64,000 nucleotides of DNA from an uncultured Candidatus Pelagibacter sp. (GTDB lineage: Bacteria; Pseudomonadota; Alphaproteobacteria; Pelagibacterales; Pelagibacteraceae). The first letter of the stretch is position 1, and each line of letters begins with the position of its first letter. The stretch is taken from positions 80,239 through 144,238 of the forward strand of contig CAJWDL010000001.1 in assembly GCA_913030805.1 (NCBI GenBank), written 5' to 3'. The notes below the pieces were generated by a model. It was not told the origin of the DNA, made no database searches, and saw only the letters and a list, made by a program, of their open reading frames with translations. Below are positions 1 through 64,000 of this stretch, piece after piece. Both the position numbers and the translations under genes were made by a program.

Positions 1-774
1 AAGGGGCTAGGAAAAAAAACGGTAGATAAAGAAGCATTAATGAAAGAGCTCATAAAAATTTCACCTGCAATTTTGAAATTTTCCATACCAGTTTGGAAAA
101 AAATAGAAGAATTAAAGAAAAAAAACAAAACCATACTTTTCGAAGGTGCCCAAGGTATTTTATTGGACGTTGATCATGGCACATATCCTTACGTAACTTC
201 ATCAAATACAGTTGCAGGTGCATCATTGGTTGGCTCTGGATGCGGTCCAGATACTATTAATTACGTTCTTGGAATTGTTAAGGCTTACACTACTAGAGTA
301 GGTGAAGGCCCATTTCCAACTGAATTAAAAAATGAAGTAGGAAAAAAAATTGGTGAAAGAGGAAAAGAATTTGGGACAGTCACTAATAGAAAAAGAAGAT
401 GTGGTTGGTTTGACGCTGTACTAGTTAAACAATCTTGCATTATATCTGGAATTAATGGAATAGCTTTAACAAAGATAGATGTATTAGATGAATTTAAAGA
501 GTTGTATATATGCGTTGCTTATGAACTTCATGGAAAGGAAATTGATTATTTTCCAAGCGCACTACAAGATCAGATTGAAGTAAAGCCAATTTATAAACGA
601 ATGGATGGTTGGTTAAAAAATACAAAAGGTATAAAGAAGTGGGACGATCTTCCCACAAATGCTCAAAAATATATTTCGTTTATTCAAGATTTTTGCGGTG
701 TTAAAATATCTAGTATTTCTACTAGCCCAAGCAGAGAAGATTCAATTTTAATTGAGGATCCGTTTAATCACTAA
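1..774 (+). CDS. purA: Adenylosuccinate synthetase, 5' truncated by window edge
   Basis: Frame is open from base 1; motifs FEGAQGILLDVDHGTYPYVTSSN, GRCGWFDAV-like RRCGWFDAVLVK, TKIDVLD. Confidence 0.97.
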   Translation, partial: KGLGKKTVDKEALMKELIKISPAILKFSIPVWKKIEELKKKNKTILFEGAQGILLDVDHGTYPYVTSSNTVAGASLVGSGCGPDTINYVLGIVKAYTTRVGEGPFPTELKNEVGKKIGERGKEFGTVTNRKRRCGWFDAVLVKQSCIISGINGIALTKIDVLDEFKELYICVAYELHGKEIDYFPSALQDQIEVKPIYKRMDGWLKNTKGIKKWDDLPTNAQKYISFIQDFCGVKISSISTSPSREDSILIEDPFNH

Positions 775-1667
775 TCAGCTGGTAGTAAATTTTTTGATTT
801 AGCAGCATTCAACATGCACTTTTGAAGTTTGTCAAAAGCTTTGTTTTCTATTTGTCTGATTCTTTCTCTACTAATTTTGTATTTTTTACTTAGTTTATCT
901 AAAGTAATTGGCTGATCATTAAGTCTTCTTGCATAGAGAATTTCTTTTTCTCTATCATTTAAAACGTTTATAGACTCTTCGAACAAACTTTTTCTTTGCT
1001 TAAGTTCTTGATTTTGAGAAATTTTCAATTCTTGGTCCATGGAATTATCAGCTAACCAATCTTGCCACTCATCTCCATTTTCTCCGACTAAATCATTTAG
1101 TGATTTTTCTTGGCCCATAAGCCTTCTATTCATTGATATCACTTCTTCATTACTAACATTCAGACGATCGGCAATTTCATCTACATGTTCTTTTTTTAGA
1201 TCACCTTCAGATTTTGGGGTTATTTGATTTTTTAATTTTTTTAAGTTAAAAAAAAGTTTTTTTTGCGCAGTAGTTGTGCCTATTTTAACTAAACTCCATG
1301 ACCTTAAAATATATTCTTGTATAGAGGCCTTAATCCACCACATAGCATAGGTCGCAAGCCTAAATCCTTTTTCTGGATCAAATTTTTTTACTGCTTTCAT
1401 TAAACCAACATTTCCTTCTGATACCAATTCACTTACCGGCAAACCGTAACCTCGGTATCCCAAGGCAATTTTGGCAACTAGTCTTAGATGGCTGGTTACA
1501 AGTTTTTCTGCAGATTTTAAATTACCTCTATCCTTCCAACTTTTTGCCAACATATATTCTTCTTCAGCAGCAAGCATTGGAAATTTTTTTATTCGAACAA
1601 GATAATTAGATAAGCCTCCATCACTGGAAAGGCTTGGCAGATTATAAGTTGCTGTTTTAGTTGTCAT
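771..1667 (-). CDS. rpoH: RNA polymerase sigma-32 factor RpoH
   Basis: Sigma-70 region 2 (GYRGYGLPVSELVSEGNVGLMKAVKKFDPEKGFRLATYAMWWIKASIQEYILRSWSLVKIGTT), typical of RpoH. Confidence 0.96.
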   Translation of the reverse strand: MTTKTATYNLPSLSSDGGLSNYLVRIKKFPMLAAEEEYMLAKSWKDRGNLKSAEKLVTSHLRLVAKIALGYRGYGLPVSELVSEGNVGLMKAVKKFDPEKGFRLATYAMWWIKASIQEYILRSWSLVKIGTTTAQKKLFFNLKKLKNQITPKSEGDLKKEHVDEIADRLNVSNEEVISMNRRLMGQEKSLNDLVGENGDEWQDWLADNSMDQELKISQNQELKQRKSLFEESINVLNDREKEILYARRLNDQPITLDKLSKKYKISRERIRQIENKAFDKLQKCMLNAAKSKNLLPAD

Positions 1668-1719
1668 AATTATTAATTTGAATACTATTTAATAAATTAT
1701 TTGTCAAAAACAAGGCGTA

Positions 1720-2700
1720 TTATTTGCCAAGATTTCTTAGTTTTTTAACCAATATTGACAAATTTTTCGGTAATGGAATTTCAAAATGAACTTCTTTGTT
1801 GCTTAATGGATGAACAAATCCAAGAGATTTTGCATGTAAAAATTGTCTGTCAATGTTTTTCATAATCGAATTTAACTCCATGTCTATCTTTTTAAATTTT
1901 TTATTTTTTTTTTTATACAGTTTATCTCCAACTATCGGGTTGCCTTTGTAAGTCATGTGAACTCTAATTTGGTGAGTTCTTCCGGAGTCCAATTTGCACT
2001 CAATTAAACTCAAGGTCGGGACTTTGTTATTTTGGAAAATTTTCAACGTTTTATAATTTGTAACAGCTGACTTGCCCTTTATTTGGCTTACCTCCATTAA
2101 CTGTCTATTTCTATTGCTTCGGGTAATATAACTTTTAATAATTCCTTTTTGAGGCCTTAAACTTCCCCATACCAAAGCTTCATATTTTCTATTTATCGTA
2201 TGGTCACTGAATTGTTTTGAAAGATTTATATGTGCCACATCATTTTTTGCAACAACCAAAAGTCCACTTGTGTCCTTGTCCAATCTATGTACGATGCCAG
2301 GTCTTAATTCCCCACCAATCGTAGACAAACTTCCCTTACAATAATTGACAAGCGCATTAACTAAAGTATTTTCAGCGTTACCAGCACCAGGATGCACCAC
2401 AAGACCTGCTGGCTTATTGACTATGATTATATCATTGTCCTCAAAAATTATATCTAAATTATAATTGTATGGTTTAATATTAGTTTTTTTTGGTGGAGGA
2501 ATTTTGATTATAAGATTATCCTCCAAATTAATTTTTTTTGATGGTTCGTAACAAATTTGATTATTAATTTTTACCATGTTCTCCAAAATCAAATTTTTTA
2601 TTCTGGTTCTACTAAGATCAGTTATTTTAGAGCTGATAAAAACATCTAAACGTTTACCAGAAAATTGCTTATCTACCACCAGATTAATGACTTCTCTCAT
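1720..2700 (-). CDS. rluD: RluD-family 23S rRNA pseudouridine synthase
   Basis: S4 domain then GIVHRLDKDTSGLLVVAKN and SGRTHQIRVHM motifs. Confidence 0.93.
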   Translation of the reverse strand: MREVINLVVDKQFSGKRLDVFISSKITDLSRTRIKNLILENMVKINNQICYEPSKKINLEDNLIIKIPPPKKTNIKPYNYNLDIIFEDNDIIIVNKPAGLVVHPGAGNAENTLVNALVNYCKGSLSTIGGELRPGIVHRLDKDTSGLLVVAKNDVAHINLSKQFSDHTINRKYEALVWGSLRPQKGIIKSYITRSNRNRQLMEVSQIKGKSAVTNYKTLKIFQNNKVPTLSLIECKLDSGRTHQIRVHMTYKGNPIVGDKLYKKKNKKFKKIDMELNSIMKNIDRQFLHAKSLGFVHPLSNKEVHFEIPLPKNLSILVKKLRNLGK

Positions 2701-2768
2701 TTTTTCTATAATACCTTAAATTTCTATTATGAGCATTTTGATCACAAAATTTGATTTTAAAAATAATC

Positions 2769-2796
2769 TTGACATATCAATATATTCGACTAAATA
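2769..2796 (+). promoter_or_regulatory. Candidate promoter for the riboswitch/btuB transcript
   Basis: TTGACA (2769-2774), 16-nt spacer, TAAATA (2791-2796), about 10 nt upstream of riboswitch P1. Confidence 0.5.
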
Positions 2797-2805
2797 CGGA
2801 AAGTA

Positions 2806-2960
2806 ATACTGCTAGTTCGGTGGAAAATAATGTGAAAAACATTAACTGTTCTCGCAACGGTAAAAGAACGTGAAGTACAAGTCCGAGCACCACCCAGTAT
2901 AGCCCTCTGTCGAATGAAGACCGAGAAGAGTCTAATTCTACAATGAAAAATTAGCAGTGG
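2806..2960 (+). promoter_or_regulatory. Cobalamin (AdoCbl) riboswitch
   Basis: Core 'CGGTGGAAAAT...CGCAACGGTAA...GTCCGAGCACCACC...GAATGAAGACCG' matches the B12-element consensus; P1 closes by ACTGCTA (2808-2814) / TAGCAGT (2952-2958); downstream gene is a BtuB-type receptor. Confidence 0.88.
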
Positions 2961-2976
2961 CATTGAGATGGTAATA

Positions 2977-3006
2977 AATTTTTTAAAGTTAAAACTTTAA
3001 AAAATT
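2977..3006 (+). promoter_or_regulatory. Hairpin between riboswitch aptamer and btuB start; possible expression platform
   Basis: Perfect 13-bp inverted repeat AATTTTTTAAAGT-TAAA-ACTTTAAAAAATT ending 12 nt before the ORF start. Confidence 0.5.
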
Positions 3007-3018
3007 GATGATTATGAA

Positions 3019-4947
3019 ATGCTAACTATGCCAAGGATAATAATATCAATTTTAGTTTTGGTTCTTTCTTTAGGTAAATTATTTGCTGCTGATATCTCAG
3101 TTATAGTTATTGCGCCAAGTAAAAAAGCACAATCTCTTTCTACAGTTGGTTCATCGGTGACGGTTTATGATCAAGAATATCTAGATGATAATGAAGATTT
3201 TTTTTTAGGGGATATTTTATCGGATGGATCATCAATTAATTTTTTTCAGGGTGGTGGAGCAGGAACAATTTCTGGAATTCAATTAAGAGGTTTACCAAAG
3301 GCCTATTCGACGGTTTATATTGATGGGATTAAAATGTCAGATAACTCAACTCCAAAAAACGATTATTATTTTGATGATATTTTGTCTGGTCAAATTTCCA
3401 GGGTTGAAATATTGAAAGGTAACCAGAGCTCGGTTTATGGAAGTGGAGCGATGGGTGGTACAATAAATATTACCACTAAAAGAGGTCAACCAGGATTTCA
3501 AAAAGACTTTTTTTATAATACCGGATCTCATGGAACTCATAATTTAGGTTTTTCATTAGATGGAGCGAATGATGAAAGAGATTTTTATATTGGTTTGGAG
3601 AGATATCAAACAGATGGAATTTCACAGATGAGTCATAATGATGAGGATGATGCATACAAAAATCATACTTTAATTGCAAATTACGGATATAAAATTTCAG
3701 ATAAAATCGGATTTACTACTAACTACAGATTCGTCAATGCTAGATTAGAATACGATTCTGTAAACAAAGATTATAGAAATGATTGGGATAATTCTCATGA
3801 AAAAGAGTCTACTGTTAATTTTGGTTTTTCATATAAACCAAATGTAAAGTTTACAAACAATTTAAATTTTACAAGTGCTTATAACAGCAGAACGGGTAAT
3901 GATATACAGAGCGTTTATGACAGTAGATTTCAAAAAAATGGTTTCTGGTCATATCGAGACGCCATTAACTATAAAGGAATATACAATTTTAATTTAGATA
4001 ACAGTGCAGTTTTTGGAATTGAGAAAGAATGGAATGAAATGGACTATGAAAAATACAATGGTCGTGATGATGCCATAGACCGTAAATATGCCGAAGAAGT
4101 TATTTCTCAATATGTTGATTTTCAATCGAGATTAACAAATAATTTATACGCCACAGCTGGTATAAGATTTGATGATCATACCGCAGCTGGACGCGAGCAT
4201 AGCGAGCGGGTTTCCGTAGCTTATCTTTTTGATGATAAAAATACTAAACTTAAAAGCTCTTATGGCACAGGAATAAAATATCCCTCCCTTTATGAATTTT
4301 ATAAAAATGCAGGCAGCTCTTCACTGGGAGCTGAGCATGGTAGAAGTTATGACTTTGGCATAGAAAAATCTTTTGCGGAAAAAGGTATTAGATTTGATAT
4401 TACTTATTTCAATCATAAATATGAAGATATGATTGAAGGCCAAAAAAGAACTGGCTGGGTGCTTCAAAATGTTTCCGGCACAGTTAGGTCACAAGGTATT
4501 GAGTTATTTTCTCAATATAAATTCAGCGATATATTAAATTTTGATCTGAATTATACTTATAACTCCACCTACGATGGTGCAGATTTTGATGATCCAGATA
4601 TGGGCTCACAGAGCAACGGCGCATTCACAAATTCTCAAATAGTTAGAATTCCCAGACATTTCATTAATTTATCCAGCAAAGTATCGCCTGTAAAAGATTT
4701 AAATATTACTTTACAAACAAAGTGGTCTGATGAAATGAGAGATTATGAAAATGTAAATAGTACGGTAGGCGGGGATCAAAGATTAAAATCTTTTTTGGTG
4801 AACGATCTAACGGCTGATTACAAATTGGCTAACGGATATAAAGCTTTTTTTAAAATAGATAACATCTTCGATGAAGTTTACAACACTGCTTTTGAATACA
4901 ATCAAATGGACAGATCTTTTAATTTTGGAATAAAAAGGTCTTATTAG
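3019..4947 (+). CDS. btuB: TonB-dependent vitamin B12 (cobalamin) outer-membrane receptor, BtuB-like
   Basis: Signal peptide, plug domain (GGGAGTISGIQLRGLPKAYSTVYIDGIKMSD; VEILKGNQSSVYGSGAMGGTINITTKRG), C-terminal beta strand; B12 riboswitch upstream. Confidence 0.9.
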   Translation: MLTMPRIIISILVLVLSLGKLFAADISVIVIAPSKKAQSLSTVGSSVTVYDQEYLDDNEDFFLGDILSDGSSINFFQGGGAGTISGIQLRGLPKAYSTVYIDGIKMSDNSTPKNDYYFDDILSGQISRVEILKGNQSSVYGSGAMGGTINITTKRGQPGFQKDFFYNTGSHGTHNLGFSLDGANDERDFYIGLERYQTDGISQMSHNDEDDAYKNHTLIANYGYKISDKIGFTTNYRFVNARLEYDSVNKDYRNDWDNSHEKESTVNFGFSYKPNVKFTNNLNFTSAYNSRTGNDIQSVYDSRFQKNGFWSYRDAINYKGIYNFNLDNSAVFGIEKEWNEMDYEKYNGRDDAIDRKYAEEVISQYVDFQSRLTNNLYATAGIRFDDHTAAGREHSERVSVAYLFDDKNTKLKSSYGTGIKYPSLYEFYKNAGSSSLGAEHGRSYDFGIEKSFAEKGIRFDITYFNHKYEDMIEGQKRTGWVLQNVSGTVRSQGIELFSQYKFSDILNFDLNYTYNSTYDGADFDDPDMGSQSNGAFTNSQIVRIPRHFINLSSKVSPVKDLNITLQTKWSDEMRDYENVNSTVGGDQRLKSFLVNDLTADYKLANGYKAFFKIDNIFDEVYNTAFEYNQMDRSFNFGIKRSY

Positions 4948-5007
4948 TGAGAAAATTGAATAATTAAGACTAGTTTTAAACAAGTTTATGTATTATATAT
5001 TCCGAGA

Positions 5008-5568
5008 ATGAGAAAATATTTAATAATTTCAGGGAAAGAAATATTTCCCATTGGTTTAGTTTTGTTATTAGCATTTTCTAGATTTATACCTCATCCACCT
5101 AATTTTACTCCAATAGTGGCTGCCGCAATAATGAGTGGTTATTTTTTTAAAAATATAAAATTGTCTTTTATTGTATTGATAATTTCCATGTTGTTCGTGG
5201 ATATTTTCATTGGATTTTATAAACATATGTTTTTTGTTTATTTATCATTATTTTTAATAACTTTTATTTTCTTTAAAATATCTGACAAAATAAATTTCAA
5301 AAGTTTGTTTGTTTTTGGTTTTTTAGGTTCATTGATATTTTTTTTAGTTTCTAATTTTGGTGTATGGACTTTTGGAGTACTTTCTCCAGTTACTAACTTA
5401 CCTTATGAAAAAAGTTTAAATGGTTTGATAAGTTGCTATTTTTTTGCAATACCCTTTTTTAAAAATACACTTTTGTCCACAGTAGTATTTTCTTATGCCG
5501 CTTTCCTTGCAAATCATTTTTATGAAAAAAAGGGGCAAAAGAAAATAGTAGAAAAATCTATCAAATAA
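5008..5568 (+). CDS. DUF6580-like / ECF S-component-like integral membrane protein, candidate cobalamin inner-membrane transporter
   Basis: About 6 TM, RFIPHPPNFTPIVAAAIMSGYFF motif; same strand directly downstream of riboswitch-controlled btuB. Confidence 0.6.
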   Translation: MRKYLIISGKEIFPIGLVLLLAFSRFIPHPPNFTPIVAAAIMSGYFFKNIKLSFIVLIISMLFVDIFIGFYKHMFFVYLSLFLITFIFFKISDKINFKSLFVFGFLGSLIFFLVSNFGVWTFGVLSPVTNLPYEKSLNGLISCYFFAIPFFKNTLLSTVVFSYAAFLANHFYEKKGQKKIVEKSIK

Positions 5569-5569
5569 T

Positions 5570-5647
5570 TGGCGGGCCGCGAGGGACTCGAACCCCCAAC
5601 CTCTGCGTCCGAAGCGCAGCGCTCTATCCAATTGAAGCTAGCAGCCC
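5570..5647 (-). tRNA. tRNA-Arg (anticodon UCG)
   Basis: Reverse complement GGGCTGC...CTGCG-CTTCGGA-CGCAG...GGTTCGAGTCC...GCGGCCC-G-CCA folds as a cloverleaf; CCA encoded. Confidence 0.92.
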
Positions 5648-5656
5648 ATAAATCTA

Positions 5657-6448
5657 TTATTCACCAACATTAATTAGTGTACCTTTTTTTCTTGCTCCAT
5701 AAAAAGCCAAATAAAATATAAAAACAGCTGAAGTAAAATAAATTAAATTTAATTTTAATGCAGTTAAAATATTTGAATAATTTACAACGTTATCTAGCAA
5801 AATAGATCTTACTTCTTCGAATATATAAACCAAAGGTAAGATTTTAGCCACCATTTGGAGCCAATCCGGTAAAATTGATAATGGATAATAAACACATCCC
5901 AAAGGAGCTAATAAAAAAAGTGATGACCAAGCTATGTTTTCAAAAGCAGGACCATATCTTAGAAGTCCAGAAGTAACCAATAACCCCAACGTAATTCCAA
6001 AAAGATATAAGCTCAAAAAGAGCAAAACTAATGAGGGACCCAAGGCAAATATGGAAACACCAAAGAAGGGAGCTGCAAGAAGTACCGCAGGTATTATCCC
6101 AATTAATGTTCTTAATAAAGCGGTTGCCGTTAGTGCCGTTATAATTTCACTAACTTTCAAAGGAGCAACAAACAAGTTGGTAAAATTTCTGCTCCAAATT
6201 TCTTCAAGAAATAACATATTAAAGCTAATACTTGATCGAAATAAAAAATCGTAAAGAATAGCCGAACTTAAGATAATACCCACGGTATGGTTATAAAGAT
6301 CAGTATGTAATGTAAAAAATTTTGAAATAAAACCCCATAGTACTATTTGAATTGTGGGCCAATATATTAAATCTAAAATTCTAGGTAAAGAACCCTTAAT
6401 TAAATATATATGCCGTAAAGATAGAGCGTACATTCTATGAAATTTCAT
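5657..6448 (-). CDS. ABC-2 type transporter permease
   Basis: Hydrophobic ABC2 membrane protein; adjacent ATPase in the same orientation. Confidence 0.8.
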   Translation of the reverse strand: MKFHRMYALSLRHIYLIKGSLPRILDLIYWPTIQIVLWGFISKFFTLHTDLYNHTVGIILSSAILYDFLFRSSISFNMLFLEEIWSRNFTNLFVAPLKVSEIITALTATALLRTLIGIIPAVLLAAPFFGVSIFALGPSLVLLFLSLYLFGITLGLLVTSGLLRYGPAFENIAWSSLFLLAPLGCVYYPLSILPDWLQMVAKILPLVYIFEEVRSILLDNVVNYSNILTALKLNLIYFTSAVFIFYLAFYGARKKGTLINVGE

Positions 6449-6449
6449 A

Positions 6450-7175
6450 TTATTCTCTCACAATTTTCAAAAACACTTCTTCTAAATTTTTTCTTCCATG
6501 TTTATTGATTAAATCACCGCTTGTTCCTCTATCAATTATTTCACCATTTTTCATCATCATTACTTCATGGCAAAGCCTTTCCACTTCATTCATATTGTGT
6601 GAAGCTAACAAAATGGTCGAACCTTTTTTGGAAGCAAAATCTTCAATAAAACCTCTAATATAGTCACCAACATCAGGATCAAGACTTGCTGTTGGCTCAT
6701 CTAAAAAAAGTATTTCAGGATCGTTGATTAAAGCTTTAGCCAAAGACACTCTATTTTTTTGACCAGAAGAAAGTTCGCCAGTTTTTCTTGATCTAAATTC
6801 AAATAAGTTTAACTTTTCCATTAAATTATAAATTTTTTCTTTTAAATTCTTTACACCATATAGCTTACCGTAAACTTTTAGATTTTCTTCAACTGTTAGT
6901 TTCTTTGGTAACTCAATATATGGAGAAATAAAATTCATTTTTTCTAACAAACCTGTTCTATTATTTTCAATGTTATTATGATTAATAATAATACTTCCTG
7001 AGGTGGGTTTTATTAAACCCAACATCATACCTAAGGTGGTAGTTTTACCGCATCCATTTGGTCCAAGAAGGCCGATTATTTTACCTTTATTAATTTCAAA
7101 ACTTATATTTTTCACAGCCCAAACATTGCCAAATTGTTTAGTTAAATTTTTTATTTCAATTGCCACCATGTTCAT
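6450..7175 (-). CDS. ABC transporter ATP-binding protein
   Basis: Walker A GPNGCGKTT, signature LSSGQKNR, Walker B EILFLDEPTASLDP. Confidence 0.93.
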   Translation of the reverse strand: MNMVAIEIKNLTKQFGNVWAVKNISFEINKGKIIGLLGPNGCGKTTTLGMMLGLIKPTSGSIIINHNNIENNRTGLLEKMNFISPYIELPKKLTVEENLKVYGKLYGVKNLKEKIYNLMEKLNLFEFRSRKTGELSSGQKNRVSLAKALINDPEILFLDEPTASLDPDVGDYIRGFIEDFASKKGSTILLASHNMNEVERLCHEVMMMKNGEIIDRGTSGDLINKHGRKNLEEVFLKIVRE

Positions 7176-8104
7176 CTATTTGATGCTTTTTTTAATCTAT
7201 CATTAATTGCCAAACCCAATCCGTGGCTGGGTATTCTACCAACGGCTATAGAACTATAGCCTTTTTTTTTTATCAATCTTAAAATACTAAATAAATTTTT
7301 AGCAGCCTCTCTCATATTTCCACTTTTACTTAAAGTGAAGTAATTATTCTTGTTCTTTGCTTTTTCTGAAAATTGAAGAAAAGCTTCATTTTTTTTTGGA
7401 TAATTGGCATTTAATCTTACCGGTATTCCTGGAGAATAATGAAGTCCTAATTGTCCAGGAGATTTAATATTTTTTGAAAGTTTTTTTAATTTTATTTTAC
7501 AGTGCAATACCGCTTCCAACTGTTCAATGGTAATTCCTCCCGGTCTTAAAATGGAGATTTTATCTGTTAAATCCACAATCGTAGATTCGAGTCCTATTTT
7601 GGTTTTTCCACCATTAAGAATTAATTTAATTTTATTTCCGAATTCATCTTTTACATCCGTCGCTGTAACGGAGCTTAATTTTGAAGAAATATTTGCACTA
7701 GGTGCTGCCAATGGAAAATTTAATTTAGATAATAAACTTTGGGTAATTTTATTTTTTGGAAATCGTATCGCGATTGTTTTTTTATTTGCATTTACATATT
7801 TTGATAATCTGGAGTTCTTTTTTTTATTGAGCACAAATGTTAAAGGACCAGGGCAAAATTTTCTAAACAATTTATTAAAAGCTTCATTTATTATGCAATC
7901 TTGTTTTAAATCACTGATGCTATAATAATGAACAATTAAAGGATTTTTTAAGGATCTTTTTTTGAGTGAAAATATTTTTTTTACAGCTTTATTTGAATAT
8001 GCATTTCCAGCTAAACCATAGACAGTTTCTGTTGGTATAGCGACCACATTATTATTTGTTAAATATTTTTTGGCCTTTTCTATATTTGAATGGATATTTT
8101 TCAT
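7172..8104 (-). CDS. L-threonylcarbamoyladenylate synthase (Sua5/YrdC family); start re-assigned to MKNIHSN
   Basis: NNVVAIPTETVYGLAGNA, KRSLKNPLIVHY, LAAPSANISSKLSSV, STIVDLT motifs; the longer ORF start would overlap xseB. Confidence 0.9.
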   Translation of the reverse strand: MKNIHSNIEKAKKYLTNNNVVAIPTETVYGLAGNAYSNKAVKKIFSLKKRSLKNPLIVHYYSISDLKQDCIINEAFNKLFRKFCPGPLTFVLNKKKNSRLSKYVNANKKTIAIRFPKNKITQSLLSKLNFPLAAPSANISSKLSSVTATDVKDEFGNKIKLILNGGKTKIGLESTIVDLTDKISILRPGGITIEQLEAVLHCKIKLKKLSKNIKSPGQLGLHYSPGIPVRLNANYPKKNEAFLQFSEKAKNKNNYFTLSKSGNMREAAKNLFSILRLIKKKGYSSIAVGRIPSHGLGLAINDRLKKASNR

Positions 8105-8127
8105 GTATAAATTAGTATGGATATAAT

Positions 8128-8364
8128 ATGAATTCTGAAAATATTCCAACTGATATAAAAAACAAGTCTATTGAAGAAGCCCAAAAAGAAGTATCAGAAA
8201 TAATAGAAATATTGGAAAAAGAAGAAAATCTCGAGAATTCAATAGAAAAATATCATCGTTTGATTTTATTAAATAAATATATTGAACAAAAATTCAAAAA
8301 TAAATCAAAAAATATATCAAAAAAAAATTTTGAAAACATACAAAATTCCTTATCAAAAAATTAA
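8128..8364 (+). CDS. xseB: Exodeoxyribonuclease VII small subunit
   Basis: About 78 aa, SIEEAQKEVSEIIEILEKEENLENSIEKYHR pattern; followed by ispA-dxs as in many alphaproteobacteria. Confidence 0.8.
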   Translation: MNSENIPTDIKNKSIEEAQKEVSEIIEILEKEENLENSIEKYHRLILLNKYIEQKFKNKSKNISKKNFENIQNSLSKN

Positions 8365-8370
8365 TTTTTT

Positions 8371-9255
8371 ATGTCAGGATTTCAAAACAAAATTAAACAG
8401 GTAGCAAGGGATACAGATAAATATCTACATCAATTATTCAAAAATCAGAACGTTAAATCCTATTTACTGAAACCAATGAAATATAGTTTATTTTCTGGTG
8501 GGAAAGGATTCAGATCGAAAATCATTGTTGATACAGGAAAAATATTTAATATTGACTATAATTTATTAAAAGCTTTGAGCGCAGCCGTAGAATGCGTTCA
8601 TTCTTACTCTTTGATTCATGACGATTTGCCATGTATGGATGACGATGACACTCGAAGAGGCAAATTTTCAACTCATAAAAAGTTTGGAGAATCTACAGCT
8701 ATTTTAACAGGCAATTCCTTATTGGCTTTAGCTTTTGAAATTCTGAGTGATAAAAAATTAAAAATAAAAAACAAAATTAAAACGGAGCTGATTCATTCTT
8801 TAGCTATTTGTTCAGGATATTCTGGTATGGCCGGAGGCCAATATTTAGACTTAAATTTTGAATACAAAAAAGTTAACAAATTACAACTAATGGAGATGCA
8901 ATATAAAAAAACAGGAAATCTTTTCAGTTTCTGCTGTAGTAGTTCCGCAATAATTAAAGAAAAAAAATTATCTATAAAAAAAGATTTAAGCCAAATAGGA
9001 TTACAAATAGGTTTGCTTTATCAAATAATTGATGATTTGATTGATTTTGGAGGAGATAGTAGCAAAGTTGGAAAACCAACTAAAAGGGATATTAAGAGAG
9101 GTAAGGCAACTTTAATTAGTTTGTTGGGCTATAATAATTCGTTGGAATTCGCAGAATCTTTAAAGAATAAACTTATTAATAAAATAAAGAAATATGGTAG
9201 AAAATCCTGTGATTTATTAGAATCACTTGAATATATAGTTCAGAGAGAAATTTAA
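8371..9255 (+). CDS. ispA: Geranyl/farnesyl diphosphate synthase
   Basis: DDLPCMDDDDTRRG and DDLIDFGGD aspartate-rich motifs. Confidence 0.94.
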   Translation: MSGFQNKIKQVARDTDKYLHQLFKNQNVKSYLLKPMKYSLFSGGKGFRSKIIVDTGKIFNIDYNLLKALSAAVECVHSYSLIHDDLPCMDDDDTRRGKFSTHKKFGESTAILTGNSLLALAFEILSDKKLKIKNKIKTELIHSLAICSGYSGMAGGQYLDLNFEYKKVNKLQLMEMQYKKTGNLFSFCCSSSAIIKEKKLSIKKDLSQIGLQIGLLYQIIDDLIDFGGDSSKVGKPTKRDIKRGKATLISLLGYNNSLEFAESLKNKLINKIKKYGRKSCDLLESLEYIVQREI

Positions 9256-11175
9256 ATGCAAAATTATAGACAGTTAAATAATATAAATTATCCATCGGAT
9301 CTAAAAAAACTAAATGTAGAAGAACTCAAGGAACTGGCAGTAGAACTGAGAACAGAATTAATTGATGTAGTTTCTGAAACAGGCGGTCATTTGGGAGCTG
9401 GTCTTGGTGTTATAGAACTTACTATAGCTCTTCATTATATTTTTGATACACCAAAAGACAAATTAGTTTGGGACGTGGGTCATCAATCTTATCCACACAA
9501 AATTCTAACGGGAAGAAAAAATGAAATTAGAACCCTAAGACAAGGAAATGGTCTTTCAGGTTTTACCAAAAGATCTGAAAGTGAATACGATACATTTGGA
9601 GCTGGTCATAGTTCAACTTCAATATCTTCTTGTTTGGGAATAGCTGTAGCAAAAAGTTTATCAAATAATCAAAACAATGTTGTTGCTGTTATAGGTGATG
9701 GGGCAATGAGTGCGGGTATGGCGTATGAGGCCATGAATAATGCTGGTATCACAAAATCAAAATTAGTCGTTATTTTGAATGACAACGATATGTCCATAGC
9801 AAGACCCGTAGGAGCTATGAGTTCTTATTTAGCAAGATTATTATCTGGAAAAATTTATTTTGGTTTTAGAAAAGCAATCAAGTTGATTACGTCTTCTTTT
9901 TCAGAACAATTTAGCAATAAAGCCCACAAAGCTGAAGATTTTTTGAAGGGTATGGTAACAGGTGGTACATTATTTAGTGAACTTGGATTTTATTATATTG
10001 GTCCAATTGATGGACATAATTTGGAAACATTATTGCCAGTATTGAAAAATGTTAAAAATTTTAAACATAAAGGACCTATTTTGATACACGCAATTACCAA
10101 AAAGGGAAAAGGATACGAACCTGCAGAGAAGGCAAGAGATAAGTATCATGGTGTTTCCAAATTTAATATAATTACTGGAGAGCAAAAAAAATCATCTTCG
10201 AAAATCCCTTCTTTCACAAAGATTTTTGCAGATACTTTAATTCAACATGCTGAGAAGGATACTAAAATAATTGGAATAACCGCGGCAATGCCATCGGGTA
10301 CCGGAATGGATTTATTTGGTAATAAATTTCCAGATAGAATGTTTGATGTTGGCATTGCAGAACAACATGCCACAACATTTGCGGCTGGCTTAACAACCGA
10401 GGGCTATAAACCTTATGTAGCGATTTATTCAACTTTCCTTCAGAGAGCGTTTGATCAGGTAGTTCACGATGTAGCAATCCAAAGTTTACCCGTTAGATTT
10501 GCCATTGACAGAGCGGGACCGGTTGGAGCAGACGGTTCCACTCATGCTGGTTCTTTCGATATCGCGTATCTTACAACACTACCGAATTTTGTTGTTATGG
10601 CAGCAAGTGATGAAGCAGAATTAGTTAGAATGATAAATACTTCGACAATTATAAACGATAAACCTTGTGCTTTCAGATATCCCAGAGGAAATGGTTCTGG
10701 CGTAACTTTACCAGATATTGCTGAGATAATTTCCATTGGTAAAGGAAGGATTATAAAAGAAGGAAAAAATGTTGCAATTTTAAGTTTAGGAGCAAGACTA
10801 CAAGAATGTTTAAAAGCATCTGAATTACTTAATCAAAAAGGAATTTCAGTTACAGTTGCGGATATGAGATTTGCAAAACCTATTGATCAAGATTTGATTT
10901 TAGAATTATGTTTAAATCATGAAGCATTAATAACTATCGAAGAAGGTTCGATCGGTGGATTTGGATCTCATGTAATGCAATTCTTATCAAACAGAGGAAT
11001 ATTTGATAAAGGAATAAAATTAAGATCTATGATTTTACCAGATATTTTTATTGATCAAGATACACAGGAAAATATATATAAAAAAGCTGGACTGGACTCT
11101 ATATCTATTGAAGAAAAAGTTTTAGAAGCTCTAAAATCTAATGTTGTCTTGTCTAAGGCAAAATCAGTGAGCTAA
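9256..11175 (+). CDS. dxs: 1-deoxy-D-xylulose-5-phosphate synthase
   Basis: [61 protein letters not shown]. Confidence 0.98.
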
Positions 11176-11177
11176 AT

Positions 11178-12260
11178 TTATTTACACTGAGCTTTATTCA
11201 TTAGATAATGATCTAACAGTACACAATTCATCATAGCCTCACCAATAGGAACAGCTCTTATTCCAACACATGGGTCATGTCTGCCTTTAACAGAAATTTC
11301 AGTGTTTTTGCCTTTTTTATTTATCGTTTTTCTACTTAGCAATATAGAAGAAGTTGGTTTGACCGCAAAAGATACGATTATATCTTGACCAGATGAAATT
11401 CCTCCTAAAATTCCTCCTGCATTGTTGGATTTGAAAATAATTTTTTTTCCCTTTTGTCTAATTTCATCAGAACTCTCTAGTCCGTTTAGTAAAGCAGAAT
11501 ATATTCCTGATCCAATGTTTACTCCTTTGACTGCGTTTATACTCATTAATGCTGCCGTAATATCCGCGTCTAATTTTGAGTAAATAGGTGCACCCAAACC
11601 AATTGGTATTCCAAATGCTCTAATTTCGATAATTGCCCCACAAGACGAACCTGATTTTCGAACACCTAAAAGATATTTTTCCCACAATTTTACAACTGAC
11701 TTATCAGGACAAAAGAAAGGATTTTTTGAAATTTCTTTATCTTTCCAATTTTTGGTATTGCATCCTAGCAAACCTAACTGAGTGACTGCAGCAATAACTT
11801 TAAATTTTTCCCCCAAATTTTTTTGCAATACTTTTTTTGCAATTGCTCCCGCTGCAACTCTTGATGCTGTTTCTCTAGCTGATTGACGTCCTCCACCTCT
11901 GTAGTCTCTGATTCCATATTTTATAAAATATGTATAATCAGCATGACCAGGTCTGAATTTATCTTTAATCGTTTCATAATCTTTTGAACGTGCGTCTTTA
12001 TTATAAATAATCATGGAAATAGGTGTTCCTGTAGTTTTTCCGTCGAACAAACCTGATAAAATTTGTACTTTATCGGATTCTTTCCTTTGACTGGTAAATT
12101 TAGATCTACCCGGTCGTCTCCTATTCAAATCTTTTTGTACATCTTTTTCGTTGAGTGAGATGTTTGGAGGGCATCCGTCCACAACGCAGCCAATTGCAGG
12201 ACCGTGAGACTCTCCCCAAGTTGTGAAACGAAACATCTTTCCAAAAGTATTAAATGACAT
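11178..12260 (-). CDS. aroC: Chorismate synthase
   Basis: [49 protein letters not shown]. Confidence 0.98.
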
Positions 12261-12299
12261 TTTTTTATATTATATTATATAAGATATTTTAGCCAAATT

Positions 12300-12923
12300 A
12301 TGAATGAAAAAAATTCTCTAGGATTAGATAAATGTTTTTTGGATTTGGACAATCCATTCGAATTATTTACAATCTGGATGGAAAAGGCAATAAAAAATGA
12401 GATTAACGATCCAAACGCTTTATCTTTGGCAACAACCGATAAATCTGGAAAACCTTCCGCTAGGATGGTTTTATTAAAAGGAACTAATGAAAAAGGATTT
12501 ATTTTTTATACAAACTTAAAAAGTAAAAAAAGTTTAGATTTAAAAGAAAACCCGCAAGCATCAATGTGTTTTTATTGGAAAAGCTTGTTTCGTCAGGTAA
12601 CAATAGATGGAGTGGTTGATAAAGTTACCGATCAAGTTGCCGACCATTACTTCAATAGCCGTATTTATAATAGTCGAATTGGTGCATGGGCATCTAGCCA
12701 ATCAGAAGCTTTGCAAAACAAAGAAGAATTATTAGGAAAAATTGAAAAATATAAAAAAAAGTTTTCGAATCAAAAAAATGTTCCAAGGCCTCCTCATTGG
12801 TCAGGCTGGTGTTTAATACCGGATAGCATTGAATTTTGGCTAAGAGGTGAAAATAGAATTCATGAAAGATTAAGATACAACAAAGCAAACGATGGTTGGA
12901 AAAAGATATTGCTTTATCCTTAG
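12300..12923 (+). CDS. pdxH: Pyridoxamine 5'-phosphate oxidase
   Basis: PSARMVLLKG, FYTNLKSKK, RQVTIDG, FWLRGENRIHERLRY. Confidence 0.95.
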   Translation: MNEKNSLGLDKCFLDLDNPFELFTIWMEKAIKNEINDPNALSLATTDKSGKPSARMVLLKGTNEKGFIFYTNLKSKKSLDLKENPQASMCFYWKSLFRQVTIDGVVDKVTDQVADHYFNSRIYNSRIGAWASSQSEALQNKEELLGKIEKYKKKFSNQKNVPRPPHWSGWCLIPDSIEFWLRGENRIHERLRYNKANDGWKKILLYP

Positions 12924-13933
12924 AAAGATCGTTCCAAGCTAAAAGAAATTAAATTTTCTAATATGCTTTTTTCCTTAGAGGGTCTGAATATACTTAAAGA
13001 ATTTAAAGCTAAATTTACAAAATGTTCTGCTTTTTTGTGACATTGATGAATAATTTTATATTTTGAAATTAATTTTAACATCATCTTAAAATCCCCTTCA
13101 CTTCTCTCATCTTGTTTAAAAATTTTTTTTAATAATTTTTTTTCACTAATATTAGCTCGTTGATAAACGAGTATTGATGGTAATGTCACTTTTCCTTCAA
13201 AAAAATCATTGCCAATTTTTTTTCCAAACAAGTTTAAATTCGAATTATAATCCAATGTGTCGTCAGCTATTTGAAACGTAAGTCCCAAATTTTTTCCATA
13301 AAATCGCAATGAATCCTTTTCTTTGTTGTTTTTGTTTGTAATTATTCCGCCAACTTTTGTTGCTGCCGCAAAAAGAGCAGCAGTTTTTGAACCTATTATT
13401 TTTAGATAGACTTCTTCCAACATATCGATTTCACCCTTATGCTGTAATTGTAACACTTCACCTTGAGCAATTTTTGATGAAGTTGAAGATAAAAGTTTTA
13501 ATACTTCATGATCGTTGTCTTCAACCATGATTTCAAAACATCGACTTAACAAATAATCACCTACCAATATAGAAGATTGGTTACCCCAAATTTTATTTGT
13601 TGTTTTTTTTCCTCTTCTGATTGTACTTTTATCTATAACATCATCATGCAAAAGAGTTGCACTATGAATCAATTCAACGCAGGCAGCTAAATTCACATCT
13701 CTAAGACCCTTTGAATATCCGCAAAGCTTAGAACATCCTAAAGTTAAAAGGGATCTAATTTTTTTACCGCCTGAATGCAAATGGTGAACAACCATTTGGT
13801 CAATCAAATCAACACTGCTTTCTAATCTCGATTTTATTTTTTCATCAACCAGGGAGATTTTCTGATCAACCGAAGATTTCAAATCATTGTAACAATCGTC
13901 GACTCTTCTTTTTAGCTGAATTACAGTACCCAT
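12920..13933 (-). CDS. ispB: Polyprenyl (octaprenyl-type) diphosphate synthase
   Basis: LLHDDVIDKSTIRRGKKTTN, GKKIGNDFFEGKVTLP. Confidence 0.92.
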   Translation of the reverse strand: MGTVIQLKRRVDDCYNDLKSSVDQKISLVDEKIKSRLESSVDLIDQMVVHHLHSGGKKIRSLLTLGCSKLCGYSKGLRDVNLAACVELIHSATLLHDDVIDKSTIRRGKKTTNKIWGNQSSILVGDYLLSRCFEIMVEDNDHEVLKLLSSTSSKIAQGEVLQLQHKGEIDMLEEVYLKIIGSKTAALFAAATKVGGIITNKNNKEKDSLRFYGKNLGLTFQIADDTLDYNSNLNLFGKKIGNDFFEGKVTLPSILVYQRANISEKKLLKKIFKQDERSEGDFKMMLKLISKYKIIHQCHKKAEHFVNLALNSLSIFRPSKEKSILENLISFSLERSF

Positions 13934-14081
13934 ATATTCAATAAAAATAATACATTAAAAAATATTTATTCACATCGTAATTGACGCACCTTGTTTGCTT
14001 CAACCTCAGGTAGCTTTATGCTTTACTTAAAACTTAAAAGGTTTTAAAAAATGGTATATTAAACAATCATTCATAATTAGC

Positions 14082-14927
14082 ATGTTTTCATTTTTTAAAA
14101 AAATCAAAAAAGGCATATTCTCATATTTTAAGGATAAAAAAACTGTCTCCCATATTAGATTAAGCGGTGTCATTGGAAATGTTGGAAAATTTAAGCAGGG
14201 AATAGATTTTTCCAGTCAGCAGGAAATAATCAAAAAAGCTTTTTCAGTTGAAGAAATTGAAGCGGTAGCTATCTCAATAAATTCACCAGGAGGCTCTCCC
14301 GTTCAATCACATCTGATTTATAGCTATGTGAGAAAAATGGCTAAAGAAAAAAATGTTAAAGTGTTAGTTTTTGCTGAAGATGTAGCAGCATCAGGAGGAT
14401 ATTTAATTGCATGTGCTGGCGATGAAATTTACGCCAATTCAAGTTCAATTATTGGTTCCATAGGAGTTATTTATTCTTCCTTTGGATTACAAGAACTAAT
14501 TAAGAAAGCAGGAATTCAAAGAAGAATATACACTGCGGGCAAAAATAAAAGCACTCTTGATCCATTTGTTGATGAAAAAAAAGAAGATATAGAAAGATTA
14601 AAGAAAATTCAGTTAGATCTTCATGCTGACTTTATCAAGGTGGTAGAAGAAAGCAGATCATCCAAACTAAAAAAAGAAGAAAACACAGATCTTTTTACGG
14701 GCGAATTTTGGTCAGGTTCTAAGTCAAAAGAATTAGGTTTGATTGATAACCTAGGTAATGCAGATGAAATACTCAAAGAGAAATTTGGCGAAGATGTTGT
14801 CATCAAAAAATTTGAAAAAGCAAAGGGTTGGCTCAGTAAAAAAATATCCGGAAGTAGTGAAAATCAAATTGAAGCATTAGTTCAGCTGTTAGAAGAAAGA
14901 TCCATCTGGCAAAAATATGGTCTTTAA
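14082..14927 (+). CDS. S49 family serine peptidase (SppA/SohB-like)
   Basis: [45 protein letters not shown]. Confidence 0.88.
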
Positions 14928-15826
14928 TGAAAAAAAAAAAAAATAAAAAGAAAAAAATAAAAAAAAAAAATATATCAGTCCAGAAATTTCAAGATACAAT
15001 ATTAAATTTACAAAAGTATTGGGGTAACTATGGGTGTGTAATTTTGCAGCCGTATGATATGGAGGTTGGAGCTGGAACTTTTCATCCCGCAACAACCTTG
15101 AGATCTCTAGGAACCAAACCTTGGCGAGCAGCTTACGTGCAACCTTCGAGACGTCCATCAGATGGAAGATATGGTGATAATCCAAACAGATTACAACATT
15201 ATTATCAATTTCAAGTTATAATTAAACCCTCGCCCAAAGAGATAAAAAAACTTTATTTAAAAAGTTTATCAGCTATTGGAATAAATTATAAAGATCATGA
15301 CATCAGATTTGTTGAAGATGATTGGGAAAGTCCAACTTTAGGTGCGGCAGGACTTGGATGGGAAGTTTGGTGTGATGGTATGGAAATTACTCAATTTACT
15401 TATTTTCAGCAAATGGCTGGTATCGAATGTAAATCAGTATCTGTTGAACTAACTTATGGACTGGAACGAATATGTATGTTTACACAAAAAAAAAATAATG
15501 TATTTGATCTTTTATGGAATGACACTGGAATAAAATATAAAGATGTTTTTTATCAATCAGAAAAAGAATTTTCAGCGTATAATTTTGAACATGCCAATAT
15601 AGATTTTCTGTTTAAGATTTTTGAAATGGTAGAAACCGAATGTAAATCATTATTAGACAAAAAATTGTCATTACCGGCTTACGACCAATGTTTAAAAGCT
15701 AGCCATGTTTTTAACCTATTAGATTCCAGGGGAGCCATTGGTGTGGCACAAAGAGCTGGCTACATTTCAAGAATTAGAGATTTAGTTAAACAAGCAGGAT
15801 CTGTTTGGTTAGAAACCCAAACATAG
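14927..15826 (+). CDS. glyQ: Glycyl-tRNA synthetase alpha subunit (Lys-rich N-terminal extension if annotated start is used)
   Basis: [64 protein letters not shown]. Confidence 0.97.
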
Positions 15827-15829
15827 CTG

Positions 15830-17896
15830 ATGTCCGAACTGTTTTTAGAGTTGTTTAGCGAAGAAATACCTTCTGAATTACAAAAAAATGCTAGGGAAGG
15901 TATACTAAAACTTTTTACTGAAAGCTTTGACAAGCTAGATATCAATTTTAAATCAAAAAAATCTTACTCCACACCAAAAAGACTAGTTTTTTTCTTTGAT
16001 GAAATACCAGAAAAAATAGAGAAAAAAGGAATGACCATTAAAGGTCCCAAAGTAGGCGCACCCGCTATTGCTTTGGAAGGTTTTATAAAATCAAATAATA
16101 TAAATCGTGCAGAAGTTTTTGAACAAAACATAGAAAAAGGTAGATTTTTTTTTGCCAAAATTGGTCCAAAAATTACCCTGGTTAAACAAGAACTGGCTAA
16201 AATGATTCCAGATATTTTAAATAAATATTCTTGGAAAAAATCCATGAGATGGGCAGATCATAGTTTAGCCTGGGGAAGACCATTAAAATCAATTTTAGCC
16301 TTATTTGATAATCAGGTAATTCAATTTAGTTTTCATCATTTACTAAGCAGCAACCTTACATTTTCAGATGAAATTATTGAGGAAGGACAAAAAAAAATAA
16401 AGAATTTTAGATCTTACTTAAAATTATTAGACCGAAAAAAAATCATTTTAGATCAGAATCTCAGAAAACAGCTGATCGTAAAACAAATAGATAAAATTTG
16501 CAGGACAAGGAAGTTAAAAAAAAAATTAGATGAAAAATTATTAGATGAAGTAGTTGATCTTGTTGAAAAACCAAATGTTCTGGTAGGTAAATTTAACATG
16601 TCTTTTTTGAATATACCAAAAGAAATATTAATCACTTCCATGCAACAGCATCATAAATATTTTCCTCTATTTAACCAGGAAGATAATTTGACCAATATTT
16701 TTATTATTGTAACAAATTTAGAAGATAAAAAAGGACTTGTTAAGATTGGAAATGAAAGAGTAATTTCAGCTAGATTATCTGATGCAAAATTTTTTTGGGA
16801 AAAAAATAAAGCTCAAAGTTTAGTTAAACAAGTTGGCAAACTTAAATCAATTAATTTTTTTTCAAAATTAGGAACTATGTTTCATAAAGTTCAAAGAATT
16901 AGAAAACTTGGGGCAATGATTGCCGATCAACTTAATCTAAATAAAGAAAAAGTAGAAATTTCAGCTTCGATTTGTAAAGCAGATCTTCTTTCAGATTTAG
17001 TTGGCGAATATCCTGAACTTCAAGGTATTCTAGGCAGCCATTTTGCTAGTGCCCAAGGATTTGATGACGACATTTCCATGGCAATTATGGAGCATTATCT
17101 ACCTTTAGGATTAGATGGCAAAATACCCAAGAAACCCATTAGTGTTGCCGTCTCCATTATAGATAAAATAGATACTCTTGTTGGTTTTTTTGGAATTGGA
17201 GAAAAACCTACAGGTTCCAAAGACCCTTTTGCATTGAGGAGAACCGCTTATGGGCTTTTGAGGATTATCATTGAAAATAATTTGTCTATTCAATTGAAAA
17301 ATTTAACAAATTATTCAAACATTCTTTACCTAGAGCAGGGTTTCAAATTTCCAGATCAACTAAACTTAAATGTAATAACTAATTTTTTGAGAGATAGATT
17401 GAGAAATTATCTGAAAGTAAAAAAAGCAAGACATGATATTATTGAAGCCGTTACATCCTCACAAGTTTCCGATGATTTTGTTTCATTATACAAAAAATGT
17501 CTAACTCTTAATAAATATTTGAAAAAAGATTTGGGAAAAAATATATTAACGACCTACAAAAGAGCATCAAATATTTTGGATCAAGAAAAGAAAACAATTA
17601 ATTCAAAAATTACAGGAGAACCTAATTCAATTTTATTTAATAAAAATGAAGAAAAACTTCTTTTTAATCAAATAAATGAAGTTAGGAAATATTTTTCTAG
17701 TGTGATAAAAAATGAAAATTACGAAAAAACATTAGAGATTTTGTCCGGTGCAAAAAGAACTACAGATAATTTTTTTGAAAATGTTGTAGTTAACGATGAA
17801 AATGAAAATATGAAGAAAAATAGGCTTGAATTATTAGAAATGTTTTGTAACACTTTTGATAATTTCATTGATTTTTCGAAGATAGAAGGGGCATAG
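15830..17896 (+). CDS. glyS: Glycyl-tRNA synthetase beta subunit
   Basis: LFLELFSEEIPSELQKNA, MQQHHKYFPL, KADLLSDLVGEYPELQGILGSHFA, DPFALRRTAYGLLRI. Confidence 0.97.
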   Translation: MSELFLELFSEEIPSELQKNAREGILKLFTESFDKLDINFKSKKSYSTPKRLVFFFDEIPEKIEKKGMTIKGPKVGAPAIALEGFIKSNNINRAEVFEQNIEKGRFFFAKIGPKITLVKQELAKMIPDILNKYSWKKSMRWADHSLAWGRPLKSILALFDNQVIQFSFHHLLSSNLTFSDEIIEEGQKKIKNFRSYLKLLDRKKIILDQNLRKQLIVKQIDKICRTRKLKKKLDEKLLDEVVDLVEKPNVLVGKFNMSFLNIPKEILITSMQQHHKYFPLFNQEDNLTNIFIIVTNLEDKKGLVKIGNERVISARLSDAKFFWEKNKAQSLVKQVGKLKSINFFSKLGTMFHKVQRIRKLGAMIADQLNLNKEKVEISASICKADLLSDLVGEYPELQGILGSHFASAQGFDDDISMAIMEHYLPLGLDGKIPKKPISVAVSIIDKIDTLVGFFGIGEKPTGSKDPFALRRTAYGLLRIIIENNLSIQLKNLTNYSNILYLEQGFKFPDQLNLNVITNFLRDRLRNYLKVKKARHDIIEAVTSSQVSDDFVSLYKKCLTLNKYLKKDLGKNILTTYKRASNILDQEKKTINSKITGEPNSILFNKNEEKLLFNQINEVRKYFSSVIKNENYEKTLEILSGAKRTTDNFFENVVVNDENENMKKNRLELLEMFCNTFDNFIDFSKIEGA

Positions 17897-20563
17897 TTGA
17901 GGAAGTTTATATTTAATTTTAGCAGTAAAAAACCAAAGAAAAACTTTAATGCTAAAAACGTCTTAGGTGGCAAGGGAGCCAATTTAGCCGAAATGGAAAA
18001 ATTGGGTCTTCCTGTTCCTCCTGGATTTACAATTTCTACAAAAGTATGTGATTTGTTTTATAAGAACAAAAGAAAATTACCATCTTTTATTATTAAACTA
18101 ATAAGAGAGGAATTAAAATTAATTGAAAAAGTATCAAAAAAAAAATTTGGAGATTTAAATAATCCCTTGCTTATTTCTGTTCGTTCCGGTGCAAAAGTTT
18201 CAATGCCAGGGATGATGGATACCATTTTAAATTTAGGACTTAACGATAAAACTGTTTTGGGTTTGATAAATAAAACATCCAACCCAAGGTTTGCACAGGA
18301 TAGTTACAGAAGATTTATACAAATGTATGGTTCGGTGGTCTTAAATGTAAAAAGTTATCATTTTGAAGAATTAATTGAAAATTATAAACTTACCAAAGGT
18401 GTCATTGCGGATACAGATTTAGATGAAAACGACTGGGGTGGACTAATTAATAACTTCAAAGATTTGATTAAAAAAGAAACAAAAAAAGAATTTCCGCAAG
18501 ATGTTTTAGAACAGCTATACGGTGCAATCAGCGCTGTTTTTCAGTCTTGGGAAAGTAAAAGAGCTAAAGTTTATAGAAGGCTTCACCATATTTCTGCAGA
18601 TGGGGGGACGGCAGTAAATATACAGGCAATGGTTTTTGGAAACATGGGCAATGATTCAGCCACAGGTGTTGTTTTTACTAGAAATCCCTCAACCGGTGAA
18701 AAATTTTTATTTGGAGAATATTTAATTAATGCTCAAGGCGAGGATGTCGTTGCAGGCACCAGAACTCCTCAACACGTAACAAAAAAAGCAAGAATTATAG
18801 ATGGAGTCAAAGAACCTTCCATGGAAGAGTCTCTGACCAAAGTTTACTTACAACTTAAAAAAATTCTTTTTCGTTTAGAAAAACACTACAAAGATATGCA
18901 AGATGTAGAATTTACAGTTGAAAATAATAAACTTTGGATACTTCAAACGAGATCGGGAAAACGAACAGCTAAATCTGCAATTAAAATTGCTGTAGATATG
19001 GTCAAAGAAAAACTAATTTCAAAAAAAGAAGCAGTTCTGAGAATCGATCCCAATACTTTGGATACATTATTACACCCAACGCTTGACAAAAAAGTAAATA
19101 AAAAAATTATTGCCTCAGGCTTGCCGGCTTCCCCAGGTGGTGCAAGTGGTAAAGTTGTTTTTTCTGCCGATGAAGCTGAAAGATTAAATGAAATGATGCA
19201 AAACTCTATTTTGGTTAGAACAGAAACATCCCCCGAAGATATTCATGGCATGCATGCCGCCAAAGGTATTTTAACTTCCAGAGGAGGTATGACAAGTCAT
19301 GCAGCAGTAGTTGCAAGAGGAATGGGTAGACCATGTGTGTCAGGTTCGACCGAAATTAACATTGATTATGTAAATAAAATATTCAGGACAGGCGATGTTA
19401 CTGTTAAAGAGGGAGATATAATCACAATTGATGGTTCAAGCGGTGAAATAATTTTAGGTGAAGTTTCAACTGTTAAACCAGAAATATCAGGTGATTTTTC
19501 TAAATTAATGAGTTGGGCTGACTCTTTTAGAAAACTTATAGTTAGAACAAATTCAGAAACTCCTGTTGACACAAAGACAGCAAGAGAATTTGGAGCAGAA
19601 GGCATTGGCCTGTGTAGAACTGAGCATATGTTTTTTGACGAAAAAAGAATTGTTTCAGTGAGACAAATGATACTTTCTAAAACAACGGAGGATCGTGAAG
19701 GAGCTTTAAAAAAACTTCTTCCTTATCAAAAAAATGATTTTGTAGAAATTTTTAAAATTATGAATGGTTTACCTGTGACAGTTAGACTGTTGGATCCTCC
19801 TTTACACGAGTTTTTACCAAAAACTGATAAAGATATCGAAAATATCGCTAAGGAATTAAACTTAACAGAGAAAGATATAAAATTTAGAATTGTTGAGCTT
19901 CACGAACAAAATCCCATGTTAGGACATAGAGGGTGTAGACTTGGTATTTCTTTTCCAGAAATTTACCATATGCAATGCGAGGCAATTTTTGAGGCGTTGG
20001 TTGAATGTAAAAAACAAAAAGTAAAATTAGTTATACCCGAAATAATGATTCCTTTGATTTCAACTGCGACTGAAATTAAAATACTTAGAGAGCTTGTAGA
20101 AAAAACAGCAAAAGAAGTTCAAAAAAAATATTCAATCAAAATAAAATATTATGTTGGTACAATGATTGAACTTCCCAGGGCAGCTTTGAGAGCTAAGGAT
20201 ATAGCAAAGTTTGCTGATTTTTTTAGTTTCGGAACTAATGATTTAACGCAGACAACATTCGGCATAAGCAGAGATGATTCTGGTAAATTTTTAAATGATT
20301 ATGTGGAAAATAAAATATTCAACAAAGATCCATTTGTTAGCATTGACGAAAGAGGGGTTGGAGAATTAATTAAAATTGCAGCTAAACGTGGAAGGATGCA
20401 AAAAAGATCTCTTAAACTAGGAATTTGTGGAGAACACGGGGGCGATCCTTCAAGTATAGAATTTTGTGCTAGAGCTGGACTTAATTATGTTTCTTGTTCA
20501 CCTTATAGAGTTCCTGTTGCTAGATTAGCAGCAGCACAAGCCCATCTGAAGAAAAAAAAATAA
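17897..20563 (+). CDS. ppdK: Pyruvate, phosphate dikinase (TTG start)
   Basis: GGKGANLAEMEKLGLPVPPGFTIST, GMTSHAAVVARGMGRPCVSG, GICGEHGGDPSSIEFC. Confidence 0.97.
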   Translation: MRKFIFNFSSKKPKKNFNAKNVLGGKGANLAEMEKLGLPVPPGFTISTKVCDLFYKNKRKLPSFIIKLIREELKLIEKVSKKKFGDLNNPLLISVRSGAKVSMPGMMDTILNLGLNDKTVLGLINKTSNPRFAQDSYRRFIQMYGSVVLNVKSYHFEELIENYKLTKGVIADTDLDENDWGGLINNFKDLIKKETKKEFPQDVLEQLYGAISAVFQSWESKRAKVYRRLHHISADGGTAVNIQAMVFGNMGNDSATGVVFTRNPSTGEKFLFGEYLINAQGEDVVAGTRTPQHVTKKARIIDGVKEPSMEESLTKVYLQLKKILFRLEKHYKDMQDVEFTVENNKLWILQTRSGKRTAKSAIKIAVDMVKEKLISKKEAVLRIDPNTLDTLLHPTLDKKVNKKIIASGLPASPGGASGKVVFSADEAERLNEMMQNSILVRTETSPEDIHGMHAAKGILTSRGGMTSHAAVVARGMGRPCVSGSTEINIDYVNKIFRTGDVTVKEGDIITIDGSSGEIILGEVSTVKPEISGDFSKLMSWADSFRKLIVRTNSETPVDTKTAREFGAEGIGLCRTEHMFFDEKRIVSVRQMILSKTTEDREGALKKLLPYQKNDFVEIFKIMNGLPVTVRLLDPPLHEFLPKTDKDIENIAKELNLTEKDIKFRIVELHEQNPMLGHRGCRLGISFPEIYHMQCEAIFEALVECKKQKVKLVIPEIMIPLISTATEIKILRELVEKTAKEVQKKYSIKIKYYVGTMIELPRAALRAKDIAKFADFFSFGTNDLTQTTFGISRDDSGKFLNDYVENKIFNKDPFVSIDERGVGELIKIAAKRGRMQKRSLKLGICGEHGGDPSSIEFCARAGLNYVSCSPYRVPVARLAAAQAHLKKKK

Positions 20564-20568
20564 TTTGT

Positions 20569-21414
20569 TTAAATTTCTAACTTAAAATTTACAGCTGGAA
20601 CGCTATGAGTAATTTGTCCTACGGATATTCTTTTTACTCCAGTTGAGGCAATTTTTCTTACATTTTTTAGTGTGATACCGCCCGAAGCTTCCGTTTCATA
20701 AAGTTTATAGGACAGTTTGATTCCTTTTCTAAGATTATTGAGATTCATATTATCAAATAATATCCTGTCAAATTTTAAGCTCATGACTTTTTTAAGCTGG
20801 TTAAGGTTGTCCACCTCTACAGTAATTTTTTTTCCCTTTCTATTTCTAATAGCTTTTTTGACTAATTTACGGATATCTCCTTCTATGGCGATATGATTGT
20901 CTTTTATTAAAATTTCATCACTAAGGTTAAATCTATGATTAAGTCCTCCCCCCAATCTAACCCCATATTTTTGTATTAATCTTAAATTTGGCAAAGTTTT
21001 TCTGGTACAACAAATTTTACAAGATTTTCCCTTCACTTTACTGACGAATTTGTTCGTTGTTGTTGCTACTCCCGAAATTAAACTTAAAAAATTAAGAGCT
21101 ACTCTTTCGCTTTTTAGGATTCCCTTAGCATTTCCAGTTATTATAGCTACGACTTTTCCTTTATTTATTTTTCTACCGTCTTTTGTTTTTGTCTTAAAAT
21201 TAATTTTTTTATCTGAATATTTGAAGGCTTCTTTTGCAAAATTTAAACCTCCCATTATACCTGCTTGATTTGAAATTATTTTTGCTTTAATTTTTTTTTT
21301 ATTTTTAATAAGTTGACTGGTAACATCACCATTTGGACGTAAATCTTCCAATATGGCATTTTTTACTAGATTTTTAATGTATTTTTGATTTAAAGAATTT
21401 TTTTTTTTTATCAC
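20569..21414 (-). CDS. nadC: Nicotinate-nucleotide pyrophosphorylase (quinolinate phosphoribosyltransferase)
   Basis: CCTRKTLPNLRLIQKYGVRLGGGLNHRFNLSDEILIKDNHI, EVDNLNQL. Confidence 0.96.
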   Translation of the reverse strand: MIKKKNSLNQKYIKNLVKNAILEDLRPNGDVTSQLIKNKKKIKAKIISNQAGIMGGLNFAKEAFKYSDKKINFKTKTKDGRKINKGKVVAIITGNAKGILKSERVALNFLSLISGVATTTNKFVSKVKGKSCKICCTRKTLPNLRLIQKYGVRLGGGLNHRFNLSDEILIKDNHIAIEGDIRKLVKKAIRNRKGKKITVEVDNLNQLKKVMSLKFDRILFDNMNLNNLRKGIKLSYKLYETEASGGITLKNVRKIASTGVKRISVGQITHSVPAVNFKLEI

Positions 21415-21417
21415 GTT

Positions 21418-22413
21418 TTAATGACTACGACCTATGCCAGCCATACGTTCAACGGCTTTTCTTGCTTTTCTGGATATTATTTCCGGTATAAGAATTTCAT
21501 TAGTTTCAGTTTCAAGACAATCTAAAATTTTAGGTAAGGTGATTGTTTTCATGTACGGACATAAATTACACGGTCTAACGAACTGAACATTTGGATTTTC
21601 AATCTGAACATTGTCGCTCATTGAGCATTCGGTAACCAACATAACTTTTTCTGGCTGTTTTTTATTAACATATTTAGCCATGCCCGTTGTTGAACCGGTA
21701 AAATCAGAAACCGCAATAACTCCTGGAGAACATTCGGGATGTGAAAGAATCTTAATTCCAGGGTTTTGTTTTTTGACGTAATTAATTTCTTGTGCACTAA
21801 ATCTTTCATGCACAATGCAAGTACCAACCCAAGATATAATTTGGACTTTTGTTTTTGTTGAAATGTATTTTGCCATATATTGATCCGGCAAAAAAATAAC
21901 TTTGCTTGCGCCCAATGACTCGACTACCTGGACAGCATTGGCAGATGTGCAGCAAATATCTGATTCAGCTTTTACCTCAGCAGAGGTATTTACATAGCTT
22001 ACAACAGGTACACCGGGGTATTTTTCTTTAAGTAGTCTTACATCTTTTCCTGTAATTGATGAGGCCAATGAACATCCCGCACCCATATCCGGTAATAATA
22101 CTTTTTTTATTGGATTCATTAATTTTGCAGTTTCCGCCATAAAGTGAACTCCGCACAATACAATTATGTCAGCTTCCGTTTTTGATGCTTCGATTGCCAA
22201 GGCCAGTGAATCAGCGGCTACATCAGAAACTCCATGAAAAATTTCAGGCGTTTGATAGTTATGTGTCAACACCACAGCATTTTTTTCCTTTTTTAGCATA
22301 TTAATTTTGTGAATAAGCGGAGCATGAAATGACCACTCAATTTCAGGAATAACTTTAGAAACCTTTTGATAAATTGGATCTGTTGCTTTTTTTATTTCAG
22401 CGTTTAATTGCAT
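21418..22413 (-). CDS. nadA: Quinolinate synthase A
   Basis: LTHNYQTPEIFHGVSDVAADSLALA, LPDMGAGCSLA, SHPECSPGV, CNLCPYMKTITL. Confidence 0.96.
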   Translation of the reverse strand: MQLNAEIKKATDPIYQKVSKVIPEIEWSFHAPLIHKINMLKKEKNAVVLTHNYQTPEIFHGVSDVAADSLALAIEASKTEADIIVLCGVHFMAETAKLMNPIKKVLLPDMGAGCSLASSITGKDVRLLKEKYPGVPVVSYVNTSAEVKAESDICCTSANAVQVVESLGASKVIFLPDQYMAKYISTKTKVQIISWVGTCIVHERFSAQEINYVKKQNPGIKILSHPECSPGVIAVSDFTGSTTGMAKYVNKKQPEKVMLVTECSMSDNVQIENPNVQFVRPCNLCPYMKTITLPKILDCLETETNEILIPEIISRKARKAVERMAGIGRSH

Positions 22414-22469
22414 ATATAAAATCTATCAACTTGCAGATAAATTGTCATTCATTTATTCTGTCGCACAAT

Positions 22470-22555
22470 GCGGCCATGCTGAAACTGGTAGACAGACTTG
22501 GTTGAGGGCCAAGTGGGAATTTCCTATGAGAGTTCGAGTCTCTCTGGCCGCACCA
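22470..22555 (+). tRNA. tRNA-Leu (anticodon GAG)
   Basis: GCGGCCA...CTTGG-TTGAGGG-CCAAG, class II variable arm, GAGTTCGAGTCTC, TGGCCGC-A-CCA. Confidence 0.92.
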
Positions 22556-22558
22556 AAA
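22543..22558 (+). repeat. Left copy of 16-bp direct repeat TCTGGCCGCACCAAAA (tRNA-Leu 3' end)
   Basis: Exact match to 23816-23831. Confidence 0.85.
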
Positions 22559-22707
22559 ATCATTATTTTTTAATTCACTAATTTTAATTAATTAAATGAT
22601 AGATATTTGTTGTTTTTCTTGCTTATTCATAAATTAATATAATATATTATTTTGACTTTTATATAATAGCTTACACAAAAATAATAAATAGAAAACTATA
22701 TTATTTA

Positions 22708-23697
22708 ATGAGCATATTAGAATTTATAAAAAAATCACCCAAGGCAGAATTGCATTTGCATATAGAGGGATCTCTTGAACCAGAGCAAATGTTTAAACTA
22801 GCTAAAAGAAATAATATTCAAATTCCATTTAAAAATATTGTTGATGTTAAAAAAGCATATAACTTTAATAATTTAGAGTCTTTTTTAAAAATATATTACG
22901 AAAGTGCAAAAATTTTAATAAATGAACAAGATTTTTTTGATTTAACATGGGCTTATGCATTAAAATGCAAAGAAGAAAATATAGTTCATACTGAAATTTT
23001 TTTTGATCCTCAAGCGCACACAGATAGAGGAATTGATTTTGATTTTGTAATAAATGGAATTTATAAAGCTTTACAAAAAGCGAAAAAGGATTTTGGTTTG
23101 AGTTCTAAAATTATAATGTGTTTTCTCAGGCATTTAGATGAATCTTCAGGATTCAAAATTTTAGAAAAGGCTCTTAAGCACAAAGATAAAATTTGTGGAG
23201 TTGGATTAGACTCATCTGAATTAGGTCATCCTCCAAGTAAATTTAAAAAATTATTTAAAAAAGCAATTAAAAATAACTTTATAACTGTTGCTCACGCAGG
23301 CGAAGAGGGACCGCCTGAATATATATGGGAAGCATTAAATCTTCTTAATGTAAAAAGAATTGACCACGGTGTTCAATGCTTAAAAGATGAAAAATTAGTT
23401 GAAGAATTATCTAAAAATCAAATTCCTTTAACAGTTTGTCCTCTTTCAAACATAAAATTAAGAGTTTTTGATAAATTGAAAGATCATAATTTAAAAAAAA
23501 TGTTAGATAAAAAATTAATGACAATGGTTAATTCAGACGATCCTGCATACTTTGGTGGCTATTTAAATAAAAATTTAATTGAAACACAGACAGCATTGAA
23601 TCTCTCCCAAGAAGAGATAAAAACACTTCTTATTAATTCTTTTAAATCATCATTTCTAGACGAGAAAAAAAAGGAAGAGTGGATTTCTAAAATTTAA
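22708..23697 (+). CDS. add: Adenosine deaminase family protein
   Basis: PKAELHLHIEGSLEPEQMFKLA, HAGEEGPPEYIWEALNLLNVKRIDHGVQ, LTVCPLSNIKL, NSDDPAYFGGYL. Confidence 0.93.
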   Translation: MSILEFIKKSPKAELHLHIEGSLEPEQMFKLAKRNNIQIPFKNIVDVKKAYNFNNLESFLKIYYESAKILINEQDFFDLTWAYALKCKEENIVHTEIFFDPQAHTDRGIDFDFVINGIYKALQKAKKDFGLSSKIIMCFLRHLDESSGFKILEKALKHKDKICGVGLDSSELGHPPSKFKKLFKKAIKNNFITVAHAGEEGPPEYIWEALNLLNVKRIDHGVQCLKDEKLVEELSKNQIPLTVCPLSNIKLRVFDKLKDHNLKKMLDKKLMTMVNSDDPAYFGGYLNKNLIETQTALNLSQEEIKTLLINSFKSSFLDEKKKEEWISKI

Positions 23698-23816
23698 ATC
23701 CATTCAGGTTTATGTATTTTAATTTTTGATTTGCCACAATCAAGTGCCGTTTTTACAAAATCTATTAAGTCCGGATCAACAACTTTAATCAATGCAAAAG
23801 GGTAAGATTTATCTAT
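23694..23816 (-). pseudogene. Remnant of the 3' end of a ygfZ-like gene (about 41 codons)
   Basis: Reverse complement translates IDKSYPFALIKVVDPDLIDFVKTALDCGKSKIKIHKPEWI*, aligning with the C-terminus of the intact YgfZ at 25750-26646 (IDQPYPFAIVKLTDPSINKFLNENLQCESGTIKIFAPKWLRL*). Confidence 0.85.
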
Positions 23817-23831
23817 CTGGCCGCACCAAAA
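23816..23831 (+). repeat. Right copy of 16-bp direct repeat TCTGGCCGCACCAAAA
   Basis: Exact copy of tRNA-Leu 3' end plus flanking A's; abuts the truncated end of the ygfZ remnant. Confidence 0.85.
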
Positions 23832-23870
23832 TTCTAGATTTTTTGATATGCATCCTTTATAGATCTAAAA

Positions 23871-24344
23871 ATGAAAAAAAATCAGTCTAGATTCAGGAAA
23901 AAGTTATATGATAAAAAGGATTTTCCCAAAATCAAGACTATTCCAAAAAAATTAAGCAAATCTTGGGGAAAGGGAAAGTTTGTATTACCTTCTCCACTAG
24001 AGGTCAACACCTTGATGAAAAAAGTACCAAAAGGAAAATTAACAACCATTAATGAAATAAGGAGAAAACTTGCCAAAAAGCATAAGACAACAACCGCATG
24101 CCCTATCGTGACCGGTATCTTCGCATGGATAGCGGCAAATGCAGCCGAGGAAGACATAAAGGATGGAAGAAAAAAAGTAACTCCGTATTGGAGAACAATA
24201 AAATCTGACGGCAAGATAAACGAGAAATATCCAGGAGGAATATTCTTACAAAAAAGAAAACTTAGTAATGAAAATCATAAAATTGTATTAAAAGGAAAAA
24301 ATTATTTTGTGAAAGATTTTGAAAACAAACTGACTAAATTGTAA
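23871..24344 (+). CDS. MGMT/ATL-like domain protein (alkyltransferase-like)
   Basis: VPKGKLTTINEIRRKLAKKHKTTTACPIVTGIFAWIAANAAEE...TPYWRTIKSDGKINEKYPGGIFLQ. Confidence 0.65.
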   Translation: MKKNQSRFRKKLYDKKDFPKIKTIPKKLSKSWGKGKFVLPSPLEVNTLMKKVPKGKLTTINEIRRKLAKKHKTTTACPIVTGIFAWIAANAAEEDIKDGRKKVTPYWRTIKSDGKINEKYPGGIFLQKRKLSNENHKIVLKGKNYFVKDFENKLTKL

Positions 24345-24745
24345 TGAAAAAACTATCTTTAAAAGCAAGTTGCCTGTGCGGTGGCATACAGTTGAGAACG
24401 CATGGATATCACCGCGATGTTCATAATTGTCATTGTATACAGTGTATGAAGACACATGGCCACTATGCGGCGTATACAAATGTTCAAGAACAAAATGTTA
24501 AATTTTTAAAAAAAAGAACATTAAAGTGGTTTAGATCTTCAAAAAGAGCCAAAAAAGGATTTTGTAGGAAGTGTGGAGCAAGTTTATTTTTTAAGGTTAT
24601 AGGCAGCAACATTGTTCACATTGCAGCTGGAATGTTTAATGGACCAACCAAACTAAAAACTAAAATGAACATATTCGTTAAACGAAAGCTGGATTATTAT
24701 AAACTCGATAATCGTCTAGCAACGTTTAAACGTTATCCAAAATAG
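24344..24745 (+). CDS. GFA / CENP-V family zinc-binding protein
   Basis: CLCGGIQLR, CHCIQCMKTHG, CRKCGASLF. Confidence 0.85.
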   Translation: MKKLSLKASCLCGGIQLRTHGYHRDVHNCHCIQCMKTHGHYAAYTNVQEQNVKFLKKRTLKWFRSSKRAKKGFCRKCGASLFFKVIGSNIVHIAAGMFNGPTKLKTKMNIFVKRKLDYYKLDNRLATFKRYPK

Positions 24746-24835
24746 AAAAAATATTTCTACACGTGTTTTTGGTTATCTAACATATATAAGAATAATTTTT
24801 TAAGGAACTTGACACAAGGGCATCCCTTCGTCTTT

Positions 24836-24876
24836 AAATCAATTTAAGTCACATCATGACATTTACAAATTGATTT
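24836..24876. repeat. Nested inverted repeat in intergenic region
   Basis: AAATCAATTT-AA-GTCA-CATCA-TGAC-ATTTAC-AAATTGATTT. Confidence 0.6.
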
Positions 24877-24957
24877 ATGTCAATAAGACTTTTTTTTTCT
24901 TAACTATATTATTAGTATATCAACTTTATAATGTATGGAAAATAATTAAACAAATCA

Positions 24958-25458
24958 ATGACTAAACACGATGTGGAAATAAGACGTTATCTGGCATGGA
25001 GAAGGAAAGTCAGAGGGAAGCCAATCTCTATTAGACTTTATGAAATAATATATGTAGGGCTTACGATGCTCTGGTCCAAAATGGAAAAACCTCCCCTAAG
25101 AACTGTAATTTATAAATTTATTGAACGCAAAGAATATGAAGAAGATCTTATGAGCGGTCAATTATTTCGAAAATTAATTAAAGAAATTAAGGAAAATCCC
25201 AGTGAAGATGAAACCGGGTATTATCTTTCAGATTCTAGAGAACTACTAACTCATGAAGATATTAAACAAATCGAAAAAGAAAAAGATTTAGTTATAAAAG
25301 AATTATCCACAAACAATTTAATCGAACGATATGAAAAGGTTTTTAAATTATGTAAACTTTATCAATCTTGGGCGTTAAAAAAAAAATCACAACAAGCCGA
25401 AGATATTACCAGACAAGAATCCTTTGAAATCTATCCCTATTTACCTTTAAATTTATAA
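24958..25458 (+). CDS. Hypothetical protein (166 aa), no recognised family
   Basis: Long uninterrupted ORF, charged composition, no overlapping gene. Confidence 0.6.
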   Translation: MTKHDVEIRRYLAWRRKVRGKPISIRLYEIIYVGLTMLWSKMEKPPLRTVIYKFIERKEYEEDLMSGQLFRKLIKEIKENPSEDETGYYLSDSRELLTHEDIKQIEKEKDLVIKELSTNNLIERYEKVFKLCKLYQSWALKKKSQQAEDITRQESFEIYPYLPLNL

Positions 25459-25483
25459 TGACTTCTAAAGTTTCCTATATTAT

Positions 25484-25723
25484 TTATTTAGCTTTCTTTC
25501 CAATGATATAGCTCAACACCAGAAGGGTGACAGGCCAAGTTGCTATAAAAATGCCCCAGTGTTCTGCGTGAGATTCCATCAGAACCGATCTTAATATCGG
25601 ATCTTCAATGTTTTTAAAGACCTGCTTTCCGATTTCAACTTCTGGTCCAAAGTGCCACATCATCCACGAAAGTGGAATTGAAATAATCCCTAGCCAAAAT
25701 AAAATTTGTGATAATGGTTTCAT
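25484..25723 (-). CDS. Small hypothetical membrane protein (79 aa)
   Basis: Two predicted hydrophobic segments; ORF fits the intergenic space, same strand as ygfZ. Confidence 0.55.
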   Translation of the reverse strand: MKPLSQILFWLGIISIPLSWMMWHFGPEVEIGKQVFKNIEDPILRSVLMESHAEHWGIFIATWPVTLLVLSYIIGKKAK

Positions 25724-25749
25724 TTTTTACTCCATTTCTTTGTGCCATA

Positions 25750-26646
25750 CTATAACCGTAGCCATTTGGGTGCAAATATTTTTATGGTTCCGGATTCACA
25801 CTGTAAATTTTCATTTAAAAACTTATTGATACTTGGATCTGTGAGTTTTACAATTGCAAAAGGGTAAGGTTGATCAATAAGAATTCTGCCTACTTCGAAA
25901 TTTTGAAATTTGATTACTTCATTTTCATTAATCTTACCTTTCATTAATTTAACTGGTAGCAGTCTTCTTTTTAACTTGCTTCTTAATTTAATCCGGGAAG
26001 TATTCTCTTGGCCAATATAACAACCTTTCTTAAAATCTATGGCATTTAATTCTTCGAGATTATTTTCAATGCCAAAAATTTTTTCTTTTAACTTACTTAA
26101 ATTTTTTTCAGGTATGCCAATTTCATAACATTTGTTGTAGTAATTATCTTTATTTGCAATTTTTAGATTCAATTTTTTAATTGATAGATGTAATTTTTCT
26201 AATGAAGAAATTAATCTAGCACCTACAAGTTCATTCCTTGGATCTATAAAAATTGGATTTGTTCTATATTGCATTGTAAAACCTAAAGAATTTTTGCTAT
26301 TTTCCAAAGAAACAAACTTGTCTTTTGAAATTACTGCAGCAACATAATCATTGCTTTTATTGTTACAATTTATTTTTGATCTTAATTTGTAATTGGAAAA
26401 TATTTCAATTAATTGTTCAACATTTGATTTTTCGCAATCAAGCAGATAACCGTCGTTGTGTTTAATAATAAAAAAATCTATGAGATATTTGCCTTGGGGT
26501 GTCAAAATTGAAGCAAAAGAGGAATTATTATCTGTAACGGCATTGATATTATTAGTAATAATATTCTGCAAAAAATCTTTAGCATCTTCGCCATTTATGA
26601 AAACAAAACCTCTATCTTCTAAGATATATATTTCATCTATGTTCAT
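25750..26646 (-). CDS. ygfZ: YgfZ/GcvT-family folate-binding protein
   Basis: KGCYIGQENTSRI signature; FLQNIITNNINAV. Confidence 0.9.
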   Translation of the reverse strand: MNIDEIYILEDRGFVFINGEDAKDFLQNIITNNINAVTDNNSSFASILTPQGKYLIDFFIIKHNDGYLLDCEKSNVEQLIEIFSNYKLRSKINCNNKSNDYVAAVISKDKFVSLENSKNSLGFTMQYRTNPIFIDPRNELVGARLISSLEKLHLSIKKLNLKIANKDNYYNKCYEIGIPEKNLSKLKEKIFGIENNLEELNAIDFKKGCYIGQENTSRIKLRSKLKRRLLPVKLMKGKINENEVIKFQNFEVGRILIDQPYPFAIVKLTDPSINKFLNENLQCESGTIKIFAPKWLRL

Positions 26647-26688
26647 ATTTGAAAGTTATTACCTTATAATATAGTTAATAATTCTAAA

Positions 26689-28005
26689 ATGTCAGAATCT
26701 TTTGATTTAATTGTTAAAAATGGGTTATGCTTTATTGAAGGAAATTTAAAAAAAGTTGATATTGGTATAAAGGACTCATTAATTAGAGAAATTAAAGAAT
26801 TATCAGCATTTAAAACAAGTCAAGTTGTTGATGCAAAAAATTTATTGGTATTACCTGGCGCCATAGATACCCAGGTCCATTTTAGAGAACCGGGCGCAAC
26901 TGATTCAGAAGATTTATATTCTGGAAGTCGTGCTGCAATTATGGGTGGCATAACATCTATATTTGAGATGCCAAATACTAATCCATCAACCTCTAGTAAA
27001 AAGGAATTTTTAAAAAAAATTAATTTGGCAAACAACAGAATGTTTTGCAATTATGCTTTTTATTTTGGTGCAACTCCTAATAATTTCAAAGAATTAAGAG
27101 AGTTAGATAATTTAGAAGGATGTTGTGGGGTCAAATTATTTGTTGGTTCATCAACTGGCGATTTGTTAGTAAAAAATGAATTAGATATTGAAAAAGTTTT
27201 TTCTAGCAGTTCAAAAATAATATCTGTTCATTCTGAGGATGAAGAGATATTAAATTTAAGAAAACGATTAATAGAAAAAGGAAAAGTATTATCCCACACA
27301 ATTTGGAGAAATGAAGAATGTGCCATTTCCTCTACAAGGAGAATTATAAGAATAGCAGAACGACTGAACAAAAAAGCACATATATTACATGTATCTACAA
27401 AAGAAGAAATTGATTTTTTATCAAAGCATAAAGGAAACATTACATTCGAAATTACCCCTCAACATTTAAGTTTAACTTCTCCAAGCTGTTATGAAAAATT
27501 AGGAACTCTAGCACAAATGAATCCTCCTATTCGAACAAAGGAACACCAAGATAAACTTTGGTATGCAATAAAACATAACATAGCAGATATTATTGGATCA
27601 GATCATGCTCCGCACTTGAGAAAAAATAAAAAAAAACAATATCCAGAGTCTCCATCCGGAATGCCAGGGGTACAAACTTTAGTTCCAATTATGCTAGATC
27701 ATGTAAATAGAAAAAAATTAACAATTGAGCAATTTGTACGACTCGTAAGTGAAAATCCAGCTAAAATATTCAACATTAAAAAAAAAGGATTTATAATAAA
27801 AGGTTATGAAGCAGATCTAACTATTGTTGATATGAATAAAGTTGTAAAAATTGATAACGACAAAATAAAGAGCAAATGTAAATGGTCACCTTTTCATGGC
27901 GTCGAAGTTAAAGGATTTCCTGTAATTACAATTGTTAATGGCGAAATTAAAATGAAAAACGGCAAGATAACGGGTAAACCAGAAGGAAAACCGCTAAAAT
28001 TTTAA
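26689..28005 (+). CDS. pyrC: Dihydroorotase
   Basis: GAIDTQVHFREPG, HILHVSTKEE, IGSDHAPHLR, SGMPGVQTLVPIML. Confidence 0.92.
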   Translation: MSESFDLIVKNGLCFIEGNLKKVDIGIKDSLIREIKELSAFKTSQVVDAKNLLVLPGAIDTQVHFREPGATDSEDLYSGSRAAIMGGITSIFEMPNTNPSTSSKKEFLKKINLANNRMFCNYAFYFGATPNNFKELRELDNLEGCCGVKLFVGSSTGDLLVKNELDIEKVFSSSSKIISVHSEDEEILNLRKRLIEKGKVLSHTIWRNEECAISSTRRIIRIAERLNKKAHILHVSTKEEIDFLSKHKGNITFEITPQHLSLTSPSCYEKLGTLAQMNPPIRTKEHQDKLWYAIKHNIADIIGSDHAPHLRKNKKKQYPESPSGMPGVQTLVPIMLDHVNRKKLTIEQFVRLVSENPAKIFNIKKKGFIIKGYEADLTIVDMNKVVKIDNDKIKSKCKWSPFHGVEVKGFPVITIVNGEIKMKNGKITGKPEGKPLKF

Positions 28006-28099
28006 AATTTTTTGTTGAATTATCTTTAAGATTTACTTAATTAATTTGCTTTAAAATTAAACTTGATAACATAGGAAAATTAACCAACAAAAGGTTTTC

Positions 28100-28855
28100 A
28101 TGAGTAAAGTCAAAATAATTGTAATAGCATTGGTGGCATTGATTGGAATATCAAGTAACGCTTATTCAAAGGTAGCTTTGCTTCAGCCCGATGATTTTGT
28201 TGGATTTACTTTTTGGCTTGTGTCAATAGCTTGCCTAGCAACTACGGCGTTTTTTTTTCTAGAACATAGTTCAGTTACTCGGGCTTGGAAAGCTCCAATT
28301 GCTGTTGCAGGCATAGTTACCGGCATTGCTTTCATACACTCCATGTATGTGGGCAACATATGGGTTGCAACTGGCGACTCTCCAATAATTTATAGATACG
28401 TTGACTGGTTAATTACCATGCCACTGCTAACTATACAATTTTACCTAGTGCTATCTGTAGTTAAAAAAGTTTCACCAATATTATTTTGGAAGTTTTTGAT
28501 TGCCCCATTAGTAATGGTACTTGGTTGCTATGCTGGCGAAGCCGGATATATTTCGTCTTTCCTAGGTTTTGTTATATGGATGGTGGGATGGATATATATT
28601 TTATACGAAATATTTCCAGGGGAGGCCGGAAGACTTTGTGCTAAATCCACTAATGGAGAACTAGTTACAGCATTTGGAAAAATGAGAATGATTGTAGTAA
28701 TTGGTTGGACAATATATCCTTTGGGGTATGTTTTTGGATATTTAACCGGTGGTATAGATTCCAACACATTAAATGTTATTTATAACTTTGCGGATTTCAT
28801 TAACAAAATTGCTTTTGCTTTGGTTATTTGGGTTGCTGCTCGTAACCAATATTAA
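28100..28855 (+). CDS. Proteorhodopsin (retinal-binding; D-T-Q motif, L at tuning position 105, GPR numbering)
   Basis: Signal peptide, 7 TM, RYVDWLITMPLLTIQFYLVL (helix C), ADFINKIAF (Schiff-base Lys, helix G), conserved His in IAFIHSMY. Confidence 0.96.
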   Translation: MSKVKIIVIALVALIGISSNAYSKVALLQPDDFVGFTFWLVSIACLATTAFFFLEHSSVTRAWKAPIAVAGIVTGIAFIHSMYVGNIWVATGDSPIIYRYVDWLITMPLLTIQFYLVLSVVKKVSPILFWKFLIAPLVMVLGCYAGEAGYISSFLGFVIWMVGWIYILYEIFPGEAGRLCAKSTNGELVTAFGKMRMIVVIGWTIYPLGYVFGYLTGGIDSNTLNVIYNFADFINKIAFALVIWVAARNQY

Positions 28856-28952
28856 TGAATCAAGATGATAATAATAAGAATTTTAATTGTTAAAAAATAG
28901 AACCAGTATTCTTTGCTTGCTCAATTTTTTTGTAATTTATAAGTAAATTTTC

Positions 28953-29273
28953 ATGGCAAAAATAACTTATATTGAGCACACAAACAAAAAACACATTGTC
29001 GAAGTACCTAGTAACATGAGTGTTATGGAAGGAGCAATACAGAATAATATTCCCGGTATTGATGCAGACTGCGGTGGATCAATGGCATGTGCTACATGTC
29101 ATGTTTATGTCGATAAAAAATGGTTTGATAAACTTAAGAAAAAGAACGAAGGTGAGGAAGATATGTTGGATATGGTCTGTCAACCAAATAAATTTAGTCG
29201 ATTAAGTTGTCAGTTGATAGTTTCTAATGAACTTGATGGGTTAATTTTAAGAATGCCATCAAAACAAGGTTAA
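28953..29273 (+). CDS. 2Fe-2S ferredoxin
   Basis: DADCGGSMACATCHVYV...SRLSCQL cysteine pattern. Confidence 0.94.
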   Translation: MAKITYIEHTNKKHIVEVPSNMSVMEGAIQNNIPGIDADCGGSMACATCHVYVDKKWFDKLKKKNEGEEDMLDMVCQPNKFSRLSCQLIVSNELDGLILRMPSKQG

Positions 29274-29277
29274 TTAA

Positions 29278-30297
29278 ATGATTTCAACGGATGTTCTAAT
29301 TGTTGGCGCAGGACCTGCTGCTTTGTTTACTGTACAACAATTAGGTTTATTAGGTTTAAAAGCTGAAGTTGTCGATAACCTAGATAAGGTGGGAGGTCAG
29401 TGTAGTGAACTTTATCCTGATAAACCAATATATGACATTCCTGCAATTCCAGAATGTACGGGAGAAACTCTAATTAAAAATTTAATGAAGCAAATAGAAC
29501 CTTTTAATACTAATTTTCATTTAAATGAAAGAGTAGATCAATTAGTAAAGGAGGGAACTAAATGGAAAATTACTACAAATAGAAAAAAGGTATTCATCAC
29601 ACCCAGTGTAATTATAGCCGGCGGAGTTGGTTCTTTTGAGCCCAGAAAATTTCCTTTAAAAGAAGCTGAAAAATTTGAGGATAGTGGTGTTTTTTATTCA
29701 ATCAGAGATAAAAAATATTTTGATAATAAAAAAATTTGTATTTTTGGTGGAGGGGACTCGGCGCTTGATTGGTCAATAGAATTATCCAAAAATTCTAAAG
29801 TTGTTTTAGTACATAGAAGATCAGAGTTTAGGGGGACATCCAAAAATGTTGAAACTATTAAAAGGTTTGAAAAAGATGGAAAAATTCAAATTAAAACACC
29901 TTATCAAATAAATTCTATTGAAGGAGATGATAAAATTACATCTATTACAATAAAGGACGATGAAGGAAAAATAAAAAAGATTGATACAGATTATATTCTT
30001 GGTTTTTTTGGTTTGGTTATGAAATTAGGGCCAATAGCAGAATGGGGACTAAATTTAGACAAAAAACATATAACTGTTAGTACAGAAAACTTTCAAACCG
30101 ATAAGGAAGGAATATTTGCTATCGGGGATATTTGTACCTATCCAGGTAAAATTAAATTAATTTTATCAAGTTTTCATGAGGGTGCATTGGCGGCTAGAGG
30201 ATGTTTTGAATTAGCTAGGCCTAACGAAAAATATAGACATGAATTCACAACAACGTCTAAAATCATCCATGAGAGATTAGGTAAAAAAAAATCATAG
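29278..30297 (+). CDS. Thioredoxin-reductase-like ferredoxin-NADP reductase
   Basis: VLIVGAGPAALFTVQQLGLLG, VGGQCSELYPDKPIYDIPA, IFGGGDSALDW; no CxxC redox motif seen. Confidence 0.88.
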   Translation: MISTDVLIVGAGPAALFTVQQLGLLGLKAEVVDNLDKVGGQCSELYPDKPIYDIPAIPECTGETLIKNLMKQIEPFNTNFHLNERVDQLVKEGTKWKITTNRKKVFITPSVIIAGGVGSFEPRKFPLKEAEKFEDSGVFYSIRDKKYFDNKKICIFGGGDSALDWSIELSKNSKVVLVHRRSEFRGTSKNVETIKRFEKDGKIQIKTPYQINSIEGDDKITSITIKDDEGKIKKIDTDYILGFFGLVMKLGPIAEWGLNLDKKHITVSTENFQTDKEGIFAIGDICTYPGKIKLILSSFHEGALAARGCFELARPNEKYRHEFTTTSKIIHERLGKKKS

Positions 30298-30303
30298 AGC
30301 TGT

Positions 30304-30936
30304 ATGATAGAATTATTTTATTCGCCGACACCGAATGGAAGAAAAGTGTCTATCATGTTAGAGGAAACTAAGATCAACTATAAAATAACACATATTGATT
30401 TAAGTAAAGATGAACAATTTAAACCTGAATTTCTTAAACTTAATCCCTACGGAAAAATTCCAGTAATAATTGATCATGAAAAAAATTTAGTTCTTATAGA
30501 GTCAGGTGCTATACTTATTTATTTAGCCAAAAAAAGTAAACAGTTCCTTCCTCAGGAAAATGAAACCAAAATCTTTGAATGGCTAATGTTTCAAATGGGC
30601 AATGTTGGGCCAATGCTTGGTCAGCATCATCATTTTCATCATTTTAATCCTGAAAAAAGTAAATATGCCGAAGATCGATTTTTTAAGAATTCTGTTCGAG
30701 TCTATGAAGTTTTAGATAGAGCTTTGAGTAAAAATAATTATTTAGCTGGTGAAGATTATTCAATAGCCGATATAGCAACTTTTCCCTGGATCGCTAGGCA
30801 CGAATGGCATGACATTGGTTTAAAAAAATATAAACATTTAAGCAGATGGTATAAATCTATTTCTAATAGGTGGGCTGTAAAAAAAGGATACGATTGTTTA
30901 AATACCGGAGAAAAAATACCTAAGATAAAATTATAA
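30304..30936 (+). CDS. Glutathione S-transferase family protein
   Basis: LFYSPTPNGRKVSIMLEE, LNPYGKIPVI, ESGAILIYLA, SIADIATFPW. Confidence 0.92.
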   Translation: MIELFYSPTPNGRKVSIMLEETKINYKITHIDLSKDEQFKPEFLKLNPYGKIPVIIDHEKNLVLIESGAILIYLAKKSKQFLPQENETKIFEWLMFQMGNVGPMLGQHHHFHHFNPEKSKYAEDRFFKNSVRVYEVLDRALSKNNYLAGEDYSIADIATFPWIARHEWHDIGLKKYKHLSRWYKSISNRWAVKKGYDCLNTGEKIPKIKL

Positions 30937-31350
30937 TTCCACGTGAATTTTTTCCTCTTTTTCGTGTTTTTCTTGCGCAGTAATGCACAAAGTTGCAATA
31001 GGTCTTGCGATTAACCTTTTCAGACCAATTGGCTCACCTGTCTCTTCACAAAATCCATAGGTTCCCTCCTTTAATCTCCTTAAAGCTGCATCAATTTTAG
31101 AAACAAGTTTTATCTGTCTATTTACCGTTCTAATTTCCACATTTTTCCCTGTGTAAGAACTTGCTTGATCAATAACATCTGGGGATGAAATATTGTCAAC
31201 TAAATCACTAGAGTATAAAGCCTGAGAATTAGACTTAATTATTTCATTTTTCCATTCAGTTAATCTTTGTATAAAATAAGCCTTGTGTTTTTCACACATG
31301 TACTTTTCTTTTTTATTGGGTATATATTTCTTTGAATTTCTTGCAGGCAT
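30931..31350 (-). CDS. dksA: DksA/TraR-family transcription factor (start re-assigned to MPARNSKK)
   Basis: RLKEGTYGFCEETGEPIGLKRLIARPIATLCITAQE. Confidence 0.88.
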   Translation of the reverse strand: MPARNSKKYIPNKKEKYMCEKHKAYFIQRLTEWKNEIIKSNSQALYSSDLVDNISSPDVIDQASSYTGKNVEIRTVNRQIKLVSKIDAALRRLKEGTYGFCEETGEPIGLKRLIARPIATLCITAQEKHEKEEKIHVEL

Positions 31351-31425
31351 AACAAAATAAATGGGGGGCAGTATATTCAGCATTAATTTACTGTCAAGTT
31401 AAGTTAGTTTATATAAATTATATTT

Positions 31426-32841
31426 ATGTCTATTAAACAAGGTCAGATTAGCAAATTTTTTGTAATTTTTTTATTTGTTCATGTATCAATTTGGACGTTA
31501 ATTCCCTCTTTGATAAATTCGAATCTTCCATTGGATACAATAGAAGCTTTAGCTTGGGCTAGCGATATTCAATGGGGCTATAGCAAACATCCACCATCAA
31601 GCGCATGGTTTTCTGGATTAGTATTTGCAATTTTTTCAAACCAGGATTGGGCATATTACCTCCTTAGCCAGCTATTTGTTGTCATAAGCTTTATAATAGT
31701 GTGGAAATTTTCTGAGGATTTTTTTAAAAAACAGATTCATAGGTTGATATCGGTATTATTATTAGAAGGTATTTGTTTTTACAATTTTACTTCACCAGAA
31801 TTCAATGTTTATGTTTGCCAGTTACCCTTTTGGACCTTAACGGTTTTCTATTGTTGGAAAGGAATTACGCAAAATGATTATATAAGTTGGTTATTATTTG
31901 GATTTTTTGCAGGATTTGGAGCTTTATCACATTATCTATTTTTTTATCTGTTAATGACCTTAAATATATTTTTTATCTACATGATGTTTAAAAAAGAGTT
32001 TAATTCTAAATGTTTAATTTCTCTAATCGCTTTTTCAATAGTTTTTTTGCCTCATTTAATTTGGCTGACAGAAAATAATTTTATTACTATTAACTACGCA
32101 CTACATAGAACAGGATTAGAGGAATCAATTTTTTTGAACCACTTATATTATCCAATAATTTTTTTAGCAAAACAGATTGGAATAATGGTGCCATTTTTTA
32201 TAATGTTGCTATTTGTTGTTTCAAAATTTAAATATAAAATAAATCTTAAGGATAAAAAGCTGATATTTCTAATTATAATAAATATCGTACCATTGCTTTT
32301 AATTTTTCTAACCTCATTTTTTTTGGGTGCAAGAATTAGAACTATGTGGATGACTCCTTTTTACTTATTTAGTGGAGTATTATGTGTTTATATATTTCAA
32401 ACTAAAATTTACAGAGAAAGATTCAAGTATTTTTTAAATGTGTTTTTATTTCTGTTTATTTTGTATCCATCTATTTATATTTATCATTCAATTTCCAAAA
32501 AAGGTCAAAGAACAGATTATCCTGGAAAAGAAATAGCTCAACTTATTCAAACTAAATGGGATAACACTTTCTCAAATGAAATTGAAATAGTGTTTGGAAA
32601 TGTATGGGAAGCAGGAAACCTATCATATCATCTAAAATCGAAACCGGAATGGACAGGAGGTTGGTGGCATGGAATAAAAGAAATACCCAAAAATATAGAT
32701 GGAGGAATAATTGTAATTGGAGATTATGATGAAAACATACTTGTAAATAAGATTTGTACCATTTCAAATACATTGTCTCATGTAGTTTTATTACAACTTA
32801 AATATTTTAACCATAATGTTTGTATGATTGGGAAAAAATGA
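31426..32841 (+). CDS. GT39/ArnT-like membrane glycosyltransferase
   Basis: Multi-TM protein, LDTIEALAWASDIQWGYSKHPPSSAWFSG. Confidence 0.78.
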   Translation: MSIKQGQISKFFVIFLFVHVSIWTLIPSLINSNLPLDTIEALAWASDIQWGYSKHPPSSAWFSGLVFAIFSNQDWAYYLLSQLFVVISFIIVWKFSEDFFKKQIHRLISVLLLEGICFYNFTSPEFNVYVCQLPFWTLTVFYCWKGITQNDYISWLLFGFFAGFGALSHYLFFYLLMTLNIFFIYMMFKKEFNSKCLISLIAFSIVFLPHLIWLTENNFITINYALHRTGLEESIFLNHLYYPIIFLAKQIGIMVPFFIMLLFVVSKFKYKINLKDKKLIFLIIINIVPLLLIFLTSFFLGARIRTMWMTPFYLFSGVLCVYIFQTKIYRERFKYFLNVFLFLFILYPSIYIYHSISKKGQRTDYPGKEIAQLIQTKWDNTFSNEIEIVFGNVWEAGNLSYHLKSKPEWTGGWWHGIKEIPKNIDGGIIVIGDYDENILVNKICTISNTLSHVVLLQLKYFNHNVCMIGKK

Positions 32842-33710
32842 AAAAGTTTATAATTTTAATACCTGTGTATAATGATTGGAAGTCGGCCTCTAAACTCCTA
32901 AAAGAAATCGACTTACAGATTGTTGAATGGGAATCAGAAGTGTCTGTTTTAATTATTGATGATTTTTCAACCGAAGCAAAGTCAGATATAGATTCAAATT
33001 TTAAAAAAATAAAATCAGTGAAAGTTTTGAATATGAAAAAAAATCAAGGACACGCAAGATGTTTTGCCACCGGGTTAAAATTTATCATCGAAAGAGAAAA
33101 TTTTGATTATGTAATACTCATGGATGCAGATGGCGAAGATAGACCCGAGGAATTAAATTTGCTTTTTAATAAGTCAAAAGAATATCCCAACAAAGTTATT
33201 ACCGCAGATAGAACTAAGAGATCGGAAGGACCGCTGTTCAAATTTTGTTATGAAATTCATAAATATTTAACTTATATATTCACAGGACATCTAATTAAGT
33301 TTGGAAATTATACTTGTTTACCTAGAGATTCTGTGGTTAAAATAATCAAAGAACCTTCGGCTTGGAGCAGTTTTTCAGGATCATTAACCAAATTAATTCC
33401 AGATCGAATTTCCGTATCCTCCATTAAGGGTTTGAGATATTACGGTCCATCTAAAATGAGTTTTTTTAGCCTCTTAATCCATTCTCTTTCTATAATTGCG
33501 GTTTTTAAAAAAACTGTTTTTTTACGATCTTTTATTTTTTTATCTGTATATTTATTGTTAATTTTTCAATCTTTATCTTTTATTACCCTGTTACCTGTAT
33601 TTTTAATTGTAATTTTACTTTTCGCAATAATTTGGGTTTCAAATCGTGAAAATTTAGATCAGTTCAATAAATCTTTGGATAACATTTCAAGCATTGATAG
33701 TGTTAATTAG
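32820..33710 (+). CDS. GT2 glycosyltransferase (DPM1/ArnC-like) with C-terminal TM
   Basis: ILIPVYNDWKSASKLLKEI, VILMDADGEDRPEELNLL. Confidence 0.85.
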   Translation: MYDWEKMKKFIILIPVYNDWKSASKLLKEIDLQIVEWESEVSVLIIDDFSTEAKSDIDSNFKKIKSVKVLNMKKNQGHARCFATGLKFIIERENFDYVILMDADGEDRPEELNLLFNKSKEYPNKVITADRTKRSEGPLFKFCYEIHKYLTYIFTGHLIKFGNYTCLPRDSVVKIIKEPSAWSSFSGSLTKLIPDRISVSSIKGLRYYGPSKMSFFSLLIHSLSIIAVFKKTVFLRSFIFLSVYLLLIFQSLSFITLLPVFLIVILLFAIIWVSNRENLDQFNKSLDNISSIDSVN

Positions 33711-35004
33711 CCTTTATGATCGGCAAATAATCAAAATTAGTAGTATCAATTTTTGAAAAATATTTTCTTCCTATATTCTTTTTTTTATTTAGACCTGCGT
33801 TAGCCAAGCTTAAAGTTGAACGTCCATATCTATAATTTGTGTAATCAATAGATTTCATCAAACTTTTTATTCTTTTTTCTTTTGATGAGAAAAATAGATT
33901 ATGAGTTTTTTCTGAATCCAATAATCCTGATAAAATTATTCCCGTTTTTTGGTATTTATAACCCTTTTTAAAAATAGATTTTAATCCTCCTAAAGCACTT
34001 TTTACTATTTCAATACTATTGTCGGTAGCGATTGGAAAATCAATTGTTTTTGAATTTGAATAAAATATTTTTTTGTTTTGAAAAAGACTTGTTCTTATAA
34101 AAATAGTTATAGTTTTTGCTAACAAAGATTCTGATCTTATTTTTTCCGCAGCATTTAAGGAATGAGAAGCAATAGATTCCACAAGTATTTGAAAATTTTC
34201 TACTTTTTTGCCAAACGATCTTGATACACAACAACTTTTTCTTTTTGCTTGATAGTTTTCTAAATCAATACAAGAAATACCTCTTAATTCCATTGCTGTT
34301 CTAGAAGCTAAGACATTCGAATTATTTTTTATCCAATTGTTAGATATATTTTTTAGTTGTTTTGCATTATTAATACCATGTTTAATATAAAACTTAGACG
34401 TTTGTCTTCCGACACCCCATATATCATTAATTTTTATTTTTTCTAATATCGAGTCAATATTCTCTAAACCTATTAAATTTATAATACCAGATTTTTGTTT
34501 CTTAGCTATGTGATTTGCTATTTTGCTGAGAGTTTTAGTTTTTGCTATACCAATGCTTGTTGGTATACCTGTCCAATGTAATATTGTATCTCTAACTTTT
34601 TTACCAAAAGATGAAATCATATTATTTGGTATACTTGATAAATCCAAAAAAGCTTCGTCTATAGAATAAATTTCTATATTTGGGACAAGATATTTTAAAA
34701 TTCGCATTACTCTTCTAGATATATCTCCATATAGTGAATAATTTGAAGAAAACACATATACACCATTTTTAGTAATTATTTCTTTTGCTTTAAAATATGG
34801 ATCACCCATTTTGATACCTAATATTTTTGCTTCGGAAGATCTTGAAATTATGCACCCATCATTATTTGAAAGAACAACTACTGGTTTTTTAAGAATATGT
34901 GGTTTAAATAATCTTTCACAAGATACATAAAAAGAATTGCAATCAACCAAAGCTATTTTTTTAGTATGTGGAATGTATGACATAGGTAACAACACCCCAA
35001 ACAA
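33703..35004 (-). CDS. umuC: Error-prone DNA polymerase V subunit UmuC
   Basis: IALVDCNSFYVSCERLFKP, EIYSIDEAFLDLS, PTSIGIAKTKTLSKIANHIAKK. Confidence 0.95.
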   Translation of the reverse strand: MFGVLLPMSYIPHTKKIALVDCNSFYVSCERLFKPHILKKPVVVLSNNDGCIISRSSEAKILGIKMGDPYFKAKEIITKNGVYVFSSNYSLYGDISRRVMRILKYLVPNIEIYSIDEAFLDLSSIPNNMISSFGKKVRDTILHWTGIPTSIGIAKTKTLSKIANHIAKKQKSGIINLIGLENIDSILEKIKINDIWGVGRQTSKFYIKHGINNAKQLKNISNNWIKNNSNVLASRTAMELRGISCIDLENYQAKRKSCCVSRSFGKKVENFQILVESIASHSLNAAEKIRSESLLAKTITIFIRTSLFQNKKIFYSNSKTIDFPIATDNSIEIVKSALGGLKSIFKKGYKYQKTGIILSGLLDSEKTHNLFFSSKEKRIKSLMKSIDYTNYRYGRSTLSLANAGLNKKKNIGRKYFSKIDTTNFDYLPIIKAN

Positions 35005-35356
35005 AAATATCTGAGCTTGGGTTTATGATAATTTTATCGTCAAGGTTTTTTGAACCAGAAGAAAGAAATTGTAGATTTTTTTCTTTTATAAAACTTTTTA
35101 CTACAAGTTCATCATTTACATTTGCAATTACGATTGAAAGATTTTTGGGTCTTAGGCTTTTATCAACTATTAAAAGATCGCCGTCATATATTCCAACATT
35201 GGACATGGATTTACCTTGGACTCTAATTATAAAAGTTGCGGGTGCATTTTTTATTAAATGAATGTTAAGATCTACATCTTCTTCTACGTAGTCAGTTGCT
35301 GGTGAAGGAAAACCAGCACTCGCTTTGTGTAAGTAAAATGGTAATAACGAACTCAT
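34961..35356 (-). CDS. umuD: UmuD (LexA-fold autopeptidase)
   Basis: AG cleavage site (KASAGFPSPA), catalytic Ser VQGKSMSNVGIYDGD, catalytic Lys DELVVKSF; overlaps umuC. Confidence 0.93.
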   Translation of the reverse strand: MSSLLPFYLHKASAGFPSPATDYVEEDVDLNIHLIKNAPATFIIRVQGKSMSNVGIYDGDLLIVDKSLRPKNLSIVIANVNDELVVKSFIKEKNLQFLSSGSKNLDDKIIINPSSDIFVWGVVTYVIHSTY

Positions 35357-35360
35357 AAAT

Positions 35361-35375
35361 GTTCTTATTTTGTTC
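35361..35375 (-). promoter_or_regulatory. LexA/SOS box upstream of umuDC
   Basis: GAACAAAATAAGAAC on the minus strand (GAAC-N7-GAAC, the alphaproteobacterial LexA box), 4 nt before umuD ATG. Confidence 0.82.
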
Positions 35376-35543
35376 TTATTATTAACATGTTAAAATGTAT
35401 AGTCAACTATCAGGTTGTATTTTGAGTCCAAATCAGAATCGTAAAAGAATCAAAATAGGAACATCTAAAATAAATCTAAATATGCTGTGGATAACTGTTA
35501 CTAGGATATAAAAATAATGATAAAGCAATCAAATTAAAAATAA

Positions 35544-35912
35544 ATGAAAAAGCTAACCTGTCACTGCGGTGGAGTAGAAATCCAAGTTAGAGTACCAGAC
35601 GAAGGATTTGAAAAACTTATGCGATGCAATTGTTCATTATGCAAAAGAAAAGGATACATCATAGGAATGATTGGCCCCGAAGATTTTAAGATAAGTAAAG
35701 GAGAGAACCTCTTAAAGCTTTATCAATATCATACAAAAACTGCAAAACATTATTTTTGCTCAAATTGTGGAATCCATACGCATAACAATCCGAGAAGCAA
35801 TCCAAAAATTTATGGAATAAATATAGCCTGCGTTGAAGGTATTAATCCGTTTGAATTAAAAAATGTTGCAATTAATGACGGTGTCAACCATCCCCTGGAT
35901 CAAAAAAAATAA
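35544..35912 (+). CDS. GFA / CENP-V family zinc-binding protein
   Basis: CHCGGVEIQV, CNCSLCKRKG, FCSNCGIHTHNNPR. Confidence 0.86.
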   Translation: MKKLTCHCGGVEIQVRVPDEGFEKLMRCNCSLCKRKGYIIGMIGPEDFKISKGENLLKLYQYHTKTAKHYFCSNCGIHTHNNPRSNPKIYGINIACVEGINPFELKNVAINDGVNHPLDQKK

Positions 35913-35918
35913 TATTAA

Positions 35919-36845
35919 ATGTTATTAGTTAATCAATGCTTCAATGCTGTACGCAAAGACTGTTATAAATATATTAAATTCCAAGAGACAAAAACAGAGA
36001 AATTCAAAAATAAAAATCGAATGATCAAAGCTTTTCTAATACCTTTATGTTATTGGATAAAAAATAAAACAAATAATAGAAAACCCTTGCTACTTGGTTT
36101 ATCCGGAGGACAAGGAACAGGAAAAACTACTATTTCATCAATTCTATTATTAATTTTAAAAAAATACTTTAAGTTAAAAGTTTTTAGAATTTCTATAGAT
36201 GATTTTTATAAAACAAGAAAAGAAAGAATTTCTTTGTCAAAAATTAAACATCCTTTATTAAGCATAAGAGGCGTTCCAGGTACACATGATATGAAAATGA
36301 TGGTCAGATTTTTTAATAAAGTTAAGTCAAAAAAATTTACACAATTTAAACTTCCAAGGTTTGACAAATCTATTGATGATAGGTGTAAGAGAAATTTATG
36401 GTATAATATTTATTCGAGACCCGATGTAGTTATTTTCGAAGGCTGGTGCGTTGGAGCCAGACCTCAAAAAGTATTTGATTTAAAAAAAACGGTAAATTTG
36501 ATAGAAAAAACGGAAGACAAATCTTTAAGATGGAGAAAGTATGTAAATAAGCAGCTTGAAACAAAATATAAAAAACTATTTAATAAACTTGATGGTTTAA
36601 TATATTTAAAAGTACGAAATTTTTATCTATTAAGAAAATGGAGATTAAAACAAGAAAAAAAACTTTGGTTGAAAGCAAGTAGTAAAAAAAATTTAAAAAT
36701 TATGAATAAAAAAGAAGTAATAAACTTTATGTCTACTTATCAGCGAATAACTCAGCACATGTTTAACGATATGCCAAAAATTTCTTCTGTAATAATGAAT
36801 TTAAATGATAAACACCAAATAAATAAAATTCAATTTATAAATTGA
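35919..36845 (+). CDS. P-loop kinase, D-glycerate 3-kinase-like
   Basis: LLGLSGGQGTGKTTISSIL, SIDDFYKTRKER, RGVPGTHD, VIFEGWCVGARPQ. Confidence 0.82.
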   Translation: MLLVNQCFNAVRKDCYKYIKFQETKTEKFKNKNRMIKAFLIPLCYWIKNKTNNRKPLLLGLSGGQGTGKTTISSILLLILKKYFKLKVFRISIDDFYKTRKERISLSKIKHPLLSIRGVPGTHDMKMMVRFFNKVKSKKFTQFKLPRFDKSIDDRCKRNLWYNIYSRPDVVIFEGWCVGARPQKVFDLKKTVNLIEKTEDKSLRWRKYVNKQLETKYKKLFNKLDGLIYLKVRNFYLLRKWRLKQEKKLWLKASSKKNLKIMNKKEVINFMSTYQRITQHMFNDMPKISSVIMNLNDKHQINKIQFIN

Positions 36846-38144
36846 ATGAAAAAATTAATTTTAATTATCTTTTTTACTACAATTTTTTTAAATCAATCTT
36901 ATGCTACAACTTTAACACAGGCTTTAAGCAAGGCATATAAAAATAATCCAAAATTAAATGCGGAAAGAGAAAATTTAATAATTTCCGAAGAAAAAATTAA
37001 TGAAGCAAAAAGTGATTTTTTGCCTTCAATTACAATTTCTGGATATGTAAGTGATGAAAATACTACAAAACTAACAAATAGAAGCGGAGCAGACGTTAGG
37101 AGCACAGATGTTAAACCCAGCCAAGAATCAATATTAATTGAGCAGACACTTTTTCAGGGTTTGGGCGGAATGGCAAATCTTGAAAAAAACACTATAGGTT
37201 TAGAATTATCAAAATTGAAATTAAAAAAAGCAGAACAAGAAATTTTACTTGAAGCTATAGAAGTTTATACAAATCTTGTTGTAAATAAAAAAAAGGTTGA
37301 GATTAATATTTCAAATGTAGATTTGCTAGAAAGACAGGTGGAAAATGACAAAAATAGATTAGAGCGAAGTGAAATTAATTTAACCGATTTAGCCCAATCA
37401 GAAGCTTCTTTGGCGGGCGCAAATGCTAAATTAATTGAGATCCGAAACCATCTAATAACCAGTAAATTAAATTATGAAAAAACCATAGGTGTTATAAATA
37501 ACTACGAAAACCTAAACGAGACATACGTTTTTAATTATGGACTTCCAAGAAGTTTGGTTTCAGCAAATAAAATTTCGAAAAAAGAAAATCCTGATTTAAA
37601 TATAGCTATATTGGAATTGGAACAATCTCAACAGGATATAATTATAGCACGATCTGAACTATCTCCATCAGCATCACTTTCATATAAAATGACACAAACT
37701 GAAGATATAAGTTCATCCCATGATGAAACAGATAAGGAAATTTTAAAAGCCGAAGCTTCTTGGCCAATATTTTCTGGAGGAAAGAATATAGCCAACCTAA
37801 AAAAATCAAAAAGTTTGAGAAAGCAAAAACAATTATTACTTGAAGATTCTAAAAAATTCAATAAAGCTTCGGTGGCAAATGCTTGGTCTAATTTTCAATC
37901 TTCTAAAAGTTTTTTAACTTCCGTTAGATATCAAGTCAAAGCAGCTGAAATAGCAAATGAAGGCATTACTATTGAATATGAATCTGGGTCGGGAAGATCA
38001 ACTCTCGATGTCATACAATCCAACTCTATATTGCTTAATGCTAAAATTGATTTGGTAAACTCAAAGAGAGACTTTCTCTTATCTCAATTTAGGCTTCTTT
38101 CATCAATTGGTCGATTAACTGGGTCTTATCTAGGCTTAAATTAA
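36846..38144 (+). CDS. tolC: TolC-family outer membrane efflux protein
   Basis: TLTQALSKAYKNNPKLNAERENL; GSGRSTLDVIQSNSILLNAKIDLVNSKRD. Confidence 0.9.
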   Translation: MKKLILIIFFTTIFLNQSYATTLTQALSKAYKNNPKLNAERENLIISEEKINEAKSDFLPSITISGYVSDENTTKLTNRSGADVRSTDVKPSQESILIEQTLFQGLGGMANLEKNTIGLELSKLKLKKAEQEILLEAIEVYTNLVVNKKKVEINISNVDLLERQVENDKNRLERSEINLTDLAQSEASLAGANAKLIEIRNHLITSKLNYEKTIGVINNYENLNETYVFNYGLPRSLVSANKISKKENPDLNIAILELEQSQQDIIIARSELSPSASLSYKMTQTEDISSSHDETDKEILKAEASWPIFSGGKNIANLKKSKSLRKQKQLLLEDSKKFNKASVANAWSNFQSSKSFLTSVRYQVKAAEIANEGITIEYESGSGRSTLDVIQSNSILLNAKIDLVNSKRDFLLSQFRLLSSIGRLTGSYLGLN

Positions 38145-38192
38145 GTGTTAATTTTCCTTTAAAATATAACAATTCATAACTATTGATTAAAA

Positions 38193-38207
38193 GAACAAAA
38201 TGTGTAC
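38193..38207 (+). promoter_or_regulatory. Candidate degenerate SOS box upstream of recA
   Basis: GAACAAAATGTGTAC (7/8 of GAAC-N7-GAAC; first 9 nt identical to the umuD box), overlapping the -35 of a promoter with perfect TATAAT (38226-38231). Confidence 0.6.
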
Positions 38208-38254
38208 ATTTAAATTAGTGATTCGTATAATGAATATTGAAAAAAAGGGTAAAA

Positions 38255-39373
38255 ATGACAAAAAATAACCTAAAAATCGTTAAATCAAATAAAAATCAGG
38301 AATTAGAAAACAAAGAGAAAAATAAGGCCCTAGAAGCAGCCATAAGTCAGATCGATGACACTTTTGGCAAGGGCTCTGTAATGAAGTTAGGTCAACAAAC
38401 TGTTATGGATATTGAATCAATATCTACAGGGTCACTTAGTTTAGATTTGGCTTTGGGGATAGGGGGTCTGCCAAAAGGAAGAGTAATAGAAATTTATGGA
38501 CCCGAGGCATCAGGTAAAACTACCCTAGCGTTGCAAGTAATTTCCGAAGCACAAAAAACCGGAGGAATTTGTGGATTCATTGACGCAGAACACGCGCTTG
38601 ATCCAATATATGCAAAAAAATTAGGAGTTAAAACTGATGAACTTTTAATTTCTCAGCCAGATACTGGTGAACAAGCTTTAGAAATAGCAGATACTTTAAT
38701 TAAATCGGGATCTATTTCCGTTTTGGTTATTGACTCCGTTGCTGCATTAACACCACGAGCTGAAATCGAAGGTGAGATGGGTGATCATCACGTTGGTCTA
38801 CAATCAAGGTTGATGAGCCAAGCGTTAAGAAAACTTACAAGCTCCATTTCGAAAACTAATACGATGGTGATTTTTATAAATCAAATAAGAATGAAAATTG
38901 GTATTATGTTTGGTAATCCAGAAACTACATCTGGTGGAAATGCATTGAAATTTTATTCATCTGTCAGAATGGATATTCGAAGAATTGGAGCAATAAAAGA
39001 AAAGGATCAGATAATTGGCAATTCAACGAGGGTTAAGGTAGTAAAAAACAAAGTATCACCACCATTCAAAGTAGTAGAATTTGATTTAATGTATGGGAAA
39101 GGAATTAGCAAATCAGGAGAACTAATAGATCTTGGAGCCAAAGCAGATATTGTGGAAAAAGCTGGCGCCTGGTATGCATACAAAGGCGAAAAAATTGGAC
39201 AAGGCAGAGAAAATGCAAAAGTCTATTTGGAAAAAAATCCTCAAGTTGCAGCTGAAATTGAAATGGCAGTTAGAACCAAAGCAGGCGTTATTGCAAAAAA
39301 AATAGAGGGCAATCCTGTAGAGAAAAATCTTGTTGTTGAAAAAGATTCTAAAGAAAATAGTAAAAAAGATTAA
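38255..39373 (+). CDS. recA: Recombinase RecA (start re-assigned to MTKNNLK)
   Basis: [61 protein letters not shown]. Confidence 0.98.
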
Positions 39374-39391
39374 TAAAAAGCCATCTAAAAC

Positions 39392-39425
39392 AAATAAAGG
39401 TGTTTAATAAAACACCTTTATTTTT
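39392..39425 (+). terminator. Rho-independent terminator after recA
   Basis: AAATAAAGGTGTTT-AATA-AAACACCTTTATTT followed by TT. Confidence 0.85.
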
Positions 39426-39475
39426 GTTTATCTGTTGTAGACATCATTTTAAAAAAATGTATTTTGATATTCAGC

Positions 39476-42148
39476 ATGAGTAATAAAACCTTAAATGAGG
39501 TAAGAAGTTCATTTCTAAACTATTTTAAAAAAAACGATCATAAAATTGTGGATTCAAGCAATTTGGTTCCAATCAATGATCCGACTTTGATGTTTACTAA
39601 TTCAGGCATGGTGCAATTTAAAAATGTTTTTACTGGTTTAGAAAAAAAAGACTATAACAAAGCAACCACATCACAAAAATGTGTTAGAGCTGGAGGTAAA
39701 CATAACGATCTAGAAAATGTTGGATATACACCTGTACATCATACATTTTTTGAGATGTTGGGTAATTTTTCATTTGGAGATTATTTTAAAGATACAGCTA
39801 TTGAATTGGCTTGGAATTTAATTACCAAAGATTTTAACCTTCCAAAAGAAAGAATAAGTGCCAGTGTATATTATGACGATGAGGAGGCTTATAATTATTG
39901 GAAAAAAATAGCTGGTTTAAGTTCAGATAAAATCTACAAAATTTCAACTTCAGATAATTTTTGGTCTATGGGAGATTTGGGACCGTGTGGTCCTTGTTCC
40001 GAAATTTTTTTTGATCATGGTGATCATTTAGATGGTGGTCCTCCCGGAAGTGCAAATCAAGATGGAAACAGATTTATTGAAATCTGGAATCTCGTTTTTA
40101 TGCAATATGAACAAGTTTCAAAAGATAAAAGAGTTAATCTACCCAAACCTTCGGTTGATACTGGCATGGGTCTAGAGAGAATTTCAGCTTTATTGCAGGG
40201 TACACATGATAATTATCAAACTGACCATTTCAAAAAATTAATTAACTCAGCTTCTGAAATTTTAAAGGTAAAAATATGCGAAAATAATTTGGCTAGTTTT
40301 AGAGTTATTGCCGATCATCTTCGTGCTAGTGCTTTTTTAATAGCCGAAGGAGTTCTTCCTTCTAATGAAGGTCGAGGGTATGTTTTAAGAAGAATTATGA
40401 GAAGAGGGATGAGACACTCTCATTTACTAGGAACTAAAGAACCTATTTTTTGTAAAATTGTCCGAACTTTAATTAACGAGATGTCCAAATCTTATCCAGA
40501 GCTTGTTAGGGCGGAAGCTCTAATTAGCGAAACTCTTAAGATGGAAGAAGAGAAATTTTTAGTTCTTCTTGAAAGGGGAGTAAATATTCTTAATGATGAA
40601 ATTAAAAACATTAAGACAATATTGCCAGGAGAAGTTGCTTTTAAACTTTACGATACTTATGGTTTTCCTCTTGATTTAACTCAGGACATTTTAAAATCCA
40701 AATCTTTGAAAGTGGATATTGCTTCATTTGAAAAATTAATGAGTGAACGGAAACAAGAAGCTAAAAAAAATTGGAAAGGATCAGGCGATAGTTCGGTAGA
40801 AAATATATGGTTTTCAATTAGAAACAAGCTAGGACCTACGGATTTTTTAGGATATGAAACTGACAAATCCCAAGGTGTTATTTTAGGAATTATTAAAAAT
40901 GGAGAAGAGGTAGATTCATTAAGAGAAAAAGATGAAGGAATTGTTATTACTAATCAAACACCTTTCTATGGAGAGTCGGGAGGGCAAATTGGAGACAGCG
41001 GTTTGTTGTTTAATTCAGATTCTAAATTTTCGGTTAGGGATACTCAAAAAAGATTAGGAGACCTCCATATTCACATAGGCCAACTAGTTGAGGGAAAAAT
41101 CAAAAAAGGAGACTCGGTAAATTTAGAAATAGATTCAAATAGAAGAGCGAATATTAGGGCTTATCATTCGGCAACTCATTTGCTAAACGAAGCACTCAGA
41201 AGGGTTCTTGGAAAACATGTAATTCAAAAGGGAGCATTCGTCGGTTCCGATCGCCTAAGATTTGATTTTAGCCATATGAAACCAGTTAATGAAAGTGAAA
41301 TAGGTAAAGTAGAAAATTACGTAAATACAATGGTTGATGCAAAAAGTGATGTAAAAACTAGATTGATGACACCCAAAGAAGCCGTCAGTAGCGGCGCCAT
41401 TGCTTTGTTTGGAGAAAAATATGGTGAAGAAGTAAGGGTTCTTTCAATGGGTAAAGATAACAATAGCTATTTTTCAACAGAGCTCTGTGGTGGAACGCAT
41501 GTTAAAAATACCTCTGAGATAGGAAAATTTAAAATCATAAGTCAATCAGCAATTGCCGCTGGCGTTAGAAGAGTAGAGGCTCTTAGAGCGACACAATTAA
41601 GCGAACATTTACAAAATAAAGAAAAGGAAAAAGGAGTTGAGGACAAAAGATTTACAGAAAAAATTGAAAAAACAAAACAACAAATTCTTTCTTTGGGTGG
41701 AAACCTAGAAAAAGATAGTAACGAACCTTTAAATGAACAATTAAAAAAATTAGTAAAACAACATGAAAAATTGTTAATAAATTCTGTACTTAAAAATAAA
41801 GAAAAAAACAAAATAAAGGAAGAAATTGTTAATAAAATAAAAATAAGGTTTCAGATAATCCAAGATTTACCAACAAAAGAACTCAGATCTGTAATTGATC
41901 AGGGAAAAAAAGCATTAAAAGAAGGAATTGTAATTGCTTACGCTATCCATTCAAACAAATTAGGTTTAGCAATAGGAGTCACGGAAAAATTAACAGAAAA
42001 ATATAGTGCCGTTGACCTAATCAAAGTCGGATCTTCAGTTTTGGGGGGCAAAGGAGGAGGAGGAAGAAAAGATTTCGCCCAGGCCGGAGGTGAAAAACAG
42101 GAAAAAATTGACGAATCTTATAAAGAAATTTTAAAAAAAATTAATTAA
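39476..42148 (+). CDS. alaS: Alanyl-tRNA synthetase (start re-assigned to [10 protein letters not shown])
   Basis: [65 protein letters not shown]. Confidence 0.98.
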
Positions 42149-43355
42149 ACACTTTCTTTAGCGTACCATTAATTTCTTCTAAAAATTGATTGGTAGTGAG
42201 GTATTTATTGATAGGGCTTATTAGTGTTGCTAAATCTCTTGTCATAGATCCTTTTTCAACAGTTGTTATACAAACCTCTTCTAAAGATTTGCTAAAATCG
42301 ACTAATTTTTGGTTTGAATCTAATTTTCCACGGTGTGCCAATCCTCTTGACCAGGCAAATATTGAAGCAATAGGATTTGTTGAAGTTTCTTTTCCCTGTT
42401 GATGCATCCTATAATGTCTAGTCACAGTACCATGGGCAGCCTCAGATTCCATCGTCTTGCCATCGGGAGCTAACAATACACTAGTCATTAATCCCAAAGA
42501 TCCATATCCTTGAGCAACTGTATCCGATTGAACGTCCCCATCATAATTTTTACATGCCCAAATATATTTTCCGCTCCATTTCATTGCACACGCGACCATG
42601 TCATCGATAAGCTTGTGTTCGTAAGTAATATTATTTTTTTCAAACCTGGTTTTAAATTCATGATCAAATACTTTTTGAAATATATCTTTAAACCTTCCAT
42701 CATAAGTTTTTAAAATTGTATTTTTAGTAGAGAAGTAAACTGGCCATTTTTTTATTAAACCATAATTAAAACAAGATCTTGCAAAGTCCTCAATAGATTT
42801 ATCTAAGTTATACATCGATAAAGCTATTCCTGGACCAGGAAAGTTAAAGACCTCATATTTTTTTTCATCTTTTTTATCTTCAGAGGTCCATTTAATTTCT
42901 AATTTTCCTTTTCCTGGAACTAAAAAATCTGTTGCTCTATATTGATCTCCAAAAGCATGTCTTCCAATAATTAGTGGATCAGTCCAAGATGGAACAAGTT
43001 TTGGAATATTTTTACACATTATTGGTTCTCTAAACACAGTTCCACCAATGATATTTCTGATGGTTCCATTTGGTGAGCGCCACATTTTTTTTAAATTAAA
43101 TTCTTTTACTCGTGCTTCATCAGGAGTAATTGTTGCACACTTAATTCCCACACCGAACTTTTTTATGGCGTTCGCACTATCTATGGTTACTTGATCAGAA
43201 GTTTTGTCTCTATTTTGAATACTTAAATCGTAGCTTTCAATTTTCAAATCTAAATAAGGTAAAATAAGTTTTTTTTTAATGAAATCCCAGATAATCCTGG
43301 TCATTTCATCACCGTTTAAGTCTACAATTGGACTTTTTACTTTAATTTTATCCAT
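42141..43355 (-). CDS. icd: NADP-dependent isocitrate dehydrogenase
   Basis: [72 protein letters not shown]. Confidence 0.97.
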
Positions 43356-43431
43356 TTACTCTAACTAATCTTAACAATTGAAATTAATTTGTTTTTATAC
43401 ATATTAACCTAAAATTATCAATTAGAGTAAT

Positions 43432-44106
43432 ATGAAAATTGGAACCCAAATATATAGCGCAATATTTCAAAAAATTCACAATGAAGGTTATAAATTCGTT
43501 GCCATTTCTGTTTTGGTTACTTTTATTTTATTATTAATTTCAAAATTCTTAGGTTTTATAGGATTGTTAATAACCATTTGGGTTTATTATTTTTTTAGAG
43601 ATCCAGATAGAATTTCAATTGATGATGAAGACTATCTAGTAAGTCCTGCCGATGGATTAATTACTCAAATAATAGAAACCAATGGACCAAAAGAATTTTC
43701 TTTGGAAAATAAGAAATTTACTCGCGTTAGTATCTTTATGAGCGTTTTCAATTGCCATGTTAACAGATCACCTACACTTGCATCGATAGAAGATATATTT
43801 TATGTACCCGGAGAATTTTTTAATGCCACGCTTGATAAATCAAGTGAAGAAAATGAAAGAAATTTAATTAAATTTAAAACTAACAACGGAGATGAAATTA
43901 TAGTTGTTCAAATAGCAGGTTTAATCGCTAGAAGAATAGTCTGCGAATGTAACAAATCTCAAACATTACAGCAGGGTGCAAAAATTGGCATGATAAGATT
44001 TGGTAGTAGAGTTGATATTTATTTTAATAATTATAAAAATTTAGTAAAACAAAATCAAACTGCTGTTGCAGGAGAAACATTAATAGCAAAGAAACAAATT
44101 ATATGA
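43432..44106 (+). CDS. psd: Phosphatidylserine decarboxylase
   Basis: FFRDPDRISIDDEDYLVSPADGLI, FMSVFNCHVNRSP, RFGSRVDIYF. Confidence 0.93.
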   Translation: MKIGTQIYSAIFQKIHNEGYKFVAISVLVTFILLLISKFLGFIGLLITIWVYYFFRDPDRISIDDEDYLVSPADGLITQIIETNGPKEFSLENKKFTRVSIFMSVFNCHVNRSPTLASIEDIFYVPGEFFNATLDKSSEENERNLIKFKTNNGDEIIVVQIAGLIARRIVCECNKSQTLQQGAKIGMIRFGSRVDIYFNNYKNLVKQNQTAVAGETLIAKKQII

Positions 44107-44909
44107 TTGAAAATCAGAAAAAATTTAGAATTATTCCCGAAAAAAATCCCAGGATAATTTTACCAAATACACTAACAATAATTGGTGTTTGTATAGGTTT
44201 AAGTTCAATAAAGTTTGCCATGGATCAAAATTATGGCTTGTCAATAATTGCCTTACTAATATCTGGTATTCTAGATACTTTGGACGGCAGAATTGCAAGA
44301 TTAATTAAGGGTACATCAAAGGTCGGCAAAGAGCTAGATTCACTGACCGATGTTGTGAGTTTTGGTGTCGCCCCTGCTTTTATAATGTATTTTTGGACAC
44401 TAAATGAACTTGGAAAATTGGGATGGTTAATTGTGCTGGTGTATGTTGTTTGTTGTGCATTAAGATTAGCACGGTTTAATATTACGACTTACAGCGATGA
44501 TACTTTGTGGAAGCAAAATTTTTTTGAGGGAGTTCCTTCTCCCGCAGGCGCTGGTTTGGTGATGTTGCCATTAGTTTTATATAAGTCTGATATATATAAC
44601 TTTGACCAATATAAGCTATTAATTGTCTCAACAGTTTTTATCGTTACTTCAATTTTGTTGATTAGCAAAGTTCCTACTTATTCTTTTAAACGTATAACAA
44701 TTCCAAGAAGTACTACAATTTTTTTGTTGTTTGGCATTGGTTTATACTTTGGACTGGTATTTGTTTATACCTTCGAAGTTCTTTTTATTACAGGAGTTGT
44801 TTATCTTTGTACAATTCCCGCTAGCTATCTTCATTTTCGAAGACTTAATAGTAAAGAAAAGATTTTAAAGCAGGCTGAACATATTGACGAAACAGAGGAC
44901 ATTCTTTAA
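44103..44909 (+). CDS. pssA: CDP-diacylglycerol-serine O-phosphatidyltransferase
   Basis: DTLDGRIARLIKGTSKVGKELDSLTDVVSFGVAPA. Confidence 0.94.
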   Translation: MIENQKKFRIIPEKNPRIILPNTLTIIGVCIGLSSIKFAMDQNYGLSIIALLISGILDTLDGRIARLIKGTSKVGKELDSLTDVVSFGVAPAFIMYFWTLNELGKLGWLIVLVYVVCCALRLARFNITTYSDDTLWKQNFFEGVPSPAGAGLVMLPLVLYKSDIYNFDQYKLLIVSTVFIVTSILLISKVPTYSFKRITIPRSTTIFLLFGIGLYFGLVFVYTFEVLFITGVVYLCTIPASYLHFRRLNSKEKILKQAEHIDETEDIL

Positions 44910-44911
44910 GA

Positions 44912-45826
44912 ATGAAATCGCAAGCAATCGTAACTCTTGCAGATTCCAATTATTTTGATTTGTTACTTGAACTAATTTCCTCAATAAAACAATTTGAACA
45001 AAGTAAAAATATCGCTATCTGTGTTCTTGACGCAGGTTTAAGGGATGATCAAATTCAGAATTTAAGTAACAAGGTTGAAATAATCAAAAAAGCAAATTGG
45101 GACATTGAAGTTCCAAAATTTAAAATTTTGGGCAAAGAATGGTTAAAAAGCCAAGTCTCCAGAGCTTTTTTACCTGACTATTTTCCCGATTTTAAAAAAT
45201 ATTTATGGATAGATTGCGATGCCTGGGTGAATACTTGGGAATGTGTTGATATTTATTTTAAGGCTTGTGAAAATGGAAAAATTGGCATTACCCAAACAAT
45301 TGGAGCAGGATATAAAGTTTTAACGAGAGTAAAGTGGATTTTTGGGGGTCTAGCTGCAATAAAGTCTCAAAACTATAAGCATGCCAAAAAATCCGGATTT
45401 TCAGAGAATATTGCTCGAAAAATTGCTTTTGCCCCTCACTTGAATATTGGAGTTTTTTCTTTGGAAAAAGATTCTGGATGCTGGAAAATTTGGCAGGAAA
45501 ATCTAAAAAAAACTTTAAAAGCTGGAAGTATTTTTGGATCAGAGGGATTAGCGATAAATAAAAGTGTCTATGTAGATAATGTTAAAACAGAATTTTTGCC
45601 GTTATCATGCAACTGGATAGTAAGCAATGTGTTACCGAAATACGATCAAGAATTAAAAAGTTTTGTAGAACCCTATCTACCAAATACAAAAATTGGCATT
45701 ATGCATCTTGCCGCTGGTATTTGGAAGAACAACAAGGACATGAGGGTAAATAAGGATATAAAGATTCCAATTGAAACTACGCAGGGAAATAAAATTCTCA
45801 AAAGTCTTAGATACGGTATTGTTTAG
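44912..45826 (+). CDS. Putative glycosyltransferase (GT8-like nucleotide-diphospho-sugar transferase fold)
   Basis: VTLADSNYFDLLLELISSIKQ, YLWIDCDAWVNTWECVD. Confidence 0.6.
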   Translation: MKSQAIVTLADSNYFDLLLELISSIKQFEQSKNIAICVLDAGLRDDQIQNLSNKVEIIKKANWDIEVPKFKILGKEWLKSQVSRAFLPDYFPDFKKYLWIDCDAWVNTWECVDIYFKACENGKIGITQTIGAGYKVLTRVKWIFGGLAAIKSQNYKHAKKSGFSENIARKIAFAPHLNIGVFSLEKDSGCWKIWQENLKKTLKAGSIFGSEGLAINKSVYVDNVKTEFLPLSCNWIVSNVLPKYDQELKSFVEPYLPNTKIGIMHLAAGIWKNNKDMRVNKDIKIPIETTQGNKILKSLRYGIV

Positions 45827-46450
45827 TTGAAAAAAAATAAAATTTCTAAAAATTGGATAAATAAACAAAATAGAGATATTTATGTAAGAGAGTCTAAGGA
45901 CCGAGGTTATAGATCTAGATCAGCATTTAAATTAATTGAAATTGATCAGAGGTTTCATTTTTTATCTAAATCTAGGTTGCTTCTTGATTTAGGATCTGTG
46001 CCAGGAAGCTGGTCACAAGTTGCTTCCAAAAAAATTAAAAATGGAAAAATTTTATCCGTAGATATAAGAGAAATGTTACCAATCAGCAATACCATATTTT
46101 TAAAGGGAGATTTTACTGAATTAGAAACCCAAAATAAAATTATGGAATTTTTTAATACAAAAATAGATACAGTGGTTTCTGACATGGCATCTAATACTAC
46201 AGGCAATAAAGAGCTTGATTCTTTAAGAACTGGTAATTTATGTTTAAATGCACTAGAATTTTCAAGAAAAATTTTGAAGACTAATGCATATTTTGTATCA
46301 AAAATTTTTATGGGTACAATTTTTAAAGAGATTCAGATTCGGGCAAAGGAGATATTTAAAGAGGTATTGATTTTTAAGCCAAAATCAAGCCGAAAAGAAT
46401 CTAAGGAAATTTATATTTTCTGTAAGAATTTAAAGGTTATAAATGACTAG
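45827..46450 (+). CDS. rlmE: 23S rRNA 2'-O-ribose methyltransferase RlmE/FtsJ (TTG start)
   Basis: RSRSAFKLIEIDQRFHFL, LLDLGSVPGSWSQVASKK, VVSDMASNTTGNKELD. Confidence 0.92.
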   Translation: MKKNKISKNWINKQNRDIYVRESKDRGYRSRSAFKLIEIDQRFHFLSKSRLLLDLGSVPGSWSQVASKKIKNGKILSVDIREMLPISNTIFLKGDFTELETQNKIMEFFNTKIDTVVSDMASNTTGNKELDSLRTGNLCLNALEFSRKILKTNAYFVSKIFMGTIFKEIQIRAKEIFKEVLIFKPKSSRKESKEIYIFCKNLKVIND

Positions 46451-46883
46451 ACTTTTTGTTTTACAAATAATTATTGTTTTTTTATTTTTATCAAACAACT
46501 CTATTGCCGCAAATCAAAATATTTTTGATGATGCAAAAATATATTTTGAAAAAAAAGATTATGATCAATCAAAATTTTTGTTTCAAAAATTTTTAGTATT
46601 TAATCCAAAAGATTATTTATCATATTTGTATTTAGCAAAAATATATAAAGAGGAAGATAATAAAAACGAAACAGAAAAAAATTTGAATACTACTTTGCTA
46701 TTGAATCCAAAAAATGAAGAGGCTCTTTTTATGTTAATTGAATTACAATTAGAAAGATCAAATTTTTCAAAAGCAAAAGAATTAAATGAAAAATTTTTAT
46801 TAATTTGTTCGAAATTATGTAATAATAAAAGTATTATCGCTGAAAAAATTAAAAACCTTGAACCTAAAAAGTCCATAAAGTAA
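46443..46883 (+). CDS. TPR-repeat protein with signal peptide
   Basis: Tandem TPR-like helices after a hydrophobic N-terminus. Confidence 0.7.
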   Translation: MTRLFVLQIIIVFLFLSNNSIAANQNIFDDAKIYFEKKDYDQSKFLFQKFLVFNPKDYLSYLYLAKIYKEEDNKNETEKNLNTTLLLNPKNEEALFMLIELQLERSNFSKAKELNEKFLLICSKLCNNKSIIAEKIKNLEPKKSIK

Positions 46884-46904
46884 CGAAAAAATTCATTATA
46901 AATA

Positions 46905-47684
46905 ATGAAAAATAAAAAAATAAGAGAAATTGTCAAAAGAAAGAATAAAAGACCAATTGTCTGTCTTACAGCATATTCAAAAACAATCGCAGAAATTTTA
47001 GATAAGTATTGCGATATAGTTTTAGTTGGAGATTCTCTTGGCATGGTTTTGTATGGAATGAAATCTACAAGAGAGGTTTCTCTTGATATGATGATTAAGC
47101 ATGCAAAGAGTGTAAAAAAAGGTATTTCAAAGAGCATTTTAGTTATCGATATGCCATATCAAACATATAGAAATAAGAAAGAAGCATACAAAAATGCAAA
47201 AAAAATAATCAAATCAACTAAATGTGATGCTTTAAAACTAGAGGGAGGGGAAAAAATTATAAATATCATTAAATATTTAATTAATAAAAATATTCCTGTT
47301 ATGGGACATATAGGTTTGCTGCCACAATCTGAAAGGGGAAAATTCAAGTTTAAAGGAAGAAGTTCATTTGAAAGAAAAAGAATTATTGAAGATGCAAGAT
47401 TATTATCTAAAGCTGGAGTATTTGCGATTGTGATAGAATGCGTTGAAGAAAGTTTAGCTGAAATTATATCAAAATCTATTTCTGTTCCCACTATTGGTAT
47501 AGGCGCATCCAGGCATTGCGATGGCCAGATTTTGGTCACCGATGATTTGCTGGGGTTGAGCAATTTTACACCAAGATTTGTAAAAAAATATTCTAATATA
47601 AAAAAAATGATAAATGAAAGTGTTTTGAGATTTAGACACGATGTTATAAACAAAAACTTTCCAAGTAGAAAAAATATATATTAG
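46905..47684 (+). CDS. panB: 3-methyl-2-oxobutanoate hydroxymethyltransferase
   Basis: LTAYSKTIAEILDKYCDIVLVGDSLGMVLYG, GHIGLLPQS, IGIGASRHCDGQILVTDDLLGL. Confidence 0.94.
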   Translation: MKNKKIREIVKRKNKRPIVCLTAYSKTIAEILDKYCDIVLVGDSLGMVLYGMKSTREVSLDMMIKHAKSVKKGISKSILVIDMPYQTYRNKKEAYKNAKKIIKSTKCDALKLEGGEKIINIIKYLINKNIPVMGHIGLLPQSERGKFKFKGRSSFERKRIIEDARLLSKAGVFAIVIECVEESLAEIISKSISVPTIGIGASRHCDGQILVTDDLLGLSNFTPRFVKKYSNIKKMINESVLRFRHDVINKNFPSRKNIY

Positions 47685-47698
47685 ACTTTTATAATTTT

Positions 47699-48343
47699 AT
47701 GGATGAAGATTTAGCTGTAATCGCAAAAAATACTAGAAAGGAAGAAATAAAAAATTTTTTTATTAAACATAAAAAAAAAATTTATTTTTTAATGGGCTTA
47801 ATATTGCTAAGTATTTTCTCAGTTTTTTTTTATTTAGACATTGTTAAAAAGCAAAAAGCTGAAGTTGCCAATAAATTTATAAAGGCATCTATAAATTATA
47901 ATTTAAAAGAAGAAGCACATTATACAAAAGAATTTAAAGAAATAATCAATAGTCATGACACAACATACGCTCCCTTAGCACTTTTTTTTTTAATAGATAA
48001 TAAAGTTGTAAGTTCAAATAAAGAAATAAATCACTTATTTGACCAGGTTCTTAATAATGTCAATCTAGAAAAGGAAATTAAAAATCTAGTGATTTATAAA
48101 AAAGCACTTATTAATGCCGATTTTCAACCGGAAAATATAATGATAGAGATTTTAAAACCAGTAATTAATTCTGAAAGCTTTTGGAAGCCTCACTCTTTGC
48201 TGTTACTTGGAGATTATTTTTTATTTAAAGGAGAAAGACAAAAAGCAAAAGATTTTTATTCTCAAATTTTGACATCTCAAAAAACTAATAAGAATATTTT
48301 TAACCAAGCTCAACAAAGAATTCTGAAAAACTATGATGAGTAA
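47699..48343 (+). CDS. Tetratricopeptide-like inner-membrane protein (YfgM/DUF2659-like)
   Basis: Single N-terminal TM plus TPR-like repeat; directly upstream of bamB. Confidence 0.65.
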   Translation: MDEDLAVIAKNTRKEEIKNFFIKHKKKIYFLMGLILLSIFSVFFYLDIVKKQKAEVANKFIKASINYNLKEEAHYTKEFKEIINSHDTTYAPLALFFLIDNKVVSSNKEINHLFDQVLNNVNLEKEIKNLVIYKKALINADFQPENIMIEILKPVINSESFWKPHSLLLLGDYFLFKGERQKAKDFYSQILTSQKTNKNIFNQAQQRILKNYDE

Positions 48344-49658
48344 AGTTTTTAGATCTGTTCTAATATTTTCTTTATCGATTATTCTCTTCGAATGTTCTTT
48401 TGATACCAAAACTGGTATATGGATAGACAAACCAAAACAAAAAGCAGCTAATGTTGCACTAATAAAATTATCTGATGATCAAAATAGGTTTGAAAAAGAG
48501 CTTAATCCTGGACTGACAATTAATATTAATTCTAAAGCAAAAACAAATAAAAAATGGATAATGTCTGGATTAAATTATTTAAATCTTATTTCTCACTTAA
48601 AACTTAGTGGCCGAATTGAAAAATTTTCTAAATATAAATTTTATAAAATTCCACACAGCACAGTCAAAGAGAATCCATTAATTATAGAAGAAAATTATTT
48701 TATTACCGTTGGTGAGAAAGGTTCAATTGTAAAATTTGTTGATAGAAAAAAAGTACATTGGAAGAGAAATATTTATAGCAAAAAGGAGAAAAAGAAAATA
48801 GAAAGCATCTCTCTAGCTCTCTCCAAAGATAAACTGTATGTAATAGATAATTTAGGAAAATACTACGCAATAGATGCAAACACTGGTAAAATTATTTGGG
48901 TTAAACGACATGATGCGTTGTTCAATTCTCAAATAAAAGTCTATAAGGATAAAATATATGCCGTTGATAGCAACAATATGATTAATTGTTTTTCTACAAC
49001 TGACGGAAAGCGAATATGGAAATTTGAAACTCCTTCTACATTTATAAAAACAAATAAAAAACTTTCAATTATTGTAACTCCTAGTTCAGTTTTATTTTCA
49101 AATACAGCGGGCGATATTGCAAAAGTAAATATAGATGATGGTGAATTAAACTGGTTTGTACCAACCCAAAACACTTTAATTCAGCACGAAACAAATTTTT
49201 TAGAAACCTCAGATATTGTTTTGTTTAAAAAAAATATATTCTTTTCAAATAATTTTTCAAAATTATATTCTCTAAATCTAGATTCTGGAATGTTAAATTG
49301 GATACTAAATATTAATTCAAACCTAAGGCCTATTTTAATAGACAATTTGCTATTTACTATATCGCAAGAGGGTTACTTGATAGTGATCGATAATGTTGAA
49401 GGAAAAATTATCAGGTCAAATTATATTCTCGATAAATTTAAAGCAAAACAAAGAAAGAAATTATTTATGCAAGGTTTTTTAATTGCCTCAGATAAAGTAT
49501 ATATAACAACTAATCTTGGTTATTTAATAATCTGCTCTGTTAGTACAGGCAAAGTTGAAAAAGTGTCTAAACTTAGCAACTCTGAATTATCTGAGCCTAT
49601 AATAAGCAACAATCATCTATATGTTTTGACCAATAAATCATTATTTATTTCCAATTAA
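48333..49658 (+). CDS. bamB: PQQ-repeat beta-propeller, BamB-like lipoprotein
   Basis: Lipobox-like IILFECSF, repeated GxxxW propeller motifs (YAIDANTGKIIWVKRHDALF, YSLNLDSGMLNW). Confidence 0.85.
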   Translation: MMSKVFRSVLIFSLSIILFECSFDTKTGIWIDKPKQKAANVALIKLSDDQNRFEKELNPGLTININSKAKTNKKWIMSGLNYLNLISHLKLSGRIEKFSKYKFYKIPHSTVKENPLIIEENYFITVGEKGSIVKFVDRKKVHWKRNIYSKKEKKKIESISLALSKDKLYVIDNLGKYYAIDANTGKIIWVKRHDALFNSQIKVYKDKIYAVDSNNMINCFSTTDGKRIWKFETPSTFIKTNKKLSIIVTPSSVLFSNTAGDIAKVNIDDGELNWFVPTQNTLIQHETNFLETSDIVLFKKNIFFSNNFSKLYSLNLDSGMLNWILNINSNLRPILIDNLLFTISQEGYLIVIDNVEGKIIRSNYILDKFKAKQRKKLFMQGFLIASDKVYITTNLGYLIICSVSTGKVEKVSKLSNSELSEPIISNNHLYVLTNKSLFISN

Positions 49659-49704
49659 AAAATATATTTCTTTAAATATATATTCTTAAATGTAAATTAA
49701 TTTA

Positions 49705-50121
49705 ATGCTTTTAATAATGTTGGAAAAACTTGGAAGGAAAAGGTTATTACTGGACCGCGGACCCTCTCATCCCGAATATCACAAAGCAAAACCATGGATG
49801 AATAGATATTATGTGTTATTTAAAAAAAGACCCAAATGGTTTCCTTTTAATATTATAATTCATGAAATGCTGGATAATGATCACGGAGATGGGTTTCATA
49901 ACCATATGTGTCCTTATATAACAATTATGCTAAGGGATGGTTATCAGGAAACCTTAAGTGATGGAAAACACTGGAGACCTCCTGGTTATATTGGTTTTCG
50001 CTCTGCTGACAATCTTCATAAAGTAGAACTGAAAGCAAAAACAAAACCACTCACATTTTTTATTCCAGGGCCTTTTGGTTTGAGAAAAAAACGTCGTGCT
50101 GAATATGATCAGAATTTTTAG
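49705..50121 (+). CDS. Cupin-like hypothetical protein
   Basis: HGDGFHNHMCPYITIMLRDGYQETL histidine-rich cupin-like segment. Confidence 0.55.
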   Translation: MLLIMLEKLGRKRLLLDRGPSHPEYHKAKPWMNRYYVLFKKRPKWFPFNIIIHEMLDNDHGDGFHNHMCPYITIMLRDGYQETLSDGKHWRPPGYIGFRSADNLHKVELKAKTKPLTFFIPGPFGLRKKRRAEYDQNF

Positions 50122-50140
50122 TTTATGAAAAAATAACAAT

Positions 50141-50557
50141 ATGCAAATTTTTTATGAATTGACTGTTAAAACAAAAGGCCAAGGCTTATATAATTTTACA
50201 AAAGAAACCACTGATTGGGTAAAAAAACAAAAAATACATAATGGGATGTTAAATTTGAATATTTTACATACCAGTGCTTCACTCACTATTCAGGAAAACG
50301 CTGATCCAGATGTTCTTTACGATATCAAAAATTTTTTTGATAAATTAATTCCAATGAATAATGCTTTTTATAAGCACACCATGGAAGGCATAGATGATAT
50401 GCCTGCACATTTAAAAACAATGTTAACCAATACTCAACTCACGTTAAGTGTTAAAAATAAAAAACCAATCCTGGGAACATGGCAGGGACTTTATTTGTTT
50501 GAGCATCGACTAAAAAATCAGAACAGAACAATCTCTTATCATTTAATGGGTGATTAA
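50141..50557 (+). CDS. YjbQ family (UPF0047) protein
   Basis: LNILHTSASLTIQENADPDVLYDI, HTMEGIDDMPAHLKTMLT, LGTWQGLYLFEHR. Confidence 0.9.
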   Translation: MQIFYELTVKTKGQGLYNFTKETTDWVKKQKIHNGMLNLNILHTSASLTIQENADPDVLYDIKNFFDKLIPMNNAFYKHTMEGIDDMPAHLKTMLTNTQLTLSVKNKKPILGTWQGLYLFEHRLKNQNRTISYHLMGD

Positions 50558-50561
50558 ATAA

Positions 50562-51887
50562 TTAGCAATCCAAGGTATTTAATTTTTCCCAATCTGTGAT
50601 TGGTTTTTCCTTTGAAAAAGTTTCATTGTTGTTAAAATTATTTATCTCATTATTTTTTAATTTTATATAACTGTTGATTATTTTTTCACCAAACGCTTCA
50701 TTTAATTCTCTACTTTCATCAAGTTTTTCTAAGGCGCTTTCCAAATCAGTTGGCAGTTTTTTTAAATGAGGATAATCTCCGTAATCTGTATACATGTTGA
50801 TCATTAAAGGTTTGCCAGGATCTCTTTTGTTGTTCATTCCGTCACTGCCTGCAGCAAGTATCCCTGCTTGTAGTAAATATGGATTTGCAGAACCATCCAT
50901 TAATCTCAATTCAAATCTACCTGCATCAGGTATTCTTATCATGTGAGTTCTATTATTTCCGCTATACGTGATACTACTTGGTGACCAAGTTGCTCCAGAA
51001 GAAGTAGCTGGAGCGTCAATTCTTCTATAGCTATTTATTGTAGGGTTAAAAAAGGCACCCAGTGATTCAGCAGAATGTAAAATACCTCCAAGAAAGTTAT
51101 AAGCTATTTTTGATAAACCAAATTGGTCTCCATTGTCTAAGAATATGTTTTTATTTCCTTGCCAAAGAGAAATGTGTGCATGACATCCATTTCCAGTTAG
51201 GTTTTCAAAAGGTTTTGGCATAAAAGTGGCTCTTAATCCATGTTTTTCAGCAATTGTTTTGACCATAAATTTAAAAAAAACATGCCGATCAGCTGTTTGA
51301 AGGCAGTCAGAATAATCCCAATTCATTTCAAATTGACCATTTGCATCTTCATGATCATTTTGATAAGGGCTCCATCCCAACTGTATCATTGAGTCACATA
51401 TTTCTTTTATCAACTCATATTGACGCATAAGAGCCGACTGGTCGTAACAAGGTTTAGACTGAATATCTCTTTTATCAGCTATTCCTGTGCCTTCATTGTT
51501 GATTAGAAAATACTCACATTCAACACCTGATTTCATTATCAGGTTTTTTTTACCTAATCTTTCTATTTGTTTTTTCAACATTATACGTGGAGATGCATCC
51601 ACTGGCTTATTGTTCATCCACAAATCTGAAGCAAGCCATCCAACTTCTTTATTCCATGGTAATAAAATCAAACTATCAGGATCAGGTATTGCAAACATGT
51701 CAGGATCTGCGGGGGTCATATCCAACCAAGTAGCAAATCCAGCAAATCCAGCTCCGTTTTTTTGCATGTCTTTGACAGCGCCTGCTGGAACTAACTTTGA
51801 TCTTAATACACCAAATAGATCAACAAAACTTATTAAAAAATACTTAATTTTTTTTTGTTTCGCAATTGATGCTAAATTTTTTGCCAT
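50562..51887 (-). CDS. Type III glutamine synthetase-like ligase (GlnT / gamma-glutamylmethylamide synthetase-like)
   Basis: FLISFVDLFGVLRSKLVPAGAVKDMQKNGAGFAGFATWLD, GNGCHAHISLW, NPTINSYRRI; resembles GlnT/GmaS. Confidence 0.82.
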   Translation of the reverse strand: MAKNLASIAKQKKIKYFLISFVDLFGVLRSKLVPAGAVKDMQKNGAGFAGFATWLDMTPADPDMFAIPDPDSLILLPWNKEVGWLASDLWMNNKPVDASPRIMLKKQIERLGKKNLIMKSGVECEYFLINNEGTGIADKRDIQSKPCYDQSALMRQYELIKEICDSMIQLGWSPYQNDHEDANGQFEMNWDYSDCLQTADRHVFFKFMVKTIAEKHGLRATFMPKPFENLTGNGCHAHISLWQGNKNIFLDNGDQFGLSKIAYNFLGGILHSAESLGAFFNPTINSYRRIDAPATSSGATWSPSSITYSGNNRTHMIRIPDAGRFELRLMDGSANPYLLQAGILAAGSDGMNNKRDPGKPLMINMYTDYGDYPHLKKLPTDLESALEKLDESRELNEAFGEKIINSYIKLKNNEINNFNNNETFSKEKPITDWEKLNTLDC

Positions 51888-51895
51888 AAAACAAA

Positions 51896-52042
51896 TTATT
51901 TAAAAATAAAATCTTTGTAAAAAATTATTAAAACAACGGCAATAATCATTATTGCCAAGTAAACTCCATACTTTGCTTTTGGAAAAGCAATTCTGCTCAT
52001 TCGATGAGGTATTTCAGTTTTTTTCTGATCTTCATCATGCAT
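51896..52042 (-). CDS. Small membrane protein, 48 aa (below the ORF-track cutoff)
   Basis: MHDEDQKKTEIPHRMSRIAFPKAKYGVYLAIMIIAVVLIIFYKDFIFK*: one TM, fills the gap between the GSIII gene and the terminator. Confidence 0.6.
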   Translation of the reverse strand: MHDEDQKKTEIPHRMSRIAFPKAKYGVYLAIMIIAVVLIIFYKDFIFK

Positions 52043-52065
52043 AACAATTTTTTTAAATTTAACTC

Positions 52066-52097
52066 AAAAAAAAGGGCGCTAGCAAAACCAGCGCCCT
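52066..52097 (-). terminator. Rho-independent terminator after amt and the 73-aa ORF
   Basis: AGGGCGCT-GGTTTTGCT-AGCGCCCT hairpin followed on the minus strand by a T-run. Confidence 0.85.
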
Positions 52098-52119
52098 AAA
52101 TTTTTAATATTTTATAATA

Positions 52120-52341
52120 TTACCATTCAGTAATATTACTTTTATAGTCATTAGCTCCATATTTCTTTTTAGCTAATTTCTGATGTTCTTCATCTTCTCC
52201 AGTAGCTGTAGCGATAGTCCACCATATCCAGAAAACGATACCAGCAAGTACCCACCACAGTTCGGTTCCAACGTAAGGATAAACTTGTCCTGCCACCTCA
52301 CTTGCGGTCAGATGATCAACCCAATTTGTTAATGTAGCCAT
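52120..52341 (-). CDS. Small Trp-rich membrane protein (73 aa) adjacent to amt
   Basis: One TM (LWWVLAGIVFWIWWTIATATG), GGAGG-type RBS upstream, between amt and the terminator. Confidence 0.75.
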   Translation of the reverse strand: MATLTNWVDHLTASEVAGQVYPYVGTELWWVLAGIVFWIWWTIATATGEDEEHQKLAKKKYGANDYKSNITEW

Positions 52342-52353
52342 ATAGTTCCTCCT

Positions 52354-53730
52354 TTATCTGTTAGATGAAGCAACTGCTCTTTCATCTTTTCGAGCTTGCT
52401 CATTTATATTATAGTCCAGACCAGCCAATTCAACTTCGCGAGGTATACGTAATTTACCTGCGCCATGAAGTATTTTGGCAAGTATCCAACCTGGTATGAA
52501 GCCTAGAATACAGAACATAATAATTGCTCCCGCAATCATTCCCATAGGATTAATCGCTGCATAACCAGCATATCCTGATGAAGGATAACCCCATAGAACG
52601 AAACCGCATATTACAAGTCCAACAACTCCAGCATAACCATGTACCGCAACTGCGCCAACAGCATCGTCAATTTTGAAACGACGTTCAACCCAGTAATGCA
52701 GTTTATATGCACACCATGTACCAACAGCAGCTATTAACAATGCTTGCATCGGATGATACAAATCATTACCCGCTGAAGAAGTGATGATACCAGCTAGTCC
52801 TCCTGAATAAGTCCAGAATGGATCGCCTTTAGAAACCCAGTATCCCATTAGCAATCCTCCAGCCAAAGATAGCAAGAAGTTCATTGTAATGCCACTCAGT
52901 GTCGTTGGTGTTACATAGATATTAGTTGCCGTGAAGAATGTTGTTCCTTCCATTCCATACTCTGGTCCCAAATCAAATATTGGAATATTGCACGCTGCAT
53001 AAAATCCCCAAAAGCCTGTATAAATTAAAAACAATCCAATACAAACTAACCAAGGGTTTCTCGGTCCAATATTTCTCGGCTCTCCACTAGGTGAAAATTT
53101 TCCAATCCGTGGACCCAAAACCGCAAGTACACCTAAGGCAAATCCACCGCAAATCGCATGAATTACACCAGAAGCATATGCATCGTGATAGCCTAGAACT
53201 TTAACCATCCAACCATCGAAATGCCATCCCCAAGCTGCGTCAATTGTCCAGAACACAGAACCAATTGCAATGGCAAGTATACCAAATGCAAAAGTTGTAA
53301 TTCTTTCAATAACTGCTCCTGAGACAATAGAAGCTGCAGTCCAAGAAAATAGTAAGAACGCAGCCCAGAACACTCCCATGATATGATCATTAAGATTAAT
53401 TGCCATTAAAGCATTTGTTGGATTGGCAAGTTCATTTGCACCAAAGCCTCCTCCCAAAATTAAACCAGTACTCTCAGTCATTATTGAAGGAGCAATGCCT
53501 GGTCCAGTTGGAAATGCCCAATAAATCCACCAACCAAAGAAAAACCACGTTATTGTTACCAAAGGTATCAGCAATGTGTTTTTCATCAGAGTATGTTGAT
53601 GGTGTTTGTAACGTGAAGCTCCAACTTCATACATACAGAATCCCACGTGAATTAAAAACATGAGTACTACCGTCATCCAGTAGTAAAATTCCGTAAATAT
53701 GACAGTTAGTGCATCTAATCCGTCAGTCAT
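52354..53730 (-). CDS. amt: Ammonium transporter (Amt family)
   Basis: AmtB-fold hydrophobic protein: SGVIHAICGGFALGVLAVLGPRIGKF, DDAVGAVAVHGYAGVVGLV. Confidence 0.92.
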   Translation of the reverse strand: MTDGLDALTVIFTEFYYWMTVVLMFLIHVGFCMYEVGASRYKHHQHTLMKNTLLIPLVTITWFFFGWWIYWAFPTGPGIAPSIMTESTGLILGGGFGANELANPTNALMAINLNDHIMGVFWAAFLLFSWTAASIVSGAVIERITTFAFGILAIAIGSVFWTIDAAWGWHFDGWMVKVLGYHDAYASGVIHAICGGFALGVLAVLGPRIGKFSPSGEPRNIGPRNPWLVCIGLFLIYTGFWGFYAACNIPIFDLGPEYGMEGTTFFTATNIYVTPTTLSGITMNFLLSLAGGLLMGYWVSKGDPFWTYSGGLAGIITSSAGNDLYHPMQALLIAAVGTWCAYKLHYWVERRFKIDDAVGAVAVHGYAGVVGLVICGFVLWGYPSSGYAGYAAINPMGMIAGAIIMFCILGFIPGWILAKILHGAGKLRIPREVELAGLDYNINEQARKDERAVASSNR

Positions 53731-53849
53731 ATTTAACCTCCCTTAATAGAATCAGCGAATATCTTATTAGGCATAACGAGTAGTACAAGAATATAGAATT
53801 GTTGTTTCACAGTACTTTTAAAATCCAATACAACTAATGCTTGTAGACT

Positions 53850-54245
53850 TTAACTTTTTCTGTACGCTTTTTTTAAATCTACCAAAGGATGTCGTGGTGA
53901 CATTTGAAACTTAATTAATAACTCTCGGGCAATCATATCTCTATCTTGCTGACTATTTGGTAGTTTGATTTTTTTTGGAATAGTAACCCAGCCATTTGCA
54001 TTTCTATCAAAAACGGCAGGACGTCCTTCCTCATAACCCATGTGGATATCCTCTAACCAATTCAAGTCGTCCCATCCCATATGCTCAACATATTTTTTAA
54101 GAAACGGCGTAATTTTTTTATAATCAGGCAATAAATTTACATCGTATCGGTAACCAATATGCTGACCGATCATTTTTTCTCTAGCGCTCTCTTTTTCTTT
54201 TGCTTTGGAAACTTTTTTTATTTTTTTATTTTTTTTCTTTGCCAT
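53850..54245 (-). CDS. Conserved-looking hypothetical protein (131 aa) following mgsC-like gene
   Basis: ORF in operon register; Lys-rich N-terminus MAKKKNKKIKKVSKAKEKE. Confidence 0.7.
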   Translation of the reverse strand: MAKKKNKKIKKVSKAKEKESAREKMIGQHIGYRYDVNLLPDYKKITPFLKKYVEHMGWDDLNWLEDIHMGYEEGRPAVFDRNANGWVTIPKKIKLPNSQQDRDMIARELLIKFQMSPRHPLVDLKKAYRKS

Positions 54246-54251
54246 AATTAT

Positions 54252-55613
54252 TCAAATTTTATGATAATCATCAACTCCAACAGTATGATTTGTTCCGCTT
54301 AAAGGAACTTTTGCTAAAGCAGAAGCTTCCATAGTCAATGCGGCCAAATCTTCCGGTTCTAAAGAATGGACATTTGTTTTTCCGCATGCACGTGCTAACA
54401 ATTGTAACTCTAAAGCCATTGAATGAAGATAATTATAAACTCTAAGAGCAGCATCATCTGGATTTAATCTTTTTCTTAATTTTGGATCTTGTGTTGCAAC
54501 TCCAACAGGGCAACGGCCTGTATGACAATGATAACAATATCCAGCCTTAACACCCATTTCCTTTTCAAAATTAGATTCTGGAATTTCTTTATTGCAATTT
54601 AATGCAATCATTGATCCAGTTCCAATTGCAACTGCATCAGCACCTAAGGCTAAACATTTTGCAAGATCAGCCCCATCCCTTACTCCTCCTGCGTAAATCA
54701 AAGTTATATCTCCTGATTTACCAACATCGTCCAATCCCCTGCGTGCTTCACGAATAGCGGCAATGCCTGGAATACCTGTGTTTGCAGCTGCGATATGCGG
54801 ACCTGCTCCCGTGGATCCTTCCATTCCATCTAAATAAATTGAATCTGGACCACATTTTGCAGCCATACGTATGTCATCATAAACTTTCGCAGCACCTAAT
54901 TTTAATTGTATTGGTATCTGATTGTCCGTTAGTTCTCTCAATTCTTGAACTTTTAATGCGAGGTCGTCTGGACCCAGCCAATCAGGATGTCTTGCTGGTG
55001 ATCGTTGATCTATTCCCGAAGGCAAGGAACGCATTTCAGCAACCTGATCAGTTACCTTCTGTCCCATTAGATGACCACCCATTCCAACTTTTTGTCCTTG
55101 TCCGATAAAAACTTCTATTCCGTCTGCTAATTGAGCATGATGCGGATTAAAACCATAACGAGATTGGATACACTGATAGAACCATTTTTCAGAGTAACGT
55201 CTTTCATCGGGTATCATTCCACCTTCTCCAGAACATGTTGCGCTTCCAGCCATTGTTGCTCCTCTAGCTAAAGCCGTTTTTGCTTCATAAGAAAGTGCGC
55301 CAAAGCTCATACCGGTGATATAAACAGGGATATCTAATTCAATAGGATTTTTGCATCTTGGACCAATAATTGTTTTTGTTTCGCATTTTTCTCTATAACC
55401 TTCAATTACAAAACGAGTAAGTGTTCCAGGCAAAAATACCAAATCATCAAAGGTTGGAATTTTTTTCATTAAAGCCATACCACGCATTCGGTAACGGCCC
55501 AGCTGAGCTTTTATATGAATATCGTCTATAACTTCTGGTGTAAAAATTGTGTTTTTTCCTAACAAACTTTTATTTCTTTCCTCAGTTTTTCGATTATTTT
55601 TCTTTTTTGCCAT
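54252..55613 (-). CDS. mgsC: Glutamate synthase FMN domain-like protein (GlxD/MgsC-like)
   Basis: YITGMSFGALSYEAKTALARGA, YLDGMEGSTGAGP, YCYHCHTGRCPVGVATQDP. Confidence 0.75.
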   Translation of the reverse strand: MAKKKNNRKTEERNKSLLGKNTIFTPEVIDDIHIKAQLGRYRMRGMALMKKIPTFDDLVFLPGTLTRFVIEGYREKCETKTIIGPRCKNPIELDIPVYITGMSFGALSYEAKTALARGATMAGSATCSGEGGMIPDERRYSEKWFYQCIQSRYGFNPHHAQLADGIEVFIGQGQKVGMGGHLMGQKVTDQVAEMRSLPSGIDQRSPARHPDWLGPDDLALKVQELRELTDNQIPIQLKLGAAKVYDDIRMAAKCGPDSIYLDGMEGSTGAGPHIAAANTGIPGIAAIREARRGLDDVGKSGDITLIYAGGVRDGADLAKCLALGADAVAIGTGSMIALNCNKEIPESNFEKEMGVKAGYCYHCHTGRCPVGVATQDPKLRKRLNPDDAALRVYNYLHSMALELQLLARACGKTNVHSLEPEDLAALTMEASALAKVPLSGTNHTVGVDDYHKI

Positions 55614-55616
55614 AAG

Positions 55617-56468
55617 TTAAATTGCCCCTTTTTTCTCTGTTGGCTCTAATTGGTCATAATTCCAAAGTTTTTTGCCTGCAACAACCTTAGTCACTTTTGA
55701 AACATCAAAATCAGATCCAATTTCAGCAACTTTGAGTTTTCTCCTTAGCCAGTCCATGTCTTGAGGTGTAAGTTTTGATTGAATCGCATCACTACCTAAA
55801 GATTTAATTTTGCCACCAACAAATATGGTGCCATCATACATTGAGTCACCCAAATTAATTCCTGCATCTCCCAAAATAATAATTCTTCCTCTTTGCATCA
55901 TAAAACCGGTAAAAGCACCAGCATCACCGCCAACGATAATTGTGCCACCTTTCATATCAATACCAGTTCTTGCACCAACGCTTCCTTTGCAAATCAAGTC
56001 TCCACCTCGAATGGCTGCGCCGAAACAAGAACCTGCATTCTTTTCTATTAGAACTTTGCCAGCCATCATATTTTCTGCACAGGACCAACCAACTCTTCCT
56101 GTTATTCTTACAACCGGTCCATCAATGCATCCAATACCAAAATATCCAAGAGATCCCTCAAAAATTAAATTTAGCTTATTTAATATTCCTACTCCCAGAC
56201 TGTGCTTTCCTTGAGGGTTTTTGACAACAATAGTTCCATAACCCTCTTGCATAAAAGAATTTATTTTTTCGTTAAGTTTATTACAGGTTAGGTCTTTCGC
56301 ATCGATTTCAGTTCTTTTATTAAAATCAACATCGTAAGCACCATAGTAAAAGAAATTTTCAGCTTCTTCAGGATTAAAAAAAACTTGTTGAGTTCTACCT
56401 TTCAAGACTTCCTTATGAAGTCCCATTGAATGTGCTTTGGAATCTTTTGTCTGTTTTAGATTTGCCAT
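55617..56468 (-). CDS. mgsB: Glutamate synthase GXGXG domain-like protein (GlxC/MgsB-like)
   Basis: GAAIRGGDLICKGSVGARTGIDMKGGTIIVGGDAGAFTGFMMQRGRIIILGDAG. Confidence 0.75.
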   Translation of the reverse strand: MANLKQTKDSKAHSMGLHKEVLKGRTQQVFFNPEEAENFFYYGAYDVDFNKRTEIDAKDLTCNKLNEKINSFMQEGYGTIVVKNPQGKHSLGVGILNKLNLIFEGSLGYFGIGCIDGPVVRITGRVGWSCAENMMAGKVLIEKNAGSCFGAAIRGGDLICKGSVGARTGIDMKGGTIIVGGDAGAFTGFMMQRGRIIILGDAGINLGDSMYDGTIFVGGKIKSLGSDAIQSKLTPQDMDWLRRKLKVAEIGSDFDVSKVTKVVAGKKLWNYDQLEPTEKKGAI

Positions 56469-57397
56469 ACTTTGACTTCTCCCTCATAAGGATCATAAGT
56501 ATCAATTTCTTGAGGCAGCAAAGTTCTTATTGCTATTTCTTCGGATCCCAATGCAACTAAGTCATCAGACTCATAAAGCACCATTGGTTTTGCTGCCATG
56601 GTGTCTTTTGTCATACCTAACGAGTCTTTTGTCGCAACTAAATAAGTAAAAACGCCATCTAATTCTTTAAGGGAATCTTTCATACCTTCTTGTAGGGTTC
56701 CACCACTTCTCATTTTTTCTGCTAAATAAACAGCAATAAGTTCCGAGTCACATTCAGACATAAAACGCATTCCTTTATTCTCTAGCGCTCTTCGGTTATT
56801 CCAATAATTTGTTAACTGTCCGTTATGCACCACAGATACATCGCTGAAAGGATAGCCCCAAAATGGATGCGCAGAACGTATATCTACCCCTGATTCAGTA
56901 GCCATTCTTGAGTGACCAATAGCATGTGTGCCTTTTATTTTGTATAACCCATACTGTTTTGAGACAGCATTTGCATCTCCAATATCTTTTACCAATTCTA
57001 AAGTTTTTCCAAGTGATAATATTTCGGTCATTTCTACACTTTCAACTTTTTTTGAAAATTCCATTAGATCTTTGTCATACTTGATAACATATCTAAATGA
57101 ATACGGAGTTAGGCGTTCTTCCTGATATATATCTGCGCCTAAATCTACTATGTGTTTATCTACTTGTTTTTTTCTTGCATCGTAGACTGACTTGTCTTCA
57201 TTAATGGCCGAACTTCCTTCTTTAACATTTTCACCAACTTTAAAACGCATAATATAATCACCCTTACTACCCTCGCCATATAGGGCGTAACCTGTAGAAT
57301 CTGGCCCCCTGTGTTTAAGAGCTTGCAACATATCTTGAAGCTCTTTGCCGATATTAACGGTTTTACCTTTATGGATTAATCCTGCTATTCCACACAT
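56456..57397 (-). CDS. mgsA: Class II glutamine amidotransferase domain protein (GlxB/MgsA-like)
   Basis: MCGIAGLIHKG N-terminal Cys, HRGPDSTGYALYG, SVVHNGQLTNYW. Confidence 0.75.
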   Translation of the reverse strand: MCGIAGLIHKGKTVNIGKELQDMLQALKHRGPDSTGYALYGEGSKGDYIMRFKVGENVKEGSSAINEDKSVYDARKKQVDKHIVDLGADIYQEERLTPYSFRYVIKYDKDLMEFSKKVESVEMTEILSLGKTLELVKDIGDANAVSKQYGLYKIKGTHAIGHSRMATESGVDIRSAHPFWGYPFSDVSVVHNGQLTNYWNNRRALENKGMRFMSECDSELIAVYLAEKMRSGGTLQEGMKDSLKELDGVFTYLVATKDSLGMTKDTMAAKPMVLYESDDLVALGSEEIAIRTLLPQEIDTYDPYEGEVKVWQI

Positions 57398-57416
57398 ATA
57401 AATACTTTCTTTCTAA

Positions 57417-58889
57417 TTATGGCAAGCAATCCAAGTAGGTGTCCAAATCCCATTGCGTTGTGGCACCTAAAAACTTCTCCCATTCATCTCTTTTGTACCA
57501 ATGAAAAACTTTGTACATTTCATCTGGAAGAGCAGATTTAATTACATCATCTTCTGATAAGCGGTCTAGCGCCTCTCCAAGACTCAATGGAAGTTTCTTA
57601 ACATCCTTGCCTGCTTTTTGTGCTTCATAAATATTTCTCGATTCAGGTTTTCCTGGATCTAAATTATTTGAAATTCCATCATCGAATGCTTTAAGTAATG
57701 CGGCTCCCATTAAATAAGGATTATGCATCGAATCAACTGAACGATATTCAAATCTTCCAGGGGCCGAAACTCTAAGTCCGCAGGTTCTATTTTGATAACC
57801 CCAGTCAGCATAAACAGGAGCCCAAAAACCAGTGTCCCACAAACGTCTATAAGAATTTACCGTGGACGAACCAATCGCAGTTAATGCGGGTAAATGTTTC
57901 ATTACTCCGCCAATTGCTTTTAATCCAATTTTACCAGGTAATTGCCTATCTTTTGTATCTGGCATAAAAGTGTTTGTTCCTCCAGATAAATATTTGAAAT
58001 TTCCTTCGTGACCAGCTAATTTTTTAAAACCTAATTTATTTAATTTTTCGGATCCACCTTTCCAAAGAGACATGTTTGTGTGACAACCACTAGCAGAAAC
58101 TCCCATAAATGGTTTCGTCATAAAACATGCAATTAAGTTATTTTCTCTAGCTACCTGTCCACAAATTTGCCTGTAAGTTGATAATCTGTCAGCATTTCTC
58201 AATACATCGTCAAAGGTCCAGTTTAATTCTAATTGACCTGGAGCATCTTCATGATCTCCTTGAATCATGTCCAAACCCATAGCGGTTGAGTACTCTATCA
58301 CCTTCATAAAAACAGGCCTTAAAGATTCAAATTGATCTATATGATAACAGAAAGGTTTTGAAAAACCTTTACCGGTTGGTGTACCGTCGTCATTTCTGGT
58401 TAACCACATCATTTCAGGTTCAGTTCCAATTCTTAAATGTAAACCTTTATATTTTTTTTTAAATTCTTCGTGAATAATTCTTAAATTACCTCGACAATCC
58501 GAAGTTAAATGTCCAGCTGGATTTTTTCTTTCTTCTCTATTTCTGAAGCAAGTACAATAAACTCTTCCTACTCTTTTATCCCATGGTATTTGTGCAAATG
58601 TTTCTGGATCTGGAATACCTACTAATTCATGGGCTTCAGGACCATAACCAATATAATTTTTGTGACGGTCAACAAATAAATTGGCTGTTGACCCATAAAC
58701 TAATTGAAATCCTTTTTCTGCTGTTCTTTCCCAATGTGCAGCAGGAATCCCTTTACCAACAATACGTCCTGTGACCGAAATAAATTGAAAATAAATATAA
58801 GTAATTCCTAATTCGTTAATTTTTTCTCTTACTTCCTTTACTAATTTTGCACGTCCTGGAGCATTAACGTGTCTTTCCAAGTCCGTCAT
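57417..58889 (-). CDS. Glutamine synthetase-family ligase (type III-like), second paralogue
   Basis: IQGDHEDAPGQLELNW, SASGCHTNMSLWKGG, STVNSYRRLWDTGFWAP. Confidence 0.82.
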   Translation of the reverse strand: MTDLERHVNAPGRAKLVKEVREKINELGITYIYFQFISVTGRIVGKGIPAAHWERTAEKGFQLVYGSTANLFVDRHKNYIGYGPEAHELVGIPDPETFAQIPWDKRVGRVYCTCFRNREERKNPAGHLTSDCRGNLRIIHEEFKKKYKGLHLRIGTEPEMMWLTRNDDGTPTGKGFSKPFCYHIDQFESLRPVFMKVIEYSTAMGLDMIQGDHEDAPGQLELNWTFDDVLRNADRLSTYRQICGQVARENNLIACFMTKPFMGVSASGCHTNMSLWKGGSEKLNKLGFKKLAGHEGNFKYLSGGTNTFMPDTKDRQLPGKIGLKAIGGVMKHLPALTAIGSSTVNSYRRLWDTGFWAPVYADWGYQNRTCGLRVSAPGRFEYRSVDSMHNPYLMGAALLKAFDDGISNNLDPGKPESRNIYEAQKAGKDVKKLPLSLGEALDRLSEDDVIKSALPDEMYKVFHWYKRDEWEKFLGATTQWDLDTYLDCLP

Positions 58890-58980
58890 AAAGCAAATCC
58901 TCCCTCAAAGATTAATTTCTTGAACTTAACTCAATTAAATAATGAAATATGTTAGCTGAAAAATAATTACTCGTCTAGAT

Positions 58981-60327
58981 TTAGCTCCAAGGGAAAGGGC
59001 TATTAGAAACTGGGTGCAATTCACCTTTCGCGTATCGATTGAATCTGAATGGTTTGAGTAAAGAACTTTTTTGGCCCAAAATCTCATCTGAAACAAGATC
59101 TCCCACCCCTATCATTTTATATCCGTGGTTGGAGTCCGCAATTATATAAACATTTTCGCAAAATTGATCAAATACAGGAAAAGAATCCGGTGTAAAACAA
59201 CCAAGTCCACCTGAAGGACCTTTTTTGTACACTTTAATTTTTCCCCCAAATCTTTTTTGACAATGAGCCAAAGCTGAACACCACATGTGGGCAAACTCAT
59301 CTCCCGTTTGGTGCTCTTCAGAGTCTACTCCATAAGGGTCTACCTTTACATCATCTGCAGGCTTGTTAATTTTATAAGGCGCAGTTCCTCCTTGAACTCC
59401 ATTGAAATTGAAGTCTGGTTTATAATATATACCCCACATTTTGTCGGTTATTAACGATCCATCTACATCCGAAAACAAATGAGCATCACTATCTACATGA
59501 ATAACTGGAGGTATTTTACCATCATCTGTTTTTTGAAAATTTGGGTCAACTCCCAAAACGCCTTCAGTTAGAAACCAATATATCCACATTGGATAATCTT
59601 TGTGTGTTTTACCTTTTTCATCTTTGATTGAAATTTTTTTTGGAAGTTCAAGTTTGTCCCACAAACCTTTAATCCATGGACCAGCAGCTACAATAACTTG
59701 TTCACAATCAATTGTTCCTTTAGAAGTGACGACACCGGTTACAGCCTTACTATTACTGCCTCTTTTAAAACCAGTAACTTGTGTGCCCGTTATGATTCTT
59801 GTTCCAAAACTTTCAGCCTTATTCGCCAAACCATAAATCGAAGCAGTGTTATTAGCATATCCACCTCTTTTTTCATGCAAAACTGAAGTAATTCCTTTAG
59901 CTTGCCAATCATGAAATATATTTTTCATATATTTCATAGAATCTTCTTTTCCTTCAATAAATTCAGATTCATAACCAATAGCCTTTTGTTGTTCATAGAT
60001 ACTGGATATATTTTTTCTCATGCTTTCAGGGCTTATTTGCATATAACCAACTGGATGGTAACTAAAAACTTTTGGATCACTTTCCCAAATTCTTACGCTG
60101 TGCGTCATGAGTTCTCTCATGGCTGGTTGGAAGTAATTGTTTCGAACTACACCGCAGGCAATACCGCTTGCGCCTGATGCAATCCCCCCTTTATCTACAA
60201 CTACAATATCGTTATTAATGTTGTTTCCGTTTTTTTTCTTAAGTTTTTCAGCTAAATGCCAAGCTGTACTTAAACCATGAATTCCAGCTCCGATAATAAC
60301 AAATCTGGCTTTTTTTGGAAATGCCAT
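58981..60327 (-). CDS. FAD-dependent oxidoreductase (sarcosine/dimethylglycine/N-methylglutamate oxidase-like)
   Basis: FVIIGAGIHGLSTAWHLAEKL, DKGGIASGASGIACGVVRNNYFQPA (DAO/SoxB fold). Confidence 0.82.
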   Translation of the reverse strand: MAFPKKARFVIIGAGIHGLSTAWHLAEKLKKKNGNNINNDIVVVDKGGIASGASGIACGVVRNNYFQPAMRELMTHSVRIWESDPKVFSYHPVGYMQISPESMRKNISSIYEQQKAIGYESEFIEGKEDSMKYMKNIFHDWQAKGITSVLHEKRGGYANNTASIYGLANKAESFGTRIITGTQVTGFKRGSNSKAVTGVVTSKGTIDCEQVIVAAGPWIKGLWDKLELPKKISIKDEKGKTHKDYPMWIYWFLTEGVLGVDPNFQKTDDGKIPPVIHVDSDAHLFSDVDGSLITDKMWGIYYKPDFNFNGVQGGTAPYKINKPADDVKVDPYGVDSEEHQTGDEFAHMWCSALAHCQKRFGGKIKVYKKGPSGGLGCFTPDSFPVFDQFCENVYIIADSNHGYKMIGVGDLVSDEILGQKSSLLKPFRFNRYAKGELHPVSNSPFPWS

Positions 60328-60328
60328 T

Positions 60329-62668
60329 CTACGATTTTACTCTTGATTTTTCAGGATCATAAAAAGGAAATTTAATTACTTTTGCAGCGATCCTTTTCTG
60401 ATGACCATCAATTTTACCAATCTCAACATTTGTACCTATGTCTGAATATTTGATATCCATTCTACAAAGTGCAATATTTTTATTTAGCTTAGGAGATATC
60501 ATCCCACTGGTTATTACACCAATGGTAGCTCTTCCTACGTGTACACCATCTCCATTGCTAGCCTGTTCTTTGCCTATTAACTCTAAACCAACAAGTTTTT
60601 TTTGTGGAGACTCTTTTCTTTTAATTAGCGCGTTTTTGCCTACAAAATCATCTTCCTTGGTTTTTAGCGCGACAGAAAATCCAATGCCGGCTTCAAAAGG
60701 ATTCGTTTGATCATTAAATTCGTATCCATAAAATATAAGTCCAGCTTCAATTCTTACCATATCTAAACCTTCTAAACCCATTGGAGCTATGCCTAAATCT
60801 TTTCCTGAATCCCAAACTTTATCCCAAATTTTAGAAGCGTCATTAGGATGACACCAAATTTCAAAACCCAGTTCACCTGTATATCCTGTTCTGGATATAA
60901 TAATCGGTGTGCCCACATGATCATCAATTCTGGCAATAGAAAACCTAAACCATTGAAGTTCATTTATTGTCGGTTGGGTGGGTGGAGTCCAAACAAACTT
61001 CTCTAAAATTTTTCTACTATTTGGTCCCTGAACTGAAATATTATGAATTTGATCAGTTGAAGATTTTACCCAAACTTTATATTTTTTTTTCTTAGCTAAT
61101 TCTCTAAGCCATGTACCACCATATTCTTGACCACCAACCCATCGGAAATTATCTTTGCCTAGGCGAAAAATAGTCCCGTCATCAATCATGCAACCGTTGT
61201 CATAACACATGGCCGAATAACTAACTTGCCCTATTGAAAGTTTTTTGACATTTCTTGTAAGAGCATACTGCATTAAATTTTCAGAGTCTGGACCTACAAT
61301 TTCAAATTTTCTTAACGGAGATAAATCAATTGCTATAGCTTTTTCTCTACAGGCCGTATACTCGTTAATTGTTCCATAATTGGTATAATTATTTGCTAAC
61401 CAATAGCCATTATATTCAATAAAATTTCTAGTAAGTTTGGATGTTTTTTTGTGAAATCCAGTTTCTTTGGTTAATTTTGGTTCCGAGTCTGCTTGCATTC
61501 TAAATGCTATTGCTTTCGAATATTTTTGTTCTTTTGGATAAGTTCTAACAAATATATCAGTAGGATTCCATCCGTTTGCAGGATCAACATCGCATGGGCA
61601 TGCAGAAGAAGCGCATATTAAATCTTTTGACGCTCTAAATAATACATAATCACCAGGTCTTGACCACGGTTCATCAAAAGATGCAACATTTAATTGATTA
61701 ATGCTTGTATTAAAAAAAAGATTAATAGCAGTCCAACCTTTTCTTGATTTCACTTCATATTTTTTTAAAGCATTATTAAAATTTTCCGAACAATTTATAT
61801 GACCGAAGTAACCCATATCTTCATAGTATTTTGCAGTACATGCATAATTAAAAGTATCATGTCTACCAACGGTGTCTCTGACAACTTCAATCATTGGGTC
61901 ATGGTCCATATCGAAAAATTTTGAAAATAAACCGGGTGCGGGGTAGGCAGCTCCCATAAATGTACGGGTGGCTGTAGCATCAATTATACTTTCAATTCTT
62001 TTATCGAGTTTTGCTTTATCAAAAGCCAAAAAATCTGAACACTGTCTACCACCAGGGTCTATGATTTGAATGTACTCTCCAGCTTTTACTTCATAAGTAT
62101 ATGCAGTACGTCTTTTAATAAGTTGTTCGTTTAAAGGGTCACCCAAAGGCTCTGGCAAAACAAATTGCTCTCCATTATTATTATCATCAAATTTAGATTT
62201 ATTTAAAAAAACAGTTAAATCAGTTGGAGGATTTTGATTATGAACGTTCATAGCTTCGCCAGGAGCCGCAAGTATAACTGTGCATTTATCTTTGGATTTT
62301 AAAATTATTTTTTCGCCTGTTAAACAATCTTTATCAAATAATATTGAAGATTTTGCTTTATTAATATCAAAGTTTTTTTGTTTAAATAATTTTGCAATTT
62401 TTTCATCGTTCGAAATTGTTTTTTTTGAAAAACCAGCCTCCGAGTTTTCTTTTAAATTTAATATTGATAGGTCACATTTACCTTTAGAATTAAAAACAAC
62501 AACTTCACATGTTTGCTTGCCTTCATCGTTAATTATTTCTAATTTATCTTCAGGCAAAACTTTTATAACTGATAAACCTCCACCTCTAACAAAATATCTT
62601 TCAACCCCTGGTGGCAAAATCCTTAAGCCGGGATTTCTTATAAACAAACTAGTTGATATGTTTTCCAT
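60329..62668 (-). CDS. DUF1989-GcvT fusion: putative THF-dependent aminomethyltransferase/demethylase (start re-assigned to MENIST)
   Basis: N-terminal DUF1989-like segment (GEYIQIIDPGGRQCSDFLAFD...CSSACPCDVDPANGWNPTDI) plus C-terminal GcvT (SRTGYTGELGFEIW, GLEGLDMVRIEAGLIFYGYEF). Confidence 0.82.
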   Translation of the reverse strand: MENISTSLFIRNPGLRILPPGVERYFVRGGGLSVIKVLPEDKLEIINDEGKQTCEVVVFNSKGKCDLSILNLKENSEAGFSKKTISNDEKIAKLFKQKNFDINKAKSSILFDKDCLTGEKIILKSKDKCTVILAAPGEAMNVHNQNPPTDLTVFLNKSKFDDNNNGEQFVLPEPLGDPLNEQLIKRRTAYTYEVKAGEYIQIIDPGGRQCSDFLAFDKAKLDKRIESIIDATATRTFMGAAYPAPGLFSKFFDMDHDPMIEVVRDTVGRHDTFNYACTAKYYEDMGYFGHINCSENFNNALKKYEVKSRKGWTAINLFFNTSINQLNVASFDEPWSRPGDYVLFRASKDLICASSACPCDVDPANGWNPTDIFVRTYPKEQKYSKAIAFRMQADSEPKLTKETGFHKKTSKLTRNFIEYNGYWLANNYTNYGTINEYTACREKAIAIDLSPLRKFEIVGPDSENLMQYALTRNVKKLSIGQVSYSAMCYDNGCMIDDGTIFRLGKDNFRWVGGQEYGGTWLRELAKKKKYKVWVKSSTDQIHNISVQGPNSRKILEKFVWTPPTQPTINELQWFRFSIARIDDHVGTPIIISRTGYTGELGFEIWCHPNDASKIWDKVWDSGKDLGIAPMGLEGLDMVRIEAGLIFYGYEFNDQTNPFEAGIGFSVALKTKEDDFVGKNALIKRKESPQKKLVGLELIGKEQASNGDGVHVGRATIGVITSGMISPKLNKNIALCRMDIKYSDIGTNVEIGKIDGHQKRIAAKVIKFPFYDPEKSRVKS

Positions 62669-62774
62669 GTGAAACAATAGTATATTAGAGATTAATTTTG
62701 CGCAATTGACATTGACTGATAAAAAATCAGAACATAAACCATGGTAAATGAGTTAAATAGTTAATCAAATTTTG

Positions 62775-63541
62775 ATGACAACGCCTATAATAGAAAAGTT
62801 ATATTTTTCACCTGTTAAATCATTGTCTTTTTCCTATTCACCAAAACTTATAGTTAAAAAAAAATTGGTATCGCGAATGATAGAATTTTTGCTTTTACTA
62901 GACTTATTAATAGGTCAAAAGCAGATAATTATGAAAAAAATCCCAAAGACAGGAATCTAAATTTTTTTTTAACTCTTAAAAATTCTCCCTTTTTGAACAA
63001 ATATAAATTTGATTATAAAATTAATGAATTGTCGTTATTGTTGGACAATAAATTGATTAATAAAATATCATTGGATAAAAGAGATAATTATAAAATTTTT
63101 TCACAAGAATTAATAGACCGTGAAAAGATAACAAAATATATACCTTATCTAATTCACAACATAAATTTTCCGTTTTTTGACAGCATGCCAGATAATACAA
63201 TTTCTCTTATAAACATGAGTAGTATTAAGGATTTCGAAAAAAAAACTAATCGTAAAATTGAACATGAGCGATTTAGAGGAAACATTTATGTAAAAAATAT
63301 TGATCCCTGGATTGAATTTAAATGGATCAACCAAGAAATTTCAATAAATGGTTGTTTATTTAAAGTTTTAAAAAAAATACCCAGATGTGTTGCAACGAAT
63401 TTAATACCCAATTCTGAAACAGCAGACATTAATCTGCTAAAAATGTTAAGAGAAACTTACGGTCATATTTATACGGGAATTTATTTAAGACCATTAAACA
63501 ACGGTGAAATTAATATTGCGGATATTATTAAACAAAATTGA
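62775..63541 (+). pseudogene. MOSC-domain protein gene, split by a -1 frameshift in A9 (62856-62864)
   Basis: ORF 1 encodes MTTPIIEKLYFSPVKSLSF...; restoring one A continues ...VKKKIGIANDRIFAFTRLINRSKADNYEKNPKDRNLNFFLTLKNSPFLNKYKF into ORF 2, which has MOSC motifs (RFRGNIYVKNIDPWIEFKW, IPRCVATNLIP). Confidence 0.85.
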
Positions 63542-63559
63542 TGGAAATTTTTGTAGATT

Positions 63560-63665
63560 GGCAAAACTTCTATAATCGACAAACCTCCACCTCTTACAAA
63601 ATATCCTTCAACCTCTGGTGGTAAAGTTTGAAAACCCATATTGAGTTTAGTTAACAAATTTTCAT
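63560..63665 (-). pseudogene. Decayed duplicate of the 5' end of the DUF1989-GcvT gene
   Basis: Minus-strand translation ENLLTKLNMGFQTLPPEVEGYFVRGGGLSIIEVLP matches ENISTSLFIRNPGLRILPPGVERYFVRGGGLSVIKVLP at the start of the intact gene; one base lost just after ATG. Confidence 0.9.
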
Positions 63666-63771
63666 GTGGAAGAATAATAACTCGATGATTGATTAAGTTT
63701 CAATTCGAATTGACTCTTAGTTGCCCAAACCATACAATTTTGCCGACAATATTATTATTGGAGGAAAAAAT

Positions 63772-64000
63772 ATGAAAAGACTAATATCTCTTATATCTGC
63801 AATAGTAATTTCTTTAGTTAGCTTTACAGGAATTGCTCTGTCTGCTGATAGTAAGAAACCTACCAGAATTCCAATTCACAATTGGTCAAGCCAAGTGGTA
63901 ATGGCCTATGTGATAGGTGGAATTTTGGAAGACATGGGTGGCAGTGCAGAATATGTCCCAGCAGACTCTCAAAAGGTATACGAATCAATTCGTATCGGTG
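63772..64000 (+). CDS. ABC transporter substrate-binding protein, glycine betaine/choline (OpuAC/ProX)-like; 3' truncated by window edge, not in ORF track
   Basis: GGAGG RBS at 63760, signal peptide MKRLISLISAIVISLVSFTGIALSA, then IPIHNWSSQVVMAYVIGGILEDMGGSAEYVPADSQKVYESI. Confidence 0.8.
   Translation, partial: MKRLISLISAIVISLVSFTGIALSADSKKPTRIPIHNWSSQVVMAYVIGGILEDMGGSAEYVPADSQKVYESIRIG

Follow-up and report, generated by a model that had tools for sequence, protein, structure and literature searches.

It is puzzling that SAR11 bacteria retain rhodopsin genes below the reach of light, and a Pelagibacteraceae genus represented in the window bears on this. By the window we mean the whole 64,000-nucleotide stretch of contig CAJWDL010000001.1 that was analysed here. 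Its proteorhodopsin (PR) has Gln at the cytoplasmic proton donor position, with no Glu, Asp or Lys at residue 108, unlike the canonical DTE, DTD and DTK proton-pumping PRs. The gene, its diagnostic codons and its neighbours are located as follows.

26689..28005, plus strand: amidohydrolase (dihydroorotase-like, pyrC), the upstream neighbour
28100..28855, plus strand: PR gene with a DTQ-L motif, 251 amino acids, ATG start, Pfam Bac_rhodopsin at 126 bits
28100..28180, plus strand: likely signal peptide, an N-terminal hydrophobic stretch of amino acids 1-27 suggested by hydropathy
28340..28342, plus strand: Ser81 codon, matching Tyr76 of green PR (GPR), a position held by Tyr in 40/40 of the family's remaining PRs in the comparison
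28403..28405, plus strand: Asp102 codon, matching GPR Asp97, the Schiff-base counterion, by alignment to GPR
28415..28417, plus strand: Thr106 codon, matching GPR Thr101 by alignment
28427..28429, plus strand: Leu110 codon, matching GPR Leu105, the green-type tuning residue, by alignment (PMC5864233)
28436..28438, plus strand: Gln113 codon CAA, matching Glu108 of GPR by alignment, where the cytoplasmic proton donor sits
28805..28807, plus strand: Lys236 codon, matching GPR Lys231, the retinal attachment site, by alignment
28953..29273, plus strand: 2Fe-2S ferredoxin, a conserved downstream neighbour
29278..30297, plus strand: pyridine nucleotide-disulphide (thioredoxin-reductase-like) oxidoreductase, a conserved neighbour
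30304..30936, plus strand: glutathione S-transferase (GST)-like protein

The alignment used a GPR reference sequence whose landmark residues were checked. In GPR numbering, the window PR has H75, R94, D97, W98, T101, L105, Q108, E142, D227 and K231. The original prediction, made from the DNA alone, was correct on every residue it named: Asp97 and Thr101 are kept, Glu108 has become Gln (CAA), and the call of a green type from Leu105 is sound. Two substitutions were seen in the window protein alone, namely Gly in place of the otherwise invariant Arg80 (window 28352-28354) and Cys at Gly138 (window 28526-28528).

We then considered how widely Gln108 is distributed. The MAG ERR598987_bin.61 (L034) encodes a PR 84% identical to that of the window, with an identical helix C including Gln108. 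Gln108 also occurs in G004 (matching AG-464-P07; PR 72% identical) and in G003 (PR 61% identical), with different flanking codons in both. Glu108 is present in G002 (L035; matching SCGC AAA288-G21), whose PR is 82-83% identical. Across the family, a DNA pattern for Gln108 picked out 5 of 396 genomes (three from the window's genus and one each from g13, where the motif is DTQ-Q, and g6), while a pattern for Glu108 matched 226 of 296. A further g6 genome, G022, has Gln108 in sequence that the DNA pattern missed. Searches of viral contigs returned no relative, and a search of NCBIfam returned no family.

On the tree, the PRs of the genus form a clade of five rows with 100/100 support inside the Pelagibacteraceae PRs, and the window PR falls within the SAR11 PR clade. 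Position 108 requires a minimum of three changes. Because the Glu108 copy is nested among Gln copies within the genus, Gln either arose twice or reverted once. Independent tree pairs relating Q108 to loss of blh numbered just three, too few for significance.

Close relatives keep the order dihydroorotase-like gene, PR, ferredoxin, reductase and GST, and the PR-ferredoxin-reductase order of the window recurs in g13, g14 and g4. This conserved order implies that the window gene is an orthologous SAR11 PR rather than an acquired sensor or ion pump. It is the vertically inherited SAR11 PR of a probably deep-water (subclade Ic-like) Pelagibacteraceae genus, the habitat being suggested by kinship with SCGC AAA288-G21, a single-cell genome of subclade Ic obtained at 770 m depth. 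The GST-like gene (window 30304-30936) is also diverged, with 65-73% identity among close relatives.

The original prediction overlooked further losses along the proton path, relaxed constraint and the lack of recognisable genes for retinal synthesis. Tyr76 is lost in 5/5 PRs of the genus (Y76S or Y76L), Arg94 is replaced by Lys in two and Asp97 by Glu in one, whereas each of these residues is invariant among the family's 40 remaining PRs. The equivalent Tyr and Arg have been described as conserved throughout PRs, and in a solved PR they belong to the proton release wire (PMC12002130). One PR of the same genus (L005; G003:C2:56750-57490) combines Lys94, Glu97 and Gln108 ('ETQ') on a long branch and in the same operon.

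To quantify constraint, we calculated dN/dS by a plain Nei-Gojobori count and compared PR with the adjacent reductase gene. The ratio of dN in PR to dN in the reductase ranged from 1.28 to 3.34 (median 2.33) in 10 within-genus pairs, which share branches and are not independent, as against 0.38 to 0.98 (median 0.64) in 32 other family pairs, with no overlap between the two ranges. The pair of AAA288-G21, which has Glu108, and AG-464-P07 also stands at 2.4, so the relaxation is not tied to Gln108 in both partners. Within the genus, PR dN/dS was 0.19-0.36, so purifying selection continues to act on the gene. The faster evolution of the PR protein could alternatively reflect a new function.

Retinal supply points to a further departure from the family. 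No blh was found in any of the five genus genomes (0/5), compared with 242/296 in the family. In the same five genomes, crtB (phytoene synthase) had no match and crtI (phytoene desaturase) had none over the family cut-off, and no RPE65-type oxygenase was found in genomes of the genus. Since these genomes are 63-83% complete, gene absence is not certain; the chance of all five missing one gene is ~0.0015, taken as the product of their missing fractions and assuming independent gaps. As crt genes tend to cluster, the absences of blh, crtB and crtI count as a single observation and not as three. The lack of blh in G030 was not used as evidence, as its contig stops directly behind crtB, and in G009 blh is the gene that comes next. 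It has been reported that blh declines with depth (PMC5864233) and that retinal is produced by one strain in which none of the known genes for it is present (PMC7734400). Retinal uptake or an unrecognised synthesis route may possibly serve this genus.

We consider it somewhat probable, judging from sequence comparisons, that the protein is a retained slow and weak proton pump under relaxed constraint, with a degraded proton path and scavenged retinal. If retinal is acquired from outside the cell, light would cause deprotonation of the Schiff base to Asp97 as usual. With no internal donor, the Schiff base would be reprotonated slowly from cytoplasmic water, giving a slow photocycle and weak net outward pumping. 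Selection for fast pumping would have relaxed without vanishing, as the dN/dS of 0.19-0.36 suggests. The window PR keeps membership of the Bac_rhodopsin family, the retinal-binding Lys231, the counterion Asp97, Asp227 and His75. When Glu108 of GPR is mutated to Gln, M decays slowly and the protein pumps negligibly in E. coli (PMC8387761).

The opsin may instead be photochemically silent in the cell, either as an apoprotein with a structural or redox-linked role or as a gene on its way to loss. We regard this as unlikely but worth keeping in view. It would account for the relaxed constraint and for the lack of a recognised blh, crtB or crtI in the genus, and it agrees with E. coli observations in which most deep rhodopsins assayed, other than one SAR11 protein, showed no pumping and no visible retinal binding (PMC5864233). 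The tuning residue Leu105 would also be mismatched to the blue light of deep water. However, every copy has an intact frame and keeps the Lys that binds retinal, an acidic residue (Asp or Glu) at 97 and Asp227, dN/dS is well under 1, and streamlined genomes tend to shed useless genes.

A bolder proposal, which we find doubtful, is that the genus gave up both fast pumping and retinal synthesis while the opsin was kept in its operon, changing stepwise (Y76S, E108Q, R94K, D97E) for another job. That job might be as a slow light switch or in a retinal-independent role tied to the ferredoxin and reductase.

It seems improbable that the slow photocycle has been turned to light sensing or photochromic switching. 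Sensory rhodopsins use a long-lived M, which would fit, and Q108 arose more than once given the changes at this site on the tree. Yet no transducer gene adjoins the window PR, whose neighbours (dihydroorotase-like, ferredoxin, reductase and GST) are those of ordinary SAR11 PRs, and PR evolution is faster rather than slower.

The original prediction had listed a slow pump, a sensor or compensation by another donor. The list was sensible, although its last item found no support. Titratable residues gained in members of the genus or with DTQ comprise Cys at GPR positions 40 and 174 as well as charged ones at 181, 187 and 188, each predicted by homology to sit within or close to a loop or the end of a helix. 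With residues placed by homology in GPR numbering, none of these falls in the cytoplasmic half-channel, where the DTQ members share no newly gained titratable residue. A fully efficient pump using another residue as proton donor is therefore very unlikely, position 108 itself being a neutral Gln. Precedents nevertheless exist: a natural DTQ-Q protein pumps (PMC5864233), Lys serves as donor in ESR and in GPR-E108K (PMC8387761), and DTG and DTS rhodopsins pump without a carboxylate at the donor site (PMC10154332), so some pumping by the window PR is conceivable. Lastly, although CAA and GAA differ by one base, a sequencing or assembly error hiding a true GAA codon can be set aside almost entirely, because the independent genomes L034, G003 and G004 carry Gln at the same site, the latter two with different flanking codons.

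Other rhodopsins were encountered in related genomes. L064 (G022:C49:3607-4269) is a DTQ-L rhodopsin whose branch is very long, at 1.2 changes per site, and which still adjoins a ferredoxin and a reductase; its genome is 96% complete, belongs to another genus and is without blh, crtB or crtI. A second rhodopsin type with a DTT-T motif and Ala142 (L006, L007 and L067, in G001, G003 and G027) is strongly conserved across genomes, and the dN/dS of ~0.06 between L006 and L007 implies that it is evidently under firm selection. DTT-T proteins have been reported to lack visible retinal binding in E. coli. More distant second rhodopsins, 27-29% identical, occur in other SAR11 genera (G024:C1:303285-303989, G010:C4:86491-87174, G059:C10:35225-35911 and G015:C23:5040-5723).

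How does the window PR compare with known systems? GPR is ~44% identical and shares the key residues except at 76 and 108, where the wild type has Tyr and Glu; its E108Q mutant imitates the donor site of the window PR. The NDQ sodium pumps and NTQ chloride pumps have Gln at the donor position, as originally pointed out, but kinship with them is contradicted by Asp97 in place of Asn97, by their position in other clades and by the SAR11 PR clade and operon of the window gene. The DTT-T rhodopsins of deep SAR11, one of them a second gene in G003, likewise have no carboxylate donor, but are ~40% identical to the window PR, form a separate clade, have T105 and A142, and lie outside the PR operon.

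The published deep DTQ PRs share D97, T101 and Q108 with the window PR, and DTQ-L is its exact motif and tuning class. Transcripts of DTQ-Q and DTQ-L were reported in 2018 from North Pacific deep water, especially 500-1000 m (PMC5864233), so the motif was already known, contrary to the novelty first implied. The pump tested there was a SAR11 DTQ-Q protein from 770 m that acidified E. coli suspensions in light (PMC5864233), a response later called weak (PMC12598773). The original prediction had named a common, characterised clade of fast DTQ pumps as grounds against it, and this applies in part, one member being known to pump. The likeness of the window PR to the published DTQ-L variants is one of motif. 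The nearest DTQ-Q protein that we found, in G016 (L038), is 59-60% identical to the window PR, and the published pump (Q105) is likely nearer to G016. We came across no account of proton-path residues being lost step by step inside a single genus. The PR of SCGC AAA288-G21 resembles the window PR in its operon, L105, S76 and the lack of a detected blh, but keeps E108 (DTE) where the window PR has Q108. The genus thereby offers a natural series, from DTE through DTQ and K94-DTQ to K94-ETQ in one operon, in which the effect of each loss on photocycle and retinal binding is directly measurable.
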